DNA of 64,000 nucleotides. Source: Methanocaldococcus sp. FS406-22. Its GTDB lineage: Archaea; AGJL01; Methanococci; Methanococcales; Methanocaldococcaceae. The position numbers and the translations under genes were made by a program. The notes under the pieces are model-generated. The model did not search any database and was not told the DNA's origin. It worked only from the letters and a program-made list of their open reading frames with translations. Shown in pieces: positions 1 to 64,000 of this stretch. The DNA lies in the NCBI RefSeq assembly GCF_000025525.1, contig NC_013887.1, positions 444,729 to 508,728 of the forward strand. The letters run 5' to 3'. The number at the start of each line of letters is the position of its first letter. The first letter of the stretch is position 1.

Positions 1-350
1 TTTCCTGTTGGCTTTTCATCTACCTCTATAAAAGGTATCTTTGGCTTAACAAAAGCTCCAGCATCTATGTGTAAGTTTTTTATGTTTTTTAGCTCAACGC
101 ACGCCCTTGTTATGGTTGCTGGTGTTGGTGAGCCAGTGGCATCTATTGGTGGTGTCTTTAAAGTTAATGACTTTCCATAAAAAACAAGCTCGACATCTGC
201 AGATGGTGTGTATTTAATAACATCTCTATGAACTCCAGATATTGGAATTGATAGAGTTGTCTCTATTGATGAGATTACACAAGTAAATAATGGGGTTTTT
301 CCTTTAATTTTGTCTAAGAAGTTATTTTCATTTATTGTTATTATTCCCAT
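1..350 (-). CDS. CobT-like nicotinate-nucleotide phosphoribosyltransferase homologue (N-terminal part)
   Basis: The reverse complement starts with ATG at 350 (MGIITINENN), preceded by a GAGGGAT ribosome site, and stays open to the window edge, so only about 116 N-terminal residues are present. The segment (PLFTCVISSIETT, then GVHRDVIKYTPSADVEL, then DATGSPTPATITRA) fits the archaeal CobT-like family (UPF0284, MJ1598 type), related to enzymes that activate the lower base of cobamides. The family call rests on recognition of the N-terminus only. It is read in the same direction as the PP-loop gene behind it (16-bp gap), probably in one transcript. Confidence 0.7.
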   Translation of the reverse strand, partial: MGIITINENNFLDKIKGKTPLFTCVISSIETTLSIPISGVHRDVIKYTPSADVELVFYGKSLTLKTPPIDATGSPTPATITRACVELKNIKNLHIDAGAFVKPKIPFIEVDEKPTG

Positions 351-366
351 AATATCCCTCGTTTGT

Positions 367-1200
367 TTATATGTTTAATCCTCTCCTCTTCAACTCTTCA
401 TAAACCTCTTTAGGAACTTTAGGTCTTTCCAATGCCTCCTCAGCTCTATCTTTAGACAACAATCCCAATCTAACAAGTGTAGCAACTCTATCAATCTCAA
501 AGCTAAAACCATATTTGTCATAAAATCTCTCCAATGCTACACCAAGCACTAAGCAATTTGTCGTATATCCTCCTAAATTTGGTTTTTTCCAGGGTAAATC
601 TTCTAACATTTTATATTTCTCCTCTTCTTTAAATTTATAGGGGGCTAATAACCTTATCATCTTTATGCCTTCCTTCATATCCCTTACTGCAGAGTGTCCA
701 AACGGCAATTCATGCCCTGTAATTACATATTTCAAACCCAACATCTTAGCTATTCTCCAAACCTCCCTTAATATAAGCCTTGAACATCTTCTACAAGGAC
801 TTTCCCCTCTTTTTATCGCATCCTCAAACAAGTCTGTATAATCTCTATTTAAAATCATTAAATCAACATTGTAATGTTTAGTTACATTTAGGGCATTTTC
901 TATTGCCTCCTTAGCCATATACTTATTATCAACCATAACACATAAAGGATTTAGTTTAAATTCCTCTCTCAATAATTTTAATGCTAAAACACTATCTTTT
1001 CCACCAGAAAATGCCAAGACACAGTGATATTTCCATCCCTCCTTTTTTAAATTATATAAAATTTCTTCAACCTCTTTCTTCATTTTTTCAAAGTTTGGAG
1101 GATATTTTAGCATTGTCAAACAATCTACACATATTGGCTTTCCTTCATAGTTAATTATCTTTTTTGTTTTTGATGTATGAACACAGATTGAACATCTCAT
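367..1200 (-). CDS. PP-loop ATPase with zinc ribbons (tRNA-thiolation/ATP-pyrophosphatase superfamily)
   Basis: This 277-residue protein has the PP-loop signature SGGKDS at residues 65-70, which binds ATP for adenylation in N-type ATP-pyrophosphatases. A zinc-ribbon-like pair CSIC (3-6) and CVDC (24-27) lies in front and CRRC (136-139) follows. Such a layout occurs in the TtuA/Ncs6 group that adenylates tRNA or other acceptors before sulphur transfer, but this is a distinct archaeal branch and its substrate cannot be read from sequence. It lies 16 bp upstream of the CobT-like gene in the same direction and is divergent from carS. Confidence 0.75.
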   Translation of the reverse strand: MRCSICVHTSKTKKIINYEGKPICVDCLTMLKYPPNFEKMKKEVEEILYNLKKEGWKYHCVLAFSGGKDSVLALKLLREEFKLNPLCVMVDNKYMAKEAIENALNVTKHYNVDLMILNRDYTDLFEDAIKRGESPCRRCSRLILREVWRIAKMLGLKYVITGHELPFGHSAVRDMKEGIKMIRLLAPYKFKEEEKYKMLEDLPWKKPNLGGYTTNCLVLGVALERFYDKYGFSFEIDRVATLVRLGLLSKDRAEEALERPKVPKEVYEELKRRGLNI

Positions 1201-1277
1201 TGTCTCACAGATAATATTTTATATAAGGGATGAAAATTTATCATGCGTTGGATATTAAATAAATGTAGGGGAGATGA

Positions 1278-1811
1278 ATGTTTTATAGGTTGTTGTTTGC
1301 ATCACTTTGGTATATACTACCAGCTTATGTGGCAAATGCATCAGCGTGTATATTTGGCGGAGGAACTCCAGTAGATTTAGGAAAAAATTTTATTGACGGA
1401 AGGAGATTAATAGGTAATGGAGTAACATATAGAGGTTGTATTTTTGGTATTATTTGTGGAACATTAGTTGGGTTAATCCAAGGAATTTTAGTGGATTTCA
1501 ATATTTTTAACAGCTTAGATTTTTACGGCACTGTTTTAGACCATGTTATATTGGCCTTCTTTTTATCTACTGGGGCAATTGTTGGTGATGCAGTAGGTGG
1601 CTTTATAAAAAGGAGATTAAATATTGAGAGAGGTAAACCAGCCCCACTGTTAGACCAACTTGACTTTGTTATTGGAGCTTTAGCATTTGGCTACATTGTA
1701 GCTCCAATACCTTATGAAATGATAATAATAATCTGCCTATTTACAGTGTTCATCCATCTACTTGGAAATATAATCGCCTATAAATTAGGTATTAAGGATG
1801 TTTGGTGGTAG
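1278..1811 (+). CDS. carS: CDP-archaeol synthase
   Basis: A 177-residue integral membrane protein of the CarS/DUF46 family. It transfers CMP from CTP to unsaturated archaetidic acid (digeranylgeranylglyceryl phosphate), giving CDP-archaeol for archaeal phospholipids. Four to five hydrophobic segments are visible, with the family motif [18 protein letters not shown] near residues 31-48, which in this family precedes the loop that handles substrate. Length matches the family. The start has GGGGAG four bases upstream of ATG. The stop overlaps the upstream edge of the ACT gene's ribosome site, so the two are likely translated together. Confidence 0.9.
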
Positions 1812-1813
1812 AG

Positions 1814-2296
1814 ATGATAACAATAGATATTGAGCTAAAAGACAAGCCTGGAGAATTATTAAAAGTTTTAACTCCAATATCAAAGCATGGAGCTAATGTA
1901 ATAAGTGTTATCCATTCAAGAGAGGAAAAAAGAGGAGGTAAAGTCCCTGTAAGGATTGTTATTGATGTTGAGGATAAGGAAAAATTAAAAAATATTTTGG
2001 AAGATTTAGAAAAGGAAGGGGCGATAATTAAAAAAATAGATGGGAAGGATAAAAAGGTTTATTTAGATGTTGTTGTTATTGGGCATGTTGTTGATACCAA
2101 TGTGAGAGATACAATTGATAGGATAAATGAGATAGGGCTTGTTGAAGATTTGGATTTAATTATGCCACATCCAGATAAAGAATCATCAGCAATGATGAGA
2201 ATTATTATTGATGAAGATAAGATAGAGGAGCTTTTTTATCTATTTGAGGAGTTAGAGAAGGAAAAGGGGCTATTATTTATCAAATCTATATTTTAA
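1814..2296 (+). CDS. Free-standing double ACT-domain protein
   Basis: A 160-residue protein built from two ACT-like halves. The first ([19 protein letters not shown]) has the typical beta-strand plus KPGEL turn for binding small ligands, usually amino acids. The second begins near residue 85 (VVVIGHVV) and ends with [15 protein letters not shown]. An upstream TTG at 1802 is in frame, but GGTGGT sits exactly four bases before the ATG at 1814, which I take as the start. It lies 20 bp upstream of homoserine dehydrogenase, which itself has no C-terminal ACT domain, so it may be the detachable regulatory subunit of that enzyme (inference). Confidence 0.75.
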
Positions 2297-2316
2297 ATAA
2301 AATTTTTGGTGAGAGA

Positions 2317-3327
2317 ATGGACATAATTATCGTTGGATTTGGAGCGATAGGAAAGGGAGTTGCTAGGGTTTTATATGAGAAAAGAGAATATTTAAAGAAA
2401 AACTATGAAGAGTTTAGAGTTGTTGCTATAACAGATAGTTCTGGAGCAGCAATAGATGAAGATGGTTTAGATTTACTAAAAGCAATAGAAGTTAAAGAGA
2501 AGACAGGAAAAATTAAAAATTATCCAGAGAAAGGAAGAGAAGTTAGCTCTATAGATGTTATAAGAAATGTTGATGCGGATGTTGTTGTTGAAGTAACACC
2601 ATCAAACTTAGAAACAGGAGAACCAGCTAAAACTCACATCTTAGAAAGTTTTAAAAATAAAAAACATGTTGTGACAGCTAATAAAGGGCCTTTAGCTTTA
2701 TGTTATAGAGAGTTGATTGAGGAGGCAAAAAAGTATAATGTTATTTTTAGGCATGAGGCTTCAGTTGGAGGAGCTATGCCAATAATAAACTTGGCTAAGG
2801 AAACACTGGCAGGAAATGAAATTTTATCAATAAGAGGAATTTTAAATGGAACAACCAACTACATTCTAACAAAGATGGAGAAAGAGGGCTTAGATTTTGA
2901 AACTGCATTAAAAGAAGCCAAAGAATTAGGGATAGCTGAAACAGACCCAACTCAAGATATTGAGGGTTTAGACACTGCAGCAAAGATTGTTATCTTAGCA
3001 AACTCAATTATGGGAATGAATAAAACAATAAAAGATGTGAAAGTTAAGGGAATAAAGAGAATAACTCCAGAAGCTCTATTTTTAGCCAATAAGAGAGGAT
3101 ACACAATAAAATTAATTGGGCAGATTAAAGATGGATATTTGATTGTTGAGCCAATGCTTGTTCCAATAGACAGTCCGTTAAATGTTAAAGGAACTTTAAA
3201 TGTCGCAATGTTTGAAACTGATTTGGCAAAAGAGGTTGTTGTTGTCGGAAGAGGGGCTGGGCCTATAGAAACTGCCTCAGCTATTTTAAGTGATTTAATA
3301 CACATCTACCTCTCTACTAAAAAATAA
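2317..3327 (+). CDS. hom: Homoserine dehydrogenase
   Basis: 336 residues. It reduces aspartate semialdehyde to homoserine with NAD(P)H in the threonine/methionine branch. The N-terminal Rossmann motif is GFGAIGKG (residues 7-14); the family signatures VTANKGPLA and LNGTTNYIL are present, as is the catalytic region with [12 protein letters not shown]. It stops before the ACT domain seen in many bacterial homologues, and an ACT protein is encoded just upstream. The start is supported by GGTGAG three bases before ATG. The gene ends where the CRISPR leader homology begins. Confidence 0.95.
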
Positions 3328-3359
3328 TTAAATTTTTTGATATTGTGTAATATTTATAT

Positions 3360-3781
3360 ATGAGTTTGTTGATATTTTTTGATTAAGGTGTTTTTAGGTG
3401 TTTATTATATTGTTATGTTTGTCTCGTTGAATAAACTCGGAATTTGATAAGGTTGTTAATTAGTTGGTATTTGCTTATTTAGAGGATTTAAATTTAATTT
3501 CTAAGGGTTTGTAACTTTGATTATTTGGAATATTCAGGTTTATTGAATTATTTAGATTTTTAAAATTTAAGATTAGATAGTAAGTCAAATAAAATTTCTC
3601 CAACCAATAAGTCAAATCTTCAAATTTAAAAAGATAAGAATACTCAATTTTATTAAAAGGGAAAGATTTAAATATCATTGGATTTATATTATGGAGTAGT
3701 TATTTACCCTTAGAAAAATATACTACCAAAAAGTATAAATATTAGAAGAATAATAAAAAATAGGTTGTTGATGATTGCCCT
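3360..3781 (+). promoter_or_regulatory. CRISPR leader 1
   Basis: About 420 bp of A/T-rich DNA, no supported gene. It aligns along nearly its whole length with the reverse complement of 31608-32030 in front of the second array, ending in the same TGATGATTGCCCT-like bases (ATGATTGCCCT is identical in both) just before the first repeat. Two BRE/TATA-like boxes are conserved in both copies: GGGAAAGATTTAAATATCA near 3660-3677 and AAGTATAAATATTAG at 3731-3745, the second about 40 bp before the first repeat and thus the likely promoter of the precursor crRNA. Confidence 0.85.
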
Positions 3782-4355
3782 GTTAAAATCAGACCGATTC
3801 GGTATGGAAACCGAGATTTTAAGCCATATACAAGAATGTTTAAATTAAGTTAAAATCAGACCGATTCGGTATGGAAACCAAAAGAATTATTCAAACTGAT
3901 AGATTGCCAAGTTAAAATCAGACCGATTCGGTATGGAAACTGTCAAATAATTTAGCGTATGGATTTACTCCACAGCCAGATGTTAAAATCAGACCGATTC
4001 GGTATGGAAACGATGGAAAGAAGATAGGAGGATATCCTATACACAAAAAGTTAAAATCAGACCGATTCGGTATGGAAACTTCTTTGTATGGGAGTGTGGT
4101 TGCTTCTAATAGTAGTTGTTAAAATCAGACCGATTCGGTATGGAAACGCCAATACCCACAATATTCCAAAAAATCCAATTATTGCTCGTTAAAATCAGAC
4201 CGATTCGGTATGGAAACAAAGCTTCAGTAATGCTTTTATCAGTGATAGCGTCTTGTTAAAATCAGACCGATTCGGTATGGAAACGATATTTATATTATTT
4301 TTGTTTAGATAGGCTGCTAAGTTGGTTAAAATAAGACCTCTTAGAAGATGGAAAG
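3782..4355 (+). CRISPR. CRISPR array 1: 8 identical 30-nt repeats plus a degenerate terminal repeat
   Basis: Identical 30-nt repeats (GTTAAAATCAGA, palindromic core CCGATTCGG, then TATGGAAAC) begin at 3782, 3849, 3911, 3982, 4050, 4118, 4188 and 4255. Spacers are 32-41 nt. A ninth, variant unit at 4325-4355 is 31 nt and carries CCTCTTAGAAG in place of the core; a further fragment (GTAAAATCAGACC) follows directly without a spacer. Read on the plus strand, the mature crRNA tag would be ATGGAAAC. No spacer is shared with array 2. No cas gene lies in the window. Confidence 0.97.
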
Positions 4356-4493
4356 TAAAATCAGACCTTTAAAAAATTTTATTACTCTATAATATTTATT
4401 AATTTAAATATATAAATTAACCTCCAAAAACTCCATGACAAACGGTATTACATTAATACTTAAAAAATTCCGTTTCTTAATAATAAATAGTAG

Positions 4494-4508
4494 TAATTTA
4501 TATATCTC
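4494..4508 (+). promoter_or_regulatory. Probable TATA promoter of ahcY
   Basis: TAATTTATATATCTC lies about 50 bp before the start codon, the expected place for an archaeal TATA box. The remaining A/T-rich DNA between the end of CRISPR array 1 and ahcY (about 200 bp) shows nothing else I can support. Confidence 0.4.
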
Positions 4509-4552
4509 TAAATTTATGTACTATTTTTAACCATTATTTTTAGGTGAAATCA

Positions 4553-5800
4553 ATGTATGCAGTTAGAGACATAAACCTTTGGAAAGAAGGAGAAAGAAAG
4601 ATTGAATGGGCTAAACAACACATGCCAGTTTTAAATTTAATTAGGGAGAGATTTAAAGAAGAAAAGCCATTTAAAGGAATAACAATAGGAATGGCTTTAC
4701 ACTTAGAGGCAAAGACAGCTGTTTTGGCAGAAACATTGATGGAAGGAGGAGCAAAAATAGCTATAACTGGCTGTAATCCTTTATCTACACAGGATGATGT
4801 TGCTGCTGCTTGTGCAAAGAAGGGAATGCACGTCTATGCATGGAGGGGAGAGACGGTTGAAGAGTATTATGAAAATCTAAACAAAGTTTTAGACCATGAG
4901 CCAGATATTGTTATAGATGATGGTTGCGACTTAATATTTTTGTTGCATACAAAGAGAACTGAACTCTTGGATAATATAATGGGTGGCTGTGAAGAAACAA
5001 CAACTGGGATTATTAGATTAAAAGCCATGGAAAAAGAAGGAGCTTTAAAATTCCCAGTTATGGATGTGAATGATGCATATACAAAGCATCTATTTGATAA
5101 CAGGTATGGGACTGGACAGAGTGCATTAGATGGGATTCTGAGAGCAACTAACTTGCTAATTGCTGGAAAAACTGTTGTTGTAGCGGGCTATGGATGGTGT
5201 GGTAGAGGAGTTGCGATGAGAGCTAAGGGATTGGGTGCAGAGGTTGTTGTTACTGAAGTTAATCCAATCAGAGCTTTAGAGGCGAGAATGGATGGATTTA
5301 GGGTTATGAAGATGGAAAAAGCGGCTGAAATTGGAGACATATTTATAACAACAACTGGATGTAAGGATGTTATTAGAAAGGAGCATATATTGAAGATGAA
5401 AAATGGAGCTATTTTAGCAAATGCTGGACACTTTGACAATGAGATTAATAAAAAACACTTACAAGAGTTAGCTAAATCAGTAAGGGAAGTTAGGAATTGC
5501 GTAACTGAATACGATTTAGGAGATAAAAAGATATATCTGTTAGGGGAGGGGAGGTTGGTTAATTTAGCGTGTGCAGATGGGCATCCGTGTGAGGTTATGG
5601 ACATGAGCTTTGCCAATCAAGCCTTAGCTGCTGAATATATCCTAAAAAATCATGATAAGTTAGAGCCAAGGGTTTATAACATCCCTTATGAGCAAGATTT
5701 AATGATTGCCTCCCTAAAGCTAAAGGCTATGGGCATTGAGATTGATGAATTAACTGAAGAGCAGAAGAAATACTTAGAAGATTGGAGAGAGGGAACTTAA
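4553..5800 (+). CDS. ahcY: S-adenosyl-/S-inosyl-L-homocysteine hydrolase
   Basis: 415 residues, the usual length for the short archaeal form. It hydrolyses the by-product of SAM-dependent methylation to homocysteine and a nucleoside, with tightly bound NAD. Visible signatures are [37 protein letters not shown] and the NAD-binding [16 protein letters not shown]; the C-terminus is shortened. In M. jannaschii the orthologue was reported to prefer S-inosylhomocysteine, made by a separate deaminase, and the same may hold here. GGTGAA four bases before ATG 4553 fixes the start; the GTG at 4544 is part of that site. It is monocistronic and faces the roadblock gene convergently. Confidence 0.93.
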
Positions 5801-5895
5801 ATAGAACTTTCCACAGTTATATATGCACTTTTAAATTTTTGATATCTTTAAAGCCAAGATTATTCTTGTGAAAATTCTAATTATTTTTTTAAAAA

Positions 5896-6294
5896 TTAGA
5901 GGGCAATGTCTTCAATAACATTTTCGGCTGTTAAACTCTCGATATTATTAAACTTTAATCCCATAACCTTCTCTTTTATTTCACCAGCATTAACATTACC
6001 AATAACTGCAAACACAAAATCATCTAAGTTGTATAAGACTATTTTATGCTTTTTTCCTTTAATCTCAATGTATTCAATTTCATCGTCGAATCTCTTATAA
6101 AGCATCTCTGAACTTCCCATAACAACGGCTATATGTCTCGATATTCTCTCTAAATCTTCTCCGTCGATATTTCCAACTTTAACAAAGGAGTCTTTTGAAA
6201 CTATAACAAATCCTTCAACATTTTTTAAATCTTTTAATAGATGTGAAAGTGTTTCATTTACCTCATTTACTTTTTTGTTTTCTATTGCTATCAT
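5896..6294 (-). CDS. Roadblock/LC7-domain-like protein
   Basis: About 132 residues, starting at MIAIENKKVNE because GGTGGT lies four bases before that ATG; an ATG 27 bases upstream is less likely. The pattern of an N-terminal helix, then VEGFVIVSKDSFVKVGNIDGEDLERISRHIAVVMGSSE and FAVIGNVNAGEIKEKVMGL, resembles the Roadblock/LC7 (MglB-like) fold: small dimeric proteins that often partner with small GTPases or sit in signalling clusters. No GTPase is beside it. The convergent spacer to ahcY holds a T-rich stretch on each strand that could end both transcripts. Confidence 0.55.
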   Translation of the reverse strand: MIAIENKKVNEVNETLSHLLKDLKNVEGFVIVSKDSFVKVGNIDGEDLERISRHIAVVMGSSEMLYKRFDDEIEYIEIKGKKHKIVLYNLDDFVFAVIGNVNAGEIKEKVMGLKFNNIESLTAENVIEDIAL

Positions 6295-6465
6295 ATTAAC
6301 CACCTTTCCATACTTATTCATTTTTTTAGTAATTTTTTAGGATACTTATGTAATTTTTTATTCCTATTATGACTTTGTAGTGGTATAAATACATTTCCAA
6401 TATGTTCATTGTTGTGACATAATCAAAAATATCAAATCTAATGTGACAGCAGCTCTAAACTCTTA

Positions 6466-6774
6466 TTAGTTGCTATTCAATGCTTTCTCCAATAGGGGAT
6501 TTCCACTGTTCATTATCTTTTCAATAATATCAAAATAATCATCTCTCTTAAAATGAACATTTCTAATCTTTTCTCCTCTCAATTCAGGACATGCTCTCAA
6601 AACTAAATCGTAAAGCTCAGTATCTTTTATACTTTCTAAGACCTTTTTTATTAATTCATCATTATCTTTATAGATATCTATAATTCTTCTTACCATAATA
6701 ATTTTAATACCCAAAAACTTTGCCTTTGAGTTTATGATATTTAAGTCATTGATGATTTTTTCATACTTCTCCAT
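6466..6774 (-). CDS. Uncharacterised 102-residue protein
   Basis: I do not recognise the family. The protein is largely helical and charged ([19 protein letters not shown], then [24 protein letters not shown]), with no membrane segment, signal peptide or cysteine motif. It is likely real: GGTGAC stands three bases before the ATG and codon use matches the neighbours. It stands alone between the roadblock gene and a 580-bp gap. Confidence 0.6.
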
Positions 6775-7212
6775 CTTGTCACCTTTTTCATTTCTTCCAA
6801 AATTTGAGAAAATTTCAGCCCTTTTTTCATCTGGTTACAAATAGTGGAAATTTTGGTATAAATAAATTTTAGAACAGTTTTTAGATATTTTTATTAATCC
6901 AAATATACAAATTAAAGTAATAAAATAAAAATAAATAGTAAAAGAGCAGGTCACTAATTTGAAAATATTCCACTATCTATCTTCCCATAACCTCTCGAAC
7001 TTTGACATTAAATTCCAAAACCAAAAAAGTTATGTTATATATCAATAATTTTTATTATTATAATTCACCCCTCCCCCTAAAATTTTAAATCCACTTTTTT
7101 AACATCTCTGCACTATTATTTTATAATTCCTCTAAAATATAATCTTTTTGTGTATTTTACTTTGTAGCAATTTATGTAGGTGAGGCTATTTGGTGTTTTT
7201 CAAAATACTTTG

Positions 7213-7277
7213 AATAGGACTTTCGCAGTTCATATATTTCATTCTTTAAAAATTTTAGTCCTACGAAAGTCCCTATT
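7213..7277. repeat. Long imperfect hairpin or small inverted-repeat element
   Basis: AATAGGACTTTCG (7213-7225) is matched by its near-exact reverse complement CGAAAGTCCCTATT (7264-7277), enclosing a 38-base A/T-rich loop. The inner bases GCAGTTC and AGTCCTA are only partly complementary. It lies in the 580-bp gap between 6775 and 7355, which has no gene. It may be a remnant with terminal inverted repeats; the flanks show no direct target duplication. Confidence 0.55.
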
Positions 7278-7288
7278 GTAACAACAGA

Positions 7289-7336
7289 AAATAGCAATCG
7301 CTATTTCGAAATTTATGAGAAAAATAAAAAAAGAAA
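7289..7336 (-). terminator. Hairpin and T-run downstream of dapL
   Basis: On the minus strand a T-rich tract (complement of 7316-7336) follows the dapL stop by about 20 bp, then a perfect 7-bp hairpin AAATAGC-AATC-GCTATTT at 7289-7306. Archaeal transcription ends at T-runs, so this is a reasonable 3' end of the dapL transcript. Confidence 0.45.
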
Positions 7337-7355
7337 ATATAAAATTAAAGTTTAA

Positions 7356-8612
7356 TTATTCAAACTCCAAATCCATCCCTTCCAATCTTCTCTTAAACTC
7401 CTCTAAAACAATATCCTCATACTTCTCTTCTGTTGTTGGATTTCCGTTTTCATCCTTAGCTACAAAGCATGCAGCCAATCTTAAGTAATGCCCAGCATCA
7501 TCCCACGGAACTGTTGAAATTAATTTCTCTTTAATTAAGTATTGAGAAAAGTCCTCTGCTGTTTTAAATTCAATGCCATTGGCTTTTGTAGGAGATTTAA
7601 CATACAAGTAGAAAGTTCCTCCAGGCATTTTTGCTTTAAAACCAACCTCATTTAATATTTTAACCATCTTTCTTAATCTTCTCTCATACTTTTGCCTAAC
7701 TCTTTCAGTTATTTCTGGATGTTGTAAGCAGTAAATTCCAGCCTTTTGAATTGGAATGAACTGCCCACTATCAAAGTTATCTTTAACTGTTGCAAATGCC
7801 TTAATAATTAGCTCATTTCCAACTAAGAATGCCAATCTCCATCCAGTCATGTTAAATGCCTTTGAGAAGCTGTGGATTTCAACTCCAACCTCCTTAGCAT
7901 CTTTAACTGATAAGAATGAGAGAGGCTTTCCATCATAAACCAACGCCCCATAGGCAGCATCTTGAACAACGATAACCTCATTCTCAAATGCAAAATCAAC
8001 AACTTCTTTGTAAAACTTCTTTGTAGCTTGTGCCCCAGTTGGGTTGTTTGGATAATTCAAGTATAATATCTTTGCCCTCTTCTTAATATCCTCTGGAATG
8101 CTATCTAAATCTGGTAGGAAGTCATTCTCTTCTAACAATGGTAAATTATAAACCTCTCCTCCATACCATTTTGTGTGTGTTGCTGTAACTGGATAACCAG
8201 GAACTGTCATTAGGGTTACATCTCCGGGGTTTATAAATGCTGAAGTTATATAAGCTAAAGCTGGCTTTGAGCCTATTGAGTGTATAACCTCATTTACTGG
8301 GTCTATATCTTTAACTCCATAAACCTTTTCCATGTATGGAGGAACGGCATCTTTAAGCTCTTGAATTCCATTGTCAGCATAACCTCTATTTTCCCATTTT
8401 TTAGCCTCTTCGCACAAAACTTTTATAACCTCTGGGTCTGCCATTTCATCTGGCTCTCCAACACCCATATCTATTAATTCCATATCTGGATGTTTTTTCA
8501 TAGCCTCTTGCTTTGCTCTCTTAATCTTCTCAAATTTGTAAATTACATCTTCCTTACCAAACTTCTTTCCCCCAATCCTTTCAGCAAATAAGTTTTGTAT
8601 GTAGCTGTCCAT
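7356..8612 (-). CDS. dapL: LL-diaminopimelate aminotransferase
   Basis: 418 residues, fold-type I PLP aminotransferase. In methanogens it converts tetrahydrodipicolinate directly to LL-diaminopimelate with glutamate for lysine synthesis. The PLP lysine lies in HSFSKAFNMTGWR (around residue 252), with YLNYPNNPTGA binding the cofactor ring and GGTFYLYVKSP near the C-terminus. It matches the MJ1391 type in length and opening residues (MDSYIQNLFAERIGG). GGTGAT lies three bases before the start. It is transcribed alone from its own promoter. Confidence 0.9.
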   Translation of the reverse strand: MDSYIQNLFAERIGGKKFGKEDVIYKFEKIKRAKQEAMKKHPDMELIDMGVGEPDEMADPEVIKVLCEEAKKWENRGYADNGIQELKDAVPPYMEKVYGVKDIDPVNEVIHSIGSKPALAYITSAFINPGDVTLMTVPGYPVTATHTKWYGGEVYNLPLLEENDFLPDLDSIPEDIKKRAKILYLNYPNNPTGAQATKKFYKEVVDFAFENEVIVVQDAAYGALVYDGKPLSFLSVKDAKEVGVEIHSFSKAFNMTGWRLAFLVGNELIIKAFATVKDNFDSGQFIPIQKAGIYCLQHPEITERVRQKYERRLRKMVKILNEVGFKAKMPGGTFYLYVKSPTKANGIEFKTAEDFSQYLIKEKLISTVPWDDAGHYLRLAACFVAKDENGNPTTEEKYEDIVLEEFKRRLEGMDLEFE

Positions 8613-8660
8613 TTTATCACCAATGGCATTTTTGTTTTAATGGTAGATGGGATTTAATAG

Positions 8661-8676
8661 ATATAAAAATTTCGCT
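8661..8676 (-). promoter_or_regulatory. BRE/TATA promoter of dapL
   Basis: On the minus strand GCGAAATTTTTATAT is a good BRE plus TATA box, about 50-60 bp before the dapL start codon. The rest of the 350-bp gap up to 8965 is A/T-rich and presumably includes the leader of the small CRISPR array. Confidence 0.55.
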
Positions 8677-8965
8677 CATATTCTATATTAGAGTTTTTAA
8701 TTTTATGTTCTTGGTTTTATATACTCTCTGTTGGAATTTTGTATTAGAAAATTTATAGAGAGTAATACTGATTTTTGATTTTAAGGTATTGATATTGGTT
8801 AATTATTGGGATTTTTGTTTATGGTTGTGTATTGAATTTATAAATTAGATACAGCCTTCTTAATCTTATAAAGGATTTAATAATCATGCAGTAAGAACAT
8901 TGAGATAAAAATTAGAAAGGAATATATAGGAGTTTAGGCATATATTATAAGAGCAAAATGTTAGA

Positions 8966-9147
8966 GTTTGAATCGGCAGTCCATTAAAACAAGGATGGAA
9001 ACTATTCTGCTTTTTTGATTTCTGGTTTTAGTTGTTTGTGTTTGAGTCGGTAGTCCATTAAAACAAGGATGGAAACTTTTTCAGTTGAGGGTTGTATACT
9101 CTTACCTCATGTTTGACTCCTTAGTCCATTAAAACAAGGATTTAAAT
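8966..9147 (+). CRISPR. Three-repeat CRISPR remnant of a second repeat class (37 nt)
   Basis: Three 37-nt units at 8966-9002, 9040-9076 and 9111-9147 share TAGTCCATTAAAACAAGGAT-type cores; the first two end in GGATGGAAAC. Spacers are 37 and 34 nt. The first repeat differs from the second at two positions; the third is degenerate at both ends (TTTGACTCC and GGATTTAAAT), which marks it as leader-distal. The repeat is unrelated to that of arrays 1 and 2 apart from the ATGGAAAC tag. The last unit ends 10 bp from the DUF357 stop codon. Confidence 0.9.
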
Positions 9148-9157
9148 AAAATAAAAA

Positions 9158-9454
9158 TCACTTAGCAAGTGTAAACCTCACATCATCATCCCCAACATCA
9201 AACAATCCCAACCTAACACCCGCATCAATCCATCCATAGGCATAATTTAATGAGGCAAAGGCAGTTACATAATCCCCTCTCTCTTTAAATGCCTTAGCAT
9301 CTTCAAAATAGCTCTCTATCATCAATAAAAAATCCTTAGCAACATCATACAATAAACTTCTCTTTGGTGGCATGCCTTTTTTAATAATCTTTATTGCCTC
9401 CTCTGTTCTTTTAAAATAATTATTTAGCTTCTCTTCAGTTATTTCTTTATTCAA
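9158..9454 (-). CDS. DUF357-family helical protein
   Basis: A 98-residue all-helical protein resembling archaeal DUF357 ([21 protein letters not shown], then [27 protein letters not shown]); the A-x-x-x-L-N-Y-A-Y pattern is reminiscent of HEPN-like small proteins, but no catalytic RxxxxH motif is seen. The biochemical role of the family is not known to me. Start: GGTGAT is followed four bases later by TTG at 9454, so I choose this TTG rather than the further upstream TTG at 9469. It overlaps the GNAT gene by 8 bases, so the two are co-translated. Confidence 0.7.
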
Positions 9455-9908
9455 CTCTATCACCACCAAAAAATTTTCTTAAACAAATCAAATTTGTAAA
9501 TTTCCAGCCCCTCAATTTATAAAACTCCAATGCCTTTATGTTGTCTTTATCTGCCAATAGAGATAACCTCAAAAAACCATTTTCTTTGCAGTATCTCTCA
9601 GCCTCCAATAAAAGCTTTGTTCCAATGCCTCTGCCTCTAAACTTTTCATTAACAATCAAATCCTCTAAGAGCCCAACCTTTCCTCCTTCAGCAGTAGATA
9701 TTAACATCTGAATGGAACACATCCCAATAACTCTCCCATTATATCTTGCAACAAATATTACTGCGTCTTCCCTATCTAATAAAAGCTCTAATCCTTTTCT
9801 TTGCTTTTCATAGTTTGGGATAAAGTCCTTCTCAATCTCAAATAACTGCTTCAATAGATTAATCATATCCTCAATATCCTCCTTTTTAGCAGTATCTATA
9901 GTTATCAT
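9447..9908 (-). CDS. GNAT-family N-acetyltransferase
   Basis: About 153 residues. It should transfer an acetyl group from acetyl-CoA to an amine; the substrate is unknown. The acetyl-CoA pyrophosphate loop is [11 protein letters not shown] (motif A), preceded by the strand [11 protein letters not shown] and followed by [15 protein letters not shown] (motif B). The ATG at 9908 ([11 protein letters not shown]) has GGTGAT exactly four bases upstream; two ATG/GTG codons further upstream overlap that site. It lies between the XRE regulator and DUF357 in one operon. Confidence 0.85.
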
Positions 9909-9922
9909 AAACATCACCATGG

Positions 9923-10123
9923 TTATTCATCCTTTTCATAGATAAATATATCTTCAATCTTAACTCCAAAAAACTTTGCTATCTTAAATGCTAATTTTAA
10001 AGATGGGTCATATTTGCCTTTCTCTATGGCAATGATTGTTTGCCTACTAACTCCTAACTTTTTTGCTAAATCTTCTTGAGTTAAGTTATACATAGCTCTA
10101 TAAATCTTTAGTTTATTCTTCAT
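9923..10123 (-). CDS. XRE/Cro-CI family DNA-binding regulator
   Basis: A 66-residue single-domain helix-turn-helix protein (NLTQEDLAKKLGVSRQTIIAIEKGKYDPSLKLAFKIAK, spoken in parts: LTQEDLAKKLGVSRQTI is the HTH). The ending FFGVKIEDIFIYEKDE is typical of small YozG-type repressors that sit beside membrane proteins. ATG at 10123 follows GTGAAATA; the ATG 39 bases upstream lies within the preceding gene. It is 7 bp behind the DUF2178-like membrane gene, suggesting one regulatory unit. Confidence 0.88.
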   Translation of the reverse strand: MKNKLKIYRAMYNLTQEDLAKKLGVSRQTIIAIEKGKYDPSLKLAFKIAKFFGVKIEDIFIYEKDE

Positions 10124-10130
10124 TATTTCA

Positions 10131-10673
10131 CTATAAAAACTTTTTAAATGTGTAGAACTCAATTATAAACATATTTGCTGCAATAACAAGTATTATTGCC
10201 CTAATGAAATCAACTGCTTTGATGCAAAATTCTTTTGAAGGAAATATCAACAAAAATAAATAAACGGTAAGCAATAACCCAAGAATAGATATTAAGGTTA
10301 AAAATCCAGATTTTTGTTTGAGATTTTCAACAAATTCATCAAAAACTTCAAAGATTAGTTTATACTTTGGAAATAAAACTCCCATAATAATTAAAAGAAT
10401 TAATGCAGATATTCCAGTTGTAATATCTAAAAATGTTCTGCTATAAACAATGCCAAGGAATATTAAAATCCCTTCAATAAATCCAATACTAATTGCTAAT
10501 AAATTCTCATATAACCTTTCATTTATATCTTTTTTATCAACAAACAACCAAATTACAAATATTACCAACAAGAAAGCTAAAGCCATTTTAAAATTTTTAA
10601 TAAATATGGATAAAAGCAAAACTGCTAAAAAATCAAATGCTAAGATAAATTTTATTTTGGTTTTTAAGTTCAT
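10131..10673 (-). CDS. Multi-pass membrane protein, DUF2178-like
   Basis: 180 residues with about six hydrophobic helices arranged in pairs. The central KKDINERLYENLLAIS recalls the DERxxxI turn of DUF2178 proteins, which are regularly encoded with a small XRE regulator as here. Function is not established for the family. GGTGAA stands three bases before ATG. It follows a second, similar membrane protein (10682-11230) in the same transcript. Confidence 0.6.
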   Translation of the reverse strand: MNLKTKIKFILAFDFLAVLLLSIFIKNFKMALAFLLVIFVIWLFVDKKDINERLYENLLAISIGFIEGILIFLGIVYSRTFLDITTGISALILLIIMGVLFPKYKLIFEVFDEFVENLKQKSGFLTLISILGLLLTVYLFLLIFPSKEFCIKAVDFIRAIILVIAANMFIIEFYTFKKFL

Positions 10674-10681
10674 AGTTTCAC

Positions 10682-11230
10682 CTAACTAAACTTTTTGGTG
10701 TAGTATGTAGTAAAAATCATAAATGGCAGTGTTATGACACTAATAATCCCTGCAAAGAAGTTAATTAAAGCTATTTTGATATCATAATTCCCCAAATAAC
10801 AAACTACACACCAAAATATAGTTATTGATAAAATAAAAGACATGATTGTTTTATAAGCACTCTTTTCATATATTACTACCTTTCTTTCATCAATATCAGT
10901 ATCCTCTCTCGTCTCTTTAAATATGAGGGGAATAATCCCAATACACATAAAAATTAAACCAATAAACAAAAATCCGATATCTATCTGTTGACTATAATAA
11001 AAGGTAAAGTATAAGATTACTCCTCCAACTAATCCACAGCTAAGAATTAAAGATATCTCTTTCCAATCTCCAAATAATGGATAGATATTTTGCATTTCCT
11101 TAGCAAAGAATACAACTATAGCTAAAAATAATATGATTATTGCTAAAACTCTTAAATTAAACAGTGCTAAGAAATAATACAAAACCACCCATAAAACTCC
11201 AATGAGAAATCCAATAAATGCCTTATTCAT
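10682..11230 (-). CDS. Multi-pass membrane protein, DUF2178-like
   Basis: 182 residues, six predicted membrane helices; the middle loop DIDERKVVIYEKSAYKT carries the charged DER motif of DUF2178-like proteins. It looks like a distant paralogue of the next gene, and the two could form one transporter-like or sensor complex controlled by the XRE protein. AGGGGAG lies four bases before the ATG. It is the first gene of the five-gene minus-strand cluster ending at the small CRISPR array. Confidence 0.55.
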   Translation of the reverse strand: MNKAFIGFLIGVLWVVLYYFLALFNLRVLAIIILFLAIVVFFAKEMQNIYPLFGDWKEISLILSCGLVGGVILYFTFYYSQQIDIGFLFIGLIFMCIGIIPLIFKETREDTDIDERKVVIYEKSAYKTIMSFILSITIFWCVVCYLGNYDIKIALINFFAGIISVITLPFMIFTTYYTKKFS

Positions 11231-11349
11231 CCCTCTCCCCTGTATAATATTTTCTAAAATCTAAAATCTAAAACATAATGTTGTTATGTTAATGTTCCTT
11301 TACATTATGTTAAGTATGTTTAACATTTCTGTATATAAAATTTTCCATA

Positions 11350-11365
11350 AAAAGATTTAAATACT
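11350..11365 (+). promoter_or_regulatory. BRE/TATA promoter of the small extracytoplasmic gene
   Basis: AAAAGATTTAAATACTT is a good BRE/TATA pair about 50 bp upstream of ATG 11412. The divergent minus-strand cluster starts at 11230, so this 180-bp gap holds promoters in both directions. Confidence 0.45.
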
Positions 11366-11411
11366 TACAATATATAAAAATCACAATAAATAAACAACTA
11401 AAAGTGATAAA

Positions 11412-11807
11412 ATGACTTTAAAACAAAAATCAGTTTTGACTTTCATAATAATCTTAATGATAATTTTGATTTTGCTTATTACAATAGACATTTTAGCGAA
11501 TAAAATAATAATTAAAATAGATGGACATTATTATGATGGTTTAGGGCAAGGTTTGGCTATGAGAGATGCAATCCTCCTATGCCCTTCATTTAATGAAATA
11601 AATATTTCAGTTGGAGAAATCTACGAAATTCCATTAAACGGAAGTTATGAAATAACCATTCATGATAACAACTCAACCATAAAGCTGTTTAAAAATCAAA
11701 GTGGCTATTATATTGAAGGAGTCAAAAAAGGAACTGCCAATATTTCATTTTCAAAAACCACTGAAAAGGAAGTGGTGTCTATTTTCTACATAGTCAATGT
11801 GAATTAA
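11412..11807 (+). CDS. Uncharacterised membrane-anchored extracytoplasmic protein
   Basis: 131 residues. An N-terminal hydrophobic segment (residues about 10-28, LTFIIILMIILILLITIDI) acts as a signal anchor. The outer part is beta-rich (ISVGEIYEIPLNGSYEITI, then GYYIEGVKKGTANISFSK) and looks like a single Ig-like (BIG2-type) domain, judged from the G-x-A-x-I ending. I do not recognise the family with certainty. It stands alone, divergent from the XRE/membrane-protein cluster. Confidence 0.5.
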   Translation: MTLKQKSVLTFIIILMIILILLITIDILANKIIIKIDGHYYDGLGQGLAMRDAILLCPSFNEINISVGEIYEIPLNGSYEITIHDNNSTIKLFKNQSGYYIEGVKKGTANISFSKTTEKEVVSIFYIVNVN

Positions 11808-11883
11808 TTTTTGTGACTTTTTGATTTTTAATTCAACTTTTTGATTATTATGCCTAAACTATTTTCGTCAATTGACTAAATCT

Positions 11884-11899
11884 CCAAAACTTTATATAT
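11884..11899 (+). promoter_or_regulatory. BRE/TATA promoter of the por operon
   Basis: CCAAAACTTTATATATT is a strong BRE plus TATA box, about 65 bp upstream of the porC start, and is the only good promoter in front of the por genes. Confidence 0.6.
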
Positions 11900-11956
11900 T
11901 ACCTTAACAATTCTTAATGATTGATAATGACAATTTGTAACATAAGAGGGATAATA

Positions 11957-12496
11957 ATGATAGAAATTAGATTCCATGGAAGAGGAGGACAAGGTGCTGT
12001 TACCGCCGCTCAAATATTAGCTAAAGCTGCTTTTTATGATGGAAAGTTCTGCCAAGCATTTCCGTTCTTTGGTGTTGAGAGAAGAGGAGCTCCAGTTATG
12101 GCATTCACAAGAATAGATGACAAAAAAATCACATTAAGATGCCAAATTTATGAGCCAGATTATGTTGTTGTTCAAGATGCTACTCTTTTAGAGAGTGTTA
12201 ATGTTGTTGAGGGGTTAAAGAAAGATGGGGCAGTTATAATTAACACTGTTAAGGATGATTTGGATTTAGGTTACAAAACATACACAATTGACGCTACAGG
12301 AATAGCCTTAGATGTTTTAGGAGTTCCTATTGTAAATACTGCAATGGTTGGAGCTTTTGCTGGAGTTACAGGGATTGTTAGCATAGAATCAGTTAAAAAA
12401 GCTATTTTAGACACATTTAAAGGAAAATTAGGAGAGAAAAACGCTAAGGCAGCTGAAGTTGCTTATAATGAGATGTTAAAGAAGTATAAAAAGTAA
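11957..12496 (+). CDS. porC: Pyruvate:ferredoxin oxidoreductase, gamma subunit
   Basis: 179 residues. This subunit forms the 'catalytic domain III' part of the enzyme that interconverts pyruvate, CoA and oxidised ferredoxin with acetyl-CoA, CO2 and reduced ferredoxin; in methanogens it mainly makes pyruvate. Signatures are [19 protein letters not shown] at the N-terminus and [16 protein letters not shown] 11957 has GAGGG six bases upstream; an in-frame upstream ATG would add a poorly conserved extension. It is the first gene of porCDABEF. Confidence 0.93.
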
Positions 12497-12515
12497 ATCC
12501 AATGGGGTGGATTGA

Positions 12516-12776
12516 ATGGTTACAATTGCCGCAATAATATATGAGCCAGGAAATTCAATAAAAAACAAAACAGGAAGCTGGAGAACATTTAGACCAATCT
12601 TAGACAATGAAAAATGTGTAAAATGTGAAAACTGCTATATATTCTGTCCAGAAGGGGCTATTCAAGAGGATGAAAATGGAAACTTTAAGATAAACTACGA
12701 TTACTGTAAAGGATGCTTAATCTGCATGAACGAATGTCCAGTAAATGCAATAACAAAGGTTAGAGAAGAGAAATAA
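12516..12776 (+). CDS. porD: Pyruvate:ferredoxin oxidoreductase, delta (ferredoxin) subunit
   Basis: 86 residues. It carries two [4Fe-4S] clusters that take electrons from the thiamine-bound intermediate: CVKCENCYIFCP and CKGCLICMNECP are the two CxxCxxCxxxCP sets. The leading NKTGSWRTFRPI is typical for PorD. It starts 20 bp after porC behind GGGGTGGAT and ends 12 bp before porA. Confidence 0.95.
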   Translation: MVTIAAIIYEPGNSIKNKTGSWRTFRPILDNEKCVKCENCYIFCPEGAIQEDENGNFKINYDYCKGCLICMNECPVNAITKVREEK

Positions 12777-12787
12777 AAGGTGGAAAC

Positions 12788-13948
12788 ATGTGTGAAGTTA
12801 AAGTTATTACAGGAACTTCAGCAGCTGCTGAAGCGGCTAAATTAGCTGATGTTGATGTTGTTGCGGCTTATCCAATCACACCACAAACGACATGTGTTGA
12901 GAAGTTAGCTGAGTTTGTAGCTAACGGGGAGTTAGATGCTGAATATATAAAAGTTGAGAGTGAGCATTCAGCAATGTCTGCCTGTATTGGAGCAGCTGCA
13001 ACTGGAGCAAGGACATTTACGGCAACTGCCTCTCAAGGTCTGGCTTTGATGCATGAAATGCTCTTTATTGCCTCTGGAATGAGATTGCCAATAGTCATGA
13101 TGGTTGCTAACAGGGCTTTATCAGCTCCTATAAATATATGGAACGACCACCAAGATTCAATAGCAGAGAGAGACACTGGATGGATTCAGATATATGTTGA
13201 AGACAACCAAGAGACTCTTGACAGCATTATACAAGCCTATAAGATTGCTGAAAATGAAGATGTTTTATTACCAGTTATGGTTTGTTTAGATGGGTTTATC
13301 TTAACCCACACAGTAGAGCCAGTAACAATCCCAAAAGCAGAGAGAGTTAGAGAGTTTTTAGGAGTTTATGAACCAAAACACGCATACTTAGATCCAGATA
13401 GACCAATAACTCAAGGACCTGTTGGAGTTCCAGATTGTTACATGGAGACAAGAAAGCAGATAGAAGAAGCTATGGAAAGAGCTAAGAAAGTAATTAAAGA
13501 TGTTAATGAGGAATTTGCAGAGTGGTTTAAGAGGAAGTATGGAAATGGTTTAGTTGAAGCATACAACTTAGAGAATGCAGACACTGTATTGGTAGCAATA
13601 GGTTCTGTCTGTGGAACAATAAAATACGTTATTGATGAGCTTAAAAAAGAAGGGAAAGAAGTTGGATTGTTAAGAATAAGGACATTTAGACCATTTCCAA
13701 AAAAGGATGTTAAAGAGTTATTAAAAGATGCCAACAATATAGCTGTATTGGATAAAAACATTTCATTAGGTGTTAATAAGGGAGCTTTAGGTATTGAAAT
13801 GGCATCAATTTTAAAGAATAAGAAGGTTTGCAACTACATTGTTGGATTGGGAGGAAGAGATGTTAAAATAGAGGATATTAAAGCAATAATTAACCATGTT
13901 GAGAAGTCAGAGGATGACGCAACTTTATGGGTAGGATTAAAGGAATAA
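12788..13948 (+). CDS. porA: Pyruvate:ferredoxin oxidoreductase, alpha subunit
   Basis: 386 residues, covering the Pyr-type thiamine-pyrophosphate domain (AAYPITPQTTCVEKLAEF and the conserved E in KVESEHSAMSACIGAAATGAR) and the transketolase C-like domain (VLVAIGSVCGTIKYVIDEL, LLRIRTFRPFP). It pairs with PorB to form the active site. The tight spacing within porCDABEF supports co-expression. Confidence 0.95.
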   Translation: MCEVKVITGTSAAAEAAKLADVDVVAAYPITPQTTCVEKLAEFVANGELDAEYIKVESEHSAMSACIGAAATGARTFTATASQGLALMHEMLFIASGMRLPIVMMVANRALSAPINIWNDHQDSIAERDTGWIQIYVEDNQETLDSIIQAYKIAENEDVLLPVMVCLDGFILTHTVEPVTIPKAERVREFLGVYEPKHAYLDPDRPITQGPVGVPDCYMETRKQIEEAMERAKKVIKDVNEEFAEWFKRKYGNGLVEAYNLENADTVLVAIGSVCGTIKYVIDELKKEGKEVGLLRIRTFRPFPKKDVKELLKDANNIAVLDKNISLGVNKGALGIEMASILKNKKVCNYIVGLGGRDVKIEDIKAIINHVEKSEDDATLWVGLKE

Positions 13949-13976
13949 AAAATAAATTTTTAATTGGGTGATTGTA

Positions 13977-14864
13977 ATGCAATTTCCAAGAGAAGAATTA
14001 TTTGCTCCAGGGCATAGAGGATGTGCTGGTTGTGGAGCGGCAATTGTAGCAAGATTGCTTTTAAAGGCGGCTGGAAAAAACACCATTATATCAAACGCTA
14101 CTGGATGTTTAGAGGTTATGACAACACCATATCCAGAGACATCATGGAGAGTTCCTTGGATTCATACTGCCTTTGAAAATGCAGCGGCAACAGCAAGTGG
14201 TATTGAGGCGGCTATAAAAGCATTAAAGAGAAAGAGAGGTAAATATGCTGATAAAAAAATAAATGTCATTGCAATTGGAGGAGATGGAGGAACAGCAGAT
14301 ATTGGTTTTCAGGCATTAAGTGGGGCTATGGAAAGAGGGCATAATATACTATATGTTATGTATGACAACGAGGCATACATGAACACCGGAATACAGAGAA
14401 GTTCATCAACACCTTTCATGGCTGCTACAACAACATCTCCAGCTGGTTCAAAAATTAGAGGGGAAGATAGACCTAAAAAAGATATGACAATGATAATGGC
14501 GGCTCATGGAATTCCTTACGTTGCTACTGCATGCATTTCATATCCAGAAGACTTTATGAGAAAGGTTAAAAAGGCATTGAGCATTGAAGGTCCTAAATTT
14601 ATACAAGTTTTACAGCCTTGTACAACAGGTTGGGGATATCCACCAGAAAAAACAATAGAAATTGGAAGATTGGCAGTTGAAACAGGAGTTTTCCCACTCT
14701 ATGAGATTGAAAATGGGGATTTCAGAATTACCTACAAACCAGCTAAGAGGAAACCCGTTAGAGAGTATCTAAAGATGCAGAAAAGGTATAGACACTTAAC
14801 TGATGAAGATATTGAAAGAATTCAGAGATATATCGACGAAAAGTGTAAGTTATTGGGGCTTTAA
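13977..14864 (+). CDS. porB: Pyruvate:ferredoxin oxidoreductase, beta subunit
   Basis: 295 residues with the thiamine-pyrophosphate PP domain: [17 protein letters not shown] (cysteines for the cluster and binding loop), the Mg-binding motif [10 protein letters not shown] followed by [16 protein letters not shown] 13977 follows GGGTGAT by four bases; the upstream ATG-like codons overlap that site. The following porE begins 58 bp downstream. Confidence 0.95.
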
Positions 14865-14922
14865 ATTAAAAATTCCCTTTTTTATTTGGATTATAAAATA
14901 ATAATTTTTTGTGGTGATTAGG

Positions 14923-15417
14923 ATGAAAAAAATAATAATGACAAACTTTAACTGTGACAACTGTGGGGATTGTGTTAAGGCATGCATGGAAAAGAATAAA
15001 GTTGGAAGAATAGCCATAATGGAGAAGGATGGAAAATATATTCCAATTATATGTCAGCACTGTGCTTCAGCCCCTTGCAAGGAGGTTTGTCCAGTTTCAG
15101 CAATTGAGCATAAAGATGGTTATGTGTATTTGAATGAAGAAATCTGTATAGGTTGTGGTTTGTGTGCCTTAGCATGTCCATTTGGAGCTATAATAATGGA
15201 AGACAAAGCTTATAAGTGTATTTTATGCAATGGGGATGAACCAGCATGTGTTAAAGCTTGCTCAAAGAGATGCTTAGAGCTTGTTGATGTAAATGACTTA
15301 ATATTTGCTAAGAGAGATAAATCTTTGGATTTATTTAGTAAGATGACTCTTCCAACACAAAAAACAGATAACAGTTTAATTTCAAAAATAACCATAAATG
15401 CTAAGGTTCAACCTTAA
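14923..15417 (+). CDS. porE: PorE, polyferredoxin-type accessory subunit
   Basis: 164 residues with four-cluster-type spacing: [37 protein letters not shown] and CILCNGDEPACVKAC. It resembles HycB/CooF-type electron-transfer proteins. In Methanococcus, porE and porF follow the catalytic por genes and are needed for full anabolic pyruvate synthesis, as the probable electron donors. ATG 14923 is four bases behind GGTGAT. The segment [16 protein letters not shown] is shared nearly base for base with porF, indicating duplication or gene conversion. Confidence 0.9.
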   Translation: MKKIIMTNFNCDNCGDCVKACMEKNKVGRIAIMEKDGKYIPIICQHCASAPCKEVCPVSAIEHKDGYVYLNEEICIGCGLCALACPFGAIIMEDKAYKCILCNGDEPACVKACSKRCLELVDVNDLIFAKRDKSLDLFSKMTLPTQKTDNSLISKITINAKVQP

Positions 15418-15445
15418 TTATTAATAATTATTTTTTGGTGAAATA

Positions 15446-15871
15446 ATGGTAGTAGTTAATGTTGGCTCCTGTATTGGATGTAGAAGATGTGAGAGAAGTT
15501 GTCCAGTAAATGGAATAACTTTTAATGAGTTCCCAATAAAATGCATGCATTGCGATAAAAATCCCTGTCTATATGCATGTCCAGAGAATGCAATAGAGAG
15601 GATTAATGATAAAGTGGTTGTTATAAAGGATAAATGTATCGGCTGTGGTTTGTGTGCCTTAGCATGTCCATTTGGAGCTATAAGAATTGATGGAGTAGCA
15701 ATAAAGTGTAATGGATGTTATAAAAGAGATGTTGAAATTTGCAAAGAAGTATGTCCAACTGGAGCTATAAATAACCTTGAAGAAATATTGAGTAATAAGT
15801 TGTGTAATACTCTTGATAAGTTCAGTAAGTTGTATGCCATATATGGAGGATTTAAAGGAGCTGCTAAGTGA
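15446..15871 (+). CDS. porF: PorF, polyferredoxin-type accessory subunit
   Basis: 141 residues with cysteine sets [38 protein letters not shown] and [17 protein letters not shown], so several [4Fe-4S] clusters. It is paralogous to PorE and closes the por operon. GGTGAA lies three bases before ATG. Its DNA at 15641-15680 nearly repeats 15160-15200 of porE. Confidence 0.9.
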
Positions 15872-15987
15872 TATCATTAGTATGACTGTATTATGATTAT
15901 TTTTCTTATTTTTATGATAACTTTTGGATTTTGTTTTTCGAGGTTTATTTTATTCAACATAATTGCCAGTTTCCATTCGAAAATCTT

Positions 15988-16004
15988 CCAAAAAGTATAT
16001 AAAT
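15988..16004 (+). promoter_or_regulatory. BRE/TATA promoter of the TPR gene
   Basis: TCCAAAAAGTATATAAATCC region about 100 bp upstream of the TPR start codon; a textbook BRE/TATA pair. The 230-bp gap has no other feature I can support. Confidence 0.5.
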
Positions 16005-16102
16005 CCAAACTGTACTTAAAATAACTTGTTTTCAATTTAATATCAATAGATGCTTATTAATGAATTCAAATTAATGTTAAAAGTGTGATAAAAGTGATGT
16101 AA

Positions 16103-17062
16103 ATGGAATGTGAAGACATGATAAAAACCCTTGAAATCCTAAAGAATGTAATTAAAGCAATTGAATTTTCTGATAAAGGTGAATTTGAAAATGCAATCAA
16201 ATGTTTGGATGAAGTGTTATCTTTAGACCCAAAAAACACATTAGTTTTATATGTAAAAGGGATTATTTTAAAGATTATGGGAGATATGGACAAATCAATG
16301 GAACAATTTGAAAAAATAGATAATAATAAAGAGAAATCTCCACTTTCTTGGACGAATTTAATATGTTTAAATTTTGTTAAGGGAGATTATGAAAAGACAT
16401 TGAAATACATTGATAAACTCTCAAAAATCTCCTCAAAATGTTATCTTTCCCCATTTCATAAAGCATTAATATTTATTGAGTTGGGAAAGTATGAAGAGGT
16501 ATTAAAGTATTTTGATGAATTATTAAAAGTAAATGATAAGTTGTCCTCAATATGGAGACAAAAAGCTATTTTATTGGGAGATTTGGGAAGATTAAACGAA
16601 GCTCTTGAATGTTTAGATAGAGTTATTGAGATTAATAAAAATGACACATACGCATGGTATTTAAAAGGAAAGATGCTGAAAAAATTGGGAAATTACAAAG
16701 AAGCACTCAAATGCCTGTACACTGCTATAGGATTAAATAAGGACTGGATTCATACTTACAAAGATATTGGATATCTTGAGTTATTGTCAGGAAATTATGA
16801 TGAAGCATTAAAATATTTAAGTAAATATTTACAAAAGTTTCCTGAAGATATTGAAGCGAAATTCTATAAGGCATTAGTTTATGAGCATTTAAACAAACTT
16901 GACGATGCCTTAAAAATTTATGATGAAATTATTTCAAAATTGAAGGACAATAACTTTATATTTAAAAGCTCGTTAATAAATAAAGCGAGAATCCTCGAAA
17001 AACTTGGAAAAATTGAAGAAGCAGTGGAGACCTATAATAAAGCTCTTGATAATAACATCTAA
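16103..17062 (+). CDS. Tetratricopeptide-repeat protein
   Basis: 319 residues made of about eight 34-residue TPR units, each with the A-x-x-x-Y/F-D and P/N-x-x-x-A-x-x-x-K/G pattern (for example FENAIKCLDEVLSLDPKNT, NEALECLDRVIEINKNDTY, DEALKYLSKYLQKFPEDIE). Such repeats form a helical scaffold for protein partners; nothing in the sequence says which. No membrane segment or signal is present. AGTGAT four bases before the ATG supports the start. It runs convergently into infB, with 19 bp between the stops. Confidence 0.88.
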   Translation: MECEDMIKTLEILKNVIKAIEFSDKGEFENAIKCLDEVLSLDPKNTLVLYVKGIILKIMGDMDKSMEQFEKIDNNKEKSPLSWTNLICLNFVKGDYEKTLKYIDKLSKISSKCYLSPFHKALIFIELGKYEEVLKYFDELLKVNDKLSSIWRQKAILLGDLGRLNEALECLDRVIEINKNDTYAWYLKGKMLKKLGNYKEALKCLYTAIGLNKDWIHTYKDIGYLELLSGNYDEALKYLSKYLQKFPEDIEAKFYKALVYEHLNKLDDALKIYDEIISKLKDNNFIFKSSLINKARILEKLGKIEEAVETYNKALDNNI

Positions 17063-17081
17063 ATAAAAAATAAAAAATAGT

Positions 17082-20000
17082 TTATCTTCCCCAGAATATG
17101 TTGTTGGTTAATTTTTGCATTAATTCCATGTATCTTAATAATGCTTCTTTTTCATCGTTTCTTAGTCTATCCATGTATTTATGGTAGAGTTCTCTAACAT
17201 GGCTTTCTGGAACAGCCACATACATACAATCTCCTTCATCAACATGCCTTTTTAAAGTTATCCTACCATCTATAGCTATCGAAACTGCCTTCCCTGCCTT
17301 TGCTTCTTTAACATTCTCCCCTCTATCCTTTATCTCTCTAACATAACCTAACTGCATTCCATCCTCTCTCATTAGTGGAGCTCCAACTCTCAAAGTTCCA
17401 CAGAGAACTTCAACTCCACAAATTGCAGGGTCTTTCTGTCTAAATATACAATCTGGTAAAATTCTAACAATTGCTGGTTTGATGAGTTTTTCAAACTCAC
17501 CATATTTAATTCTCTCTTCCTCTTTCTTAACCCACTCTGTGAAGTCTTCAACTAACTTATAGATAATGTTATCTACAAATACTTTTATGTCATATTTCTC
17601 TATTTCTTTCTGAGCTTCTGGTAAAATTTTTACGTTAAAGGCAACTATCGCTCCATGTAATGGATTACTCTGCTTGTATGATGCAACTTCAATAACATCC
17701 TTCTTGGTTACATCTCCAACCTCTGCCTTCTTAATCTTAACTCCCGCCTTTCTTAACTCATTAGCTAAAGCTTCCAAAGAGCCGAGAGTATCTGCTTTTA
17801 TTAAAATTCCTTCATCATCAACCTCTATCTTTGCCTCTTCAACTTCTTTCATAACCTCTTCTTTTGCTTCCTCTATCTTATCTTTTGGAACAATCCTTAT
17901 TGGACATCCGGCTATAACTTTATCCAAATCTGGGGCGGCTATCTTAACCCCTGCAGCAGCTGTAACTTCATTTACTGGCTTAAACTTATCTCTTGGGTCT
18001 CTCATCTCATCCAATGGCTTTGGTTTTAATAAAGCTTTAACTCTTGTAACTAAAACATCATCAGGCAATCCCACAACTAAATAATCTCCCCTTCTTGCAA
18101 TTCCATCATAAATTATGGCATCTATCGTTGTTCCTAATCCTTTCTCTTCCTTAACTTCCAATATTGTTCCCTTTGCATATCCTTCAACATTAAGCTTTAA
18201 TCTATCCTCTAAAAACTTTTGGGCTAAACCTGCAACCATCATCAATAAATCAGGAATTCCTTCTCCAGTAACTGCTGAGACAGGGATGATACAGACAGTT
18301 TTTGTTACATCTTGAACTCTTGAATACAAGTCAGCATCAAAACCAAGCTCATTTAATGGTTTTATTATGTTTTCATACAACCTTATTTCAAATTCAGTTA
18401 AAGCATTTGGGTGTTGAGCCTTTTCATTAAAGTTTAAGATAAACGGCCCTTCCTTAGAATTCCATCCAGGGATTAAGTCAATTTTATTTGCTGCCACAAC
18501 AAATGGGGTTTTACATTGCCTTAATATATTAACTGCCTCAACTGTTTGTGGCTTAAAGCCCTCGTTTATATCAACAACTAATATGGCTATATCAGCCAAA
18601 GCTCCTCCTCTTTTTCTTAAAGATGTGAATGCCTCATGCCCAGGGGTGTCTATAACTAACAGCCCAGGAATTTTTAACTCTGCTTTTAACATCTTTAATA
18701 AATCTCCACATAACCTCTTTATAACATCTATTGGAATCTCACTCGCCCCTATGTGTTGGGTAATTCCACCAGCTTCTCTTTTAGCAACTCTTGTTTTTCT
18801 AATCTTATCTAAAAGTGTTGTGTTATGCACAATTATACCATTTGCTATGAAGTTGTGTGTTTCTGTTGTTAAATCATAGACGTAGCCATCATAATCAATA
18901 ACTTCAATATCTTCAACTTCAACAAATGCAATATTTTGTATTAATGATTTTATATATTCTATGTCTTCTTCTCCAAAGTCCTGGTTTTTCCAAATATTTA
19001 ATGCTTCTTTACCCAGTTCAGTTAATTTTCCATCTTTTATTAATCCATCACTTTCAAATGCTTTTAAATAATTAACATCTTTTTCTTTTCCTTCTAATAC
19101 CTTTATTTTTTTATCTAAGTTATTTGGTTTTAACGAGTTCAAAAACTTTTCAACAATCTCATAAGAAGGAATCTCTTCTCCATTCTCATATTTTGAGTAA
19201 TATGAGATATTTACCTCATTTTTAGTCATTCCAAACAGGATTCTCAATCTTTTCATATCTTTATTTATTGGATATTTTTCACTTTTTTTACTCTTTTCAA
19301 TGATTTTGTTTAAATTTTCTTCTTTATATTTTATTGAAAGTCCTATGTTTTTGAAGTTTTTTAAGTTTCTTTTACCTACGATATTTAATTGATAGTATTT
19401 CTTTTTAACTCCATTGTAAGATTTTTTAATCTCATAGATTTTTGATGTTATTTCAAATCTTAATAAAAGAACGGAAAGTCCTTCAATAAATTCCTTTGAT
19501 GCACTTACTATTTCAATTCTGTTTTGTCTTAAATTCACATGCCCATCGGCATCAAAATAACCTCTGATAAACTCTGCAACGAGTTCTTTTGGAGCAACGT
19601 ATAATATTTGTGGTATTTTTATGTTATAAGATTTTTTTTCACTTGGATAATCAAATAAGACTTTAATAAGATTAATTAATGCATTTTTCCCATTTTTAAA
19701 TATTATTTCATAAGAACTTTTTCTTTTTATTCTCTCAACTTCAATTCCTAAGCTATTCAATGATTTTAATTTGTTAAATACCTCCTCATCGTTATTTGCT
19801 ATTTTATCTTTACAACCGTCTCCAAACATAACTCCTGCAAGGTAAAACAAACTTTTCCATTCATCTAATGATTTTGGAAGTTTTATGTAATGCTTAGGTT
19901 TTCCACATCTGTGAATTCTCGGAGAAAAGGCAATTTTTTCAATATTTAGGTTATATTCTATAACATCTTCACTTCTGAAAACATTTTTCTCTTTTTTGTA

Positions 20001-20549
20001 GCTCTTTGCTGAAGGTAATTCAATATTTTCCAAATCACTTTCATCAACTTTTGCAATTAATTCACTATTTAATATCTTTGAATTTATAAATTCAATGAAT
20101 TTCTCAAAGTTATCATTTCCATAAACTTTCCTTGGTATTGCAATGTAGGTTCCTTTTTTGATATTTTCTGCTTTTACCCACCCATTATTGGTTAAGAATG
20201 GATGTTCTGGAGTTGTAGTTATTGAATGCCAATTCTTTAATTTTATTTTTATCATCTTTCCTTTATGCTTTAATCTCCATACGTAAGGGGCATTTATTAA
20301 CTCAATCTCTCCATTTTTATTTAAGCTACAAACTTTTATATCCAACTTTCTTATTTCTTTTAACTCATCTTCCTCAATAACTTCATTTCCTTTTTTAAAT
20401 AACTCCTCAATCTTAACTTCTCCATGCTCAGTTAAAACCTTCTCATAAGGCATTAAGCACTTTCCATGGTCCACGTGTCCTAAAACACAAACTATTGGAC
20501 ATCTGAGATTCTGATTTCTATTATCCTTCTTAGTGTTTTTTTTAGCCAT
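17082..20549 (-). CDS. infB: Translation initiation factor aIF5B/IF-2 with an in-frame intein
   Basis: 1155 residues including a 546-residue intein. The host factor is a ribosome-dependent GTPase for subunit joining. The G1 P-loop GHVDHGK-TTLLD is split by the intein after residue 30; G3 is DTPGHEAFT, G4 NKID. C-terminal domains follow (GVEVLCGTLRVGAPL, then VSIAIDGRITLKRHVDEGD). Removal of the intein leaves 609 residues, normal for archaeal aIF5B. The total length is the same as I recall for M. jannaschii infB (MJ0262). Confidence 0.96.
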   Translation of the reverse strand: MAKKNTKKDNRNQNLRCPIVCVLGHVDHGKCLMPYEKVLTEHGEVKIEELFKKGNEVIEEDELKEIRKLDIKVCSLNKNGEIELINAPYVWRLKHKGKMIKIKLKNWHSITTTPEHPFLTNNGWVKAENIKKGTYIAIPRKVYGNDNFEKFIEFINSKILNSELIAKVDESDLENIELPSAKSYKKEKNVFRSEDVIEYNLNIEKIAFSPRIHRCGKPKHYIKLPKSLDEWKSLFYLAGVMFGDGCKDKIANNDEEVFNKLKSLNSLGIEVERIKRKSSYEIIFKNGKNALINLIKVLFDYPSEKKSYNIKIPQILYVAPKELVAEFIRGYFDADGHVNLRQNRIEIVSASKEFIEGLSVLLLRFEITSKIYEIKKSYNGVKKKYYQLNIVGKRNLKNFKNIGLSIKYKEENLNKIIEKSKKSEKYPINKDMKRLRILFGMTKNEVNISYYSKYENGEEIPSYEIVEKFLNSLKPNNLDKKIKVLEGKEKDVNYLKAFESDGLIKDGKLTELGKEALNIWKNQDFGEEDIEYIKSLIQNIAFVEVEDIEVIDYDGYVYDLTTETHNFIANGIIVHNTTLLDKIRKTRVAKREAGGITQHIGASEIPIDVIKRLCGDLLKMLKAELKIPGLLVIDTPGHEAFTSLRKRGGALADIAILVVDINEGFKPQTVEAVNILRQCKTPFVVAANKIDLIPGWNSKEGPFILNFNEKAQHPNALTEFEIRLYENIIKPLNELGFDADLYSRVQDVTKTVCIIPVSAVTGEGIPDLLMMVAGLAQKFLEDRLKLNVEGYAKGTILEVKEEKGLGTTIDAIIYDGIARRGDYLVVGLPDDVLVTRVKALLKPKPLDEMRDPRDKFKPVNEVTAAAGVKIAAPDLDKVIAGCPIRIVPKDKIEEAKEEVMKEVEEAKIEVDDEGILIKADTLGSLEALANELRKAGVKIKKAEVGDVTKKDVIEVASYKQSNPLHGAIVAFNVKILPEAQKEIEKYDIKVFVDNIIYKLVEDFTEWVKKEEERIKYGEFEKLIKPAIVRILPDCIFRQKDPAICGVEVLCGTLRVGAPLMREDGMQLGYVREIKDRGENVKEAKAGKAVSIAIDGRITLKRHVDEGDCMYVAVPESHVRELYHKYMDRLRNDEKEALLRYMELMQKLTNNIFWGR
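18822..20459 (-). other. IF-2 intein with LAGLIDADG homing endonuclease
   Basis: Residues 31-576 of the infB product. The intein starts with Cys31 (CLMPYEKVLTEHGEVKIEEL, block A), has block B TTTPEHPFLTNNGW, two LAGLIDADG motifs (LAGVMFGDGCKD and FIRGYFDADGHVN), and ends with blocks F and G (VYDLTTETHNFIANGIIVHN); the +1 extein residue is Thr. All splicing residues are present, so it should self-splice, and both catalytic aspartates of the endonuclease look intact. It sits in the P-loop, the typical conserved target of such elements. Confidence 0.95.
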
Positions 20550-20719
20550 AATAATCCCTCTTAATGTGTTTTAATCACAATATATTAATAAATTTATAAA
20601 TTCAAGTTGTCAGTATTATATTATGTTAGTGAAATTACTACTTCCTTTGATGTTTAACTTATATATATTTTATTTGCAAATTATTTAGCAAATAGAATTC
20701 TTATAATATAGTGATAGTT

Positions 20720-21373
20720 ATGGAATTTAAAAATAAGAAATGTGAAATTTGTGGTGAAAAAGCAGAGATTTTTTTATTTGGGAGATTTTTATGCAAAAAT
20801 GAAAAATGTATAGAGAAAGCTAAAAAGTTGAGCATGGCAAGGCATAAGTTGAGAGTAGTTGCTGTTGGATCTACAAATCCAGTGAAGACAGAGGCAGTTA
20901 GAGAAGGTTTTGAGAAAGTTTTAGGGGCTGTTGAAGTAGTTGGAGTTGATGTAAATAGCAACGTCTCGTCTCACCCTATTGGATTAGAAGAAACTTATTT
21001 AGGGGCGTTAAATAGGGCTAAAAATGCATTTGAAAAAGTTCAATGTTCTTATGGTGTTGGAATAGAGGCAGGATTAATAAAAGTGGGGGAACATTATATA
21101 GATGTCCATGTATGTGTAGTTTTTGATGGAATTAGGGAGACGGTTGGTTTATCTCAAGGTTTTGAATACCCAAAAATTGTAGCTGAAAAAGTTTTGGAAG
21201 GAATTGAAGGAGGAAAAATAGCTGAAAAAATTTCTGGTATTAAAGATATTGGGAAAAATATTGGTTTAATTGGTTACCTAACAGATAATAATATAACAAG
21301 AAAAGATTTATGTAGAGAGAGTGTAATAATGGCTTTAATTCCAAGGATGATGAAAAATGCCCATCTATATTAA
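20720..21373 (+). CDS. Inosine/xanthosine triphosphatase (YjjX-type) with N-terminal zinc ribbon
   Basis: 217 residues. The main domain (VVAVGSTNPVKTEAVREGF, then SHPIGLEETYLGALNRAKNA, GVGIEAGLI) is the YjjX/PRRC1 fold that removes non-canonical ITP or XTP from the nucleotide pool. About 45 residues at the N-terminus form an unusual extension with CEICGEKAEIFLFGRFLCKN-KCIEKA, a CxxC...C...C zinc-ribbon-like motif absent from bacterial YjjX. ATG 20720 follows AGTGAT by four bases. The signal-peptidase gene begins 12 bp after its stop. Confidence 0.8.
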   Translation: MEFKNKKCEICGEKAEIFLFGRFLCKNEKCIEKAKKLSMARHKLRVVAVGSTNPVKTEAVREGFEKVLGAVEVVGVDVNSNVSSHPIGLEETYLGALNRAKNAFEKVQCSYGVGIEAGLIKVGEHYIDVHVCVVFDGIRETVGLSQGFEYPKIVAEKVLEGIEGGKIAEKISGIKDIGKNIGLIGYLTDNNITRKDLCRESVIMALIPRMMKNAHLY

Positions 21374-21385
21374 AGGGGTGGAATC

Positions 21386-22045
21386 ATTAACCTAAAAATC
21401 AGTAAAAAAGATGTTGTTGAATGGATAATATTCTTGGCTGTCTTGTTTTTAATTTGGAGCCATGTAAATGTTGTTGTCTCTGACAGTATGTATCCCATTA
21501 TGAAGAGGGGAGATTTAGTTATAGTAGAGAATGCTGGCTTTGAATTTAATCCAAACGATGTTGATGTTGGAGACATAGTTGTTTATAAAGCTCACTGGCC
21601 TTATTATCAATATTTGCTTTCTGAGGCAGATTATAAGCTTAACTTAAACCCTTACAAAACTTTATGCATATTTAACGAAGGAGATTTTAAAGATATATCG
21701 ATAAAAGTTTTGGGTGAGATAGAGACAGATAACGGTGATTATAAAATATTAGAGGCAGATATTCCAAAAAGTCCAACAAAACCAGTAATCCATAGAGTTA
21801 TTGATAAGGTTGGGTTTAACAATAAAACTTACTTTATAATAAAAGGAGATAACAATCCAATCCATGACCCAGAACTTGTTTCAGTCAACCAAATAAAGCA
21901 GAGAGTTATAGTTATAGATGGACATCCTTTAGTAATTCCTTATGTCGGTTATTTATCAATATGGGTAAAAGAATATTGGTATCTAGTAGTTTTATTTATT
22001 CTGCTCTATTATACATACAATTATCTTAAAGGAGGGAGAAAATGA
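21386..22045 (+). CDS. Type I signal peptidase, archaeal (probable AUU start)
   Basis: About 219 residues from ATT 21386. It cleaves signal peptides on the outer face of the membrane. The catalytic serine is in VVVSDSMYPIMKRGD, and the archaeal-type histidine replaces the bacterial lysine (KPVIHRVIDKV); KGDNNPIHDPE holds the acidic residue. There is an N-terminal anchor and a C-terminal helix (YWYLVVLFILLYYTYNYL). No ATG or GTG exists between the upstream stop and the anchor; GGGGTGGA lies three bases before ATT 21386. The TTG at 21434 would cut the anchor in half. Confidence 0.85.
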   Translation: MNLKISKKDVVEWIIFLAVLFLIWSHVNVVVSDSMYPIMKRGDLVIVENAGFEFNPNDVDVGDIVVYKAHWPYYQYLLSEADYKLNLNPYKTLCIFNEGDFKDISIKVLGEIETDNGDYKILEADIPKSPTKPVIHRVIDKVGFNNKTYFIIKGDNNPIHDPELVSVNQIKQRVIVIDGHPLVIPYVGYLSIWVKEYWYLVVLFILLYYTYNYLKGGRK

Positions 22046-22656
22046 AAAAAATACTGTTAATTATTGGGATAATTGCACTAATAACTTCAGTGTCTATGTG
22101 TTTAAACAATAAGTATAATAGCTTAAATAACTTAAATTTAAAAAAAGAAATTGTGATTGAAGTTAATGGAACTCCAGTAGAAATCCCATTAAGAGCAACC
22201 ATTGGTGAAGCAAAGGAAGTAAAGTTGGTAAATACAACAGATAAAGAGATTTATGATTATTACCACTCAAAGATATTAATTTACATCTATGGAAATATGA
22301 GTCTAAAGCCAGATGAAGGTGGGGTCTCAATAGTTGATTTAATAACGAAATTAGAATGGTTTAATCAATTTTACCCACATAATATAATTGTTGAGCTAAA
22401 TAGAACAAACTCCACAGTAAATATAAAAGCCATTTTTGCAAATGGACAGACATCAATAACTAAGCTTAAGATAAACCAGAGTAAATATTTAATGCATAAC
22501 AACAAAACGATGGTTATAGAGATTATAAAAACTCAAAATAATGCAACAATAACAAAAATAAATAATACATTTATAATTGAAGGAAATTCATTAAAAGAGA
22601 TGGATAAAGCAGAGACGAGGTTTATTATTGCTCTGTTTAAAGGTGGTATAAATTAA
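22042..22656 (+). CDS. Uncharacterised secreted protein
   Basis: 204 residues with a cleavable-looking signal peptide (MKKILLIIGIIALITSVSMC, a cysteine at 20 that could be lipidated). The rest is rich in Asn/Thr and many NxT/NxS sequons, as in exported archaeal glycoproteins. I do not recognise the family. Its start overlaps the signal-peptidase stop (ATGA), so the two are translationally coupled and the protein may be a substrate or partner. A diverged copy of its last 15 codons lies 66 bp downstream. Confidence 0.6.
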   Translation: MKKILLIIGIIALITSVSMCLNNKYNSLNNLNLKKEIVIEVNGTPVEIPLRATIGEAKEVKLVNTTDKEIYDYYHSKILIYIYGNMSLKPDEGGVSIVDLITKLEWFNQFYPHNIIVELNRTNSTVNIKAIFANGQTSITKLKINQSKYLMHNNKTMVIEIIKTQNNATITKINNTFIIEGNSLKEMDKAETRFIIALFKGGIN

Positions 22657-22722
22657 ATAGAAAGTGGGGTTGAACGAAGGAAGCCCCGCTCGTTTTGGTG
22701 AAGCTTTTACTAAAAGGTTCAA
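22657..22722 (+). mobile_element. 66-bp structured insertion, possible omega-RNA end of an IS200/IS605-type element
   Basis: A G/C-rich island in A/T-rich DNA. GTGGGGTT pairs with AAGCCCCGC (with wobbles) around a GAACGAAGG loop, and TTGAAC in that loop can pair with GTTCAA near the end (pseudoknot). A second hairpin is CTTTT-ACT-AAAAG. The ending GGTGAAGC...GGTTCAAG resembles GATGAAGC...GGTTGAGG at 24521-24541 and the AGGTTTCGAG end of the tnpB element. It separates the upstream gene from a duplicate of that gene's 3' end. Confidence 0.4.
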
Positions 22723-22770
22723 GTAGAGATAAGATTTGTTATTGCTCTATTTAAAGGGAGCATAAATTAA
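22723..22770 (+). pseudogene. 3' fragment of a paralogue of the upstream secreted-protein gene
   Basis: In frame it reads VEIRFVIALFKGSIN and stop, against ETRFIIALFKGGIN and stop at the end of the intact gene. The DNA differs at 8 of 46 positions, mostly without changing protein character, so this is the tail of a formerly coding tandem copy rather than a fresh duplication. Confidence 0.6.
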
Positions 22771-22805
22771 AACTCATAAAATATCCTTTTTTTGTGGTGT
22801 TTTTT

Positions 22806-24008
22806 ATGTTGATTATCGATGTCAATCATGGAGCTTTAACGTTGGCTGAGGAGTATTTAAATTTGGGCTATGATGTTGATGTATGGGATATTTATCAAAA
22901 AATAAAAAAATCAGAAGATTTTAAAGTTAAATATCAAAGATTAAAAGAGAAATTTGAAAATAAGTTAAATCTATTTTTTGAACAACCAAATTTTGAAAAA
23001 TATGATAGAATTATAGCTCCAATTCACTGCCCAATAGATGTTAATTTTATCCCATTTACAGATGCTGTGTCTGAAATATTAAAGGAGAAATTTGGAGATA
23101 TCTACAAAAAAATAATAAATATTACTGGAGTTAAGGGAAAGACAACAACAACATCTTTAATAAATCACATTTTGAAAGATAAATATTCGACATATCTGCA
23201 TAATTCAAACTCTGGTTCTATAGCTCCACCAACTATTTTAAAGATTTTGGATAACTTAGACATTGATAAATATGACTTTTTTATATTTGAAACATCTTTG
23301 GGATTAGTTAAATGCAAATATGGGGCTATAACAAATGTATTAGAAAATTATAAAACAGCTGGTGGAAGGAGGGATGCATTAACTGCAAAATTCAGCTCAT
23401 TAAAAAATGCTGAGATGGCTTTTATAAATAGGAGAGATATTAAAAGATATAACTTAAATATAAGCCATAAATGCCTAAATGTTGTTAATGTTGATAGAGC
23501 AAAGATTTTGAATGAATATCCTCTAAAATTTGAATACTTTGATGAGATATTTGAGTTCAGTAAGAACATCTTTGGATTACATTTTGTAGAAAACTCATTA
23601 TTTGCCATAGAGGTTTGTAAAAATTTGGTTGATATGGATGAGATAAAAGAGAGATTAAAAACATTTACTATAAAAAATAGAATGGAAATTAAGGAGATAG
23701 ATGGAAAGGTTTTAGTTAAAAATATCAACCCTGGTTTAGATGTAAAAGCTATTTCCTATGCTATAAAAGATTTTTTAGAAGTATTTGGTGGAGATATCTA
23801 TATTGGCGGGGATTTTGGAGTTGTTTGTGAAGAAATTGATGTAAAAAAGCTGGCTGAAATATTAAAAAACTTTAATTGTCAATACATATTTGTTGGAGAG
23901 ATTGGTAGAGAACTTTTAAATTATTTAAATGGAGAATATATTGATAGATTTAATGAAAATAAAATAAAGAAGAATTCTTTAGTTATCCTTAGAGAAAAAA
24001 TTGGTTAA
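22806..24008 (+). CDS. cfbE: Mur-ligase-fold enzyme, probable coenzyme F430 synthetase
   Basis: 400 residues. The ATP-binding motif GVKGKTTTTSL (near residue 110) and later FETSLG and NRRDI segments define a Mur ligase fold. The methanogen-specific form with an N-terminal NHGALTLAEEYLNLGYDVDVWD matches CfbE, which closes the carbocyclic ring of F430, the nickel cofactor of methyl-CoM reductase, using ATP. The other cfb genes are not beside it, so the call rests on the sequence alone. ATG 22806 is four bases behind GGTGTT. Confidence 0.65.
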   Translation: MLIIDVNHGALTLAEEYLNLGYDVDVWDIYQKIKKSEDFKVKYQRLKEKFENKLNLFFEQPNFEKYDRIIAPIHCPIDVNFIPFTDAVSEILKEKFGDIYKKIINITGVKGKTTTTSLINHILKDKYSTYLHNSNSGSIAPPTILKILDNLDIDKYDFFIFETSLGLVKCKYGAITNVLENYKTAGGRRDALTAKFSSLKNAEMAFINRRDIKRYNLNISHKCLNVVNVDRAKILNEYPLKFEYFDEIFEFSKNIFGLHFVENSLFAIEVCKNLVDMDEIKERLKTFTIKNRMEIKEIDGKVLVKNINPGLDVKAISYAIKDFLEVFGGDIYIGGDFGVVCEEIDVKKLAEILKNFNCQYIFVGEIGRELLNYLNGEYIDRFNENKIKKNSLVILREKIG

Positions 24009-24319
24009 TTTAACTATTCTAAGATTTTTACTTTCAAACCAAACTTTTCAAACAATTTAAAATCGTTATCGTAGGTTAATAAAAGCACGTTGTTTGATAT
24101 ACATATTGAGGCTATTAATAAATCCTTTACTGGTGGAATTTTTCCTTCTTTTTTTAGTTTTTTAAATATACTACCAGCAATCTTTGCAGATTTGTTATCA
24201 AAATTTAATTTTGGTAGATTATCAATCATTATCATTTCATTTTCTTTTAGATTCCCACAATGTAGTTCAAAGACAGTTATAGACGTTATTTTGCAATTGT
24301 AATCACAAATTTGATATAG

Positions 24320-24616
24320 GGTTTGGAACAGTTTCTTAGTTTTTGTAGCATACCATAACATATAAATACTTAGTCGTAGCATTATTTTTATATTATGGTC
24401 GATGAGGAGGCTCTGCCTTCGAGACTAATGTAATTGTATTCAATTTGATAAAAAGTTTTACGGGGCTGTCTCCGTTCAGCCCGAAGTCCAATGAGTCTAT
24501 AGTTGAGGGAACGGTGTTCCCGATGAAGCTATAGGTTGAGGACAACCCGTTTCCATAGCTTATCGGTTTGTATAATAAATTATTAAATGCTATGATAAGC
24601 TATGGAAATGGGAAAC
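24320..24616. mobile_element. About 297-bp non-autonomous element inserted in vapC
   Basis: Bounded by the two halves of vapC. One end has a perfect 15-bp inverted repeat: TTTCCATAGCTTATC (24550-24564) and GATAAGCTATGGAAA (24594-24608) around a 29-base loop. The middle is G/C-rich and highly structured (see the RNA entry). There is no transposase gene. Ends are not inverted repeats of each other and no target duplication beyond GGT is seen, as expected for IS200/IS605-like (HUH) elements and their palindrome-carrying derivatives. Confidence 0.65.
24390..24556 (+). ncRNA. Candidate structured RNA, omega-RNA-like
   Basis: A TATA-like TATAAATA at 24361-24368 precedes a G/C-rich stretch. Visible stems: GGGCTG/CAGCCC (24465-24482 region) with GTCTC in its loop able to pair with GAGAC at 24421-24425; GGGAAC-GGT-GTTCCC (24507-24521) enclosed by CTATAG/CTATAG (24497 and 24529); and GGTTG-AGGA-CAACC (24533-24547). 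Nested stems plus a pseudoknot in an A/T-rich genome argue for an RNA. No protein reading fits. Expression is not shown. Confidence 0.5.
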
Positions 24617-24648
24617 GGTATCTTTATTTCCTCTAAATATCTCTATTA

Positions 24649-24873
24649 TTACACTTGTATCAATGACTGCATCCATTTTTCAACCTCTTTAAGTTCTTTC
24701 TTAAGTTTTTCTATCTCCTCCTCACTCCTTGAACCAAATGCAATCATAAACACATCTAAGTTTTTTCTCTTCCTCTCCTCCAACAACTCCCTTATGAATT
24801 CTGAAACCGATTTATTACCTTTCAATTTTAATAATTCTTTATAAACATCATCATCTATAGATATAGTTGCCAT
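24649..24873 (-). CDS. vapB: VapB-type antitoxin
   Basis: 74 residues. The N-terminal [18 protein letters not shown] has the ribbon-helix-helix-type DNA-binding pattern of archaeal VapB (DUF217-like); the C-terminal [20 protein letters not shown] would wrap the toxin. GGTGAT is three bases before ATG. It overlaps the vapC start by 28 bases, the usual antitoxin-toxin order. With vapC broken it is now an orphan antitoxin. Confidence 0.82.
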
Positions 24874-24901
24874 TTTATCACCATATTAAAATTTAATTAT
24901 T

Positions 24902-25846
24902 TTATTCTTCAAAAATCTTTGGATTAATTTTTCTATTCTCATTTTGCAATAACGCCACTCTACTATCTTCACTATCATCAATTAATTTGTATGAGCTGTT
25001 TTCATCTAACATCTTAGCTAATTTTAGGATTTCATCATGTTGTAACATATCTTCTTTTTTCAATCTTTTTTGAGAATAGCCAACATGCATATAAGATTTT
25101 AGCTCAATGAAATGGACATTAGCTCTTTCATAAAGCTCTACAAACTTTAAGATATCATCATTACATCCCCTAATTAAAGTAGTTCTTATGCATGTCCTCT
25201 TCTTCTCTTTTAAAATGTCTAAGGTATTTAAGATACTATCCCAATACTCTTTCTTTCCTCCACATATTCTTCTATAGCTATCCAAATCATAGGCATCTAA
25301 TGAGATATACAGTTGAGTTGGCTCTATTTTTTCAATAACCTCTGTTAAGATACCATTTGAGACAACAAATGTTGTAAATCCATTCTTATGGAAGATTTTT
25401 ATTAACTCATCCAAATATGGGTATAAAGTTGGTTCTCCAGATAGAGATATAGCCACATGCTTTGGCTCTAATGCCTCTTTAAATTTTTTTTCTCCAACTC
25501 TATCTAACACTCCAGCATAACCCATAATTATTCTTCTATGCATAGCTAAAATTTTCTCATATACAACCTCTGGCTCTTCCCATTCTGGTTCTTTAATTTC
25601 TTTTATGTTTATGCCTATATCTCTTGGCAAGACTCTCCAGCAGAATATACAATTTTGCTGACACCAAATAACTGATGGTGTGCATTGGATACATCTATGT
25701 GTCTCAATACCATAAAATTTTGATTTATAGCAATTTTTATCTTCTAACATCTTTTTTCTAACCCATCCACATAGCTTAACTGCTGTGTGATTGTCTATTT
25801 GATATCTCTGCTTCCTCAAAATCTTGTAAATTTCTTCTGGAATCAT
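24902..25846 (-). CDS. taw1: tRNA 4-demethylwyosine synthase (Taw1), radical SAM
   Basis: 314 residues. It condenses N1-methylguanosine-37 of tRNA-Phe with pyruvate carbons to form the tricyclic 4-demethylwyosine. The radical-SAM cluster motif is CQQNCIFCWR, and a second cluster of upstream cysteines is in CGWVRKKMLEDKNCYK...CIQC. The segment VAISLSGEPTLYPYLDELIK is characteristic. Archaeal Taw1 lacks the flavodoxin domain of eukaryotic TYW1, as here. Taw3, a later enzyme of wyosine synthesis, is also in this window (56047-56625). Confidence 0.92.
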   Translation of the reverse strand: MIPEEIYKILRKQRYQIDNHTAVKLCGWVRKKMLEDKNCYKSKFYGIETHRCIQCTPSVIWCQQNCIFCWRVLPRDIGINIKEIKEPEWEEPEVVYEKILAMHRRIIMGYAGVLDRVGEKKFKEALEPKHVAISLSGEPTLYPYLDELIKIFHKNGFTTFVVSNGILTEVIEKIEPTQLYISLDAYDLDSYRRICGGKKEYWDSILNTLDILKEKKRTCIRTTLIRGCNDDILKFVELYERANVHFIELKSYMHVGYSQKRLKKEDMLQHDEILKLAKMLDENSSYKLIDDSEDSRVALLQNENRKINPKIFEE

Positions 25847-25892
25847 AATCCCACTTTAAAAATTTTATTTAAAAATGATTATTTATGTTAAT

Positions 25893-26459
25893 TTAATTCT
25901 TTTTAATAGCTTCCATGAACCTATATTTCAAAACAACAGGCGGAATTTCTATATTAGGACATTTTTCGTTATATGGGATTGCCTTAGCAATAATGACTTT
26001 ACATTTCTCTTCATTTAAAGCCTTTTTAAACTCTTTTTCAAATTCTTCTAAGCTTTCTGTTGTTATTGCATCTAATCCACAGCCCTTAGCTATTTCCTCC
26101 AAGTTTGTATTTTTGCTGGTATGGGTTTTTTGATTACCTGTAGAACCATAAGCAGAATTATCTATTATAACCAATATATAATTTTTTGGATTCATATAAC
26201 CAATTGTTGATAAAGAGCCGAGGTTCATCAATATAGAACCATCACCATCTATAACTATAACCTTATCTTCACAATTTAAAGCTAATCCTAAACCAATTGA
26301 AGAAGCTAATCCCATTGAACCGAGCATATAAAAGTTTCTTTCTCTATCTTTTACATAATACAGCTCTTTAGAAGGAATTCCAATATTGCTAACTATTATT
26401 TCTTTCTCTCCAATGTTTTCAACGATTTTTTTGATTATCTCTATTCTCTTTGGATACAT
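25893..26459 (-). CDS. comE: Sulfopyruvate decarboxylase, beta subunit
   Basis: 188 residues. With ComD it decarboxylates sulfopyruvate to sulfoacetaldehyde in coenzyme M synthesis. This subunit has the thiamine-pyrophosphate binding motif VIDGDGSILMNLGSLSTIG ... NSAYGST. It lies 14 bp behind comD in the same transcript. The separate reading frames match the two-subunit arrangement of M. jannaschii. Confidence 0.93.
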   Translation of the reverse strand: MYPKRIEIIKKIVENIGEKEIIVSNIGIPSKELYYVKDRERNFYMLGSMGLASSIGLGLALNCEDKVIVIDGDGSILMNLGSLSTIGYMNPKNYILVIIDNSAYGSTGNQKTHTSKNTNLEEIAKGCGLDAITTESLEEFEKEFKKALNEEKCKVIIAKAIPYNEKCPNIEIPPVVLKYRFMEAIKKN

Positions 26460-26473
26460 GGTATCATCTCTTT

Positions 26474-26983
26474 TTACTCTTCTAAGTCATACTCCCAATA
26501 TAGTGCATCAAACAACAAAGCTACTGGATATGAGATTTTATACATATAAGAGGAGGCATATTTTATTAATTTATAAGCTTCTTCTGGTGTTTTTGGTTTA
26601 TAAGTTGGGATTTCACAAACATCTAACAATTTTTCAATCCATCTTCCCATAGGTATTTGGGCAGGTATTTGCTCTTTCAAATCCCCCCTATGGCTAATTA
26701 TTAATAATGTAGGGATTTGGAAGGTTTTGTATAATGAGGCAATGGCATTTATTGAATTTCCAATACCTGAATTTTGCAGTAATATTGCTGTTTTCTTTCC
26801 CGCTAAATACGCTCCAGCACATATTCCAAATGCTTCTTCCTCTCTTGTTGTTGGTATGTGAGTCAGATTTTTATCTTCATCAATCAATTTTAGCAAATTT
26901 TTTAAGTTTGCACATGGAACAGAGCATATAAAATCTATATTAGCTTCTTTTAAAGCATTGTAGATTGCTAAGCTACCTCTCAT
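26474..26983 (-). CDS. comD: Sulfopyruvate decarboxylase, alpha subunit
   Basis: 169 residues carrying the Pyr-type thiamine domain: FICSVPCANLKNLLKLI, then the catalytic glutamate in TREEEAFGICAGAYLAG and LLQNSGIGNSINAIASL. It forms the active site with ComE. It is divergent from comA (147-bp gap with TATA-like sequences in both directions), so coenzyme M genes flank a shared control region. Confidence 0.93.
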   Translation of the reverse strand: MRGSLAIYNALKEANIDFICSVPCANLKNLLKLIDEDKNLTHIPTTREEEAFGICAGAYLAGKKTAILLQNSGIGNSINAIASLYKTFQIPTLLIISHRGDLKEQIPAQIPMGRWIEKLLDVCEIPTYKPKTPEEAYKLIKYASSYMYKISYPVALLFDALYWEYDLEE

Positions 26984-27130
26984 CCTATCCCTCTATATTT
27001 TTACTATTTGGAAATAAATCACAAAACATATATATCATAATCTAATATCAATTTTTATAATTTTACACTGGTTTTATATTATGAGAAAATTTTTGTATAA
27101 GAAATTTCCTATAAGAAATAAGGTGATTAT

Positions 27131-27886
27131 ATGAGAGCATTTGAATTCTTATATGAGGATTTCCAAAGAGGTTTAACGGTTGTGTTAGATAAAGGTTTGC
27201 CACCAAAATTTGTTGAAGATTACTTAAAAGTTTGTGGTGATTATATAGATTTTGTAAAGTTTGGTTGGGGAACTTCTGCAGTTATTAATAGGGATGTTAT
27301 TAAAGAGAAAATTAACTACTATAAAGATTGGGATATTAAAGTCTATCCAGGGGGGACATTATTTGAATATGCTTATGCTAAAGGTAAATTTGATGAATTT
27401 TTAAATGAATGTGAAAAACTTGGATTTGAAGCTGTTGAAATTTCAGATGGTTCTTCAGATATAAGCTTAGAGGAAAGGAAAAAAGCCATAGAGAAGGCAA
27501 AAGATAATGGATTTATTGTATTAACTGAAGTTGGCAAAAAACTACCAGAAAAGGATAAACAACTAACCATAGAGGATAGAATCAATTTAATAAACTTTGA
27601 TTTAGATGCTGGGGCAGATTACGTTATTATTGAGGGTAGAGAGAGTGGTAAAGGTATAGGGCTGTTTGACAGAGAAGGAAAGGTAAAGGAGGATGAATTA
27701 GATATCTTATCTAAAAATGTTGATATAAATAAAGTTATATTTGAAGCTCCGCAGAAGAGCCAGCAAGTAGCATTTATACTAAAATTTGGCAGTTCAGTTA
27801 ATTTGGCAAATATTGCCTTCGATGAGGTTATAAGCTTAGAGACGTTGAGGAGAGGGCTTAGAGGAGACACATTTGGAAAGGTTTAG
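27131..27886 (+). CDS. comA: Phosphosulfolactate synthase
   Basis: 251 residues, the family length. It adds sulfite to phosphoenolpyruvate, giving (2R)-phosphosulfolactate, the first step of coenzyme M synthesis. It is a TIM-barrel protein: GLPPKFVEDYLKVCGDYIDFVKFGWGTS, YPGGTLFEYAYAKGKFDEF, ADYVIIEGRESGKGIGLFD. GGTGAT lies three bases before ATG. Its stop overlaps the convergent radB stop by 4 bases. Confidence 0.95.
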   Translation: MRAFEFLYEDFQRGLTVVLDKGLPPKFVEDYLKVCGDYIDFVKFGWGTSAVINRDVIKEKINYYKDWDIKVYPGGTLFEYAYAKGKFDEFLNECEKLGFEAVEISDGSSDISLEERKKAIEKAKDNGFIVLTEVGKKLPEKDKQLTIEDRINLINFDLDAGADYVIIEGRESGKGIGLFDREGKVKEDELDILSKNVDINKVIFEAPQKSQQVAFILKFGSSVNLANIAFDEVISLETLRRGLRGDTFGKV

Positions 27887-28521
27887 TCAATAATCTCTAT
27901 TCCTCTCTCAACTATTCTAAATCTTACTTTCTCCTCTCCAGCATGTAGATGTTTTTCTAATATGGCTAATCTATCTCCATTGAGTTTTTCCAATCTAACA
28001 ATACACTTACTCCAATACTCTAACAACCTTCCTCCAGATGCTTCAAAGCCATTAACTGTTTCCCTAACTTGATTGGTTATTATAACAGCTAAGTTATTTG
28101 TTTTAGCTAACTTTAATAAGGTTCTTACTTGATTACCGAGCATTTTATTGAGCATGATGTTTTTATTTGCCTCATCACTTAACTCTAATCTATATAAAGA
28201 TGTTATGTTATCAACCACAATTAAACTTGCGTTATTGGCAATTAATGGAAGCTCTTTTTGTATAATTTTGTCTTGCTCATAAAAATCAAAGACATTATAT
28301 ATAATCATACTTTCTAAAACTTTTTGGTAATTATCTGGAGCAATCTGTTTAATTCTCTCTATTGATAATCCGCCTTCAGTATCTATATAAATTACTTTTC
28401 CAAAATCAATGGCATTTATTGAGTTTATAATACATATATTTGTCTTCCCTACTCCTGGTAGGCCATAAATTTGAGTTATTATCCCTTTTTCAACATTTCC
28501 TCGTAAAATTTCTCTAAGCAT
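27883..28521 (-). CDS. radB: RadB recombinase paralogue
   Basis: 212 residues, a RecA/RadA-like ATPase core without the N-terminal helix-hairpin-helix domain of RadA. Walker A is GLPGVGKTN; Walker B is ASLIVVDNITSLY. RadB is a euryarchaeal mediator thought to assist RadA loading and interacts with Hjc; it binds ATP but has weak hydrolysis. It heads a minus-strand series with the hydrogenase protease gene 15 bp upstream. Confidence 0.93.
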   Translation of the reverse strand: MLREILRGNVEKGIITQIYGLPGVGKTNICIINSINAIDFGKVIYIDTEGGLSIERIKQIAPDNYQKVLESMIIYNVFDFYEQDKIIQKELPLIANNASLIVVDNITSLYRLELSDEANKNIMLNKMLGNQVRTLLKLAKTNNLAVIITNQVRETVNGFEASGGRLLEYWSKCIVRLEKLNGDRLAILEKHLHAGEEKVRFRIVERGIEIID

Positions 28522-28536
28522 ATAAACCCCTAAATC

Positions 28537-29001
28537 TTATTTATTTATCTCTTCTAAAATCATCTCTATGGCTTTATCTACAGCTTTAGCAACTTCTTCA
28601 GACAATCCTGGCTTTATATCTGGCATTGTAAATTCTTTACCTTGGCAACCAATAACCACAACTTCTACTCCATTATCATGTAAATCTTTAAGGAATGGAG
28701 CTAATGGGACATTATGGGCATCAAAGGAATATTTTTTAATGTTTGGCAATTCATCAACATCTATCTTTTTTATTGTTCCAGGCTCTAAACCAAAATCAAT
28801 GGCATCAACAACGATAATCTTCTTAATGTCTTCGTCAACTAAGGTCATTAGATAGTAAGCTCCACTAGCCCCAGCATCAATAACCTCAACATTATCTGGT
28901 AGTTCCATTTTTTCTAATTTGCTGATAACTTCACACCCAAAACCATCATCTCCAAACAACAGATTTCCACAACCAACAATTAGTATATCTTTTTTCTTCA
29001 T
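28537..29001 (-). CDS. frhD: Hydrogenase maturation endopeptidase, FrhD type
   Basis: 154 residues of the HyaD/HycI family. It removes the C-terminal tail of a [NiFe] hydrogenase large subunit after nickel insertion. GCGNLLFGDDGFGCEVI carries the first nickel-binding acidic residue, VVDAIDFG the second Asp, and SFDAHNVPL the His. The hydrogenase genes are not in the window. GTGAT three bases before ATG supports the start. It lies 4 bp behind pyrF. Confidence 0.88.
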   Translation of the reverse strand: MKKKDILIVGCGNLLFGDDGFGCEVISKLEKMELPDNVEVIDAGASGAYYLMTLVDEDIKKIIVVDAIDFGLEPGTIKKIDVDELPNIKKYSFDAHNVPLAPFLKDLHDNGVEVVVIGCQGKEFTMPDIKPGLSEEVAKAVDKAIEMILEEINK

Positions 29002-29005
29002 TTTA

Positions 29006-29647
29006 TCACTTGTTTAACATTTCTTTATATTTTTTAGCTGCTTCTTTTGGATTTTCTGATTGATATATTGCCCTTCCAACAATAACGTAATCGTTATCAT
29101 CCAGAATATTTATTATGTCTTCGACCTTCCCTCCCTGAGCGCCAACTCCTGGGGTTATTATTGGTAATCCAGCAATATTTTTAATTTCTTTAAGCCTTTC
29201 AGGCCTTGTTGATGGAGCTACAATAGCATCAACTTTAAGCTTTTTAGCCATCTCTGCTAATTTATCGGCTATTGGTTGTAGAAATTGAATAGCTCCAGGG
29301 TGGCTCATTTCAGTAACCATTATTACTTTTTTGTTTAGCTTTTTAGCAACATCTTGCACAGCTTTAACAGAATCCTCTCCAACAAAACCATGAACTATTA
29401 TTCCATCAGCATATTTTAGTGTTATTTTTGCTATCTTCTCGTTTGTTGCTGGGATATCTGCAACCTTAAAATCACATATAACTTCTTTATTGCAAAGTTT
29501 TTTTATATCTCCTATAATTTCTATTCCAGAAGATAAAACTAACGGGTATCCAACTTTTATGGCATCAACGTAATCCTTAACATCTTCAGCTATCTTTAAA
29601 GCTTCTTCTTTATCCAAAACATCGAGAGCCAACATTAACTTTGGCAT
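29006..29647 (-). CDS. pyrF: Orotidine 5'-phosphate decarboxylase
   Basis: 213 residues. Last step of UMP synthesis. The catalytic Asp/Lys array is DAIKVG near the N-terminus and DFKVADIPATNEKIA; the phosphate loop is TPGVGAQGG and VGRAIYQSENP. The length is that of the archaeal form. GGGGAT three bases before ATG supports the start. pyrC of the same pathway is at 39815-41086. Confidence 0.95.
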   Translation of the reverse strand: MPKLMLALDVLDKEEALKIAEDVKDYVDAIKVGYPLVLSSGIEIIGDIKKLCNKEVICDFKVADIPATNEKIAKITLKYADGIIVHGFVGEDSVKAVQDVAKKLNKKVIMVTEMSHPGAIQFLQPIADKLAEMAKKLKVDAIVAPSTRPERLKEIKNIAGLPIITPGVGAQGGKVEDIINILDDNDYVIVGRAIYQSENPKEAAKKYKEMLNK

Positions 29648-29768
29648 CCTATCCCCGCAATTTTTTGCGTTATAGTTTGGATAAAATTTATATAAAAAAG
29701 TTGAGTATCTTATATCAACATAACTATAATGAATTTTAAGAATACTTTACCTTTTCGAGGTGAATATT

Positions 29769-30194
29769 TTGATAAAGGAAATCGAACTTTTAAAGAAAAT
29801 AAGGGAATTTCTTATCTTAAATTTAGAGATTAAAAAGCTTATGCAAGAATTAGATGTAGATAAAGACATCTATGAAGCTTATGAAGAAGTAACAAAAATT
29901 GTTAGAGAACCAAATATTAAACTTTATAGACAGTATTATGATGCTATAAAAGAGATGTTTTATGAAGAATATGGAAAGAAGAGAAAAGATATTCCTTGGT
30001 TTCCAAAAATTGATTATAGTAAATGTAAAAATTGTAAAAAATGTATCTCTTTTTGTCCAAGAGGAGTTTATGATGTAGAAAATGGCAGGGTTGTTGTTAA
30101 ATATCCATATAGTTGTATAGTTAATTGTAATGCCTGCTCTATAATGTGCTGTGAAAATAAAGCTATAACTTTTCCAGATGAAAAAATATCTTAA
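29769..30194 (+). CDS. Ferredoxin-domain protein with helical N-terminus
   Basis: 141 residues from a TTG codon at 29769, which stands four bases after GGTGAA; the GTG at 29760 is inside that site. The first 85 residues are helical and charged. The end holds CKNCKKCISFCPRGVYD, a normal [4Fe-4S] set, then an odd second set CIVNCNACSIMCCENKA. It is probably a one- or two-cluster electron carrier with a partner-binding helical part; the partner is unknown. It ends 200 bp before CRISPR array 2. Confidence 0.75.
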   Translation: MIKEIELLKKIREFLILNLEIKKLMQELDVDKDIYEAYEEVTKIVREPNIKLYRQYYDAIKEMFYEEYGKKRKDIPWFPKIDYSKCKNCKKCISFCPRGVYDVENGRVVVKYPYSCIVNCNACSIMCCENKAITFPDEKIS

Positions 30195-30395
30195 TATCTT
30201 AATTTTTAATTTCATAGGAGGCAGATTTTTAGTCTAAATTTGTAATAATTTTTAATACTGGTTGGAAAATTTTCTCGGGATTTTTTCTTTTTCAGTATTA
30301 CTAACTTAAATAGTTTGTTATATATTCAGATATATAAGTATTACTAAGTTTAAGAATAAAAATAGGTTTTTACTTTTGGTTTAATCCTTAAAAGA

Positions 30396-31607
30396 GAATG
30401 AAACATCTAAGATGTCTGATTTTAACTTTTATGCAGTAGTATATGGCAAGGCAAACAAGTGTAGTTTCTATCCTCCAAGAGGTCTGATTTTAACACTTAT
30501 AGGAAGTATCATAGCAGCACAAGCCTTTCCGGGGTTTCCATCCTCTAAGAGGTCTGATTTTAACTATGATATTAGGTTAAATACAATCGAACCTACGGAT
30601 TTAATGTTTCCATACCGAATCGGTCTTATTTTAACAGCATGTTAGGGAGACTGTAGATTCTGAAAAACTAAAGTTTCCATACCGAATCGGTCTGATTTTA
30701 ACTCATGCTATTAAGTGTTTCTGCAAGAGCCTCAACGGTTTCCATACCGAATCGGTCTGATTTTAACGGAAGAGAATGACATAATTTATGAAAAGGTTGT
30801 TGAGGAGGAGGTTTCCATACCGAATCGGTCTGATTTTAACTTAAAGAACTTGACAAAATCAGAAGTCGTCATCTCATCGTTTCCATACCGAATCGGTCTG
30901 ATTTTAACAGCAGAAAATTAAAGAATTGGAAGAAAGAGAAGCTTTAGTTTCCATACCGAATCGGTCTGATTTTAACTAGACAGTAAAGGAAATACAAAAA
31001 TGTTTAAAAGCTTGTTTCCATACCGAATCGGTCTGATTTTAACATGCTAGATATTGACGTGCGATATGATAGATTTTTGTTTCCATACCGAATCGGTCTG
31101 ATTTTAACGGAGGTTTTTCAACTGCAAATCTATATTGTTCTCCCCTGTATGTTTCCATACCGAATCGGTCTGATTTTAACAAAACTAACAACCTGCTCCT
31201 TATCCTTCACCAAATAATAAAAGTTTCCATACCGAATCGGTCTGATTTTAACTAAGTCATTCGGAGAGTTACAGAAAGCTCTAAATATCCAATCGTTTCC
31301 ATACCGAATCGGTCTGATTTTAACGAGGGGGCAACAACATACATCTGGAAAACAACAGTAGATTCGGTTTCCATACCGAATCGGTCTGATTTTAACCTTA
31401 TGAGCGTATGTTCGATTTTTCCAACTTTGCAACACTGTTTCCATACCGAATCGGTCTGATTTTAACTAGGATTAGAAGCGTTGGGGCTATTATTGGGGGA
31501 TTCTTGTTTCCATACCGAATCGGTCTGATTTTAACAAAACCCCAATTGATTTTTTATCAATGGGAATGGGGGACTTCGTTTCCATACCGAATCGGTCTGA
31601 TTTTAAC
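30396..31607 (-). CRISPR. CRISPR array 2: 15 repeats of the array 1 type plus 3 leader-distal variants
   Basis: Read on the minus strand from its leader at 31608. Canonical 30-nt repeats start (plus coordinates) at 30606, 30673, 30738, 30811, 30879, 30947, 31014, 31079, 31151, 31223, 31295, 31367, 31437, 31506 and 31578; only the 30606 copy has one change. The repeat equals that of array 1. Three 31-nt variants at 30396, 30464 and 30534 replace the CCGAATCGG core by CATCTAAGATG, CCTCCAAGAGG and CCTCTAAGAGG. The 17 spacers are 35-43 nt. Confidence 0.97.
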
Positions 31608-32030
31608 AGGGCAATCATTCACAAATTATTTTTTATTATTCTTCTTATATTTAAGCTTTTCGGAGTCATATTTTTCTAAGTATAAATAACTGTGTTTATT
31701 TATAAACCTTCTGATATTTAAATCTTTCCCTTTTAACGAAATTAATTATTCTTATCTTTCTAAATTTGAAAATTTAACTTATTAGTTAGAGAAATCTCAT
31801 TTAACTTACTATTCAATCTTAACTTTTAAAAATCTAAATAATTTAATAAACATAAATATTCCAAATAATTAAATCAATAAACCCTTAGAAATTAAATTTA
31901 AATCCTCTAAATTGATAAATACTATCTAATTAACAACCTCATCAAATTCCAAGCCTATTCAACAAGACAAACCCAACACCACAATAAAACAAATAAAAAC
32001 ATCAACAATAAAAATATAAAGAAAATCTAA
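31608..32030 (-). promoter_or_regulatory. CRISPR leader 2
   Basis: On the minus strand it matches leader 1 (3360-3781) across roughly 420 bp, including the last 11 bases before the first repeat, the box AAGCTTAAATATAAG (complement of 31646-31660) in the promoter position, and GGGAAAGATTTAAATATCA further up. It starts right behind purT and holds no supported gene. Confidence 0.85.
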
Positions 32031-32046
32031 TATAAATACGTTGCTG

Positions 32047-33216
32047 TTATTCAATTTTAACTGCATGGGCACATTTTTCGGCCAATTCTCTCGCTTTTTC
32101 TACAGAATCGGCATAAGCTAAAGCAACACCCATTCTCCTACCAACTTTTGCATTTGGCTTACCAAACAATCTCAACTTAGTGTTTGGCACTTTTAAAGCT
32201 TCCTCTATATGGTATTTTGGAGCATATTTATTTATCTCTGCCTTTATTACATGGCTTGCCCCTGGATGAATAAGTTTTGTTGATACTGGCAACCCTAAAA
32301 TAGCTCTAACATGAATCTCGAACTCACTCATCTCTTGGGTTATCATTGTAACCATTCCTGTATCGTGAGGTCTTGGTGAAACCTCGCTAAATATAACCTC
32401 ATCCCCTTTAACAAACAACTCAACACCAAAGATTCCATATCCTCCTAATGCATCTGTAACCTTCTTAGCTATATCTTGAGCTTTCTTTTTCAACTCATCT
32501 GACATGTCATGAGGTTGCCAGCTTTCGTGGTAGTCACCATCTATTTGTATATGCCCTATTGGCTCACAAAACTTAGTCCCTTCAGCAGTTCTTGCAGTTA
32601 ATAAAGTTATCTCATAATCAAAGTTTATAAACTCTTCAACAATAACTCTATTTCCTATTCCCCTTGCTCCTTCTTTAGCTATCTTCCATGCTTTTTCAAT
32701 ATCTTCTTCACTTCTAACTACACTCTGCCCCTTTCCAGATGATGACATGATTGGCTTAACTACACAAGGCAAACCAAGTTTTTCAACAGCATCTCTCAAC
32801 TCTTCTAAAGAATCTGCAAAAGCATATTTAGCAGTTCTTAATCCCAATTTTTCAGCAGCTAATCTTCTTATTAACTCCCTATTCATGGTTATTTTTGTAG
32901 CTTCAGCTGTTGGGACAACGTTATATCCTTCTTTTTCAGCATCTATTAATGCATCTGTATTTATTGCTTCAATTTCAGGAACAATATAATCTGGTTCTTC
33001 TCTCTCAATAATTGCCATCAATGCATCATAATCTTTCATATCAATAACATAGCTTTTGTGAGCTACTTGCATAGCTGGGGCGTTTTGATACCTATCAACA
33101 GCTATACACTCAATCCCCAATCTTTGAGCTTCAATAACAACCTCTTTTCCTAACTCACCACTCCCTAACAATAAAAATTTCACACTTCCCTTTAAGAGAG
33201 GTGTCCCAATTGCCAT
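32047..33216 (-). CDS. purT: Formate-dependent phosphoribosylglycinamide formyltransferase
   Basis: 389 residues, ATP-grasp fold. It makes formyl-GAR from GAR, formate and ATP, the folate-free purine route used by methanogens. N-terminal [23 protein letters not shown]-binding [16 protein letters not shown] and the metal site [28 protein letters not shown] (in parts) are visible. ATG 33216 follows GGTGGA by four bases, rather than the codon 12 bases upstream. Confidence 0.95.
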
Positions 33217-33336
33217 AAATTCCACCAAAAAATTTTTAGCATCAAATTTTATTTTATATCTTTAGCTTTTAAAGGAATCCTTAATATAGTTTTTGTTAAT
33301 TATCCCTTATGAGGATAAATCTTTTTAGGGATTGGC

Positions 33337-34617
33337 ATGGAAGAAAACACTGCTTTGGTAGTTTATTATACAAAACTACACAAAAACAGTTTCAATGCAT
33401 TGATTGGGGCTTTGGAAGTGGATGAATATTTTGATAACTTCCCAATATATTTTGCTAATAAAAAAGACATTTTTAACTTAGAGGGTATTTTAAAAAAGCA
33501 TGATAAGGTTGTTATTGCCATATCTTTCTTTACAACTGAACTCTGGAAGACTTATGATTTAATTAATGAACTGAAATCTAAATATCAAAATTATAGAGAC
33601 AAAATTATCTACTTAGCTGGGGGACCTCATCCAACAGGAGACCCAAAGGGAACATTAAAGTTAGGATTTGATGTTGTTTGTATAGGAGAGGGAGAAGAGA
33701 CATTTCCAGAACTTATTAAAGCAGTTAATGAAAATGAAGATTATAAAAAAGTTAAAGGAATAGCATATTTAGATGATAACAAATTTATTTACACTGGAAA
33801 AAGAAAACATGTTGATTTAAATAAATATCCGCCATTTCCTGTAAAGCATAATAAATTTGGACATATAGAGATAACAAGAGGTTGCCCTTATGGCTGCTAT
33901 TTCTGTCAAACACCAAGAATATTTGGAAAGAATGTAAGGCATAGAAGTATTGAAAATATCTGTAAATACGTTGAAATAATGGCTGAAAGAAATTTGAAAG
34001 ACATTAGGTTTATAACACCAAATGCCTTTGGCTATGGTTCTAAAGATGGAAAAACATTAAATATTGATAAGGTTGAAAAGTTGTTGGAAAATATTAGAGA
34101 AATTTTAGGTAATAATGGGAGAATATTTTTTGGAACATTCCCTTCAGAAGTTAGGCCAGAGCATGTTAATGATGAAACTGTTGATTTAATTTTAAAATAT
34201 GCTGATAACAAAAGTTTAGTTGTTGGAGCTCAATCTGGTAGCCAAAGAATATTGGATTTATGCCATAGAGGGCATACAGTTGAAGATATATATAACGCAG
34301 TAACTACTGCAATAAAAAAAGGTATTAGTGTTAGTTTAGATTTTATTTTTGGGCTTCCAGGAGAGACTGAAGAAGATGTAGAAAAGACGATAAAGGTTAT
34401 GAAAGATTTAATAAAGATGGGTGCTAAAATACATGCTCATACTTTTATGCCATTGCCACAAACACCTTTTGCAAAGGCAAATCCTGGGGTAGTTAATAAA
34501 AAAATAATAAGAGCTATGAGACATGAGATTCCTAAAGGTATATTCTATGGAACATGGCACAATCAGCAAATATTGGCCGAAAAAATATCAAAATATTTGC
34601 AGACTGGGGAGTTATAA
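33337..34617 (+). CDS. B12-binding/radical SAM protein, MJ1487 family
   Basis: 426 residues. An N-terminal B12-binding-like Rossmann domain ([32 protein letters not shown]) precedes a radical-SAM barrel with [11 protein letters not shown] at about 185-195. Such proteins usually perform methylations or other radical chemistry, with cobalamin as methyl carrier; the substrate is unknown. The stop falls just before the following FAD oxidoreductase start (20 bp), so the two are probably one operon. Confidence 0.85.
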
Positions 34618-34637
34618 AAATCAAAATGGTAGATATT

Positions 34638-35813
34638 ATGAGAATTGGTATTGTTGGAGCTGGATTGGGAGGTTTATTGGCTGGAGCTTTGTTATCCAAG
34701 AATCATGAGGTTGTTGTATTTGAAAAACTTCCATTTTTGGGAGGGAGATTTACAAACTTAGAGTATGAGGGATTTCAACTAACAACAGGAGCTTTACATA
34801 TGATACCACATGGAAATGATGGTTATTTAGCTCAAGCATTAAGAAAGGCAGGAGCTAATGTAAAAATTGTAAATTCAGAACCAGATGGGACATTTTTAGT
34901 TAATGGAAAAGAGTATCTATATAGAGAGCTATTTTCACTCTTAGGATTTAAAGAGAAAGCAAAAGCAATTGCCTTAGCTACAAAATTAAAGTTAGGGAAG
35001 GTTGATAAAAATATCTCATTTGGAGAGTTTTTGGAGGATGTTGATTTAGCTCTAAAAGTAGGAAATGCATTTACTGGATGGGCTTTGAGTCTAACAGCTT
35101 ACGAAACACCAATGAGTGAAATTATAGAGATAGCTAAAAACTACCACAAATTTGGAGGACCAGGAATCCCTATAGGAGGGTGTAAGGCAGTTATTGATGA
35201 GCTTTCAAGAATTATCAAAAACAACAATGGAAGAATTATTAAAGAATATGAGGTTAAAAGCATTGAGATTGATGAAAAAGCTTATATTGATGACTATGAA
35301 TTTGATGTGGTTGTAAGCAACATCTCTCCCGTTGAAACACAAAAACTCTGCAACATTAAATTTTTAAAATCAAAACCAAAGCCATCTAAAGGAATAAAGA
35401 TAAGCATAGCCACAAAAGAGGGGATTATAAAGCATAGTGGTGTTTTATTTACACCAGAATGTGAGAGAATAAACGGATTAAACCAGGTAACTAATGTAGA
35501 TAAATCCTTAGCCCCTGAAGGATGGCATTTAGTCATGACTCACCAAACACAACTAACCAACAATATAAAAAAGGAAATTGATTTAGGATTAGAAGATATT
35601 GAGAATCTCTTTAAAGGAAAAGATTATAGAATATTGCATATTCAATCGTATAGGGATGACTGGCCTGTAAATCATGCCTCAAATGGAACTGATATTGACA
35701 ATATTGTTAATGATAAGCTTTATTTGGTTGGAGATGGAGCCAAAGGAAGAGGTGGAATTGAAGTTGAAGGTATAGCTATGGGAGTTTTAAAGGTTGTTAA
35801 TTATATAGCCTAA
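34638..35813 (+). CDS. FAD-dependent oxidoreductase, phytoene-desaturase-like
   Basis: 391 residues. The dinucleotide-binding motif IGIVGAGLGGLLAGALLSK at the N-terminus and the C-terminal KLYLVGDGAKGRGGIEVEGIAMG bind FAD; the rest resembles the CrtI/amine-oxidase superfamily. In methanogens such enzymes may act on isoprenoid lipids or unknown substrates. ATG 34638 (MRIGIVG) is chosen because the fold starts here; upstream in-frame starts lie within the radical-SAM gene. Coupled to that gene. Confidence 0.8.
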   Translation: MRIGIVGAGLGGLLAGALLSKNHEVVVFEKLPFLGGRFTNLEYEGFQLTTGALHMIPHGNDGYLAQALRKAGANVKIVNSEPDGTFLVNGKEYLYRELFSLLGFKEKAKAIALATKLKLGKVDKNISFGEFLEDVDLALKVGNAFTGWALSLTAYETPMSEIIEIAKNYHKFGGPGIPIGGCKAVIDELSRIIKNNNGRIIKEYEVKSIEIDEKAYIDDYEFDVVVSNISPVETQKLCNIKFLKSKPKPSKGIKISIATKEGIIKHSGVLFTPECERINGLNQVTNVDKSLAPEGWHLVMTHQTQLTNNIKKEIDLGLEDIENLFKGKDYRILHIQSYRDDWPVNHASNGTDIDNIVNDKLYLVGDGAKGRGGIEVEGIAMGVLKVVNYIA

Positions 35814-35961
35814 ATTTTTATTCCTTTTTATATCAAACATTTCTTTATGATTATATCTTATTATATAAGCCATATTGACATTTAATCCCAACTTTATAGT
35901 TTTGTTTTATTAGACATAATTTGAACACGTATGACTATTTTTAACTATTAAATTACCAAAA

Positions 35962-35977
35962 ACCGAAACTTTAAATA
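35962..35977 (+). promoter_or_regulatory. BRE/TATA promoter of tnpB
   Basis: ACCGAAACTTTAAATACTT is a strong BRE plus TATA box about 60 bp before the tnpB start codon. The left end of the insertion sequence should lie in the 217-bp gap before tnpB but I could not fix its boundary. Confidence 0.5.
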
Positions 35978-36030
35978 CTTTGGATTGATTAAAAACGATT
36001 AAACACATACTTCCAAAAAAGGTGAATCGA

Positions 36031-37503
36031 ATGAAGGTAATCACCAGAATCTACATCTATGACAATCGAGTAAAAAACATAACCTCCTTTATCATACAAT
36101 TAGCACACTTTCGAAACATGTTAATAATTCTAATCCACAAGTTAAAAGAGCAATTAGGATATTATCCAAATAACGAGGCATTACTGTATTCGTTATTAGC
36201 TGAGAAACTAAACTTAAAAAGAACAAAGGACAAAAACAAAATTGAAAAACTAAACAAGTTGTTAGAAATTATAAAATCCGATAACTTTTTATCCGAATTA
36301 TTAAACAGTATGAAAAAACTAAAAAACGAATTAAACAACAATCCTGCCCTTCAATCGATTATAAGGCAGGTTTGCAAGGATTTCAAATCTTATCGAAAAG
36401 CTTATGAAGAATACTTAGCAAACTCAAATAAATTCACTGGAAAACCGAAACCTCCAAAAGCCAAAAAACTAAAAAATATCGATAAATTTACTATCGAATT
36501 AAACAAAATGAGTTTTAAGGTAAATAATAAAATCTTACACGTTAAACTTCATAAGAACAAGCAAATTCGAATAAAACTACCAGAGTTTATTAAAAAACCA
36601 AGCAGTATTCGAATCACATACTACTTAGGATTTGCTTATGTTGATATAGTTCATGATAAGTACATCGGAGAGTTAAAGCCATTAAGTAATTATAAAGCTG
36701 GAATCGATTTAGGAGTTGAGAATTTTGCAACAATCGTTTCTACTAACGATAATATCCCATCTATTGTAATAAAATCCTCTCATCTTAAAGCATTCAACCA
36801 ATGGTATAATAAACTATTAGCAAAACTTAGGAGTCGAATTGATAAGGTTAAAAACTTATTAAAAGAAAATTCAGAGGATAAGAATCTATTATCGGAATTA
36901 GAAGTTTTAACAAGGAGGATTAGAAAATTACATTTATATCGAAAGAAGTGGATGGAAAACGTGGCTCATCAAGTATCGAAGGCTATTGCTCTCTATCTGC
37001 ATAAAACAGGGCATGATAAGGTTTTTATCGGTAAGAATATTTTAGAGGCTAAGAATGGCAGTAATTTGAGTAAAAGAGTCAATCAAAATTTTGTCCAAAT
37101 ACCGTTTAGGTTGTTTATCGATAAGTTGGCTTATAAGCTTAAATGGTTTGGAATTAAATTGGTAGAAGTGGATGAGAGCTTTACCTCTAAGTCAAGTTGT
37201 GTTTCTGATGATATTATCGAAATACAAAAAAGTAAAGGAAAAGTCTCCATGTCGGGAGACAGAATATGTAGAGGATTATATTTTGATAAAGTTATAAATC
37301 TAATATTTCATGCAGACGTTAATGGAGCTTTCAATATTTTGAGAGTCGGTTTAAAGAGGAAGAGGTTGTTTAAGAAAATCGATAGGATTGCTAAGGTTAA
37401 ACTCTGTCGTCCTAAGACTGTTAGGTTGTTTGAGTTTTGTAGGGTTGTGTTAGGCAACCTCTGCCCCCCAAATTGGGCGGTGGAGGTTGGTCTGTCCCGT
37501 TAA
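36031..37503 (+). CDS. tnpB: TnpB, RNA-guided nuclease of an IS1341-type element
   Basis: 490 residues. TnpB proteins are RuvC-type nucleases guided by a 3'-end RNA of the element, kin to Cas12. RuvC-I is AGIDLGVENFATIV; the RuvC-II acidic residue is in GKNILEAKNGS; RuvC-III is FHADVNGAFNIL. The usual four-cysteine zinc knuckle is absent: between TSKSSCVSDD and DRICRGLYFD only single cysteines remain. No tnpA accompanies it. The coding DNA has many TCGA/ATCG strings, unlike its neighbours, which marks it as foreign. GGTGAA four bases before ATG 36031 sets the start. Confidence 0.93.
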   Translation: MKVITRIYIYDNRVKNITSFIIQLAHFRNMLIILIHKLKEQLGYYPNNEALLYSLLAEKLNLKRTKDKNKIEKLNKLLEIIKSDNFLSELLNSMKKLKNELNNNPALQSIIRQVCKDFKSYRKAYEEYLANSNKFTGKPKPPKAKKLKNIDKFTIELNKMSFKVNNKILHVKLHKNKQIRIKLPEFIKKPSSIRITYYLGFAYVDIVHDKYIGELKPLSNYKAGIDLGVENFATIVSTNDNIPSIVIKSSHLKAFNQWYNKLLAKLRSRIDKVKNLLKENSEDKNLLSELEVLTRRIRKLHLYRKKWMENVAHQVSKAIALYLHKTGHDKVFIGKNILEAKNGSNLSKRVNQNFVQIPFRLFIDKLAYKLKWFGIKLVEVDESFTSKSSCVSDDIIEIQKSKGKVSMSGDRICRGLYFDKVINLIFHADVNGAFNILRVGLKRKRLFKKIDRIAKVKLCRPKTVRLFEFCRVVLGNLCPPNWAVEVGLSR

Positions 37504-37590
37504 GGGAGCGGGTGCCGATGAGACGACAATTCAGACCTATGTCGAATGTAATCGTTTGAAACGTCTAGTATAGTCTGAATAGGTTTCGAG
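37440..37590 (+). ncRNA. Probable omega-RNA / right end of the tnpB element
   Basis: It overlaps the 3' end of tnpB and is G/C-rich: CCCGTTAAGGGAGCGGG, then a long stem ATTCAGACCTAT / ATAGTCTGAAT (37529-37540 and 37570-37580), ending with AGGTTTCGAG at 37581-37590. In this family the guide RNA scaffold comes from exactly this place and the bases just beyond the element end act as guide. The position is established for the family; the boundary is inferred. Confidence 0.6.
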
Positions 37591-37751
37591 GCACCTAAAT
37601 AGTTTAAATACAGCAAATGAATAAATAGAACAACCACTAAATAAATATAATAAGATTAAAAGCAAAATCATAACTATTTTCTTTAAAATTTCTCTTTATA
37701 ATTTAAAGAAATTGACTATAAAACACGATTTCTTTGTATGGGGATGTCAAT

Positions 37752-39773
37752 ATGGAATTGAGAGATGAAGATTTAATTTTAGAAGAAGTTAGGGATTATT
37801 TAACTGCCTATCTAAGAAATATTCATCAAGAGGATATTATATTAGACAGTGAAAGGGTTGTAGTGGATTTAAATCAGCTTTATAACTCTGGACTAATGGA
37901 ATTTGTAGAATTTTTGATAAACAAGCCGCAAAAGGGAATTGATTTTATAAAAGAGTGCTATAATGAAGCATACTATACATTGAGGAATGAATACCCAACA
38001 AATGTAATAATTGCAGTAAAAAACCTTCCAGAAATTTTTAAAACCACAAAAAAAGGGAGAATTTTTACAATAGAAGACATTAAAAGTGATACTTTAGGGA
38101 GATTGATAGAGTTTGAGGGAATTATTGCTAAGGCATCAAAAATAAAGCCAATGTTAAAAAAAGCTTATTATATTTGCCCAAAATGTGGAAGAGAAGTTGT
38201 TAAAGAAATTGACATATTTATTACCAATCCTGAAAAAGCCCTTTGTGAATGTGGAGCTGAATTAAATTTAATTGATGATAAATGCAGTTATACAGATTTT
38301 CAAGAGATTAAAGTTCAGCAACCACCAGATTTAATGGAAAATCCTGACGACCCGCCAAAGTATATTACAACATTCTTAGAAAACAGCCCTGGAATATATG
38401 CTGGGAGGGTAAAGATAACTGGCATTCCAATAAGAGTTAAAAAGAGCAAAAAACTGCCAATTTATGACATTTATGTTAAGGCAATAAACTGTGAAGTTTT
38501 GGATGGGGAAGTGAAGATTGATTTAACAAATTCAGATATTGAAAAGATTAAAAAAATAGCTAAGAGAAAAGATGTTGTTGATTTATTGGCAGATAGATTA
38601 ATTCCAGAGATTAAAGGGCATTCAGCAATAAAAAAGGCAGTTTTCTTGCAGCAAATAAAGGGGGTTAAAAAACCAGGAAAAAGGGCTGATATTCATATAT
38701 TATTAATTACAGACCCTGGGATTGGGAAGACAGTTATTTTAAGAAAGATTGCAGAGATTCCAGGTAATTTATATGGTTCTGTAACCACTGCCACAGGAGT
38801 TGGTTTAACTGCTGCAGTTGTTAGAGAAAAGACAGAGATTGGTGAAGATACTTGGGTTATTAAGCCAGGTTTGTTAGTTAAAGCCCATAAAGGAACTGCA
38901 TGTATAGATGAGCTAACTGTTAATAAAGAACTGCAGAGCTATGTTTTAGAGGCAATGGAGAGCCAGACAATCCATATTAGTAAAGGAGGAATTAATGCTA
39001 AATTGCCAGCTGAATGTGCAATTTTAGCCGCTTGCAATCCAAGATGGGGAAGATTTAATCCAGATGTTTCTGTAGCAGAGCAGATAAATATCCCGGCACC
39101 TTTATTAAGTAGGTTTGATTTAATATTCCCAATTAGGGATGTTTCTGATAAAGATAGGGACAAAGATATAGCCGAATACATTGTAGATTTGCATAGGGCT
39201 TATTTAGATGAGGAGATAAATAAAAAGATTGGATTAGATTACCTTGAGGTTGATGGAGTTAAAATAGATAAGGAGTTTATAATAAAATACATCTACTACG
39301 CAAGACAGCAGAAGCCAATAATTAGTGATAGGGCAAAGGAGTTGTTCGTCAATTATTATGTAGAGATGAGAAAAAAGCATCAGATAACTGCAAGGCAGTT
39401 AGAGGCTGCTATAAGAATAGCTGAAGCTCATGCAAAGGCAAAGCTAAAAGATGTTGTTGATGAAGAGGATGCTAAAGAGGCAATAAATATAATCACTGAA
39501 TGCTTAAAAGAAATTGCCTATGACCCAGAGACGGGAATATTTGACGTTGATAAGATATTAGGAGTGTCTAAGAAGGAGAGGGATAAGCTAACAACTGTTT
39601 ATGAGATAATTAAAGAGCTGTCTGAAAAATCTGAACTTGTTGAACATGAAGATATTGTTGAAATGGCTAAACAAAAGGGTATTAAAGAGGATGAGTTAGA
39701 GAATATTATTAAGAAGTTGGTTAAGTATGGGGATATAGATGAGCCAAAACCAGGGAGATATAGATTATTATGA
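37752..39773 (+). CDS. mcm: MCM-type AAA+ protein, divergent
   Basis: 673 residues. It has the MCM N-terminal domain with a zinc ribbon (CPKCGREVVKEIDIF...CECGAE, around 145-180), an AAA+ core and a C-terminal winged helix (ELVEHEDIVEMAKQKG). Walker A is DPGIGKT (about 320) instead of the usual GDPGTAKS, and Walker B is CIDELT rather than CIDEFD; the arginine finger LLSRFD is intact. M. jannaschii has several mcm genes and this matches the MJ1489 type, so it need not be the main replicative helicase. ATG 37752 is preceded by GGGGATG. Confidence 0.85.
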   Translation: MELRDEDLILEEVRDYLTAYLRNIHQEDIILDSERVVVDLNQLYNSGLMEFVEFLINKPQKGIDFIKECYNEAYYTLRNEYPTNVIIAVKNLPEIFKTTKKGRIFTIEDIKSDTLGRLIEFEGIIAKASKIKPMLKKAYYICPKCGREVVKEIDIFITNPEKALCECGAELNLIDDKCSYTDFQEIKVQQPPDLMENPDDPPKYITTFLENSPGIYAGRVKITGIPIRVKKSKKLPIYDIYVKAINCEVLDGEVKIDLTNSDIEKIKKIAKRKDVVDLLADRLIPEIKGHSAIKKAVFLQQIKGVKKPGKRADIHILLITDPGIGKTVILRKIAEIPGNLYGSVTTATGVGLTAAVVREKTEIGEDTWVIKPGLLVKAHKGTACIDELTVNKELQSYVLEAMESQTIHISKGGINAKLPAECAILAACNPRWGRFNPDVSVAEQINIPAPLLSRFDLIFPIRDVSDKDRDKDIAEYIVDLHRAYLDEEINKKIGLDYLEVDGVKIDKEFIIKYIYYARQQKPIISDRAKELFVNYYVEMRKKHQITARQLEAAIRIAEAHAKAKLKDVVDEEDAKEAINIITECLKEIAYDPETGIFDVDKILGVSKKERDKLTTVYEIIKELSEKSELVEHEDIVEMAKQKGIKEDELENIIKKLVKYGDIDEPKPGRYRLL

Positions 39774-39814
39774 TTAGTTTTTTAATTGTTGATTATTAAA
39801 TGGGATGTGGTATC

Positions 39815-41086
39815 ATGCTGTTAAAAAACTGTAGGATAGTGAAAGATAACAAAATCATTGAGGGAGATATTTTAATCAATGATAATGGAGTTATTGAGAA
39901 AATAGCCAAAGATATTAAAGTAGATGATGAAACAATAGATATAAGAGGCTATTTAGTTATTCCGGGAGTTATTGACGCACATGTTCATTTTAGATGGGGA
40001 GAGGAAGAGAAGGAAGATTTTTTAAGTGGGAGTTTGGCTGGGATAAATGGAGGAGTGTGCTTTGCCATAGACATGCCAAATAATAAGCCCCCTATAGCAA
40101 CTAAACAGCTTTTTTATAAAAAACTTAAAGACTGCAAGAGATACAGCAAAATAAACGTGTTTTTAAACTTTGGTGTTACAGAGAAAAACTATTTTGAGAT
40201 TATAGAGGAGGCAAAGGCATATAAGATATTCATGGTTAAATCCGTTGGAGATTTGTTTATAGAGGATTATTCAAAATTAAAAGACATTTTAAACCAAAAT
40301 AAAGTTTTTTGTATCCATGCTGAACATAAGGATATAATAAATGAAAATTTAAAAAAATACTCCTTAAATAGCTGGACAGACCACTGCAAAATTAGGGACA
40401 AAAAATCAGAGGTTGAAGCAGTTAAAGAAGTTATAAAAAATCTAAGAATTATTGATAAATATAATGATAAAAAGCCTCACATACACTTTTGCCATATCTC
40501 AACCAAAGAGGCATTATATTTAATAAAAAAAGCAAAAAAAGATCTAAAAAATATCAGAATTACTGTTGAAGCTACTCCTCACCACATCTATTTAAACAAA
40601 GACATGGCTGAAGAACTAAAGGGCTTTGGCAAGTTTAATCCTCCATTGAGAGATAAAGATGACAACATAGCTTTAATTAAAGGTATTATAAATAGAGATG
40701 TTGATATTATAGCCTCTGACCATGCTCCTCATCTGTTGGAGGACAAGCTTAAAGATGTTAAAAACTGCCCTTCTGGAATTCCGGGAATTGAGACTATTGT
40801 CCCTCTAACTCTAAATTTGGTTAATAAAAAGTTAATAACTTTATTTGATGCAATAAGGGTTTTATCACAAAATCCAGCCAAAATATTTGATATAAACAAC
40901 AAAATTGAAGAAGACAATTTGGCAAACCTAACCATTATTGATTTAAAAAAAGAAGGAAAAATTAATGTTGAATTATTCAAATCAAAGGCAAAGTTCAGCC
41001 CGTTTGATAAATGGGAAGTTAAGGGCTTCCCAATCTATACGGTTGTTAATGGAAAGGTTTATGAAGCTTATGGGTTTTATTATTAA
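39815..41086 (+). CDS. pyrC: Dihydroorotase
   Basis: 423 residues, type I amidohydrolase for ring closure of carbamoyl-aspartate in UMP synthesis. Metal ligands: DAHVHFR near the N-terminus, the HAEHKD and HFCHIS segments, and SDHAPH later. A catalytic loop [10 protein letters not shown] is typical. The carbamylated lysine position may be the K in [11 protein letters not shown]. The ATG at 39815 has GGTATC in front and agrees with the family start (MLLKNCRIV). Confidence 0.93.
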
Positions 41087-41175
41087 CCATATTTAAAAAT
41101 AGAAAAATATATAAAAATTAAAAGATAAAATTTTAATGTTAAATGTTATAAAGAAGAAAATTTTTGGTGAAAGAT

Positions 41176-41550
41176 ATGGTAAGTTTTGACCAGGAAAAAA
41201 TGTTAAAACCAGCTATAATTGGGGGAATTATTAACATAGTTCTTGATGTTGTATGCTGTTTGGGGATTATAGTAGGTGGAGCTATTGCAGCCCATCTTTA
41301 TGTTAATGCAGGGGGAGTTTGTGATTATGAAAATTGTGGATTAGTTGGAGCAATCTCAGGAGTAATTGGAGGATTCTTTGGGAGTATACTAAATTATCTA
41401 TTAATGGCACAACTTATGGTAATGTTTGGAGGATATCATCCTTATGGTATGGGAACCTCTTTAATTATCTCAATGATTTCGGGTATAATCTTTGGAGCAA
41501 TATTAGGAGCAGTAGGGGGAGTAATATATGTTGTTATAAAAAATAGATAA
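41176..41550 (+). CDS. Small multi-pass membrane protein (DUF5518-like)
   Basis: 124 residues with three to four glycine-rich membrane helices (PAIIGGIINIVLDVVCCLGI, AISGVIGGFFGSILNYLL, GIIFGAILGAVGGVIYVVI). The Gly-zipper pattern recalls small archaeal membrane proteins such as DUF5518, and the call is tentative. GGTGAA lies four bases before ATG 41176. It is 8 bp upstream of a DUF2085-like gene. Confidence 0.55.
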   Translation: MVSFDQEKMLKPAIIGGIINIVLDVVCCLGIIVGGAIAAHLYVNAGGVCDYENCGLVGAISGVIGGFFGSILNYLLMAQLMVMFGGYHPYGMGTSLIISMISGIIFGAILGAVGGVIYVVIKNR

Positions 41551-41558
41551 GTGATGCT

Positions 41559-42056
41559 ATGAAAAAATATTATGTACTTATTCTTGTCTCTTTTCTCATT
41601 TTCTATTTAGGAATTTTTTTGGCCCCTTATTTTGCATTTTTAGGAGAACATTCAAATTTTTGGAAGTTAATTTCAATATGTTTTTATTCTATATACTCCC
41701 CCATATGTCATCAAATGCCACAAAGAAGCTTTTTTATTTTTGGACATAAGATGGCAGTTTGTGCGAGATGTTTTGGAATTTATACAGGCTTTTTAATTGG
41801 AATGCTTATTTACCCATTTTTCAAAAAATTAGATGATTTTAAAATCCCCAACAGATGGTATTTAATAATTTCATCAATTCCTATGGCAGTTGATGGAACT
41901 ACCCAACTAATTGGGTTAAGAGAAAGTTTTAATGAGTTGAGATTTATAACTGGATTTATTGTTGGTTTTACTATAACTTTTTATATTTTACCGATATTCT
42001 TTAAGCTTCTATCCAAATATAAAATCAAACATGCCAATATAAAAATTTACAAATAA
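41559..42056 (+). CDS. DUF2085-family membrane protein
   Basis: 165 residues, four to five membrane helices, with the family core SPICHQMPQRSFFIFGHKMAVCARCFGIYTG in its centre (given in parts: CHQMPQRSF and VCARCFGIYTG), containing conserved His and Cys residues that could bind metal. Function is not known. It shares a transcript with the small membrane protein upstream. Confidence 0.75.
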   Translation: MKKYYVLILVSFLIFYLGIFLAPYFAFLGEHSNFWKLISICFYSIYSPICHQMPQRSFFIFGHKMAVCARCFGIYTGFLIGMLIYPFFKKLDDFKIPNRWYLIISSIPMAVDGTTQLIGLRESFNELRFITGFIVGFTITFYILPIFFKLLSKYKIKHANIKIYK

Positions 42057-42088
42057 TAGAAAATTATATATATAAGTTTTGCATTAGT

Positions 42089-42172
42089 TTAGGAGCTTCA
42101 CGCTAGCATCTTTAGGTTTTAACTTCCATATCCAATATAAAACTGCAAAAGCTCTAAAGATAGGAGGTGATT
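42089..42172 (+). promoter_or_regulatory. 5' leader with mutually exclusive stems before a strong ribosome site
   Basis: ATCTTTAG (42109-42116) pairs perfectly with CTAAAGAT (42155-42162), which abuts the unusually full site AGGAGGTGAT (42163-42172). TTTAGGAGCTT (42089-42099) can instead pair with AAGCTCTAAA (42150-42159). A TATATATA box at 42067-42074 lies upstream. The overlap suggests a translation switch, but if transcription begins near 42095 the first arm may be missing. Confidence 0.35.
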
Positions 42173-42175
42173 TCA

Positions 42176-42478
42176 ATGGAGGGTGTTAAAATTAAAGAAA
42201 TTAAGAGAATAGATGTGTTATCTCTTGCAGTATTTGGTGGAGTATTTAACACACTTTTGGTAGTTATATGGTGGTTATTATTGATGCTAATACTTAGTCC
42301 GCTCTTAGCTTATTCTGGAAGTAATGTTGCTGTAGGTTTTTTAGGTTGGGGAATCCTTGGTCTTATAATATATTCCATTGTTGGTTTTGTATTTGGTTTT
42401 ATAGGAGGGGCAATTACTGCTATTATCTATAATATTGTAGCATCAATAGTAGGTGGCATAAAAATAGTGTTAAAGTAA
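42176..42478 (+). CDS. Small membrane protein (DUF3566-like, tentative)
   Basis: 100 residues. A short amphipathic start (GVKIKEIKRIDVLSLAVF) precedes two long hydrophobic helices (TLLVVIWWLLLMLILSPLL and ILGLIIYSIVGFVFGFIGG) and a C-terminal helix. The opening resembles DUF3566-type membrane domains. GGAGGTGAT four bases before ATG 42176 is the strongest ribosome site in the window, so it may be made in quantity. Confidence 0.55.
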   Translation: MEGVKIKEIKRIDVLSLAVFGGVFNTLLVVIWWLLLMLILSPLLAYSGSNVAVGFLGWGILGLIIYSIVGFVFGFIGGAITAIIYNIVASIVGGIKIVLK

Positions 42479-42550
42479 TTTTGCTATTTTTAATAATTTT
42501 CAATTAATTATGTTATTAATAAATTATAAAATTTAAATAGAGTGGAATTT

Positions 42551-43237
42551 ATGAACTACGACCAAAAAATAATAGAAAGGGGGAAATTATATTACAGAAA
42601 CAATTTGGTGAAATACTGTATAAAATACAAAAATTTTTTGTTTGGGGAGGTTATAGGTTCAGAGACATACAAAGTTAAAGTTGATTTAGATGATAACTAT
42701 TTTGGTTTATGCACCTGTCCATACAAATACAACTGCAAACACGCCTATGCCCTAATTGAAGCGTATAAAAACAACAACTACATAGATGCTGAAAAAATTT
42801 TTAAAGAAATAGAAAATAAACCCAAAGAAGAAATTTTAGAAGTTTTAAAAAATCTAATCATTAAATATTATCTATGGGATGAGTTTTTAGATACAAATAG
42901 TTTGTTAAACAAAGCTATTGGGTTAATAAAACTAATTCCATTAGAAAAAAAGAATATCCACACATTTAAATCATTTTTAAGGAATCAGTTTGTTAAAAAT
43001 GCTGATGATGAGGAATTAATAAAAATTATTGATGAAATGATAAAGGCAGATTTGGATTTTAATAATTCTGATATTATAGAAGCATTAACAATAATATTAG
43101 ACGAAATCTTCAAAAGAGAAAATAAAGGAATCATAAAAAAGCTTATAAATTTATATAGGAAGTATAAAAAAGAGTTATGGATTGTTGGAGATTATTTAAT
43201 TATACATTACGATAATTACTTTGATTATGAGGGTTAG
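42551..43237 (+). CDS. SWIM zinc-finger protein
   Basis: 228 residues. The N-terminal SWIM motif CTCPYKYNCKHAYAL has the CxCxnCxH zinc set seen in proteins binding DNA or partners. The rest is helical with no known domain. ATG 42551 follows GTGGA by four bases. The stop overlaps the convergent AAA ATPase stop by 4 bases. Confidence 0.75.
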   Translation: MNYDQKIIERGKLYYRNNLVKYCIKYKNFLFGEVIGSETYKVKVDLDDNYFGLCTCPYKYNCKHAYALIEAYKNNNYIDAEKIFKEIENKPKEEILEVLKNLIIKYYLWDEFLDTNSLLNKAIGLIKLIPLEKKNIHTFKSFLRNQFVKNADDEELIKIIDEMIKADLDFNNSDIIEALTIILDEIFKRENKGIIKKLINLYRKYKKELWIVGDYLIIHYDNYFDYEG

Positions 43238-44349
43238 AGATAGAGATGTTGTGGAGCTTCCCTTCTATTACTTACAATCTTCTTTAAAGCCCATTCTAAA
43301 TCTTCTTTACTAATATAATCTCTATCTTCTAATATAGCCTTATGTAGTGCTGGCTTTAAGAATTTCTCTTTAATATCTCTACCACTAAATCCTTTTGTTT
43401 TTTCAACGAATTCTTTTAAATTAGCTTTAACAGGAATTGGCATCTTTTTAGCATACAATTCCATAATCTTTAATCTCTCTTCATCATTTGGTAATTTGAA
43501 CTCAATCTCTTCTTCAAATCTACTTCTAATTGCCGGGTCTAACATGGCTGGGTTATTTGTAGCCGCTATAGTTACAACTCCTTCATTTTCTTTAATTCCA
43601 TCTAATTCAGTTAGTAGAGCATTAACTACTTCAGAAACATCTCCTCTCAATGATTGGTACTCTCTACTAAGTCCTATTGCATCTAACTCATCAATAAACA
43701 CAATACATGGAGCATTTTCTGAAGCTCTTTGATAGAGTTCTCTAATCATTTTAGAGGCATCTCCAACATGCTCTCCAATAAGTTCTGGAGCTTTCACTAA
43801 TATGAATGATGAGTTAGTCTCTGTAGCTAAAGCTCTCGCCATCAATGTCTTTCCAGTTCCTGGAGGTCCATAGAACAATACATTCTTTGGAGCCCACTCT
43901 CCAAAGAGCTTTGGATTTTCTAAATACTTCATGATAATCCTACATTTCTTCTTAGCCTCTTCCTGCCCAATAATCTCGCTGAACTTAGCTTTTTTAAACT
44001 GTGTTCTAAGGATTTTTTTAGGAGTTTGTAATTTAAATACTGTCTCGCTTGTAATCATACCTCCTTCTTTTGGGTAAGTTGAAATAACCTTGAAAGCATA
44101 ATCTGGAAGGATTGAGTTATCAAATAAGTAATCTCCCTCTTTAACAATCTCGCCAATCCACTGGTCTCTCGCATAGATGTTGAATAATATAGGGTCATCA
44201 GTAGAAACTTTAACATTCTCGCTACTAACCCTAATTGGGAATCCCGCAGGCTCTAATACAACATACTTTAATGATGGTAATGTATCATCATAAGTTTTAA
44301 TCTTTGAAAAAGATTTTATTTTTATTGGATTAAATCCAATTTTACTCAT
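43234..44349 (-). CDS. AAA-family ATPase related to proteasomal regulatory subunits
   Basis: 371 residues. The N-terminal 125 residues are beta-rich; the AAA module follows: Walker A GPPGTGKT, Walker B CIVFIDELDAIG, sensor and arginine-finger ATNNPAMLDPAIRSRFEEEIEF. It was named a 26S regulatory-subunit homologue in M. jannaschii (MJ1494) but lacks the coiled coil and HbYX tail of PAN; it ends APQHLYL. It is divergent from a ClpP-like protease gene with 105 bp between, which hints at joint work. Confidence 0.85.
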   Translation of the reverse strand: MSKIGFNPIKIKSFSKIKTYDDTLPSLKYVVLEPAGFPIRVSSENVKVSTDDPILFNIYARDQWIGEIVKEGDYLFDNSILPDYAFKVISTYPKEGGMITSETVFKLQTPKKILRTQFKKAKFSEIIGQEEAKKKCRIIMKYLENPKLFGEWAPKNVLFYGPPGTGKTLMARALATETNSSFILVKAPELIGEHVGDASKMIRELYQRASENAPCIVFIDELDAIGLSREYQSLRGDVSEVVNALLTELDGIKENEGVVTIAATNNPAMLDPAIRSRFEEEIEFKLPNDEERLKIMELYAKKMPIPVKANLKEFVEKTKGFSGRDIKEKFLKPALHKAILEDRDYISKEDLEWALKKIVSNRREAPQHLYL

Positions 44350-44454
44350 AATCTCTCACCAATTTAAATGATGATAGTAAGTAGTAAGGCAACTATATTT
44401 ATATTCATGAAGTGATATTAATAATTTACTTTACCAAAAATGTAGGGGGATGGA

Positions 44455-45291
44455 ATGACATCGATGGATATGCTTTTCTTCTTATTCATATTCCTATTGT
44501 TTATTTATCCAGAGATGATGTTGAGATATAGGATAATGAGAAGGTTGAGATGTATAAGGGAGATAGAGAGAGAAAGAGGAACGAGAGTTATAGCTATGAT
44601 ACATAGGCAAGAAGCATTAACATTCTTAGGAATACCGATATATAAATTTATCACTATTGAAGATAGTGAAGAGATTTTAAGAGCTATTAGATTAACACCA
44701 GAAGATATGCCTATTGATTTAATCATCCATACACCTGGAGGTTTAGCTTTAGCGAGTGAGCAGATAGCTTTAGCTTTAAAAGAACATAAAGCTAAAACAA
44801 CAGTTATAATCCCACATTATGCTATGAGTGGAGGTAGTTTAATAGCCTTAGCGGCTGATGAAATAATTATGGATAAAAATGCTGTTATGGGGCCAGTAGA
44901 CCCTCAAATTGGGCAGTATCCTGCCGCATCTATCTTAGAAGCATACTATAGAAAAGGAGAGAAGGTAGACGATGAGACATTAATATTGGTTGATATATCA
45001 AAAAAGGCAATTAAACAGATGGAAGAGTTTGTTTATGAGTTGTTGAAAGATAAATATGGGGATGAAAAAGCTAAAGAAATTGCAAAAAAACTAACTTCAG
45101 GAACATGGACACATGACTATCCTTTAACAGTTAATAAATTGAAAGAGCTTGGCATTGAAGTTAATACAAACGTTCCAAGAAAAGTTTATGAGCTGTTAGA
45201 GCTTTATCCACAACCAATGGGTGCAAAGCCATCTGTCTATTACATCCCTATCCCATATAGCAAAAAAGAAAGTGAAAAAAATGCAAAATAA
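44455..45291 (+). CDS. Membrane-anchored ClpP/crotonase-fold protease (SDH-protease family)
   Basis: 278 residues of the serine-dehydrogenase-proteinase family (DUF114). An N-terminal helix ([18 protein letters not shown]) anchors it. The fold shows [21 protein letters not shown] and the nucleophile serine in [23 protein letters not shown], with GPVDPQIG after it. These look like soluble-peptide or membrane-protein proteases. GGGGGAT three bases before ATG. The next gene starts inside its last codons. Confidence 0.82.
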
Positions 45292-45628
45292 GAAAATTAA
45301 AAAAGTTAGAGTTGGGGAATTAGAATTTGATGTTGTATTAGCAGATAATTTTATTAAAAGAGCTTTTGGTTTAATGCTTAGGGATATTGGAGATAAAGCT
45401 ATGCTATTCCTATACAAAAGAAGAAAAATAGCTATGCACACATTCTTTATGCTTTATCCTATTGATGTAATTTTTATTGATAAAGATGTGGTTGTTGAAG
45501 CTGTAAGATTAAAACCATGGAAAACCTACAAATGCAAAAATTACTCAACGGCAATGCTTGAATTTAAGTGTAGAGATGTTGAGCTAAATAAGCTTATTGG
45601 GAAAAAAGTAGAATTTATGAGAGGATAA
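45281..45628 (+). CDS. DUF192-family protein
   Basis: 115 residues. The family core [42 protein letters not shown], given in parts as [18 protein letters not shown], matches DUF192, a small beta-fold protein of unknown function. ATG 45281 follows GTGAA by three bases and overlaps the protease stop by 11 bases, so translation is coupled. A further in-frame start at 45221 would overlap that gene by 70 bases and lacks a site. Confidence 0.82.
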
Positions 45629-45630
45629 TT

Positions 45631-46662
45631 ATGGATTATTTAAAAATCTTAGAGGATTTAGTAAAAATCAGAACTGACAATAGAATTGGTGTTAAAAAGG
45701 CATTTAAATATTTATCTAATCTTTTTAATAACTTAGGAATAAAGAATACTACCATTGAGAATTGTTTTGTAGCTTATAAAGAAAAAGAAAACTTTGATTT
45801 GATATTAAATTCACATATAGACACTGTAAAAGTCCAATCAAATTTTAAAAAGGATGATAACAATTTTTATGGAACTGGAGTTATAGATGCCAAAGGGAAT
45901 GTAGTTTTAATGATTCATGCTTTTTTAAATAGTAATAATTCTTTGTTGGTTATATCTCCAGATGAAGAAACAGAATCAAATGGAATCTATAATTTTTGTC
46001 AATATTTGAGGAATAAAAATAAAATTAAGAAAGATATTAAATGCATAGTTGGAGAGCCAACAGATTTGAAAGTTTGTATTGGACATAAGGGGAGGTTTGA
46101 GTATATTGTTGAGGCATTTGGTAAAGCGAGGCATGCTTCATCTCAAGGCCTAAATCCAATAGAAATCTTAAGCAGAGTTATCTTAGATTTAAGACAAATG
46201 CCTTTGGAAAAGATTAAAGTTGATAAAATCTACAGTTCTTCAATAACTCCAACCATAATAAAAGGCGGAATTCAAAGTAATATAATTCCTGACTATGCTT
46301 ATGTCTTATTTGATGTTAGGAGTGTTGAGAAGGATATAATAAAAAAGATAGACAATTTTTTATCTCAAAAACATTACTCAAAGCATATAAAAAGTGGATT
46401 AAATCCAGGAAGACATTATGCTGATTTCTACATGCTTGAAAATAAAGAGTTGATAGATAAGTTGTCTAAACACTTTAAAATATCCTTTTTCAATGCCACC
46501 TGTGAAGCATATTACTTCAACAAATTTTTAAAGGCAGATACTGTTATTTATGGCGTTGGAAGATTAGAGCTTGCCCATTCTAAAGAAGAGTATTTAAATT
46601 TAAATGATTTTGACAAAGGAATTAAAGAAGTAGAGAAGCTTGCAGAATTGATGTTAAGTTAA
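45631..46662 (+). CDS. M20-family metallohydrolase (LysK/ArgE/DapE-like)
   Basis: 343 residues. Metal ligands of the M20 family: NSHIDTV, GTGVIDAKGN, SPDEETES and VGEPTDLKVCIGHKGR, with the dimerisation segment GKARHASSQGLNPIE. The last histidine is in LELAHSKEEY. It is short like LysK, which frees lysine or ornithine from the carrier protein LysW, but the partner cannot be seen here. The substrate is therefore open: an acylated diamino acid. It begins 2 bp behind the DUF192 gene. Confidence 0.8.
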   Translation: MDYLKILEDLVKIRTDNRIGVKKAFKYLSNLFNNLGIKNTTIENCFVAYKEKENFDLILNSHIDTVKVQSNFKKDDNNFYGTGVIDAKGNVVLMIHAFLNSNNSLLVISPDEETESNGIYNFCQYLRNKNKIKKDIKCIVGEPTDLKVCIGHKGRFEYIVEAFGKARHASSQGLNPIEILSRVILDLRQMPLEKIKVDKIYSSSITPTIIKGGIQSNIIPDYAYVLFDVRSVEKDIIKKIDNFLSQKHYSKHIKSGLNPGRHYADFYMLENKELIDKLSKHFKISFFNATCEAYYFNKFLKADTVIYGVGRLELAHSKEEYLNLNDFDKGIKEVEKLAELMLS

Positions 46663-47330
46663 ATTTCTAAATTTGTAATTCTAATTCCTGTTCCTTTTGA
46701 CTTATATTTTATATTTAATCCAATTAATAATGGTGTTATTGCCTCAATAATTCTTGATTTTTCTAAATTACCACAATCAATTGCCCTAACTCCATCTATT
46801 TGATTAGCTAAATCAATAACAACTTTCTTTGCCTCCTCATCATTTCCACAAACTAAGATATCACAATCAACTGGATTATCTAAATCTTCCAAAACAGCAT
46901 GACAAACATTTTGAAATGCACTAACTACCTTACTCTCTTTTAATACATTTTGAACCATTTCAGCAACTGAGCCATCTGGAGGAAACAACAACCTTGTTGG
47001 TTTATCTCCAATAGCTGTTGCTAAAGGAACACCAATAGAAACTACTATCTTCCCCTTTAAATCTTCTTTCAATTGTTTTATTGTTGATAGAGTGTATTCA
47101 TAAGGTATTGAAAGGATAACGACATCTCCTTCTTTTGCTGCCTCTTTATTTTCTAAGCCAATGATATCTGCCTCAATTCCTCTCTGATTTAATATTTCTT
47201 TAGCTTTTTTAGCGGCTTCTTCTGCTTTTTCTTTCTTTCTTGAACCTATGATTATCTTATTATTTTTAGCCAATCTTAAAGCTAAACCAAATCCTTGGTC
47301 TCCAGTTCCTCCCAATATCGCTATTTTCAT
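46659..47330 (-). CDS. fno: F420H2:NADP oxidoreductase
   Basis: 223 residues. It passes hydride between F420 and NADP. The N-terminal IAILGGTGDQGFGLALRLA binds NADP, IIGSRKKEKAEEAA gives the phosphate site, and VVSAFQNVCHAVLED and the C-terminal NIKYKSKGTGIRITNLEI fit the family. It overlaps the stop of the M20 gene by 4 bases (convergent) and the RNase Z start-side gene by 4 bases, so it lies at the end of the minus-strand operon. Confidence 0.92.
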   Translation of the reverse strand: MKIAILGGTGDQGFGLALRLAKNNKIIIGSRKKEKAEEAAKKAKEILNQRGIEADIIGLENKEAAKEGDVVILSIPYEYTLSTIKQLKEDLKGKIVVSIGVPLATAIGDKPTRLLFPPDGSVAEMVQNVLKESKVVSAFQNVCHAVLEDLDNPVDCDILVCGNDEEAKKVVIDLANQIDGVRAIDCGNLEKSRIIEAITPLLIGLNIKYKSKGTGIRITNLEI

Positions 47331-48280
47331 TTTTTCACCTCTACAATTTCTTTTTTTATATCATAAACCATGAAATCTTCACTGATAATAATCTTAAAGC
47401 TCTCATTATACTGTTTAACGTTCATTTTATATAAGTTGAAATACTCCTCCTTATCATACCTTGCTGAGATATGAGTCAAAATTAAAATTTTTACATCTGC
47501 CAATTTTGCTATATTGACAGCATCTCCTATTGTAGAGTGCATATTCTCTTTGGCAATATCTTTGGAAAAATCATCAAATGTCGCTTCATGAATTAAGACA
47601 TCACATCCCAACTCTTTCAAATATTTTCCAAAATCTTCTAATGGAATGGTATCTCCGCTGTAAGCTAAACAAAATCCTTTTTTTGGAGGTAACAAAACGT
47701 CTTCTGGCTTTACAATTTCTCCATAAATATTTTTAACAGCCTCTCCATTTTTTAGTTTTTTTAAATCCGGCCCTATCTTAACTCCAAGCTTTTTAGCTTT
47801 CTCAATATCTAAACGTGGTTTTTTTATCTCTTTAAATATGTATGCATAAGAAGGAATGCCGTGTTCAGTTGGATAGGCAATTATCTCATAATTTTCTTCA
47901 TTATAAACAGTTATTGGCTCTTTTGCATAAATTTCATAGACTTTTATTGGAAATTCTATATAATGAGCTCCAAGCTTTAATGAGTTCTCTATAACTTCCT
48001 TTGTTCCTTCAGGGCCGAAGATTTTAAGCTCTTTCTCTCTTCCAAAAAATCCCATACTCTGTAAAAGTCCTGGAATGCCTAGTATATGGTCTCCATGTAG
48101 ATGAGTTATAAATATATGGTTAATTTTCATTGGTGATACTTCAGTAAAAAGCATCTGCCTTTGAATATTTTCACCACAATCAAATAAAAAAACCTCTCCT
48201 CCAAATTTAAATGCTATCCCTATATGATTCCTATTTTTTGATGGAACTGCCGCCCCAGTTCCTAAGAATATCAGTTTCAT
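47327..48280 (-). CDS. rnz: Ribonuclease Z
   Basis: 317 residues, metallo-beta-lactamase fold. It cuts the 3' trailer from tRNA precursors. HLHGDHILGIPGLLQS is the zinc motif; PTEHGIPSYAYIF marks the exosite side, and YSGDTIPLEDF and LTHISARY give the further ligands. ATG 48280 (MKLIFLGTGAAVP) is the conserved start; a GTG and an ATG 9-12 bases upstream are less likely. It is 12 bp behind the HTH regulator. Confidence 0.93.
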   Translation of the reverse strand: MKLIFLGTGAAVPSKNRNHIGIAFKFGGEVFLFDCGENIQRQMLFTEVSPMKINHIFITHLHGDHILGIPGLLQSMGFFGREKELKIFGPEGTKEVIENSLKLGAHYIEFPIKVYEIYAKEPITVYNEENYEIIAYPTEHGIPSYAYIFKEIKKPRLDIEKAKKLGVKIGPDLKKLKNGEAVKNIYGEIVKPEDVLLPPKKGFCLAYSGDTIPLEDFGKYLKELGCDVLIHEATFDDFSKDIAKENMHSTIGDAVNIAKLADVKILILTHISARYDKEEYFNLYKMNVKQYNESFKIIISEDFMVYDIKKEIVEVKK

Positions 48281-48292
48281 AATAATCATCAC

Positions 48293-48688
48293 TTATTCTT
48301 CATTTTCTAAATATTCTTTAACAACATCTTCAAATTCCAATTCTTCAACCCATTTTTTCATATTGTTGCACCACTCTTCCATGGTCTTTTTTATAATCTT
48401 TTTGGTTTCTTCAAATGGAATTGCTTCATAAACGTAATAATATCCTCCATCTTTTATATTTACTTGCTTTCTCTTAACTAAACCTGCATTCATTAAATTT
48501 TGGACAGACCTTTGAACCGTACTTCTATCCCTATTAATTCTCTCAGCAATGTCGTTTATTTTTGATGGGCCGTTTTTTAAAATATCGAAATAAACTTTAA
48601 CATCAGAAACCTTTATACCAAAAACACATGCCATTAAGCTATCAAACGTCCAAGTTGTGCATGGAGTCTTTAATAAAAGTTTGCTCAT
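48293..48688 (-). CDS. Winged-helix transcription regulator (TrmB/MarR-like)
   Basis: 131 residues. The winged helix is NGPSKINDIAERINRDRSTVQRSVQNLMNAGLVKRKQ. The rest is a long helix (TKKIIKKTMEEWCNNMKKWVEEL) that likely forms a dimer. ATG 48688 has GGTGGT three bases upstream. It stands between wecB and rnz in the same direction; its targets are unknown. Confidence 0.85.
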   Translation of the reverse strand: MSKLLLKTPCTTWTFDSLMACVFGIKVSDVKVYFDILKNGPSKINDIAERINRDRSTVQRSVQNLMNAGLVKRKQVNIKDGGYYYVYEAIPFEETKKIIKKTMEEWCNNMKKWVEELEFEDVVKEYLENEE

Positions 48689-48746
48689 ATTACCACCAAT
48701 CATAATTGTGACACTAACATTAACTATACTATATTCATATTTAAAA

Positions 48747-49859
48747 TTATTCGTTAATATTGTCCATAATATTATTCATGAGAATTTTCACAATTTTCTC
48801 TCCACTCTTCCCATCTCCAAATGGATTTTTCCAATTTCTCTTTTTATTGAGCATTATTTCAACTGCTTTAATTAATTTTTCTTTATTATCACCAACTAAA
48901 ATATTTGCTCCAACTTCAACTGTTTCTGGTCTTTCAGTATTGTCTCTCAAAGTTATGCATGGGATTTTTAAAATACATGCTTCTTCTTGAACCCCACCAC
49001 TGTCTGTTAAAATTATCTTAGCATTCTTCTCCAACATTAAAAATTCCAAATAGCCAACTGGTTCAATAATTTTTATTTTTTTATTGCTCTTTAATTTACC
49101 AAATAGATTAAACTCTTCCAATCTTTTCTTAGTTCTCGGATGGATTGGGAAAATAATAGTTTTATTATAAATTTCAGTTATTTTTGCTATCCCTTCCACT
49201 ATGTTCTTTAATCTTTCTTTATTATCAACATTTTCAGCCCTGTGTAGGGTTAATAGAAAATAGTCATTATCAACAATATTATTAAAAAAAGCTTTAATGT
49301 TTTCATTTTTTTCAGCAATCTTTAAATTTTGTAAGGTAGCATCGACAATAGTATTTCCAACAACAAAAATCTTATTTTCTTCAATTCCTTCTTTCAGTAA
49401 ATTATTCTTAGCTATTTCAGTTGGAGCAAAGAGATAACTGCTTATATGGTCAGTTAAAACCCTATTTATCTCCTCCGGCATGTTCCTGTCAAAACTTCTT
49501 AAACCAGCTTCAACATGGGCTATATCTATCTTTAATTTAGAGGCAGTTAAAGCTCCAGCTAAGACAGTGTTTGTATCTCCCTGAACTATAACAACATCTG
49601 GCTTTTCATTTAAAAGGACTCTCTCTATCTCTATTAACATCCTTCCCGTCTGCTCTCCATGAGTCCCAGAACCAATATTTAGATTATATTTTGGTTTCGG
49701 TAAATTCAGCTCCTCAAAGAATATTTTATCCATGTTTTCAGAGTAGTGCTGATTAGTGTGGATGATATGCCAATCTATGTTAGTTTTTTCTAAAATCCTA
49801 ATTATTGGAGAGAGCTTTATAATCTCTGGCCTCGTCCCTAAGATTATTGAAAGCTTCAT
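48747..49859 (-). CDS. wecB: UDP-N-acetylglucosamine 2-epimerase
   Basis: 370 residues, GT-B fold. It converts UDP-GlcNAc to UDP-ManNAc, used in archaeal glycan building. Signatures: LGTRPEIIKLSPIIR, VQGDTNTVLAGALTASK, HVEAGLRSFDRNMPEEINR, LTDSGGVQEEA, VGANILVG. ATG 49859 follows GAGGGATAAC. It begins 1 bp after the hef stop in the same direction. Confidence 0.93.
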   Translation of the reverse strand: MKLSIILGTRPEIIKLSPIIRILEKTNIDWHIIHTNQHYSENMDKIFFEELNLPKPKYNLNIGSGTHGEQTGRMLIEIERVLLNEKPDVVIVQGDTNTVLAGALTASKLKIDIAHVEAGLRSFDRNMPEEINRVLTDHISSYLFAPTEIAKNNLLKEGIEENKIFVVGNTIVDATLQNLKIAEKNENIKAFFNNIVDNDYFLLTLHRAENVDNKERLKNIVEGIAKITEIYNKTIIFPIHPRTKKRLEEFNLFGKLKSNKKIKIIEPVGYLEFLMLEKNAKIILTDSGGVQEEACILKIPCITLRDNTERPETVEVGANILVGDNKEKLIKAVEIMLNKKRNWKNPFGDGKSGEKIVKILMNNIMDNINE

Positions 49860-49860
49860 G

Positions 49861-52212
49861 TTATCCCTCATATTCTGCTGTTAAAACCTCCCTAATCTTC
49901 TTAGCCCTCTCTTTTCCAACACCCTCAACCTTCATTAACTCTTCCTCTTTTGCTGTAAATACTCTTTCAACAGTTTTAAAGTGCTTTAACAGCCTTTCAG
50001 CTAACGCTCCACCAACATCTGGCAGACTTTCAACAATGAATTTCTGCTGTTCCTTTAAAGACATAGTAGTTTTTCCATATCTTACCATAACAGCCCTTTT
50101 TTCTTTTAATTGCTCTTTCTCTGCAATCTTTATTAACAAATCTGCTGTTTCTTCAGCATTTTTTGTAAATATTATTGGGATACCAAAATCCAATATTATT
50201 GATAAAATAGCTCCTCTAAGAGCATTTTCATGAATTCTACCAAAGTTATCTCCTTCAACTATCAATAATGGCTTTTCAACCTTTCTGAGGTTTTTTAGCT
50301 GGCTAAATAATCTTTTATCAATTATTGAATTTACAAAATCCTCGGCTGTTTTTCTCTCAACAACAACTCTATCACTCAAAACATAATCTCCAACTTCTAA
50401 GGTTTTTAGCTCAATGTTTGCATAGTTATGTAAAAGCTTAGCCATATTTTTTTCTCTAACATCTACAATAATTTTTATTGGTTTTTTTGGGACTTTTATA
50501 TCTTGCTTTATTTTATCTTCCTCTGATTTAGATTTTTCCTTAACTTCAATCTGTTTAATAAAATCTAATATTGTTACTGGTTTTTTGGCTTTTTCTTCCT
50601 CTTTTTTAATTTCTTCTTTTGTTGCAGTTTTGAAAATTGGGTGGGTATCTTCAATATCTGCTTCTTTTATTTCTTTTATCTCTTTTTTTGTTTCTTCTTC
50701 TCTCTCTTCTTCAAATTTTTTCTGTAACCTCTTATTTAACAAATAACACATATTTTTTAATAATCTCTTCATCTCTTTCTCTCTGTATAAAGCACTTCTA
50801 TAGTATGCTTCATCAGCCGTTCCCTTAGCTATTAAAACATAAACTTTTCCTCCTTCTCCTCTCATTGCCCTACCTCTTCTCTGAATAAATCTAATCTCTG
50901 AAGGAACCGGCTCATAGAATATAATGTAATTTACCGTTGGAATATCAATCCCTTCTTCAGAGACACTTGTTGATACCAAAACACTTCCCTCTTTTTTAAA
51001 TTTCTCTATCGCTTCTATCTGCTCTTTTTGACTCATCCCCTTTCCTTCTTTATTTGCCTGCCCTATAAATCTTATTGCCTTAATCCCATTCTGGGTTAAG
51101 AGATTAACTATCTTCTCTACAGTATCTCTATATTGGGCAAAGATAATAATTCTTTCATCTTCATTTTTTTGTAAAATACCTTTAACTATATCAACAACCT
51201 TGTCTAATTTTGGATGCTCAACATTAGATTTCATTAATAAATTAACCGCCTCTCTAACTTTTTCATCATTAACAATAGATTTAGCTGATTTTGTTCTCTG
51301 CATGGATAATTTATTTATATAGTTTAGAAATACACTCTTTCCCTGACTTTCTAAAAGTTCTTTAGCATGCATCAACTTTAAAGCCTCTGAGCAAACTCTT
51401 ATAAGCTCATACTTCACTTCCTCATCATAAGAAAATAGTTTATTATTTAATTCAATAAGTTCTGTTTTTGTTGTATTTGAGATAGAGTCTATAACTCCAG
51501 CATCTTTCAATATCTTTAATCTCTCCTTTAAAGCTTCATTTATCAATTTTAACGCTCTTTTAAATTCATCTGGTAAATCAATTCTAATTGGAGTTAATTT
51601 CACTTTAGCAATATATGGCTTTACATCCTCATCATCTTCAGTTCTAACTTCAACATGCTCAATCCCTAAGTTTTCACATATTTCCATTACTCTATCAATA
51701 TCAGAACCTGGAGAGGCGGTTAATCCTAAAACATGGCACTTATCTTTAAATTTTTTTGCTACAAAGGCATAGGCATGGTCTCCTGTTGTGTGGTGAGCTT
51801 CATCAGCTATCAATAAAACAAACTCATCAATGTTTATTCTTCCAGCTATAATATCGTTTTCTATGACTTGGGGAGTAGCTATGAAGATTTTCCCTTTTTT
51901 ATATAATTCAACTCTTTTTTTTGGCTGAATTTTTCCAGTTAGGGCAATTATTTTATCCTCATCAATGTTTAAAACCTCTTTTAGTCTGTTATAATGCTGC
52001 TCAACTAAGGGTCTTGAAGGGGCTAAGATTAAAATTTTCCCATCTTTTTTTGTTAAAATTCCTGCTATAACCAATATAGCTATAGCTGTCTTCCCTAAAC
52101 CTGTTGATAAAACACATAATGTCTTTTTCTTTAAGGCATTTGCTGCTATAATCTGCTGATACAATCTTGCCTCCAAAGTTTTTGATTTTATTAATGGATG
52201 CTCAATAAACAT
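49861..52212 (-). CDS. hef: Hef helicase-nuclease (FANCM/XPF family)
   Basis: About 783 residues. N-terminal superfamily 2 helicase: STGLGKTAIAILVI (Walker A), ADEAHHTTGDHA (DEAH-like), and QRRGRAMRGEGGKVYVLIAKGT (motif VI). A charged linker (550-600) leads to the XPF-type nuclease DVREKNMAKLLHNYAN ... GDYVLSDRVVVERKTAEDF and two helix-hairpin-helix motifs. It processes stalled replication forks. Start at 52212 or 52218: two ATGs lie close behind GGATGAT and cannot be told apart. Confidence 0.93.
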   Translation of the reverse strand: MFIEHPLIKSKTLEARLYQQIIAANALKKKTLCVLSTGLGKTAIAILVIAGILTKKDGKILILAPSRPLVEQHYNRLKEVLNIDEDKIIALTGKIQPKKRVELYKKGKIFIATPQVIENDIIAGRINIDEFVLLIADEAHHTTGDHAYAFVAKKFKDKCHVLGLTASPGSDIDRVMEICENLGIEHVEVRTEDDEDVKPYIAKVKLTPIRIDLPDEFKRALKLINEALKERLKILKDAGVIDSISNTTKTELIELNNKLFSYDEEVKYELIRVCSEALKLMHAKELLESQGKSVFLNYINKLSMQRTKSAKSIVNDEKVREAVNLLMKSNVEHPKLDKVVDIVKGILQKNEDERIIIFAQYRDTVEKIVNLLTQNGIKAIRFIGQANKEGKGMSQKEQIEAIEKFKKEGSVLVSTSVSEEGIDIPTVNYIIFYEPVPSEIRFIQRRGRAMRGEGGKVYVLIAKGTADEAYYRSALYREKEMKRLLKNMCYLLNKRLQKKFEEEREEETKKEIKEIKEADIEDTHPIFKTATKEEIKKEEEKAKKPVTILDFIKQIEVKEKSKSEEDKIKQDIKVPKKPIKIIVDVREKNMAKLLHNYANIELKTLEVGDYVLSDRVVVERKTAEDFVNSIIDKRLFSQLKNLRKVEKPLLIVEGDNFGRIHENALRGAILSIILDFGIPIIFTKNAEETADLLIKIAEKEQLKEKRAVMVRYGKTTMSLKEQQKFIVESLPDVGGALAERLLKHFKTVERVFTAKEEELMKVEGVGKERAKKIREVLTAEYEG

Positions 52213-52320
52213 AATCATCCATCTCTTTAAATTGTTGTGTTTTTATAGTGTCTTTTAAAATTAAAAAATTTATTATTTATTAATATTAGATTATAAAAAA
52301 TAAAAATAAATTAATAATTT

Positions 52321-53508
52321 TTAAATTTCTTCAAATTCTTCAAACTCTTGACGTCTCTTTCTTTTTCTAATATATAAGATAAGTATTATAACAACAATTA
52401 CTCCCCCAATTATATATATTGGTCTTAATGATTCTTGTTTTTCTACTTTTTCAACATGTATATTGAATGTCTCTGTAGTGTTATATTGGTTGTGGTAATC
52501 ATCAAAGTATGTAACAGTTACCTTAATTGGAATATCTCCAAAATCATTTATTTCAAAAACTGACGTGTCATAATCATCTTCATCCAAATCTCCAATATAC
52601 TTAGTATAATTTTTCCCATTCACAGTTAAAGTCATTACACAATGTCTAATCTTTGTAGTCCCTCTATTTGCAATTCCAATGGTTATCTCTACATAATCTC
52701 CTTTATTTTTTACATCATCTAAATAAATGTATGGCTGATTTTCATAAATTTTCTTCACAACTCTTATATTTAAAGGAATTGTTAAATTATACTGTCTACC
52801 ATCTTCTCCAATCCAAAATAATTTTGCATTAATTGAATATATTCCATTTTCAATCTCTGGAACTGCATATATTTTTATAGGGATGATATATTGATTATTT
52901 GACTTTAAACATCCAATAAAAACTGAACCTCCCCCTAAGATATTGATTTTATCATTTCCAATTAAATATAAGTTTAAATATTTTGCATTTCCCGTTCCTA
53001 CATTCTTTACATCCAATTTTACAGTTTTAGTTTTTCCTGGAATTATTGATGTATCGTTTATTTTCAATTGAAAGCTCGCTATTCCATAAACAGGTAGGTA
53101 ATAGACCTTAGTAACTTCGTAGTGGTTTATGATTTCTTTGCCATTTTTATTTTCAACTTCATCATAACTAACTTTTACATCTATTCTATAATCTCTTGAT
53201 GGGGCATTCTCATCAACGTGTAGTTTGAAATATGCAATATCTGATTCTCCAGGGTTTAAATGGCTAATTTTTGCTTTTCCCTTAACTGGATTAACTTGCT
53301 TTAACTCAAATGGGTAATGAGGAGATACCTCAACAACTACATTCCTTACCTCATTATCATAATTATCATTGGTTATTTTAATCCACAAATTTACATCATC
53401 CCCCGGATGAATAATATTCGGCTGATACTGAGGATTATCTATTTGAATGGCAGAGATGGAAGACAGCAAAATAAATCCAATTAAAATCATTAAAAATTTT
53501 TTAAACAT
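52321..53508 (-). CDS. Secreted CARDB/COG1361-like protein with C-terminal membrane anchor
   Basis: 395 residues. Signal peptide (FKKFLMILIGFILLSSISA), then several beta-sandwich domains (PGDDVNLWIKITNDNYDNEVRNV, TVKLDVKNVGTGNAKYLNLYL), and a C-terminal helix (PIYIIGGVIVVIILILYI) with basic tail. This S-layer-type architecture suits a surface partner. ATG 53508 follows GGGGATAAT. It is divergent, 82 bp away, from the MacB-type ABC genes, so it may be its outer partner. Confidence 0.8.
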   Translation of the reverse strand: MFKKFLMILIGFILLSSISAIQIDNPQYQPNIIHPGDDVNLWIKITNDNYDNEVRNVVVEVSPHYPFELKQVNPVKGKAKISHLNPGESDIAYFKLHVDENAPSRDYRIDVKVSYDEVENKNGKEIINHYEVTKVYYLPVYGIASFQLKINDTSIIPGKTKTVKLDVKNVGTGNAKYLNLYLIGNDKINILGGGSVFIGCLKSNNQYIIPIKIYAVPEIENGIYSINAKLFWIGEDGRQYNLTIPLNIRVVKKIYENQPYIYLDDVKNKGDYVEITIGIANRGTTKIRHCVMTLTVNGKNYTKYIGDLDEDDYDTSVFEINDFGDIPIKVTVTYFDDYHNQYNTTETFNIHVEKVEKQESLRPIYIIGGVIVVIILILYIRKRKRRQEFEEFEEI

Positions 53509-53589
53509 ATTATCCCCCAAAAGTTAATTTATATATAGAAGTTAAGATTATATTTATATATAAAGCTTTAGATGTTTTTGGGGAAGTCT

Positions 53590-54777
53590 ATGAAAGTTGA
53601 GGATATTATTACATTTGCATTTAAAAACATGAAGCAAAAAAGAACTCAGAGCTTATTGACGATTGTTGGTATTGTGATAGGTGTTTTAGCAATAGTTAGC
53701 TTAATCTCTTTAGGATATGGTGTTCAAAACTACATACATGAGGAGATGATGAAAATAGGTTCTAATAAAATAACAATTCTCCCTATGAAACAATTTGGTG
53801 TTCCCCCCTCTCATTATTTCACAAAAAAAGAAGTTAAAGCTATTAAAAAGGTTAAAGGTGTCGATACAGTTATGTATGGTTGGTATGGAGGGTGTGAAAT
53901 AGAATACAACGGAGAGAAAAAGTTTGTATCTTATTATTATGCAATCCCATCAAAATTAAGGGAAGTTTATAAAGATAGTGGTTACGATATTGAAAAAGGT
54001 AGGTGGTTAGAGGATAACGATAAATATGCATGTGTCATTGGTTATGGAACAGCTCATAACCTATTTAATAGAGAGATAAAGGTAGGAGATGTAATAAAAA
54101 TTAAGGATAAAAAATTTAGGGTTGTTGGAATATTGAAGCAGGTAGGAAATCAGCAGGATGATAATTCAATTATTTTAAACATAGATGTTGGAGAAAAATT
54201 ATTTGGAAATGAGGGAGAGTATAACTTCATTTCTGTAACTGTGAAAGAGGGGGAGGATATAGAAAAAGTTTCAGAGGAAATTAAAAAAGCTTTAAAAAAA
54301 TCTTTTGGAGATGAAGAGTTTTCTGTTTTAACTGCTGAGCAGTTAGCAGAAACTGTTAGTTCAGTCCTTGGAGTTATAACCATATTCGTTGTTGGGGTTG
54401 CCGCTATATCTTTATTAGTTGGAGCTGTTGGTATCTCAAACACTATGCACATGAGCATCTTGGAGAGGAGAAAAGACATTGGGATATTAAAAGCATTGGG
54501 GGCGGAGACAACTGATATTTTGGCAATATTTGTTGTTGAGTCTGGATTTTTAGGTTTATTTGGGGGTGTTGTTGGTTTAGTTTTAGGGGTTTTATTAGCA
54601 GAGATTATTGAAGCATTAGCTCACAAAATGGGTTATTTAATGGTTAATGCTTGGATTTCTTATGAGTTGATTGTTGGTGTTTTGATATTTTCCTTTTTAG
54701 TTGGTGTTATAAGTGGATATTTCCCAGCGAGAAGTGGGGCTAAATTAGACCCAATAGAGACATTGAGAGGGGAATAA
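53590..54777 (+). CDS. MacB/FtsX-type ABC transporter permease
   Basis: 395 residues. Four membrane helices: one at the N-terminus (SLLTIVGIVIGVLAIVSLIS), a large outer MacB periplasmic-like core (about 50-260), and three at the end (VITIFVVGVAAISLLVGAVG, GLFGGVVGLVLGVLLAEII, LIVGVLIFSFLVGVISGYF) with ISNTMHMSILERRKDIGILKALGA. ATG 53590 follows GGGGAA by four bases. The ATPase gene begins 1 bp after the stop. Confidence 0.9.
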   Translation: MKVEDIITFAFKNMKQKRTQSLLTIVGIVIGVLAIVSLISLGYGVQNYIHEEMMKIGSNKITILPMKQFGVPPSHYFTKKEVKAIKKVKGVDTVMYGWYGGCEIEYNGEKKFVSYYYAIPSKLREVYKDSGYDIEKGRWLEDNDKYACVIGYGTAHNLFNREIKVGDVIKIKDKKFRVVGILKQVGNQQDDNSIILNIDVGEKLFGNEGEYNFISVTVKEGEDIEKVSEEIKKALKKSFGDEEFSVLTAEQLAETVSSVLGVITIFVVGVAAISLLVGAVGISNTMHMSILERRKDIGILKALGAETTDILAIFVVESGFLGLFGGVVGLVLGVLLAEIIEALAHKMGYLMVNAWISYELIVGVLIFSFLVGVISGYFPARSGAKLDPIETLRGE

Positions 54778-54778
54778 A

Positions 54779-55453
54779 TTGATAGAAGCTAAAAACATCT
54801 GGAAAATCTATGGTAGAGGAGAAGCAAAAACTATAGCTTTAAAAAATATTAATTTGGAGATTGAAGAAGGGGAATTTCTTATGATTATGGGGCCGAGTGG
54901 TTGTGGAAAATCTACTCTATTAAATATTTTGGCTCTCTTAGATACTCCAACAAAGGGAGAAGTTTATTATAAAGGGAGAAGAACGAGCTCAATGAGTGAA
55001 AATGAAAGAGCTATTTTTAGGAGAAAGGTTAGTGGATTTATCTTTCAGCAATTCCACTTAATAAAAACACTAACTGCCTTAGAAAATGTGGAATTGCCAA
55101 TGATGTTGGATGAGAAAGATAAAAGTTATAGGAGGAAGAGGGCAAAAAAGCTTTTGGAGATGGTTGGTTTGGGAGATAGATTAAATCATTATCCTTATCA
55201 ATTAAGTGGAGGACAACAACAAAGAGTGGCTATAGCAAGAGCTTTAGCAAACAACCCAAAGATAATATTTGCTGACGAGCCAACAGGGAATTTAGATAGT
55301 AAAAGTGGAATAGCTGTTATGAATATTTTAAAGGAACTGAATGAAAAAGGAATAACTATAGTTATGGTTACACATGAGCAGGAATTGACAAAATATGCCT
55401 CAAAGATTGTTAAGTTGAGAGATGGGGAGATAGTTGAGATTGTTGAAAAATAA
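54779..55453 (+). CDS. ABC transporter ATP-binding protein (LolD/MacB type)
   Basis: 224 residues from TTG 54779, which lies behind GAGGGGAATAAA. Walker A GPSGCGKST, Q loop FQQFHLI, signature LSGGQQQRVAIARAL, Walker B IIFADEPTGNLDS and the H loop VTHEQ are complete. It pairs with the MacB-type permease; the substrate is not known. The use of TTG fits with no other start in the correct position. Confidence 0.92.
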   Translation: MIEAKNIWKIYGRGEAKTIALKNINLEIEEGEFLMIMGPSGCGKSTLLNILALLDTPTKGEVYYKGRRTSSMSENERAIFRRKVSGFIFQQFHLIKTLTALENVELPMMLDEKDKSYRRKRAKKLLEMVGLGDRLNHYPYQLSGGQQQRVAIARALANNPKIIFADEPTGNLDSKSGIAVMNILKELNEKGITIVMVTHEQELTKYASKIVKLRDGEIVEIVEK

Positions 55454-55562
55454 TAATATTTAATAATATAAATTAAATATGGGAACTACAAAGGAAACCT
55501 TTATATATAAGTTTCGCAAAGGTATGTTTTGTTAAGATTAAAAAATGAAAGAGGTGTAAAAA

Positions 55563-56024
55563 ATGGCTGAGATGATAATTCCATACCCACAGCTTAAAAA
55601 GATAATGAACACAACCTGTGAAATCGATTTGTATAAAACAGAAGCTGAAGACATGATGGATGTTGTTGAAAAGAAATTAGCAGATTTGTTTGAGGTGGCA
55701 TACAAAAATGCAAAAGAAGAAAATGCCAAAATCATAAAGATGAGACACATCCCATTAACAAAAGGATTTTTAAACTCAATGGAGTTGTTTAGAAGCGTTA
55801 TTGAAGAGGAAAATATAGTAGCTGAAACAATTAAAAAGTATGTTATGAAAAAAATACCTGGAGATTTACCTTTGGATGACATAGTTGTTGATAATCTTCC
55901 ACTAATAACAGGAACAATATTTATTGTAGTTGGTAGAGTAATTAAAGCATTACACGAAGATATTGAAAGAATAAGAAAAGAGCATATCGAAGAAGCTAAG
56001 AAAGTATTGGACTACACATTATAA
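55563..56024 (+). CDS. DUF1931 pseudo-dimeric histone-fold protein
   Basis: 153 residues. Two histone-fold halves in one chain ([45 protein letters not shown] and later [43 protein letters not shown], listed in parts), as in DUF1931/Aq_328. These are thought to bind DNA or partners in a histone-like manner. A TATA box (TTTATATATAAGTTTCG) lies about 60 bp upstream and GAGGTG before the start. Confidence 0.78.
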
Positions 56025-56046
56025 ATCCATGTTATTTTTTATTTTC

Positions 56047-56625
56047 TTATTTTAGCTCATCTAATCTATTTGCCCATCTCATTAAAATTTCTCTTGCTCT
56101 TTTAAGTTTAGAGTTGCTATAATCCAGTAAAAATTTTAAGTAATCATTATCAACAAATATCTCCCCATCCTCACCTATTGGAGCATCTACCTTATAAGTT
56201 GTTAAAATCTCAACAATAACTCTTTTTTCTGAAACTGATTTTATAGAAGAAGCTTTTAAACCAGAGTGTATAGCAAGTTCAAGCATCTTTTTTGCTGAGC
56301 TAATGTCTTTACATGCAATATGTAGTATAGGAGAGTTCATAACAAAAACTATATAACCCTCTTTTCTATTTTTTAGTGCATCAAACATCTCCTCATAAGT
56401 CGCATAGTGATGCCACTTTCCAAGCCATCTCGAGTATAGCTTTGGATTCTTATCTTTAGGAATTTCCATTATTCCAACTCTGCCAATACAGCTCGAAGTT
56501 GTATAATAATTATCAATTTCATTGATTTTGTTTAGTATTGGAATTATCTCCTCATCTACTAAACCTTCTCTTATAGCAAGTTCTAAATTCATTAGAGTCC
56601 TTTTTTTATCCTCTAAAAACCCCAT
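56047..56625 (-). CDS. taw3: tRNA wyosine methyltransferase Taw3
   Basis: 192 residues of the TYW3/Taw3 family, which methylates N4 of the wyosine intermediate in tRNA-Phe. Signatures are YYTTSSCIGRVGIMEIPKD, GKWHHYATYEEMF and SGLKASSIKSVSEKRVIVEI. ATG 56625 (MGFLEDKKRT) has GAGGGAAATA in front. Together with taw1 at 24902 it serves the same modification route. Confidence 0.92.
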   Translation of the reverse strand: MGFLEDKKRTLMNLELAIREGLVDEEIIPILNKINEIDNYYTTSSCIGRVGIMEIPKDKNPKLYSRWLGKWHHYATYEEMFDALKNRKEGYIVFVMNSPILHIACKDISSAKKMLELAIHSGLKASSIKSVSEKRVIVEILTTYKVDAPIGEDGEIFVDNDYLKFLLDYSNSKLKRAREILMRWANRLDELK

Positions 56626-56803
56626 TATTTCCCTCAATTACGTTATATTTATAAATATAACTGTGCAAATTTATGCCACTATTGTTTTTCATACATTCTA
56701 TTAGTAAATCTAAAATTACATGTTTTATATATAATAAGTTTAATTATGTATAATTGTGGCTAAAATACCACACAAACATACACAACAATACACAGGTGAT
56801 AAT

Positions 56804-57127
56804 ATGGCAGAGTTCGTTCCAGCAGAAACCATGGAAGTTGTTAAGAAAAATTGCCCAGAGTTCTATGAAGCAGTAGCAAATCTACAAAAAGAAGTTTTTA
56901 GTGGGAAAAAGTTAGATGAAAAAATGCAAAGATTAGTTTTATTGGCAGTTGTTGCAACTTTGGGAGACGAAAAAGCAGTTAAAAGACAGACAAAAAAATT
57001 ATTAGAAATGGGGGCTACAATTGAAGAGATTCAAGACGTTATGAAAGTTGTTTATATCGGAGCAGGTATGCCAAGATTCATAAAAGCAGTTGAGGCAATC
57101 TTAGAAGTTGCTGGAGACCAGTGCTAA
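56804..57127 (+). CDS. Carboxymuconolactone-decarboxylase/AhpD-like protein
   Basis: 107 residues. The family helical core is FSGKKLDEKMQRLVLLAVVATLGDEKAV and TKKLLEMGATIEEIQDVMKVV, given here in parts. The CxxC redox pair of AhpD is missing; only Cys24-type and a C-terminal Cys remain, so alkyl-hydroperoxidase activity is unlikely. Function is unknown. ATG 56804 follows GGTGAT by three bases. Confidence 0.78.
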   Translation: MAEFVPAETMEVVKKNCPEFYEAVANLQKEVFSGKKLDEKMQRLVLLAVVATLGDEKAVKRQTKKLLEMGATIEEIQDVMKVVYIGAGMPRFIKAVEAILEVAGDQC

Positions 57128-57334
57128 ATCTTTAAGGGCTATTTATCCATTCTATTTTTTATTATTTTGTTTTTATGGATATTTATATATTTAAATTAAA
57201 GAATATAATTTTAACTATAGCAAAAAGTTTTTAAACCCCTAATAAATCAAAATGAACATAAAAATAAATTATAATTATTAAGATTTCTAATTAAATATTC
57301 ATTTCTAATTAAATATTCATTTGTTGGTGTTATT

Positions 57335-60300
57335 ATGATACCGATGATATATAAAGAAATGTGTCCTAACTGTAACGGAGAAATAACAAGTGAAAGGTTA
57401 GCTATTGGAGTTTGTGAAAAATGTTTAAAAGAAAAAAATGTTTTTGAAAAGCTAAAATTATGTGAAAAACTTAGAGAAGAGAAAACTTTAAAGGAATTAA
57501 AAAGCTATTGCATCATTTGGAATGAATTTAAAGAGTTTGAGGAATTTGCTAAGAGTTTAGGATATGAGCTTTTAAGCATACAAAAGATGTGGGCAAAGAG
57601 GGTTTTAAAGAACAAGAGCTTTTCAATTGTAGCACCAACTGGAGTTGGAAAGAGTTTTTTTGGAATATTGATGTCTCTGTTTTTAGCTAAGAAAGGGAAA
57701 AGATGCTATATTATATTGCCAACAACACTCTTAGTTAAACAAACCTATGAGAAAATGCTATCCCTTGTAGAAAAAAATAATTTAAATATAAAAGTAGTTG
57801 CATATCATTCAGAACTATCAACAAAAGAAAAGAAAGAAGCAAAGGAAAGAATTGAAAACAACGATTATGATGTTTTAATAACAACATCCAACTTTTTAAC
57901 AAAAAACATGCCAAACTGCAGATTTGATTTTGTGTTTGTTGATGATGTCGATGCATTGTTAAAGGCTTCAAAAAACATCGATAGAACTTTAAAGTTATTG
58001 GGATTTGATGAAGAGATAATAAATGAGGCATATAAAATCATCTACCTAATAAAGATTGGAAAGATTGAGGATGCAATGAAAAAGAGAGAGATTTTAAAAG
58101 AAAAAGTTGCCAAGATAAAGCATGGATGTTTAATTATTGCCTCTGCAACTGGAAAGAGTTATGGAGATAGGGTTAAGCTCTACAGAGAGCTTTTGGACTT
58201 TGAAATTGGATTTGGAATGAACAAGCTTAGGGATGTTGTTGATATTTATGATGAGGAGTTCAGCAAAGAGAAGATTTTAGAGTATATAAAATTATTTGGC
58301 TCTGGAGGAATTGTATTTGTTTCAATTGACTATGGTGTTGAGAAAGCCCAAGAGATTGAAAAATATCTGTTAGACAACAACATTAAAGCAAAATTGATCC
58401 ATTCAAAGGATAAGAAAGGATTTGATGACTTTAGAGAGGGAAAGATTGATGTTTTAATTGGTGTTGCATCATACTATGGGGTTTTGGTTAGAGGTTTAGA
58501 TATGCCAGAAAGGGTTAGATATGCTATATTTTATGGCATTCCAAAGTTTAAAATTAGGCTGAAGGAGTATATAAACAGTTTAAAAGAAAAAGGAGAGTTA
58601 AAGGAAGATATTGACATTGAAGGAAAGACAGAGGAAGAGATTAGGCAAATAATAACTGAAAAGTTAAAGATAAAGAATTTCTCTCTAAGGAAGGAAGATG
58701 ATGAATATCTCCTATTAATTCCAGATGTAAAAACCTATATACAAGCATCTGGAAGGACTTCAAGGATGACAGAGTTTGGTTTAACTAAAGGAGCAAGCAT
58801 TGTGTTAGTAGATGAAAAAGAGATTTTTGAAGCTCTCAAAAAGTATATGCTGTTTATGTATGAGAGTGAATTTAAAAGAATAGATGAGATAAACTTAGAG
58901 GAGTTAATCAAAAAGATTGATGAAGATAGGGAGAAGATAAAAGTCGGAAGGGCTAAAGGAAAAGTTCCAGATTTGCTAAAATCAGTTTTAATGGTTGTAG
59001 AGAGTCCTAACAAGGCAAGAACCATAGCTAATTTCTTTGGAAAACCCTCTGTTAGAAAGATAAACAACAGAAATGTCTATGAAGTCTGTATTGGAGATTT
59101 AAACCTAATTATAACTGCAAGTGGGGGGCATGTCTTTGACTTAGTTACAAAAGAAGGATTTTATGGGGTTAAGATAGAAGATAACTTATACATCCCAATA
59201 TATACATCAATTAAAAAAGTAAATGGAGAGCAGTTTACTGACCAAAAGGATTTAGAGGAGTTGATAAGGCAGTTGATGGAGAAGGGAGAGAAAGTAAATG
59301 CAATGGATGCTAAAGAGAATGTAGAGATTATTAGGGAGATAGCAGATGAGGTTGATGCCATATTTATAGCAACAGATATCGATACAGAGGGAGAAAAAAT
59401 AGGCTATGACATAGCTATAAATGCCCTTCCATTCAATAAAAACATCTATAGGGTAGGATTTAATGAAATCACAAAAAGGGCTATACTAAAGGCTGTAGAA
59501 TCATTTAAGAAAGGAGATAAATTAGAGTTAGATGAAAATAAAGTTAGGGGGCAGATAGTTAGGAGAATAGAGGACAGATGGATTGGATTTAGGTTGAGTC
59601 AAAAGTTGTGGGAAGTATTTGATAAAAACTATCTGTCAGCCGGTAGGGTCCAAACGCCAGTATTGGGATGGATTATAGAGAGATACAACGAGCATAAAAT
59701 AAAAGTACCTTATCTCTCTTTAAAATTAGAAAATGACATCTATATTGGAAAGATTTGGGAGGATGAGTTTGATAAGGATGAGGTTGAGGTTGAAGTAAAG
59801 GTTTATGAGAAGGAAATTCCTCCTCTCCCACCATTCACAACAGATACTTTGTTAGAGGAAGCTACAAAGAGATTTGGCTTAAGTACCGATGAAGTGATGT
59901 CTATAGCTCAAGAACTGTTTGAATTGGGTTTGACGAGTTATCACAGAACCTCTTCAACAAGGGTTTCATTAGATGGGATGAGGGTAGCAAGAGAATACCT
60001 AAAGCTAAATAATATGGAAGATTATTTAAAAAATAGAGAGTATTTCATGGAAGGAGCTCATGAGTGTATAAGACCTACGAAACCAATGGATACTGAGGAG
60101 TTAATAGAGTTTTTAAAGGAAAACAACATAAAACTAACCAAAAACCACATAAAGGTTTATGATTTGATATTTAGAAGGTTTATTGCCTCTCAGATGAAAG
60201 AAGCAGTTGTTGAATATGAAGAGATTTATATAAAAGATTTGGATGAGAAGGTTGAGGGTTATATTGATATAAAGTTTGACGGTTGGAGCAGAATTTATAA

Positions 60301-60694
60301 TTTAAAGTTAAAAAAGCTTCCAAGGATTGAGAAAAGTACTTTAAAAGTTTTAGATAAAAAACTTAGAAAGATTCCAAAAGTTCCATTGTATGATGAGGGT
60401 GAGGTTGTTAAGTTAATGAAAGAGAGGGGTATTGGAAGACCTTCAACCTATGCTCAAATTATCAAAAAGTTGTTAGATAGGGGCTACGTCATAAAAAGTA
60501 GGGATAAAAATAAACTAATTCCAACAAAGTTGGGAATTGATGTCTATAATTATTTGATAAGTAATTATCCTCACTTAATATCTGAAGAGAGAACGAGGGA
60601 GTTAGAGGAAATTATGGATAAGATTGAGAATGGAGAAGTTGATTATTTAGAGGTTTTAAAAGCTTTACATGAAGAGATTTTGAGTATAAAATAA
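57335..60694 (+). CDS. rgy: Reverse gyrase (without intein)
   Basis: 1119 residues. It introduces positive supercoils, the hallmark enzyme of hyperthermophiles. An N-terminal zinc finger (CPNCNGEITSERLAIGVCEKC in parts), a helicase-like half with APTGVGKSFFG (about 101) and VDDVDALL, then topoisomerase IA with TOPRIM ESPNKARTIANFFG (about 555) and DTEGEKIG, and the catalytic Tyr in GLTSYHRTSSTR (about 867). The M. jannaschii protein is about 494 residues longer by an intein, absent here. GGTGTT three bases before ATG. Confidence 0.97.
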   Translation: MIPMIYKEMCPNCNGEITSERLAIGVCEKCLKEKNVFEKLKLCEKLREEKTLKELKSYCIIWNEFKEFEEFAKSLGYELLSIQKMWAKRVLKNKSFSIVAPTGVGKSFFGILMSLFLAKKGKRCYIILPTTLLVKQTYEKMLSLVEKNNLNIKVVAYHSELSTKEKKEAKERIENNDYDVLITTSNFLTKNMPNCRFDFVFVDDVDALLKASKNIDRTLKLLGFDEEIINEAYKIIYLIKIGKIEDAMKKREILKEKVAKIKHGCLIIASATGKSYGDRVKLYRELLDFEIGFGMNKLRDVVDIYDEEFSKEKILEYIKLFGSGGIVFVSIDYGVEKAQEIEKYLLDNNIKAKLIHSKDKKGFDDFREGKIDVLIGVASYYGVLVRGLDMPERVRYAIFYGIPKFKIRLKEYINSLKEKGELKEDIDIEGKTEEEIRQIITEKLKIKNFSLRKEDDEYLLLIPDVKTYIQASGRTSRMTEFGLTKGASIVLVDEKEIFEALKKYMLFMYESEFKRIDEINLEELIKKIDEDREKIKVGRAKGKVPDLLKSVLMVVESPNKARTIANFFGKPSVRKINNRNVYEVCIGDLNLIITASGGHVFDLVTKEGFYGVKIEDNLYIPIYTSIKKVNGEQFTDQKDLEELIRQLMEKGEKVNAMDAKENVEIIREIADEVDAIFIATDIDTEGEKIGYDIAINALPFNKNIYRVGFNEITKRAILKAVESFKKGDKLELDENKVRGQIVRRIEDRWIGFRLSQKLWEVFDKNYLSAGRVQTPVLGWIIERYNEHKIKVPYLSLKLENDIYIGKIWEDEFDKDEVEVEVKVYEKEIPPLPPFTTDTLLEEATKRFGLSTDEVMSIAQELFELGLTSYHRTSSTRVSLDGMRVAREYLKLNNMEDYLKNREYFMEGAHECIRPTKPMDTEELIEFLKENNIKLTKNHIKVYDLIFRRFIASQMKEAVVEYEEIYIKDLDEKVEGYIDIKFDGWSRIYNLKLKKLPRIEKSTLKVLDKKLRKIPKVPLYDEGEVVKLMKERGIGRPSTYAQIIKKLLDRGYVIKSRDKNKLIPTKLGIDVYNYLISNYPHLISEERTRELEEIMDKIENGEVDYLEVLKALHEEILSIK

Positions 60695-60700
60695 TTGGGG

Positions 60701-61678
60701 TTATCCAACATAGTTTAATAGCATTTTCCCTTTTTCACTGATTCTTACATACTTTGACTTTCCAATTTTTTCTGGCTTTTCTATCAACTCCAACTCTAAG
60801 AGTTTTTCAACGACATTTTTATTAATCCAGACCAAATCACTCTGTTTAGTAGAATTAACTGAACTTCTACACTTTTTTCTCCAATCAATAATTTTCTTTA
60901 AATCATCAATATCACTGCCAACAATATCCTTTAACTCTTTAACTAAACTCTTCATTTTTTTAACAGAACCTCCTACCGCCTTAATTAACTCTTTTATACT
61001 CCTCTCATCATATACATCAGCATTCAAAAACTCTTCTTTTGTTAAAATGCTAAGCTCTTTTATTGTTAGCCCCCTACTTCCAGCCCTACCAATAAACTTT
61101 AAAAATATTAATAACTCTTCCCTCGGCAAACTAACTTCAAATGGATAAATCAACCTAATTCCCCTAACTCCAAAACTCCTCGGTAAATAAGAGCAATCAT
61201 ACTTTTCCTTATATTCCTTCCTTAATTTTTCCCTTTCTTTTTCAGAAATATCATCTAATAACCTTTCTGGAATTACATAATAAGGAATAATCTTCGAATT
61301 TTCTTTGTTTAATATCATTGCACAAGTTGTGCCAGCAATACATCCAATTGTAGAACCAGACGATACATTAATATAAAATCTAACGTCCCCAAACTCCTTC
61401 CTCTCATGAGCTATAATATCTTTCATCTTTTTAACAATATCATCCAAATCAAATAAATCTGCTTCCACAACCTCATAATTGACCCTTTTTTCTTCAAACT
61501 TTTTAATAATTGCATTTTTAAATGCTTTTCCCTGTTCTGAATCATTATTCTCAGGCATGCAAATTAAATAAACCTTTTCAGCTCTTCTCATTATCGGAAC
61601 TTCAGTAATTCTATCCACTTCATAACCTTGAACTGCTATATGGACTCCTCCTCTTATTTTTTCTAAGTCATTCATCAT
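60701..61678 (-). CDS. CARF-like sensor with winged helix (DUF6293/HFX_2341 type regulator)
   Basis: 325 residues. The N-terminal half has a Rossmann-like CARF pattern: VHIAVQGYEVDRITEVPIMRRAEKVYLI, a ring-binding-type motif INVSSGSTIGCIAGTTCA in the middle, as in proteins that sense cyclic oligoadenylates. The C-terminal half has a winged helix (AGSRGLTIKELSILTKEEF, VEKLLELELIEKPEKIGKSKYVRISEKGKMLL). GGTGAG four bases before ATG 61678 sets the start. No nuclease domain is present, so it is more likely a regulator. It converges with rgy (6 bp). Confidence 0.75.
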   Translation of the reverse strand: MMNDLEKIRGGVHIAVQGYEVDRITEVPIMRRAEKVYLICMPENNDSEQGKAFKNAIIKKFEEKRVNYEVVEADLFDLDDIVKKMKDIIAHERKEFGDVRFYINVSSGSTIGCIAGTTCAMILNKENSKIIPYYVIPERLLDDISEKEREKLRKEYKEKYDCSYLPRSFGVRGIRLIYPFEVSLPREELLIFLKFIGRAGSRGLTIKELSILTKEEFLNADVYDERSIKELIKAVGGSVKKMKSLVKELKDIVGSDIDDLKKIIDWRKKCRSSVNSTKQSDLVWINKNVVEKLLELELIEKPEKIGKSKYVRISEKGKMLLNYVG

Positions 61679-61701
61679 TTCACTCACCTCATTAAAAACA
61701 G

Positions 61702-61718
61702 TAAGCATAGTATGCTTA
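61702..61718. promoter_or_regulatory. Perfect 17-bp palindrome, candidate operator
   Basis: TAAGCATAGTATGCTTA has two 8-base arms and a central G. It lies 24 bp before the CARF regulator start and 77 bp before the divergent gene at 61795, where a repressor would control both. The half-site with its flank (AGTAAGCAT, A/T, GTA) recurs at 62360-62372. Confidence 0.5.
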
Positions 61719-61794
61719 ATCAATAGTATGTAATATATTCTTTTTGCCATATATACATTATTGGCATCGTAATCTTCGAGATAAGAGGGATATC

Positions 61795-62355
61795 ATGGGT
61801 TCTGCAAATGCTTTTATAATTGTTGGAAGGCCAGATTTCTTGCATAATGGGATTTATCCGACACACTGTTTAATTCTCCACGAGAATGACAAACCATGGT
61901 GGGTTTTAACTCCAATCATGAGATTTTCAAAAGATAAGTCTAAAAACTGTGACATAATCGTTTGGATTCCAACTGTTGAGCATATGCTTGAAGATGCCTT
62001 GCTAATGATTGGAATATACATAATTAAAGACAAAGAGCTCGTTTCACTTGCTAAAAAGTTCTTCAAAAATATGGAAGGGAATAGAATCTGGCTGTATGAG
62101 GATATAGAAAAAGAACATTTGGAAAAACTTAGGGAAGTTTGTAAAAAAGTGTTATCAAAGTATAATCTCAAAATTGTCATGGCAATAACTTTGGATAGCA
62201 CAATACTACACCAAATTGATGTTTTAAAGGACTATAAAATTGAGTGTGAAGTTTGCACTACAAGATTTGGACGATGGAGGAAAGGTTGGAGGGGAGAATT
62301 GAAAGAATTTGAAGAATATGACATTTTAAACAAAAGTAGAAGGTTACTGGAGTAA
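61795..62355 (+). CDS. Uncharacterised 186-residue protein divergent from the CARF regulator
   Basis: I do not recognise the family. It is soluble, with a beta-rich start (ANAFIIVGRPDFLHNG, THCLILHENDKPWWVLTPI), a central helix run (VEHMLEDALLMIGIYIIKDKELVSLAKKFF) and an end with CEVCTTRFGRWRKGWRGEL, in which CxxC and many Arg/Trp could bind nucleic acid or metal. ATG 61795 follows GAGGGAT by three bases; the longer form from 61744 has no site. It shares the palindrome with the CARF regulator. Confidence 0.6.
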   Translation: MGSANAFIIVGRPDFLHNGIYPTHCLILHENDKPWWVLTPIMRFSKDKSKNCDIIVWIPTVEHMLEDALLMIGIYIIKDKELVSLAKKFFKNMEGNRIWLYEDIEKEHLEKLREVCKKVLSKYNLKIVMAITLDSTILHQIDVLKDYKIECEVCTTRFGRWRKGWRGELKEFEEYDILNKSRRLLE

Positions 62356-62359
62356 TGAT

Positions 62360-62372
62360 AGTAAGCATTGTA
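62360..62372. promoter_or_regulatory. Second copy of the GTAAGCAT motif
   Basis: AGTAAGCATTGTA resembles one arm and centre of the 17-bp palindrome at 61702 (AGTAAGCATAGTA). It lies about 95 bp upstream of the gamma-glutamylcyclotransferase-like gene, near a related AGTAAGTATTATT at 62387-62399. A shared regulator would link the two units. Confidence 0.35.
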
Positions 62373-62454
62373 AGGTTACTAAGGTAGTAAGTATTATTTA
62401 TCACTTTGTATATTACATTATTCATGAGCATTACAAACCCCAAACAGTGATACT

Positions 62455-62817
62455 ATGGAGTATGTGTTTGTCTATGGGAGTTTAAGAAAGGGCTTTTGGA
62501 ATCATGAGGCTTATTTAAAAGATAGCAAATTCATTGGAAAAGGCAAAACCAAAGAGAAATATGCCATGTATGCCAATATCATTCCCTACGTTGTTGAAAA
62601 TGAGAAAATCTCTCACATTGTTGGAGAAGTTTATGAAGTTGATGAAAAAACCTTGGAGAGGATTGATTGCCTTGAAGGACATCCACACTTCTATAGAAGA
62701 AAGAAAGTTCCAATAATTTTAGAATCTGGGGATGAAATAGAGGCTTGGATATACTTCTATCCGGAACCTTGTGGAGTTTTGGTAGAATCTGGAGATTATA
62801 AGGACTATAGGGGATAA
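62455..62817 (+). CDS. Gamma-glutamylcyclotransferase-fold protein (GGCT/AIG2-like)
   Basis: 120 residues. VFVYGSLRKGFWNHEAYL is the substrate-binding YGSLRxG loop, and the acidic residue that acts in cyclisation lies in GEVYEVDEKTLERIDCLEGHP. Proteins of this fold release 5-oxoproline from gamma-glutamyl amines or peptides. The true substrate is not known. Its stop is 2 bp before the glutamine amidotransferase gene, so both belong to one operon. Confidence 0.85.
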   Translation: MEYVFVYGSLRKGFWNHEAYLKDSKFIGKGKTKEKYAMYANIIPYVVENEKISHIVGEVYEVDEKTLERIDCLEGHPHFYRRKKVPIILESGDEIEAWIYFYPEPCGVLVESGDYKDYRG

Positions 62818-62819
62818 AT

Positions 62820-63866
62820 ATGTGTGAGTTACTTGGAATTTGCTTTAATAAGAAAGTTAATGTTAATTTATCCTTGAATAGCTTTAAGCATAGGAGTGAA
62901 GAGCATCCGAACGGTTGGGGAATTGCATTCTATCCAGATGGCTTTGTTAGATTGATAAAAGAGCCGATTAAGATGAATGATGCTTTATTAGCTGAATGTG
63001 TTAGATGGACTAAGATAAAATCAAAGATATTCATTGCCCACATAAGAAAGGCGAGTGCTGGAAGTGAATCTTATGTTAATACCCACCCATTCATTAGAAG
63101 ATTAGATGGTAGGGAGATTGCCTTTGCCCATAATGGGACTTTACTTGGATATGAGGATTTAGAGCTTGATGGGTATTATCCAATTGGAGAGACGGATTCA
63201 GAGTATGTATTCTGCTATCTGCTATCTCAAATTGGAAGGAGAGGGATTGAGTGGAATAAGGAGGGGTTTGATGAGTTATTGGATATATTAAGAAGGAAAA
63301 TTAACAAATATGGGGCTTTTAATTGTTTATTCTCTGATGGAGAGTATTTGTTTGCTTATAGGGATTGTAAAGGTAGGAGAAAGTTGCATTTCTTAAAGAG
63401 AAAGCCACCCTATGGAAGAATTAGGTTGGAGGATGAGGATTATGTTATAAACTTGGGGGATGTTAAAAGTGCAAATGAAGAGGGGTTTATTATAGCTACA
63501 AATCCTCTAACTAATGAGAATTGGATGAGTTTTGAAAATGGGGAGTTGATAGTGTTTAAAAATGGGGAGATGATTTACTCTAATAAGAGATTAACTGACT
63601 TAGAATTGAAAATATTAAAAATCCTTAGAGAAAGCCCACATAGGGTTAGTTTAAGAAATATTATTAAAAATCTCAACCGTTTATCTCGAAATATAAGATA
63701 TGATAGTTCTGTTGTGAGAATTGGGATTAGAAGTTTGTTGGATAAGGGATATATTAAGCAGAATGGTACGGATACTGTAAGTTGGAATCATTTAGATGCA
63801 ACGTTTTATACAAAACCAGAGAAGAGGGAAGAGATTGATAGAAGGCTTAGAGAATTTGAATGGTAG
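62820..63866 (+). CDS. Class II glutamine amidotransferase fused to a C-terminal winged helix
   Basis: 348 residues. Cys2 (MCELLGICFN) is the Ntn nucleophile, followed by RSEEHPNGWGIAFYPDG, IAHIRKAS, NTHPFIRRLDGREIAFAHNGTL and YPIGETDSEYVFCYL, all hallmarks of GAT-II domains. From about residue 258 on, DLELKILKILRESPHRVSLRNIIKNL and VVRIGIRSLLDKGYIKQ form a winged helix, a domain not expected in an amidotransferase. GAT-II domains hydrolyse glutamine and pass ammonia on, but no synthase part is present. Confidence 0.85.
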   Translation: MCELLGICFNKKVNVNLSLNSFKHRSEEHPNGWGIAFYPDGFVRLIKEPIKMNDALLAECVRWTKIKSKIFIAHIRKASAGSESYVNTHPFIRRLDGREIAFAHNGTLLGYEDLELDGYYPIGETDSEYVFCYLLSQIGRRGIEWNKEGFDELLDILRRKINKYGAFNCLFSDGEYLFAYRDCKGRRKLHFLKRKPPYGRIRLEDEDYVINLGDVKSANEEGFIIATNPLTNENWMSFENGELIVFKNGEMIYSNKRLTDLELKILKILRESPHRVSLRNIIKNLNRLSRNIRYDSSVVRIGIRSLLDKGYIKQNGTDTVSWNHLDATFYTKPEKREEIDRRLREFEW

Positions 63867-63917
63867 GAAAGTAGGAGAATTTACATTGATTTATCAATAA
63901 AAATGGGGTGATGAGTT

Positions 63918-64000
63918 ATGGATGAGATGGAGGCAATGCAGATTAAAGATTTTGTAAAGGATATGGATAAAACTCAGAGGATTGTTTATTATGAGCAGAA
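63918..64000 (+). CDS. Start of an unidentified gene
   Basis: ATG 63918 follows GGGGTGATGAGTT and the frame (MDEMEAMQIKDFVKDMDKTQ...) is open to the window end. Only 27 residues are visible, charged and helical, so no family can be named. It follows the amidotransferase gene by 51 bp in the same direction. Confidence 0.5.
   Translation, partial: MDEMEAMQIKDFVKDMDKTQRIVYYEQ

Follow-up and report, generated by a model that had tools for sequence, protein, structure and literature searches.

The genome of Methanocaldococcus sp. FS406-22 encodes a CARF protein that is probably a dedicated local transcription switch, of the CARF-winged-helix (CARF-wHTH) type, for a horizontally mobile defence superoperon. 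This reading is drawn from sequence comparison and fold prediction across 36 genomes of the lineage, seven of which (G000, which is FS406-22 itself, and G004, G007, G009, G012, G034 and G035) hold a close orthologue of the regulator. The window, a 64 kb stretch of the FS406-22 chromosome, contains the regulator and, back to back with it, the head of the operon; it ends 83 bases into a gene for a TM2-domain membrane protein and the operon continues past its edge, so the defence genes were hidden from the initial annotation. Two predicted copies of an operator, an array of GTAAG repeats, lie ahead of the rightward genes (Table 1).

Table 1 Features of the regulator locus (window coordinates, except for the last row)
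Feature	Position	Strand	Remarks
CARF-winged-helix regulator, 325 aa	60704..61678	-	stop codon 60701-60703; Pfam, PADLOC, AF2 and PDB fold matches
Predicted operator copy 1, GTAAG-repeat array	61700..61739	+	38 bits; G000:C1:506428-506467; holds the palindrome
Perfect palindrome TAAGCATAGTATGCTTA	61702-61718	.	two 8-bp arms and one central base
186-aa accessory gene, family not matched	61795..62355	+	in 3/7 loci, always between regulator and GGCT
Predicted operator copy 2, GTAAG-repeat array	62359..62401	+	48.7 bits; G000:C1:507087-507129
GGCT (gamma-glutamyl cyclotransferase, AIG2-like), first core gene	62455..62817	+	Pfam GGACT, E 9e-31; 7/7 loci
Class II glutamine amidotransferase, YafJ type	62820..63866	+	GATase_4, E 6e-81; 1te5 relative
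TM2-domain membrane protein, 102 aa (start only)	63918..64000	+	runs beyond window
memb103, p530, McrB-like AAA+, McrC, MBL nuclease	L103:3668-11773		after TM2, outside window

A CARF fold joined to a winged helix

The initial annotation described a CARF-like domain with an INVSSGSTIG loop, joined to a winged helix and devoid of a nuclease, and profile searches bear this out. The loop is present, and in Pfam the protein matches HFX_2341_N at 111 bits (E 6e-32, cut-off 30) and the winged-helix family DUF6293_C at 30.6 bits (cut-off 27). The PADLOC CARF3 profile PDLC01869 aligns with it from end to end at 444.7 bits. Searches with Pfam, NCBIfam and PADLOC profiles detected no nuclease domain, and those with Pfam and NCBIfam no AAA+ domain in the 325 residues, so the CARF-AAA+-HTH architecture of RtcR is not present. 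Structure prediction gave an AF2 model with a pLDDT of 87.5, whose best fold matches in the PDB were Thermus Csm6, Card1, cA4-bound Cam1 and Can2; CARF proteins account for all 14 PDB matches with E < 0.001. The assignment of a CARF fold is solid, and the description as a CARF-winged-helix protein free of a nuclease holds. No CARF relatives were found in viral contigs. Translation starts at the ATG at 61678, which has a fitting Shine-Dalgarno sequence ahead of it (GAGGTGAGTGAA-ATG); the in-frame extension of the reading frame, with its 5′ end at 61750, is spurious, and it is this extension that overlaps the palindrome.

Candidate ligands

Csa3 proteins, the CARF-wHTH regulators of type I-A cas genes, bind cA4 (PMC8699464, PMC8844856). 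Their motif 2 reads small-small-G-hydrophobic-R, and an Arg98-to-Ala mutant loses cA4 binding (PMC8844856). The regulator is not a Csa3, since it scores below the Csa3 cut-offs (TIGR01884, 23.8 against 60.2; Csa3_N, 17 against 27) and lacks the motif 2 arginine: the equivalent stretch is SSGST, with Thr110 at the position of Arg98. Among relatives within the order, Thr, Ser or Val occupies this position in 11 of 11 aligned sequences, with no basic residue, while a lokiarchaeal relative has Lys there. Motif 1 of Csa3 (hydrophobic-G-F-N/D-x-polar-F) is partly similar, with GYE or GFE at the equivalent place, and its adenine-stacking position is plausibly kept in the GYE of the regulator. As the basic residue that is essential for cA4 in Csa3 is a threonine here, the identity of the ligand is left wide.

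FS406-22 carries a type III-A system with a GGDD, cyclase-competent Cas10, 57 kb downstream of the regulator. In G009, a Cas10-Csm2-5 operon with Csx1 (L015:40-7945) ends 8 bp from the regulator stop codon, tail to tail; among the close loci this is the only one in which cas10 adjoins the regulator, and linkage to cas genes of the Csa3 kind is not seen. Six of the seven close-orthologue loci are in genomes with Cas10. Co-occurrence is uninformative, because Cas10 is almost universal in the genus, a true Cas10 being present in 12 of 14 family genomes. No Cas10 was detected in G007 (86% complete), though this genome has a close orthologue, or in the near-complete genomes of two relatives, G015 and G019. 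We keep a cyclic oligoadenylate among the candidate ligands, with a chance that we judge to be about even or slightly better.

The same switch might instead respond to a signal that does not come from Cas10, for instance cyclic-phosphate RNA ends or another nucleotide, which would make the module independent of CRISPR. We regard this as a serious contender that falls somewhat short of being probable. It is favoured by the missing basic residue of motif 2, by the relatives in genomes without detectable Cas10 and by the plasmids of haloarchaea that carry the wider DUF6293 family, three stretches of which have no annotated cas genes. RtcR provides a precedent, cyclic-phosphate RNA ends having been proposed as its signal (PMC9650030, PMC11090510), and the nucleases encoded downstream of the regulator could make RNA ends themselves. 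Against it stand the presence of Cas10 in the genomes of six of the seven loci, the position of the G009 regulator beside the Csm-Csx1 operon and a fold that is closest to cA4-binding proteins.

A GTAAG-repeat array as candidate operator

Between the regulator and the divergent gene, the initial annotation had placed a perfect palindrome, which lies exactly there, with half-site copies before the next operon; these are at 62362 (TAAGCATT) and 62388 (TAAGTATT), within operator copy 2 upstream of GGCT. By itself the palindrome is unremarkable, because such inverted repeats are not rare in this AT-rich DNA, and perfect ones with 8-bp arms and a 1-nt spacer occur three times in the window. The weight of a regulatory element is thus carried by position and by conservation across genomes. 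A genome search found the perfect form upstream of no other orthologue; it is private to FS406-22 and was rejected as the conserved element. Two 9-bp units, GTAAGCATA and GTATGCTTA, make up this local variant, which differs by a single base (GTAAGCTTA to GTATGCTTA). The regulatory idea survives in altered form, because a homologous GTAAG-repeat element, as distinct from the palindrome, is present upstream of every close orthologue.

In all seven, GTAAG units recur about 9 bp apart in an AT-rich element with the consensus TAGTAAGTATAGTAAGCTTACTAAGATAGTAAGTATTATATAT; operator copy 1, between the regulator and the 186-aa gene, is the FS406-22 member of this set and has homologues in the six other genomes. 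Mean self-identity of the arrays reaches 0.51 at a lag of 9 and 0.46 at a lag of 18, compared with a background of ~0.32, making 9 bp the strongest period. Taken alone, copy 1 of FS406-22 shows the 9-bp repeat weakly, ranking in the top 3.5% of windows; copy 2 of G009 and the array of the distant G019 paralogue have four to five units in exact 9-bp steps. We considered whether the period could be a coding artefact, 9 bp being three codons of an upstream extension of the reading frame. This was rejected on two grounds: in G004, G009 and G034 even the longest regulator reading frame has its start just past the array, no more than 9 nt from the assigned ATG, and a second array stands before GGCT.

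Palindromes are commonly preferred by winged-helix dimers, and the conserved element could be a palindromic dimer site, with the 9-bp repetition as a coincidence. Several orthologues share TAAG-N9-CTTA, and TTACTA-N3-TAGTAA is present in some arrays. We consider this reading unlikely, since half of the sites have GTTA, TTTA or TATA in place of the right-hand CTTA, whereas the second GTAAG is mostly kept, and lags of 9 and 18 give the strongest periodicity.

With zero or one mismatch, the motif AGTAAGYATNGTAAGNTTA matches almost only at the regulator locus in the 14 family genomes, the one exception being in G011. A 44-bp profile of the array scored 33-50 bits at nine sites, all at the regulator locus, and 19 bits or less elsewhere in the 36 genomes; the profile was trained on these same sites, and only the absence elsewhere counts as independent evidence. 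The tenth training site, copy 2 of G009, is a shifted array that matches the profile in part (15.9 bits). Profile and pattern searches of the 36 genomes revealed no convincing second site that would point to a regulon elsewhere, such as at cas genes or CRISPR arrays. The switch therefore looks local rather than global, because the array profile scores high only at the regulator locus.

It is improbable that the array is bound by another factor, either a general regulator or the amidotransferase by way of its winged-helix tail, while the CARF protein acts elsewhere. The amidotransferase has an intact N-terminal Cys and a winged-helix-like C-terminal region, the wHTH part of a CARF3 profile in PADLOC matches its residues 240-315, and its co-occurrence is perfect. 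Profile comparison of this tail with the regulator found no relationship. Distant CARF paralogues that have no amidotransferase neighbour nevertheless keep TAAG repeats of their own upstream: G019 has four to five units, spaced at exactly 9 bp, and G001 and G011 have TTAAGCATATAAAGCTTAA.

A fixed gene pair at the head of a variable operon

The initial annotation had proposed a response module that included GGCT and the amidotransferase. Both are core genes, found beside the regulator in all seven loci, and the module extends beyond them to the McrBC-type, helicase and nuclease genes past the window as its predicted output. The operon head comprises GGCT and the amidotransferase in 7/7 loci and the TM2 protein in 6/7. 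The middle is variable, with memb103, p530 or a TPR protein, and the tail is drawn from McrB-like AAA_5, McrC, an RNase-J-like protein with MBL/RMMBL domains and, in genomes other than FS406-22, RecD-like PDC-S68 helicases or, in G009, TmtA. McrC homologues occur in six of the seven loci, and McrBC-type or helicase defence genes follow the head on the same strand in every one. FS406-22 has a gene pair of the McrBC type, McrC (PF10117, E 3e-60) beside AAA_5 (E 2e-16). Gaps of ~200-360 bp precede McrB and McrC in this genome, and the tail may have internal promoters. The p530 gene (L103:3976-5807), between the membrane genes and McrB, encodes 530 residues with weak coiled-coil-like matches only, and related or split versions occur in G004 and G034. 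At the memb103 position after TM2, G004 and G007 have a small opposite-strand reading frame (MxRSSSVDVVVRHFF...; L098:2969-3436 and L104:7344-7670).

The divergent 186-residue protein, which had been assigned to no family, indeed has no match in Pfam, NCBIfam, PADLOC, PHROGs, the PDB, plasmids, viral contigs or genome contigs. Its AF2 model, with three near-identical sequences behind it, is uninformative (pLDDT 47). Where the gene occurs it is always at a regulator locus, as co-occurrence with CARF genes would have it, but this holds for only three of the seven loci (G000, G009 and G034), making it an accessory gene rather than the defining partner of the regulator. When it is present, one array precedes it and another precedes GGCT. 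The accessory gene may have brought its own array copy, or it may have been lost elsewhere by recombination between arrays.

Close homologues of the amidotransferase (E < 1e-215) are found in exactly the same seven of the 36 genomes, all others scoring 1e-9 or weaker, and regulator and amidotransferase share one locus in 7/7. Between G012, of the same genus as FS406-22, and G035, of another family, the regulator is 93% and the amidotransferase 95% identical; for comparison, the reverse gyrases of G012 and G035 are 81% and 72% identical to that of FS406-22. The regulator locus is at different chromosomal places among the genomes. Judged by the 93-95% identity across families, the operon head is horizontally mobile. 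Distant paralogues of the regulator stand alone beside ksgA (G001 and G011), among helicase and exonuclease genes (G015) or, at 35% identity, immediately ahead of type I HsdS/HsdM genes (G019). G033 carries a truncated regulator (L078:5626-6360; 59% identical) whose N-terminal part is gone, apparently a decayed copy; the 13 kb examined there hold no GGCT-amidotransferase operon.

The enzyme pair recurs in Thermococcales. Plasmid pTBMP1 of Thermococcus barophilus has GGCT and the amidotransferase with McrC (DUF2357 and PD-DExK), an AAA ATPase, a TPR protein and an RNase-J-like protein. Identity of this RNase-J-like (MBL) protein to its FS406-22 counterpart is 68%, and the TPR proteins of pTBMP1 and G035 are 65% identical. 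Island PYG1 of Pyrococcus yayanosii holds GGCT and the amidotransferase together with McrBC (PMC5126054). No close relation was detected between the T. barophilus and methanogen McrC proteins, so what recurs is a gene association and not one inherited block. Only these two enzymes accompany the regulator in all seven loci while the downstream content varies, yet a metabolic regulator of gamma-glutamyl metabolism, with the defence genes as unrelated later neighbours, is improbable given the patchy, horizontally moving distribution, the McrBC-type or helicase genes in every locus and the association of the pair with McrBC-type genes in Thermococcales, where no regulator was seen beside it.

Further features were seen in the window. 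A CRISPR array occupies 3781-4275 (repeat GTTAAAATCAGACCGATTCGGTA, ~67-bp spacing), and a repeated FPYRIGLIL translation suggests a second short array-like stretch at ~31130-31700, near 31.4 kb. Reverse gyrase (57335-60694) is uninterrupted in FS406-22, G012 and G035; in G004, G007, G009 and G034 a break near residue 868 divides the match within a single frame of ~1460-1660 residues, as expected for an intein. At 17082-20549 a translation factor (VLGHVDHGKC), in a 1155-residue frame, is interrupted right after GHVDHGK, a probable IF-2 intein.

Relation to known systems

With the CARF3 clade (PDLC01869; HFX_2341_N and DUF6293_C) the regulator shares the full-length match, the fold, the winged helix and the lack of a nuclease. 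That family entry has been given neither a function nor a target, whereas the regulator comes with a conserved candidate operator and a defence operon. Csa3 has the same architecture and presumed dimeric mode, with a motif 1 that is similar in part (GYE against GF-N/D); it differs in the motif 2 arginine and in targeting cas genes, while the predicted target of the regulator is its own adjacent operon, via the repeat array.

The CARF domain of RtcR controls transcription (PMC9650030), and CARF genes head the CoCoNuT superoperons (PMC11090510). The likeness lies in a CARF transcription regulator that heads a McrBC-type restriction superoperon (PMC9650030, PMC11090510). RtcR, however, carries an AAA+ sigma54 module, whereas the regulator is an archaeal wHTH factor, divergently encoded, with GGCT, amidotransferase and TM2 as the head genes, and CoCoNuTs are described as nearly absent in archaea (PMC11090510). 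By analogy, the module would work like the RtcR/CoCoNuT arrangement and Csa3, as a member of neither.

The pTBMP1 cassette and module III of PYG1 (PMC5126054) resemble the operon in placing GGCT beside a class II amidotransferase, with McrBC-type and TPR genes, on mobile DNA, and pTBMP1 also shares the RNase-J-like gene with FS406-22. They differ in the reversed order of GGCT and amidotransferase, in their annotation as metabolism and in the addition of an ADP-ribosylglycohydrolase gene, which lies between GGCT and the TPR gene on both pTBMP1 (L133:9316-10257) and PYG1 and gives a hint that modified proteins or nucleotides may be what the GGCT-amidotransferase cassette handles. No CARF regulator occurs in the pTBMP1 stretch or in the PYG1 table (PMC5126054). 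A methanogen CARF-wHTH protein, MM_0565 of Methanosarcina mazei, binds its own promoter (PMC7465815); unlike the regulator described here, it is linked to a type I-B locus and a casposon, and no binding motif was found for it (PMC7465815).

Proposed mechanism and implications

We propose that several subunits of the regulator assemble on the array and contact it through their winged helices. Reading the TATA-like and BRE positions by eye, the array lies between the TATA-like box and the start codon of the regulator, from where the protein would repress its own gene. It also lies just upstream of, or abuts, the BRE/TATA of the rightward promoter, where archaeal activators typically sit, and from there the regulator would control the operon. 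A nucleotide made during infection would bind the CARF dimer and change its DNA-bound state, such that expression of the defence genes would rise on demand and not otherwise. This ligand would most likely be a cyclic oligoadenylate made by the type III-A Cas10 of the same genome; this is the weakest step of the scheme.

A bolder version is a long shot. In it, a CRISPR second messenger or a second nucleotide signal would switch on transcription of the McrBC-type superoperon, itself not a CRISPR system, through the CARF-wHTH protein and a 9-bp-repeat operator, and GGCT and the amidotransferase would act as a novel type of effector. Since gamma-glutamyl bonds are what both families cut, the two enzymes might, in a methanogen, strip cofactors that contain such bonds (F420, methanofuran) and thereby halt energy metabolism during infection.

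Outside CRISPR loci, CARF-winged-helix proteins bear family names, mostly without assigned targets. A concrete candidate operator, a fixed gene set and a mobile defence operon are now attached to one of them, and such wiring, a CARF switch back to back with a defence cluster, had not been linked before to the CARF3 family. The pair of GGCT and class II amidotransferase, filed as metabolism (PMC5126054), is a recurrent cargo of McrBC-type islands in two archaeal orders. If the signal is a cyclic oligoadenylate, type III CRISPR would act through transcription to mobilize an innate set of restriction genes.
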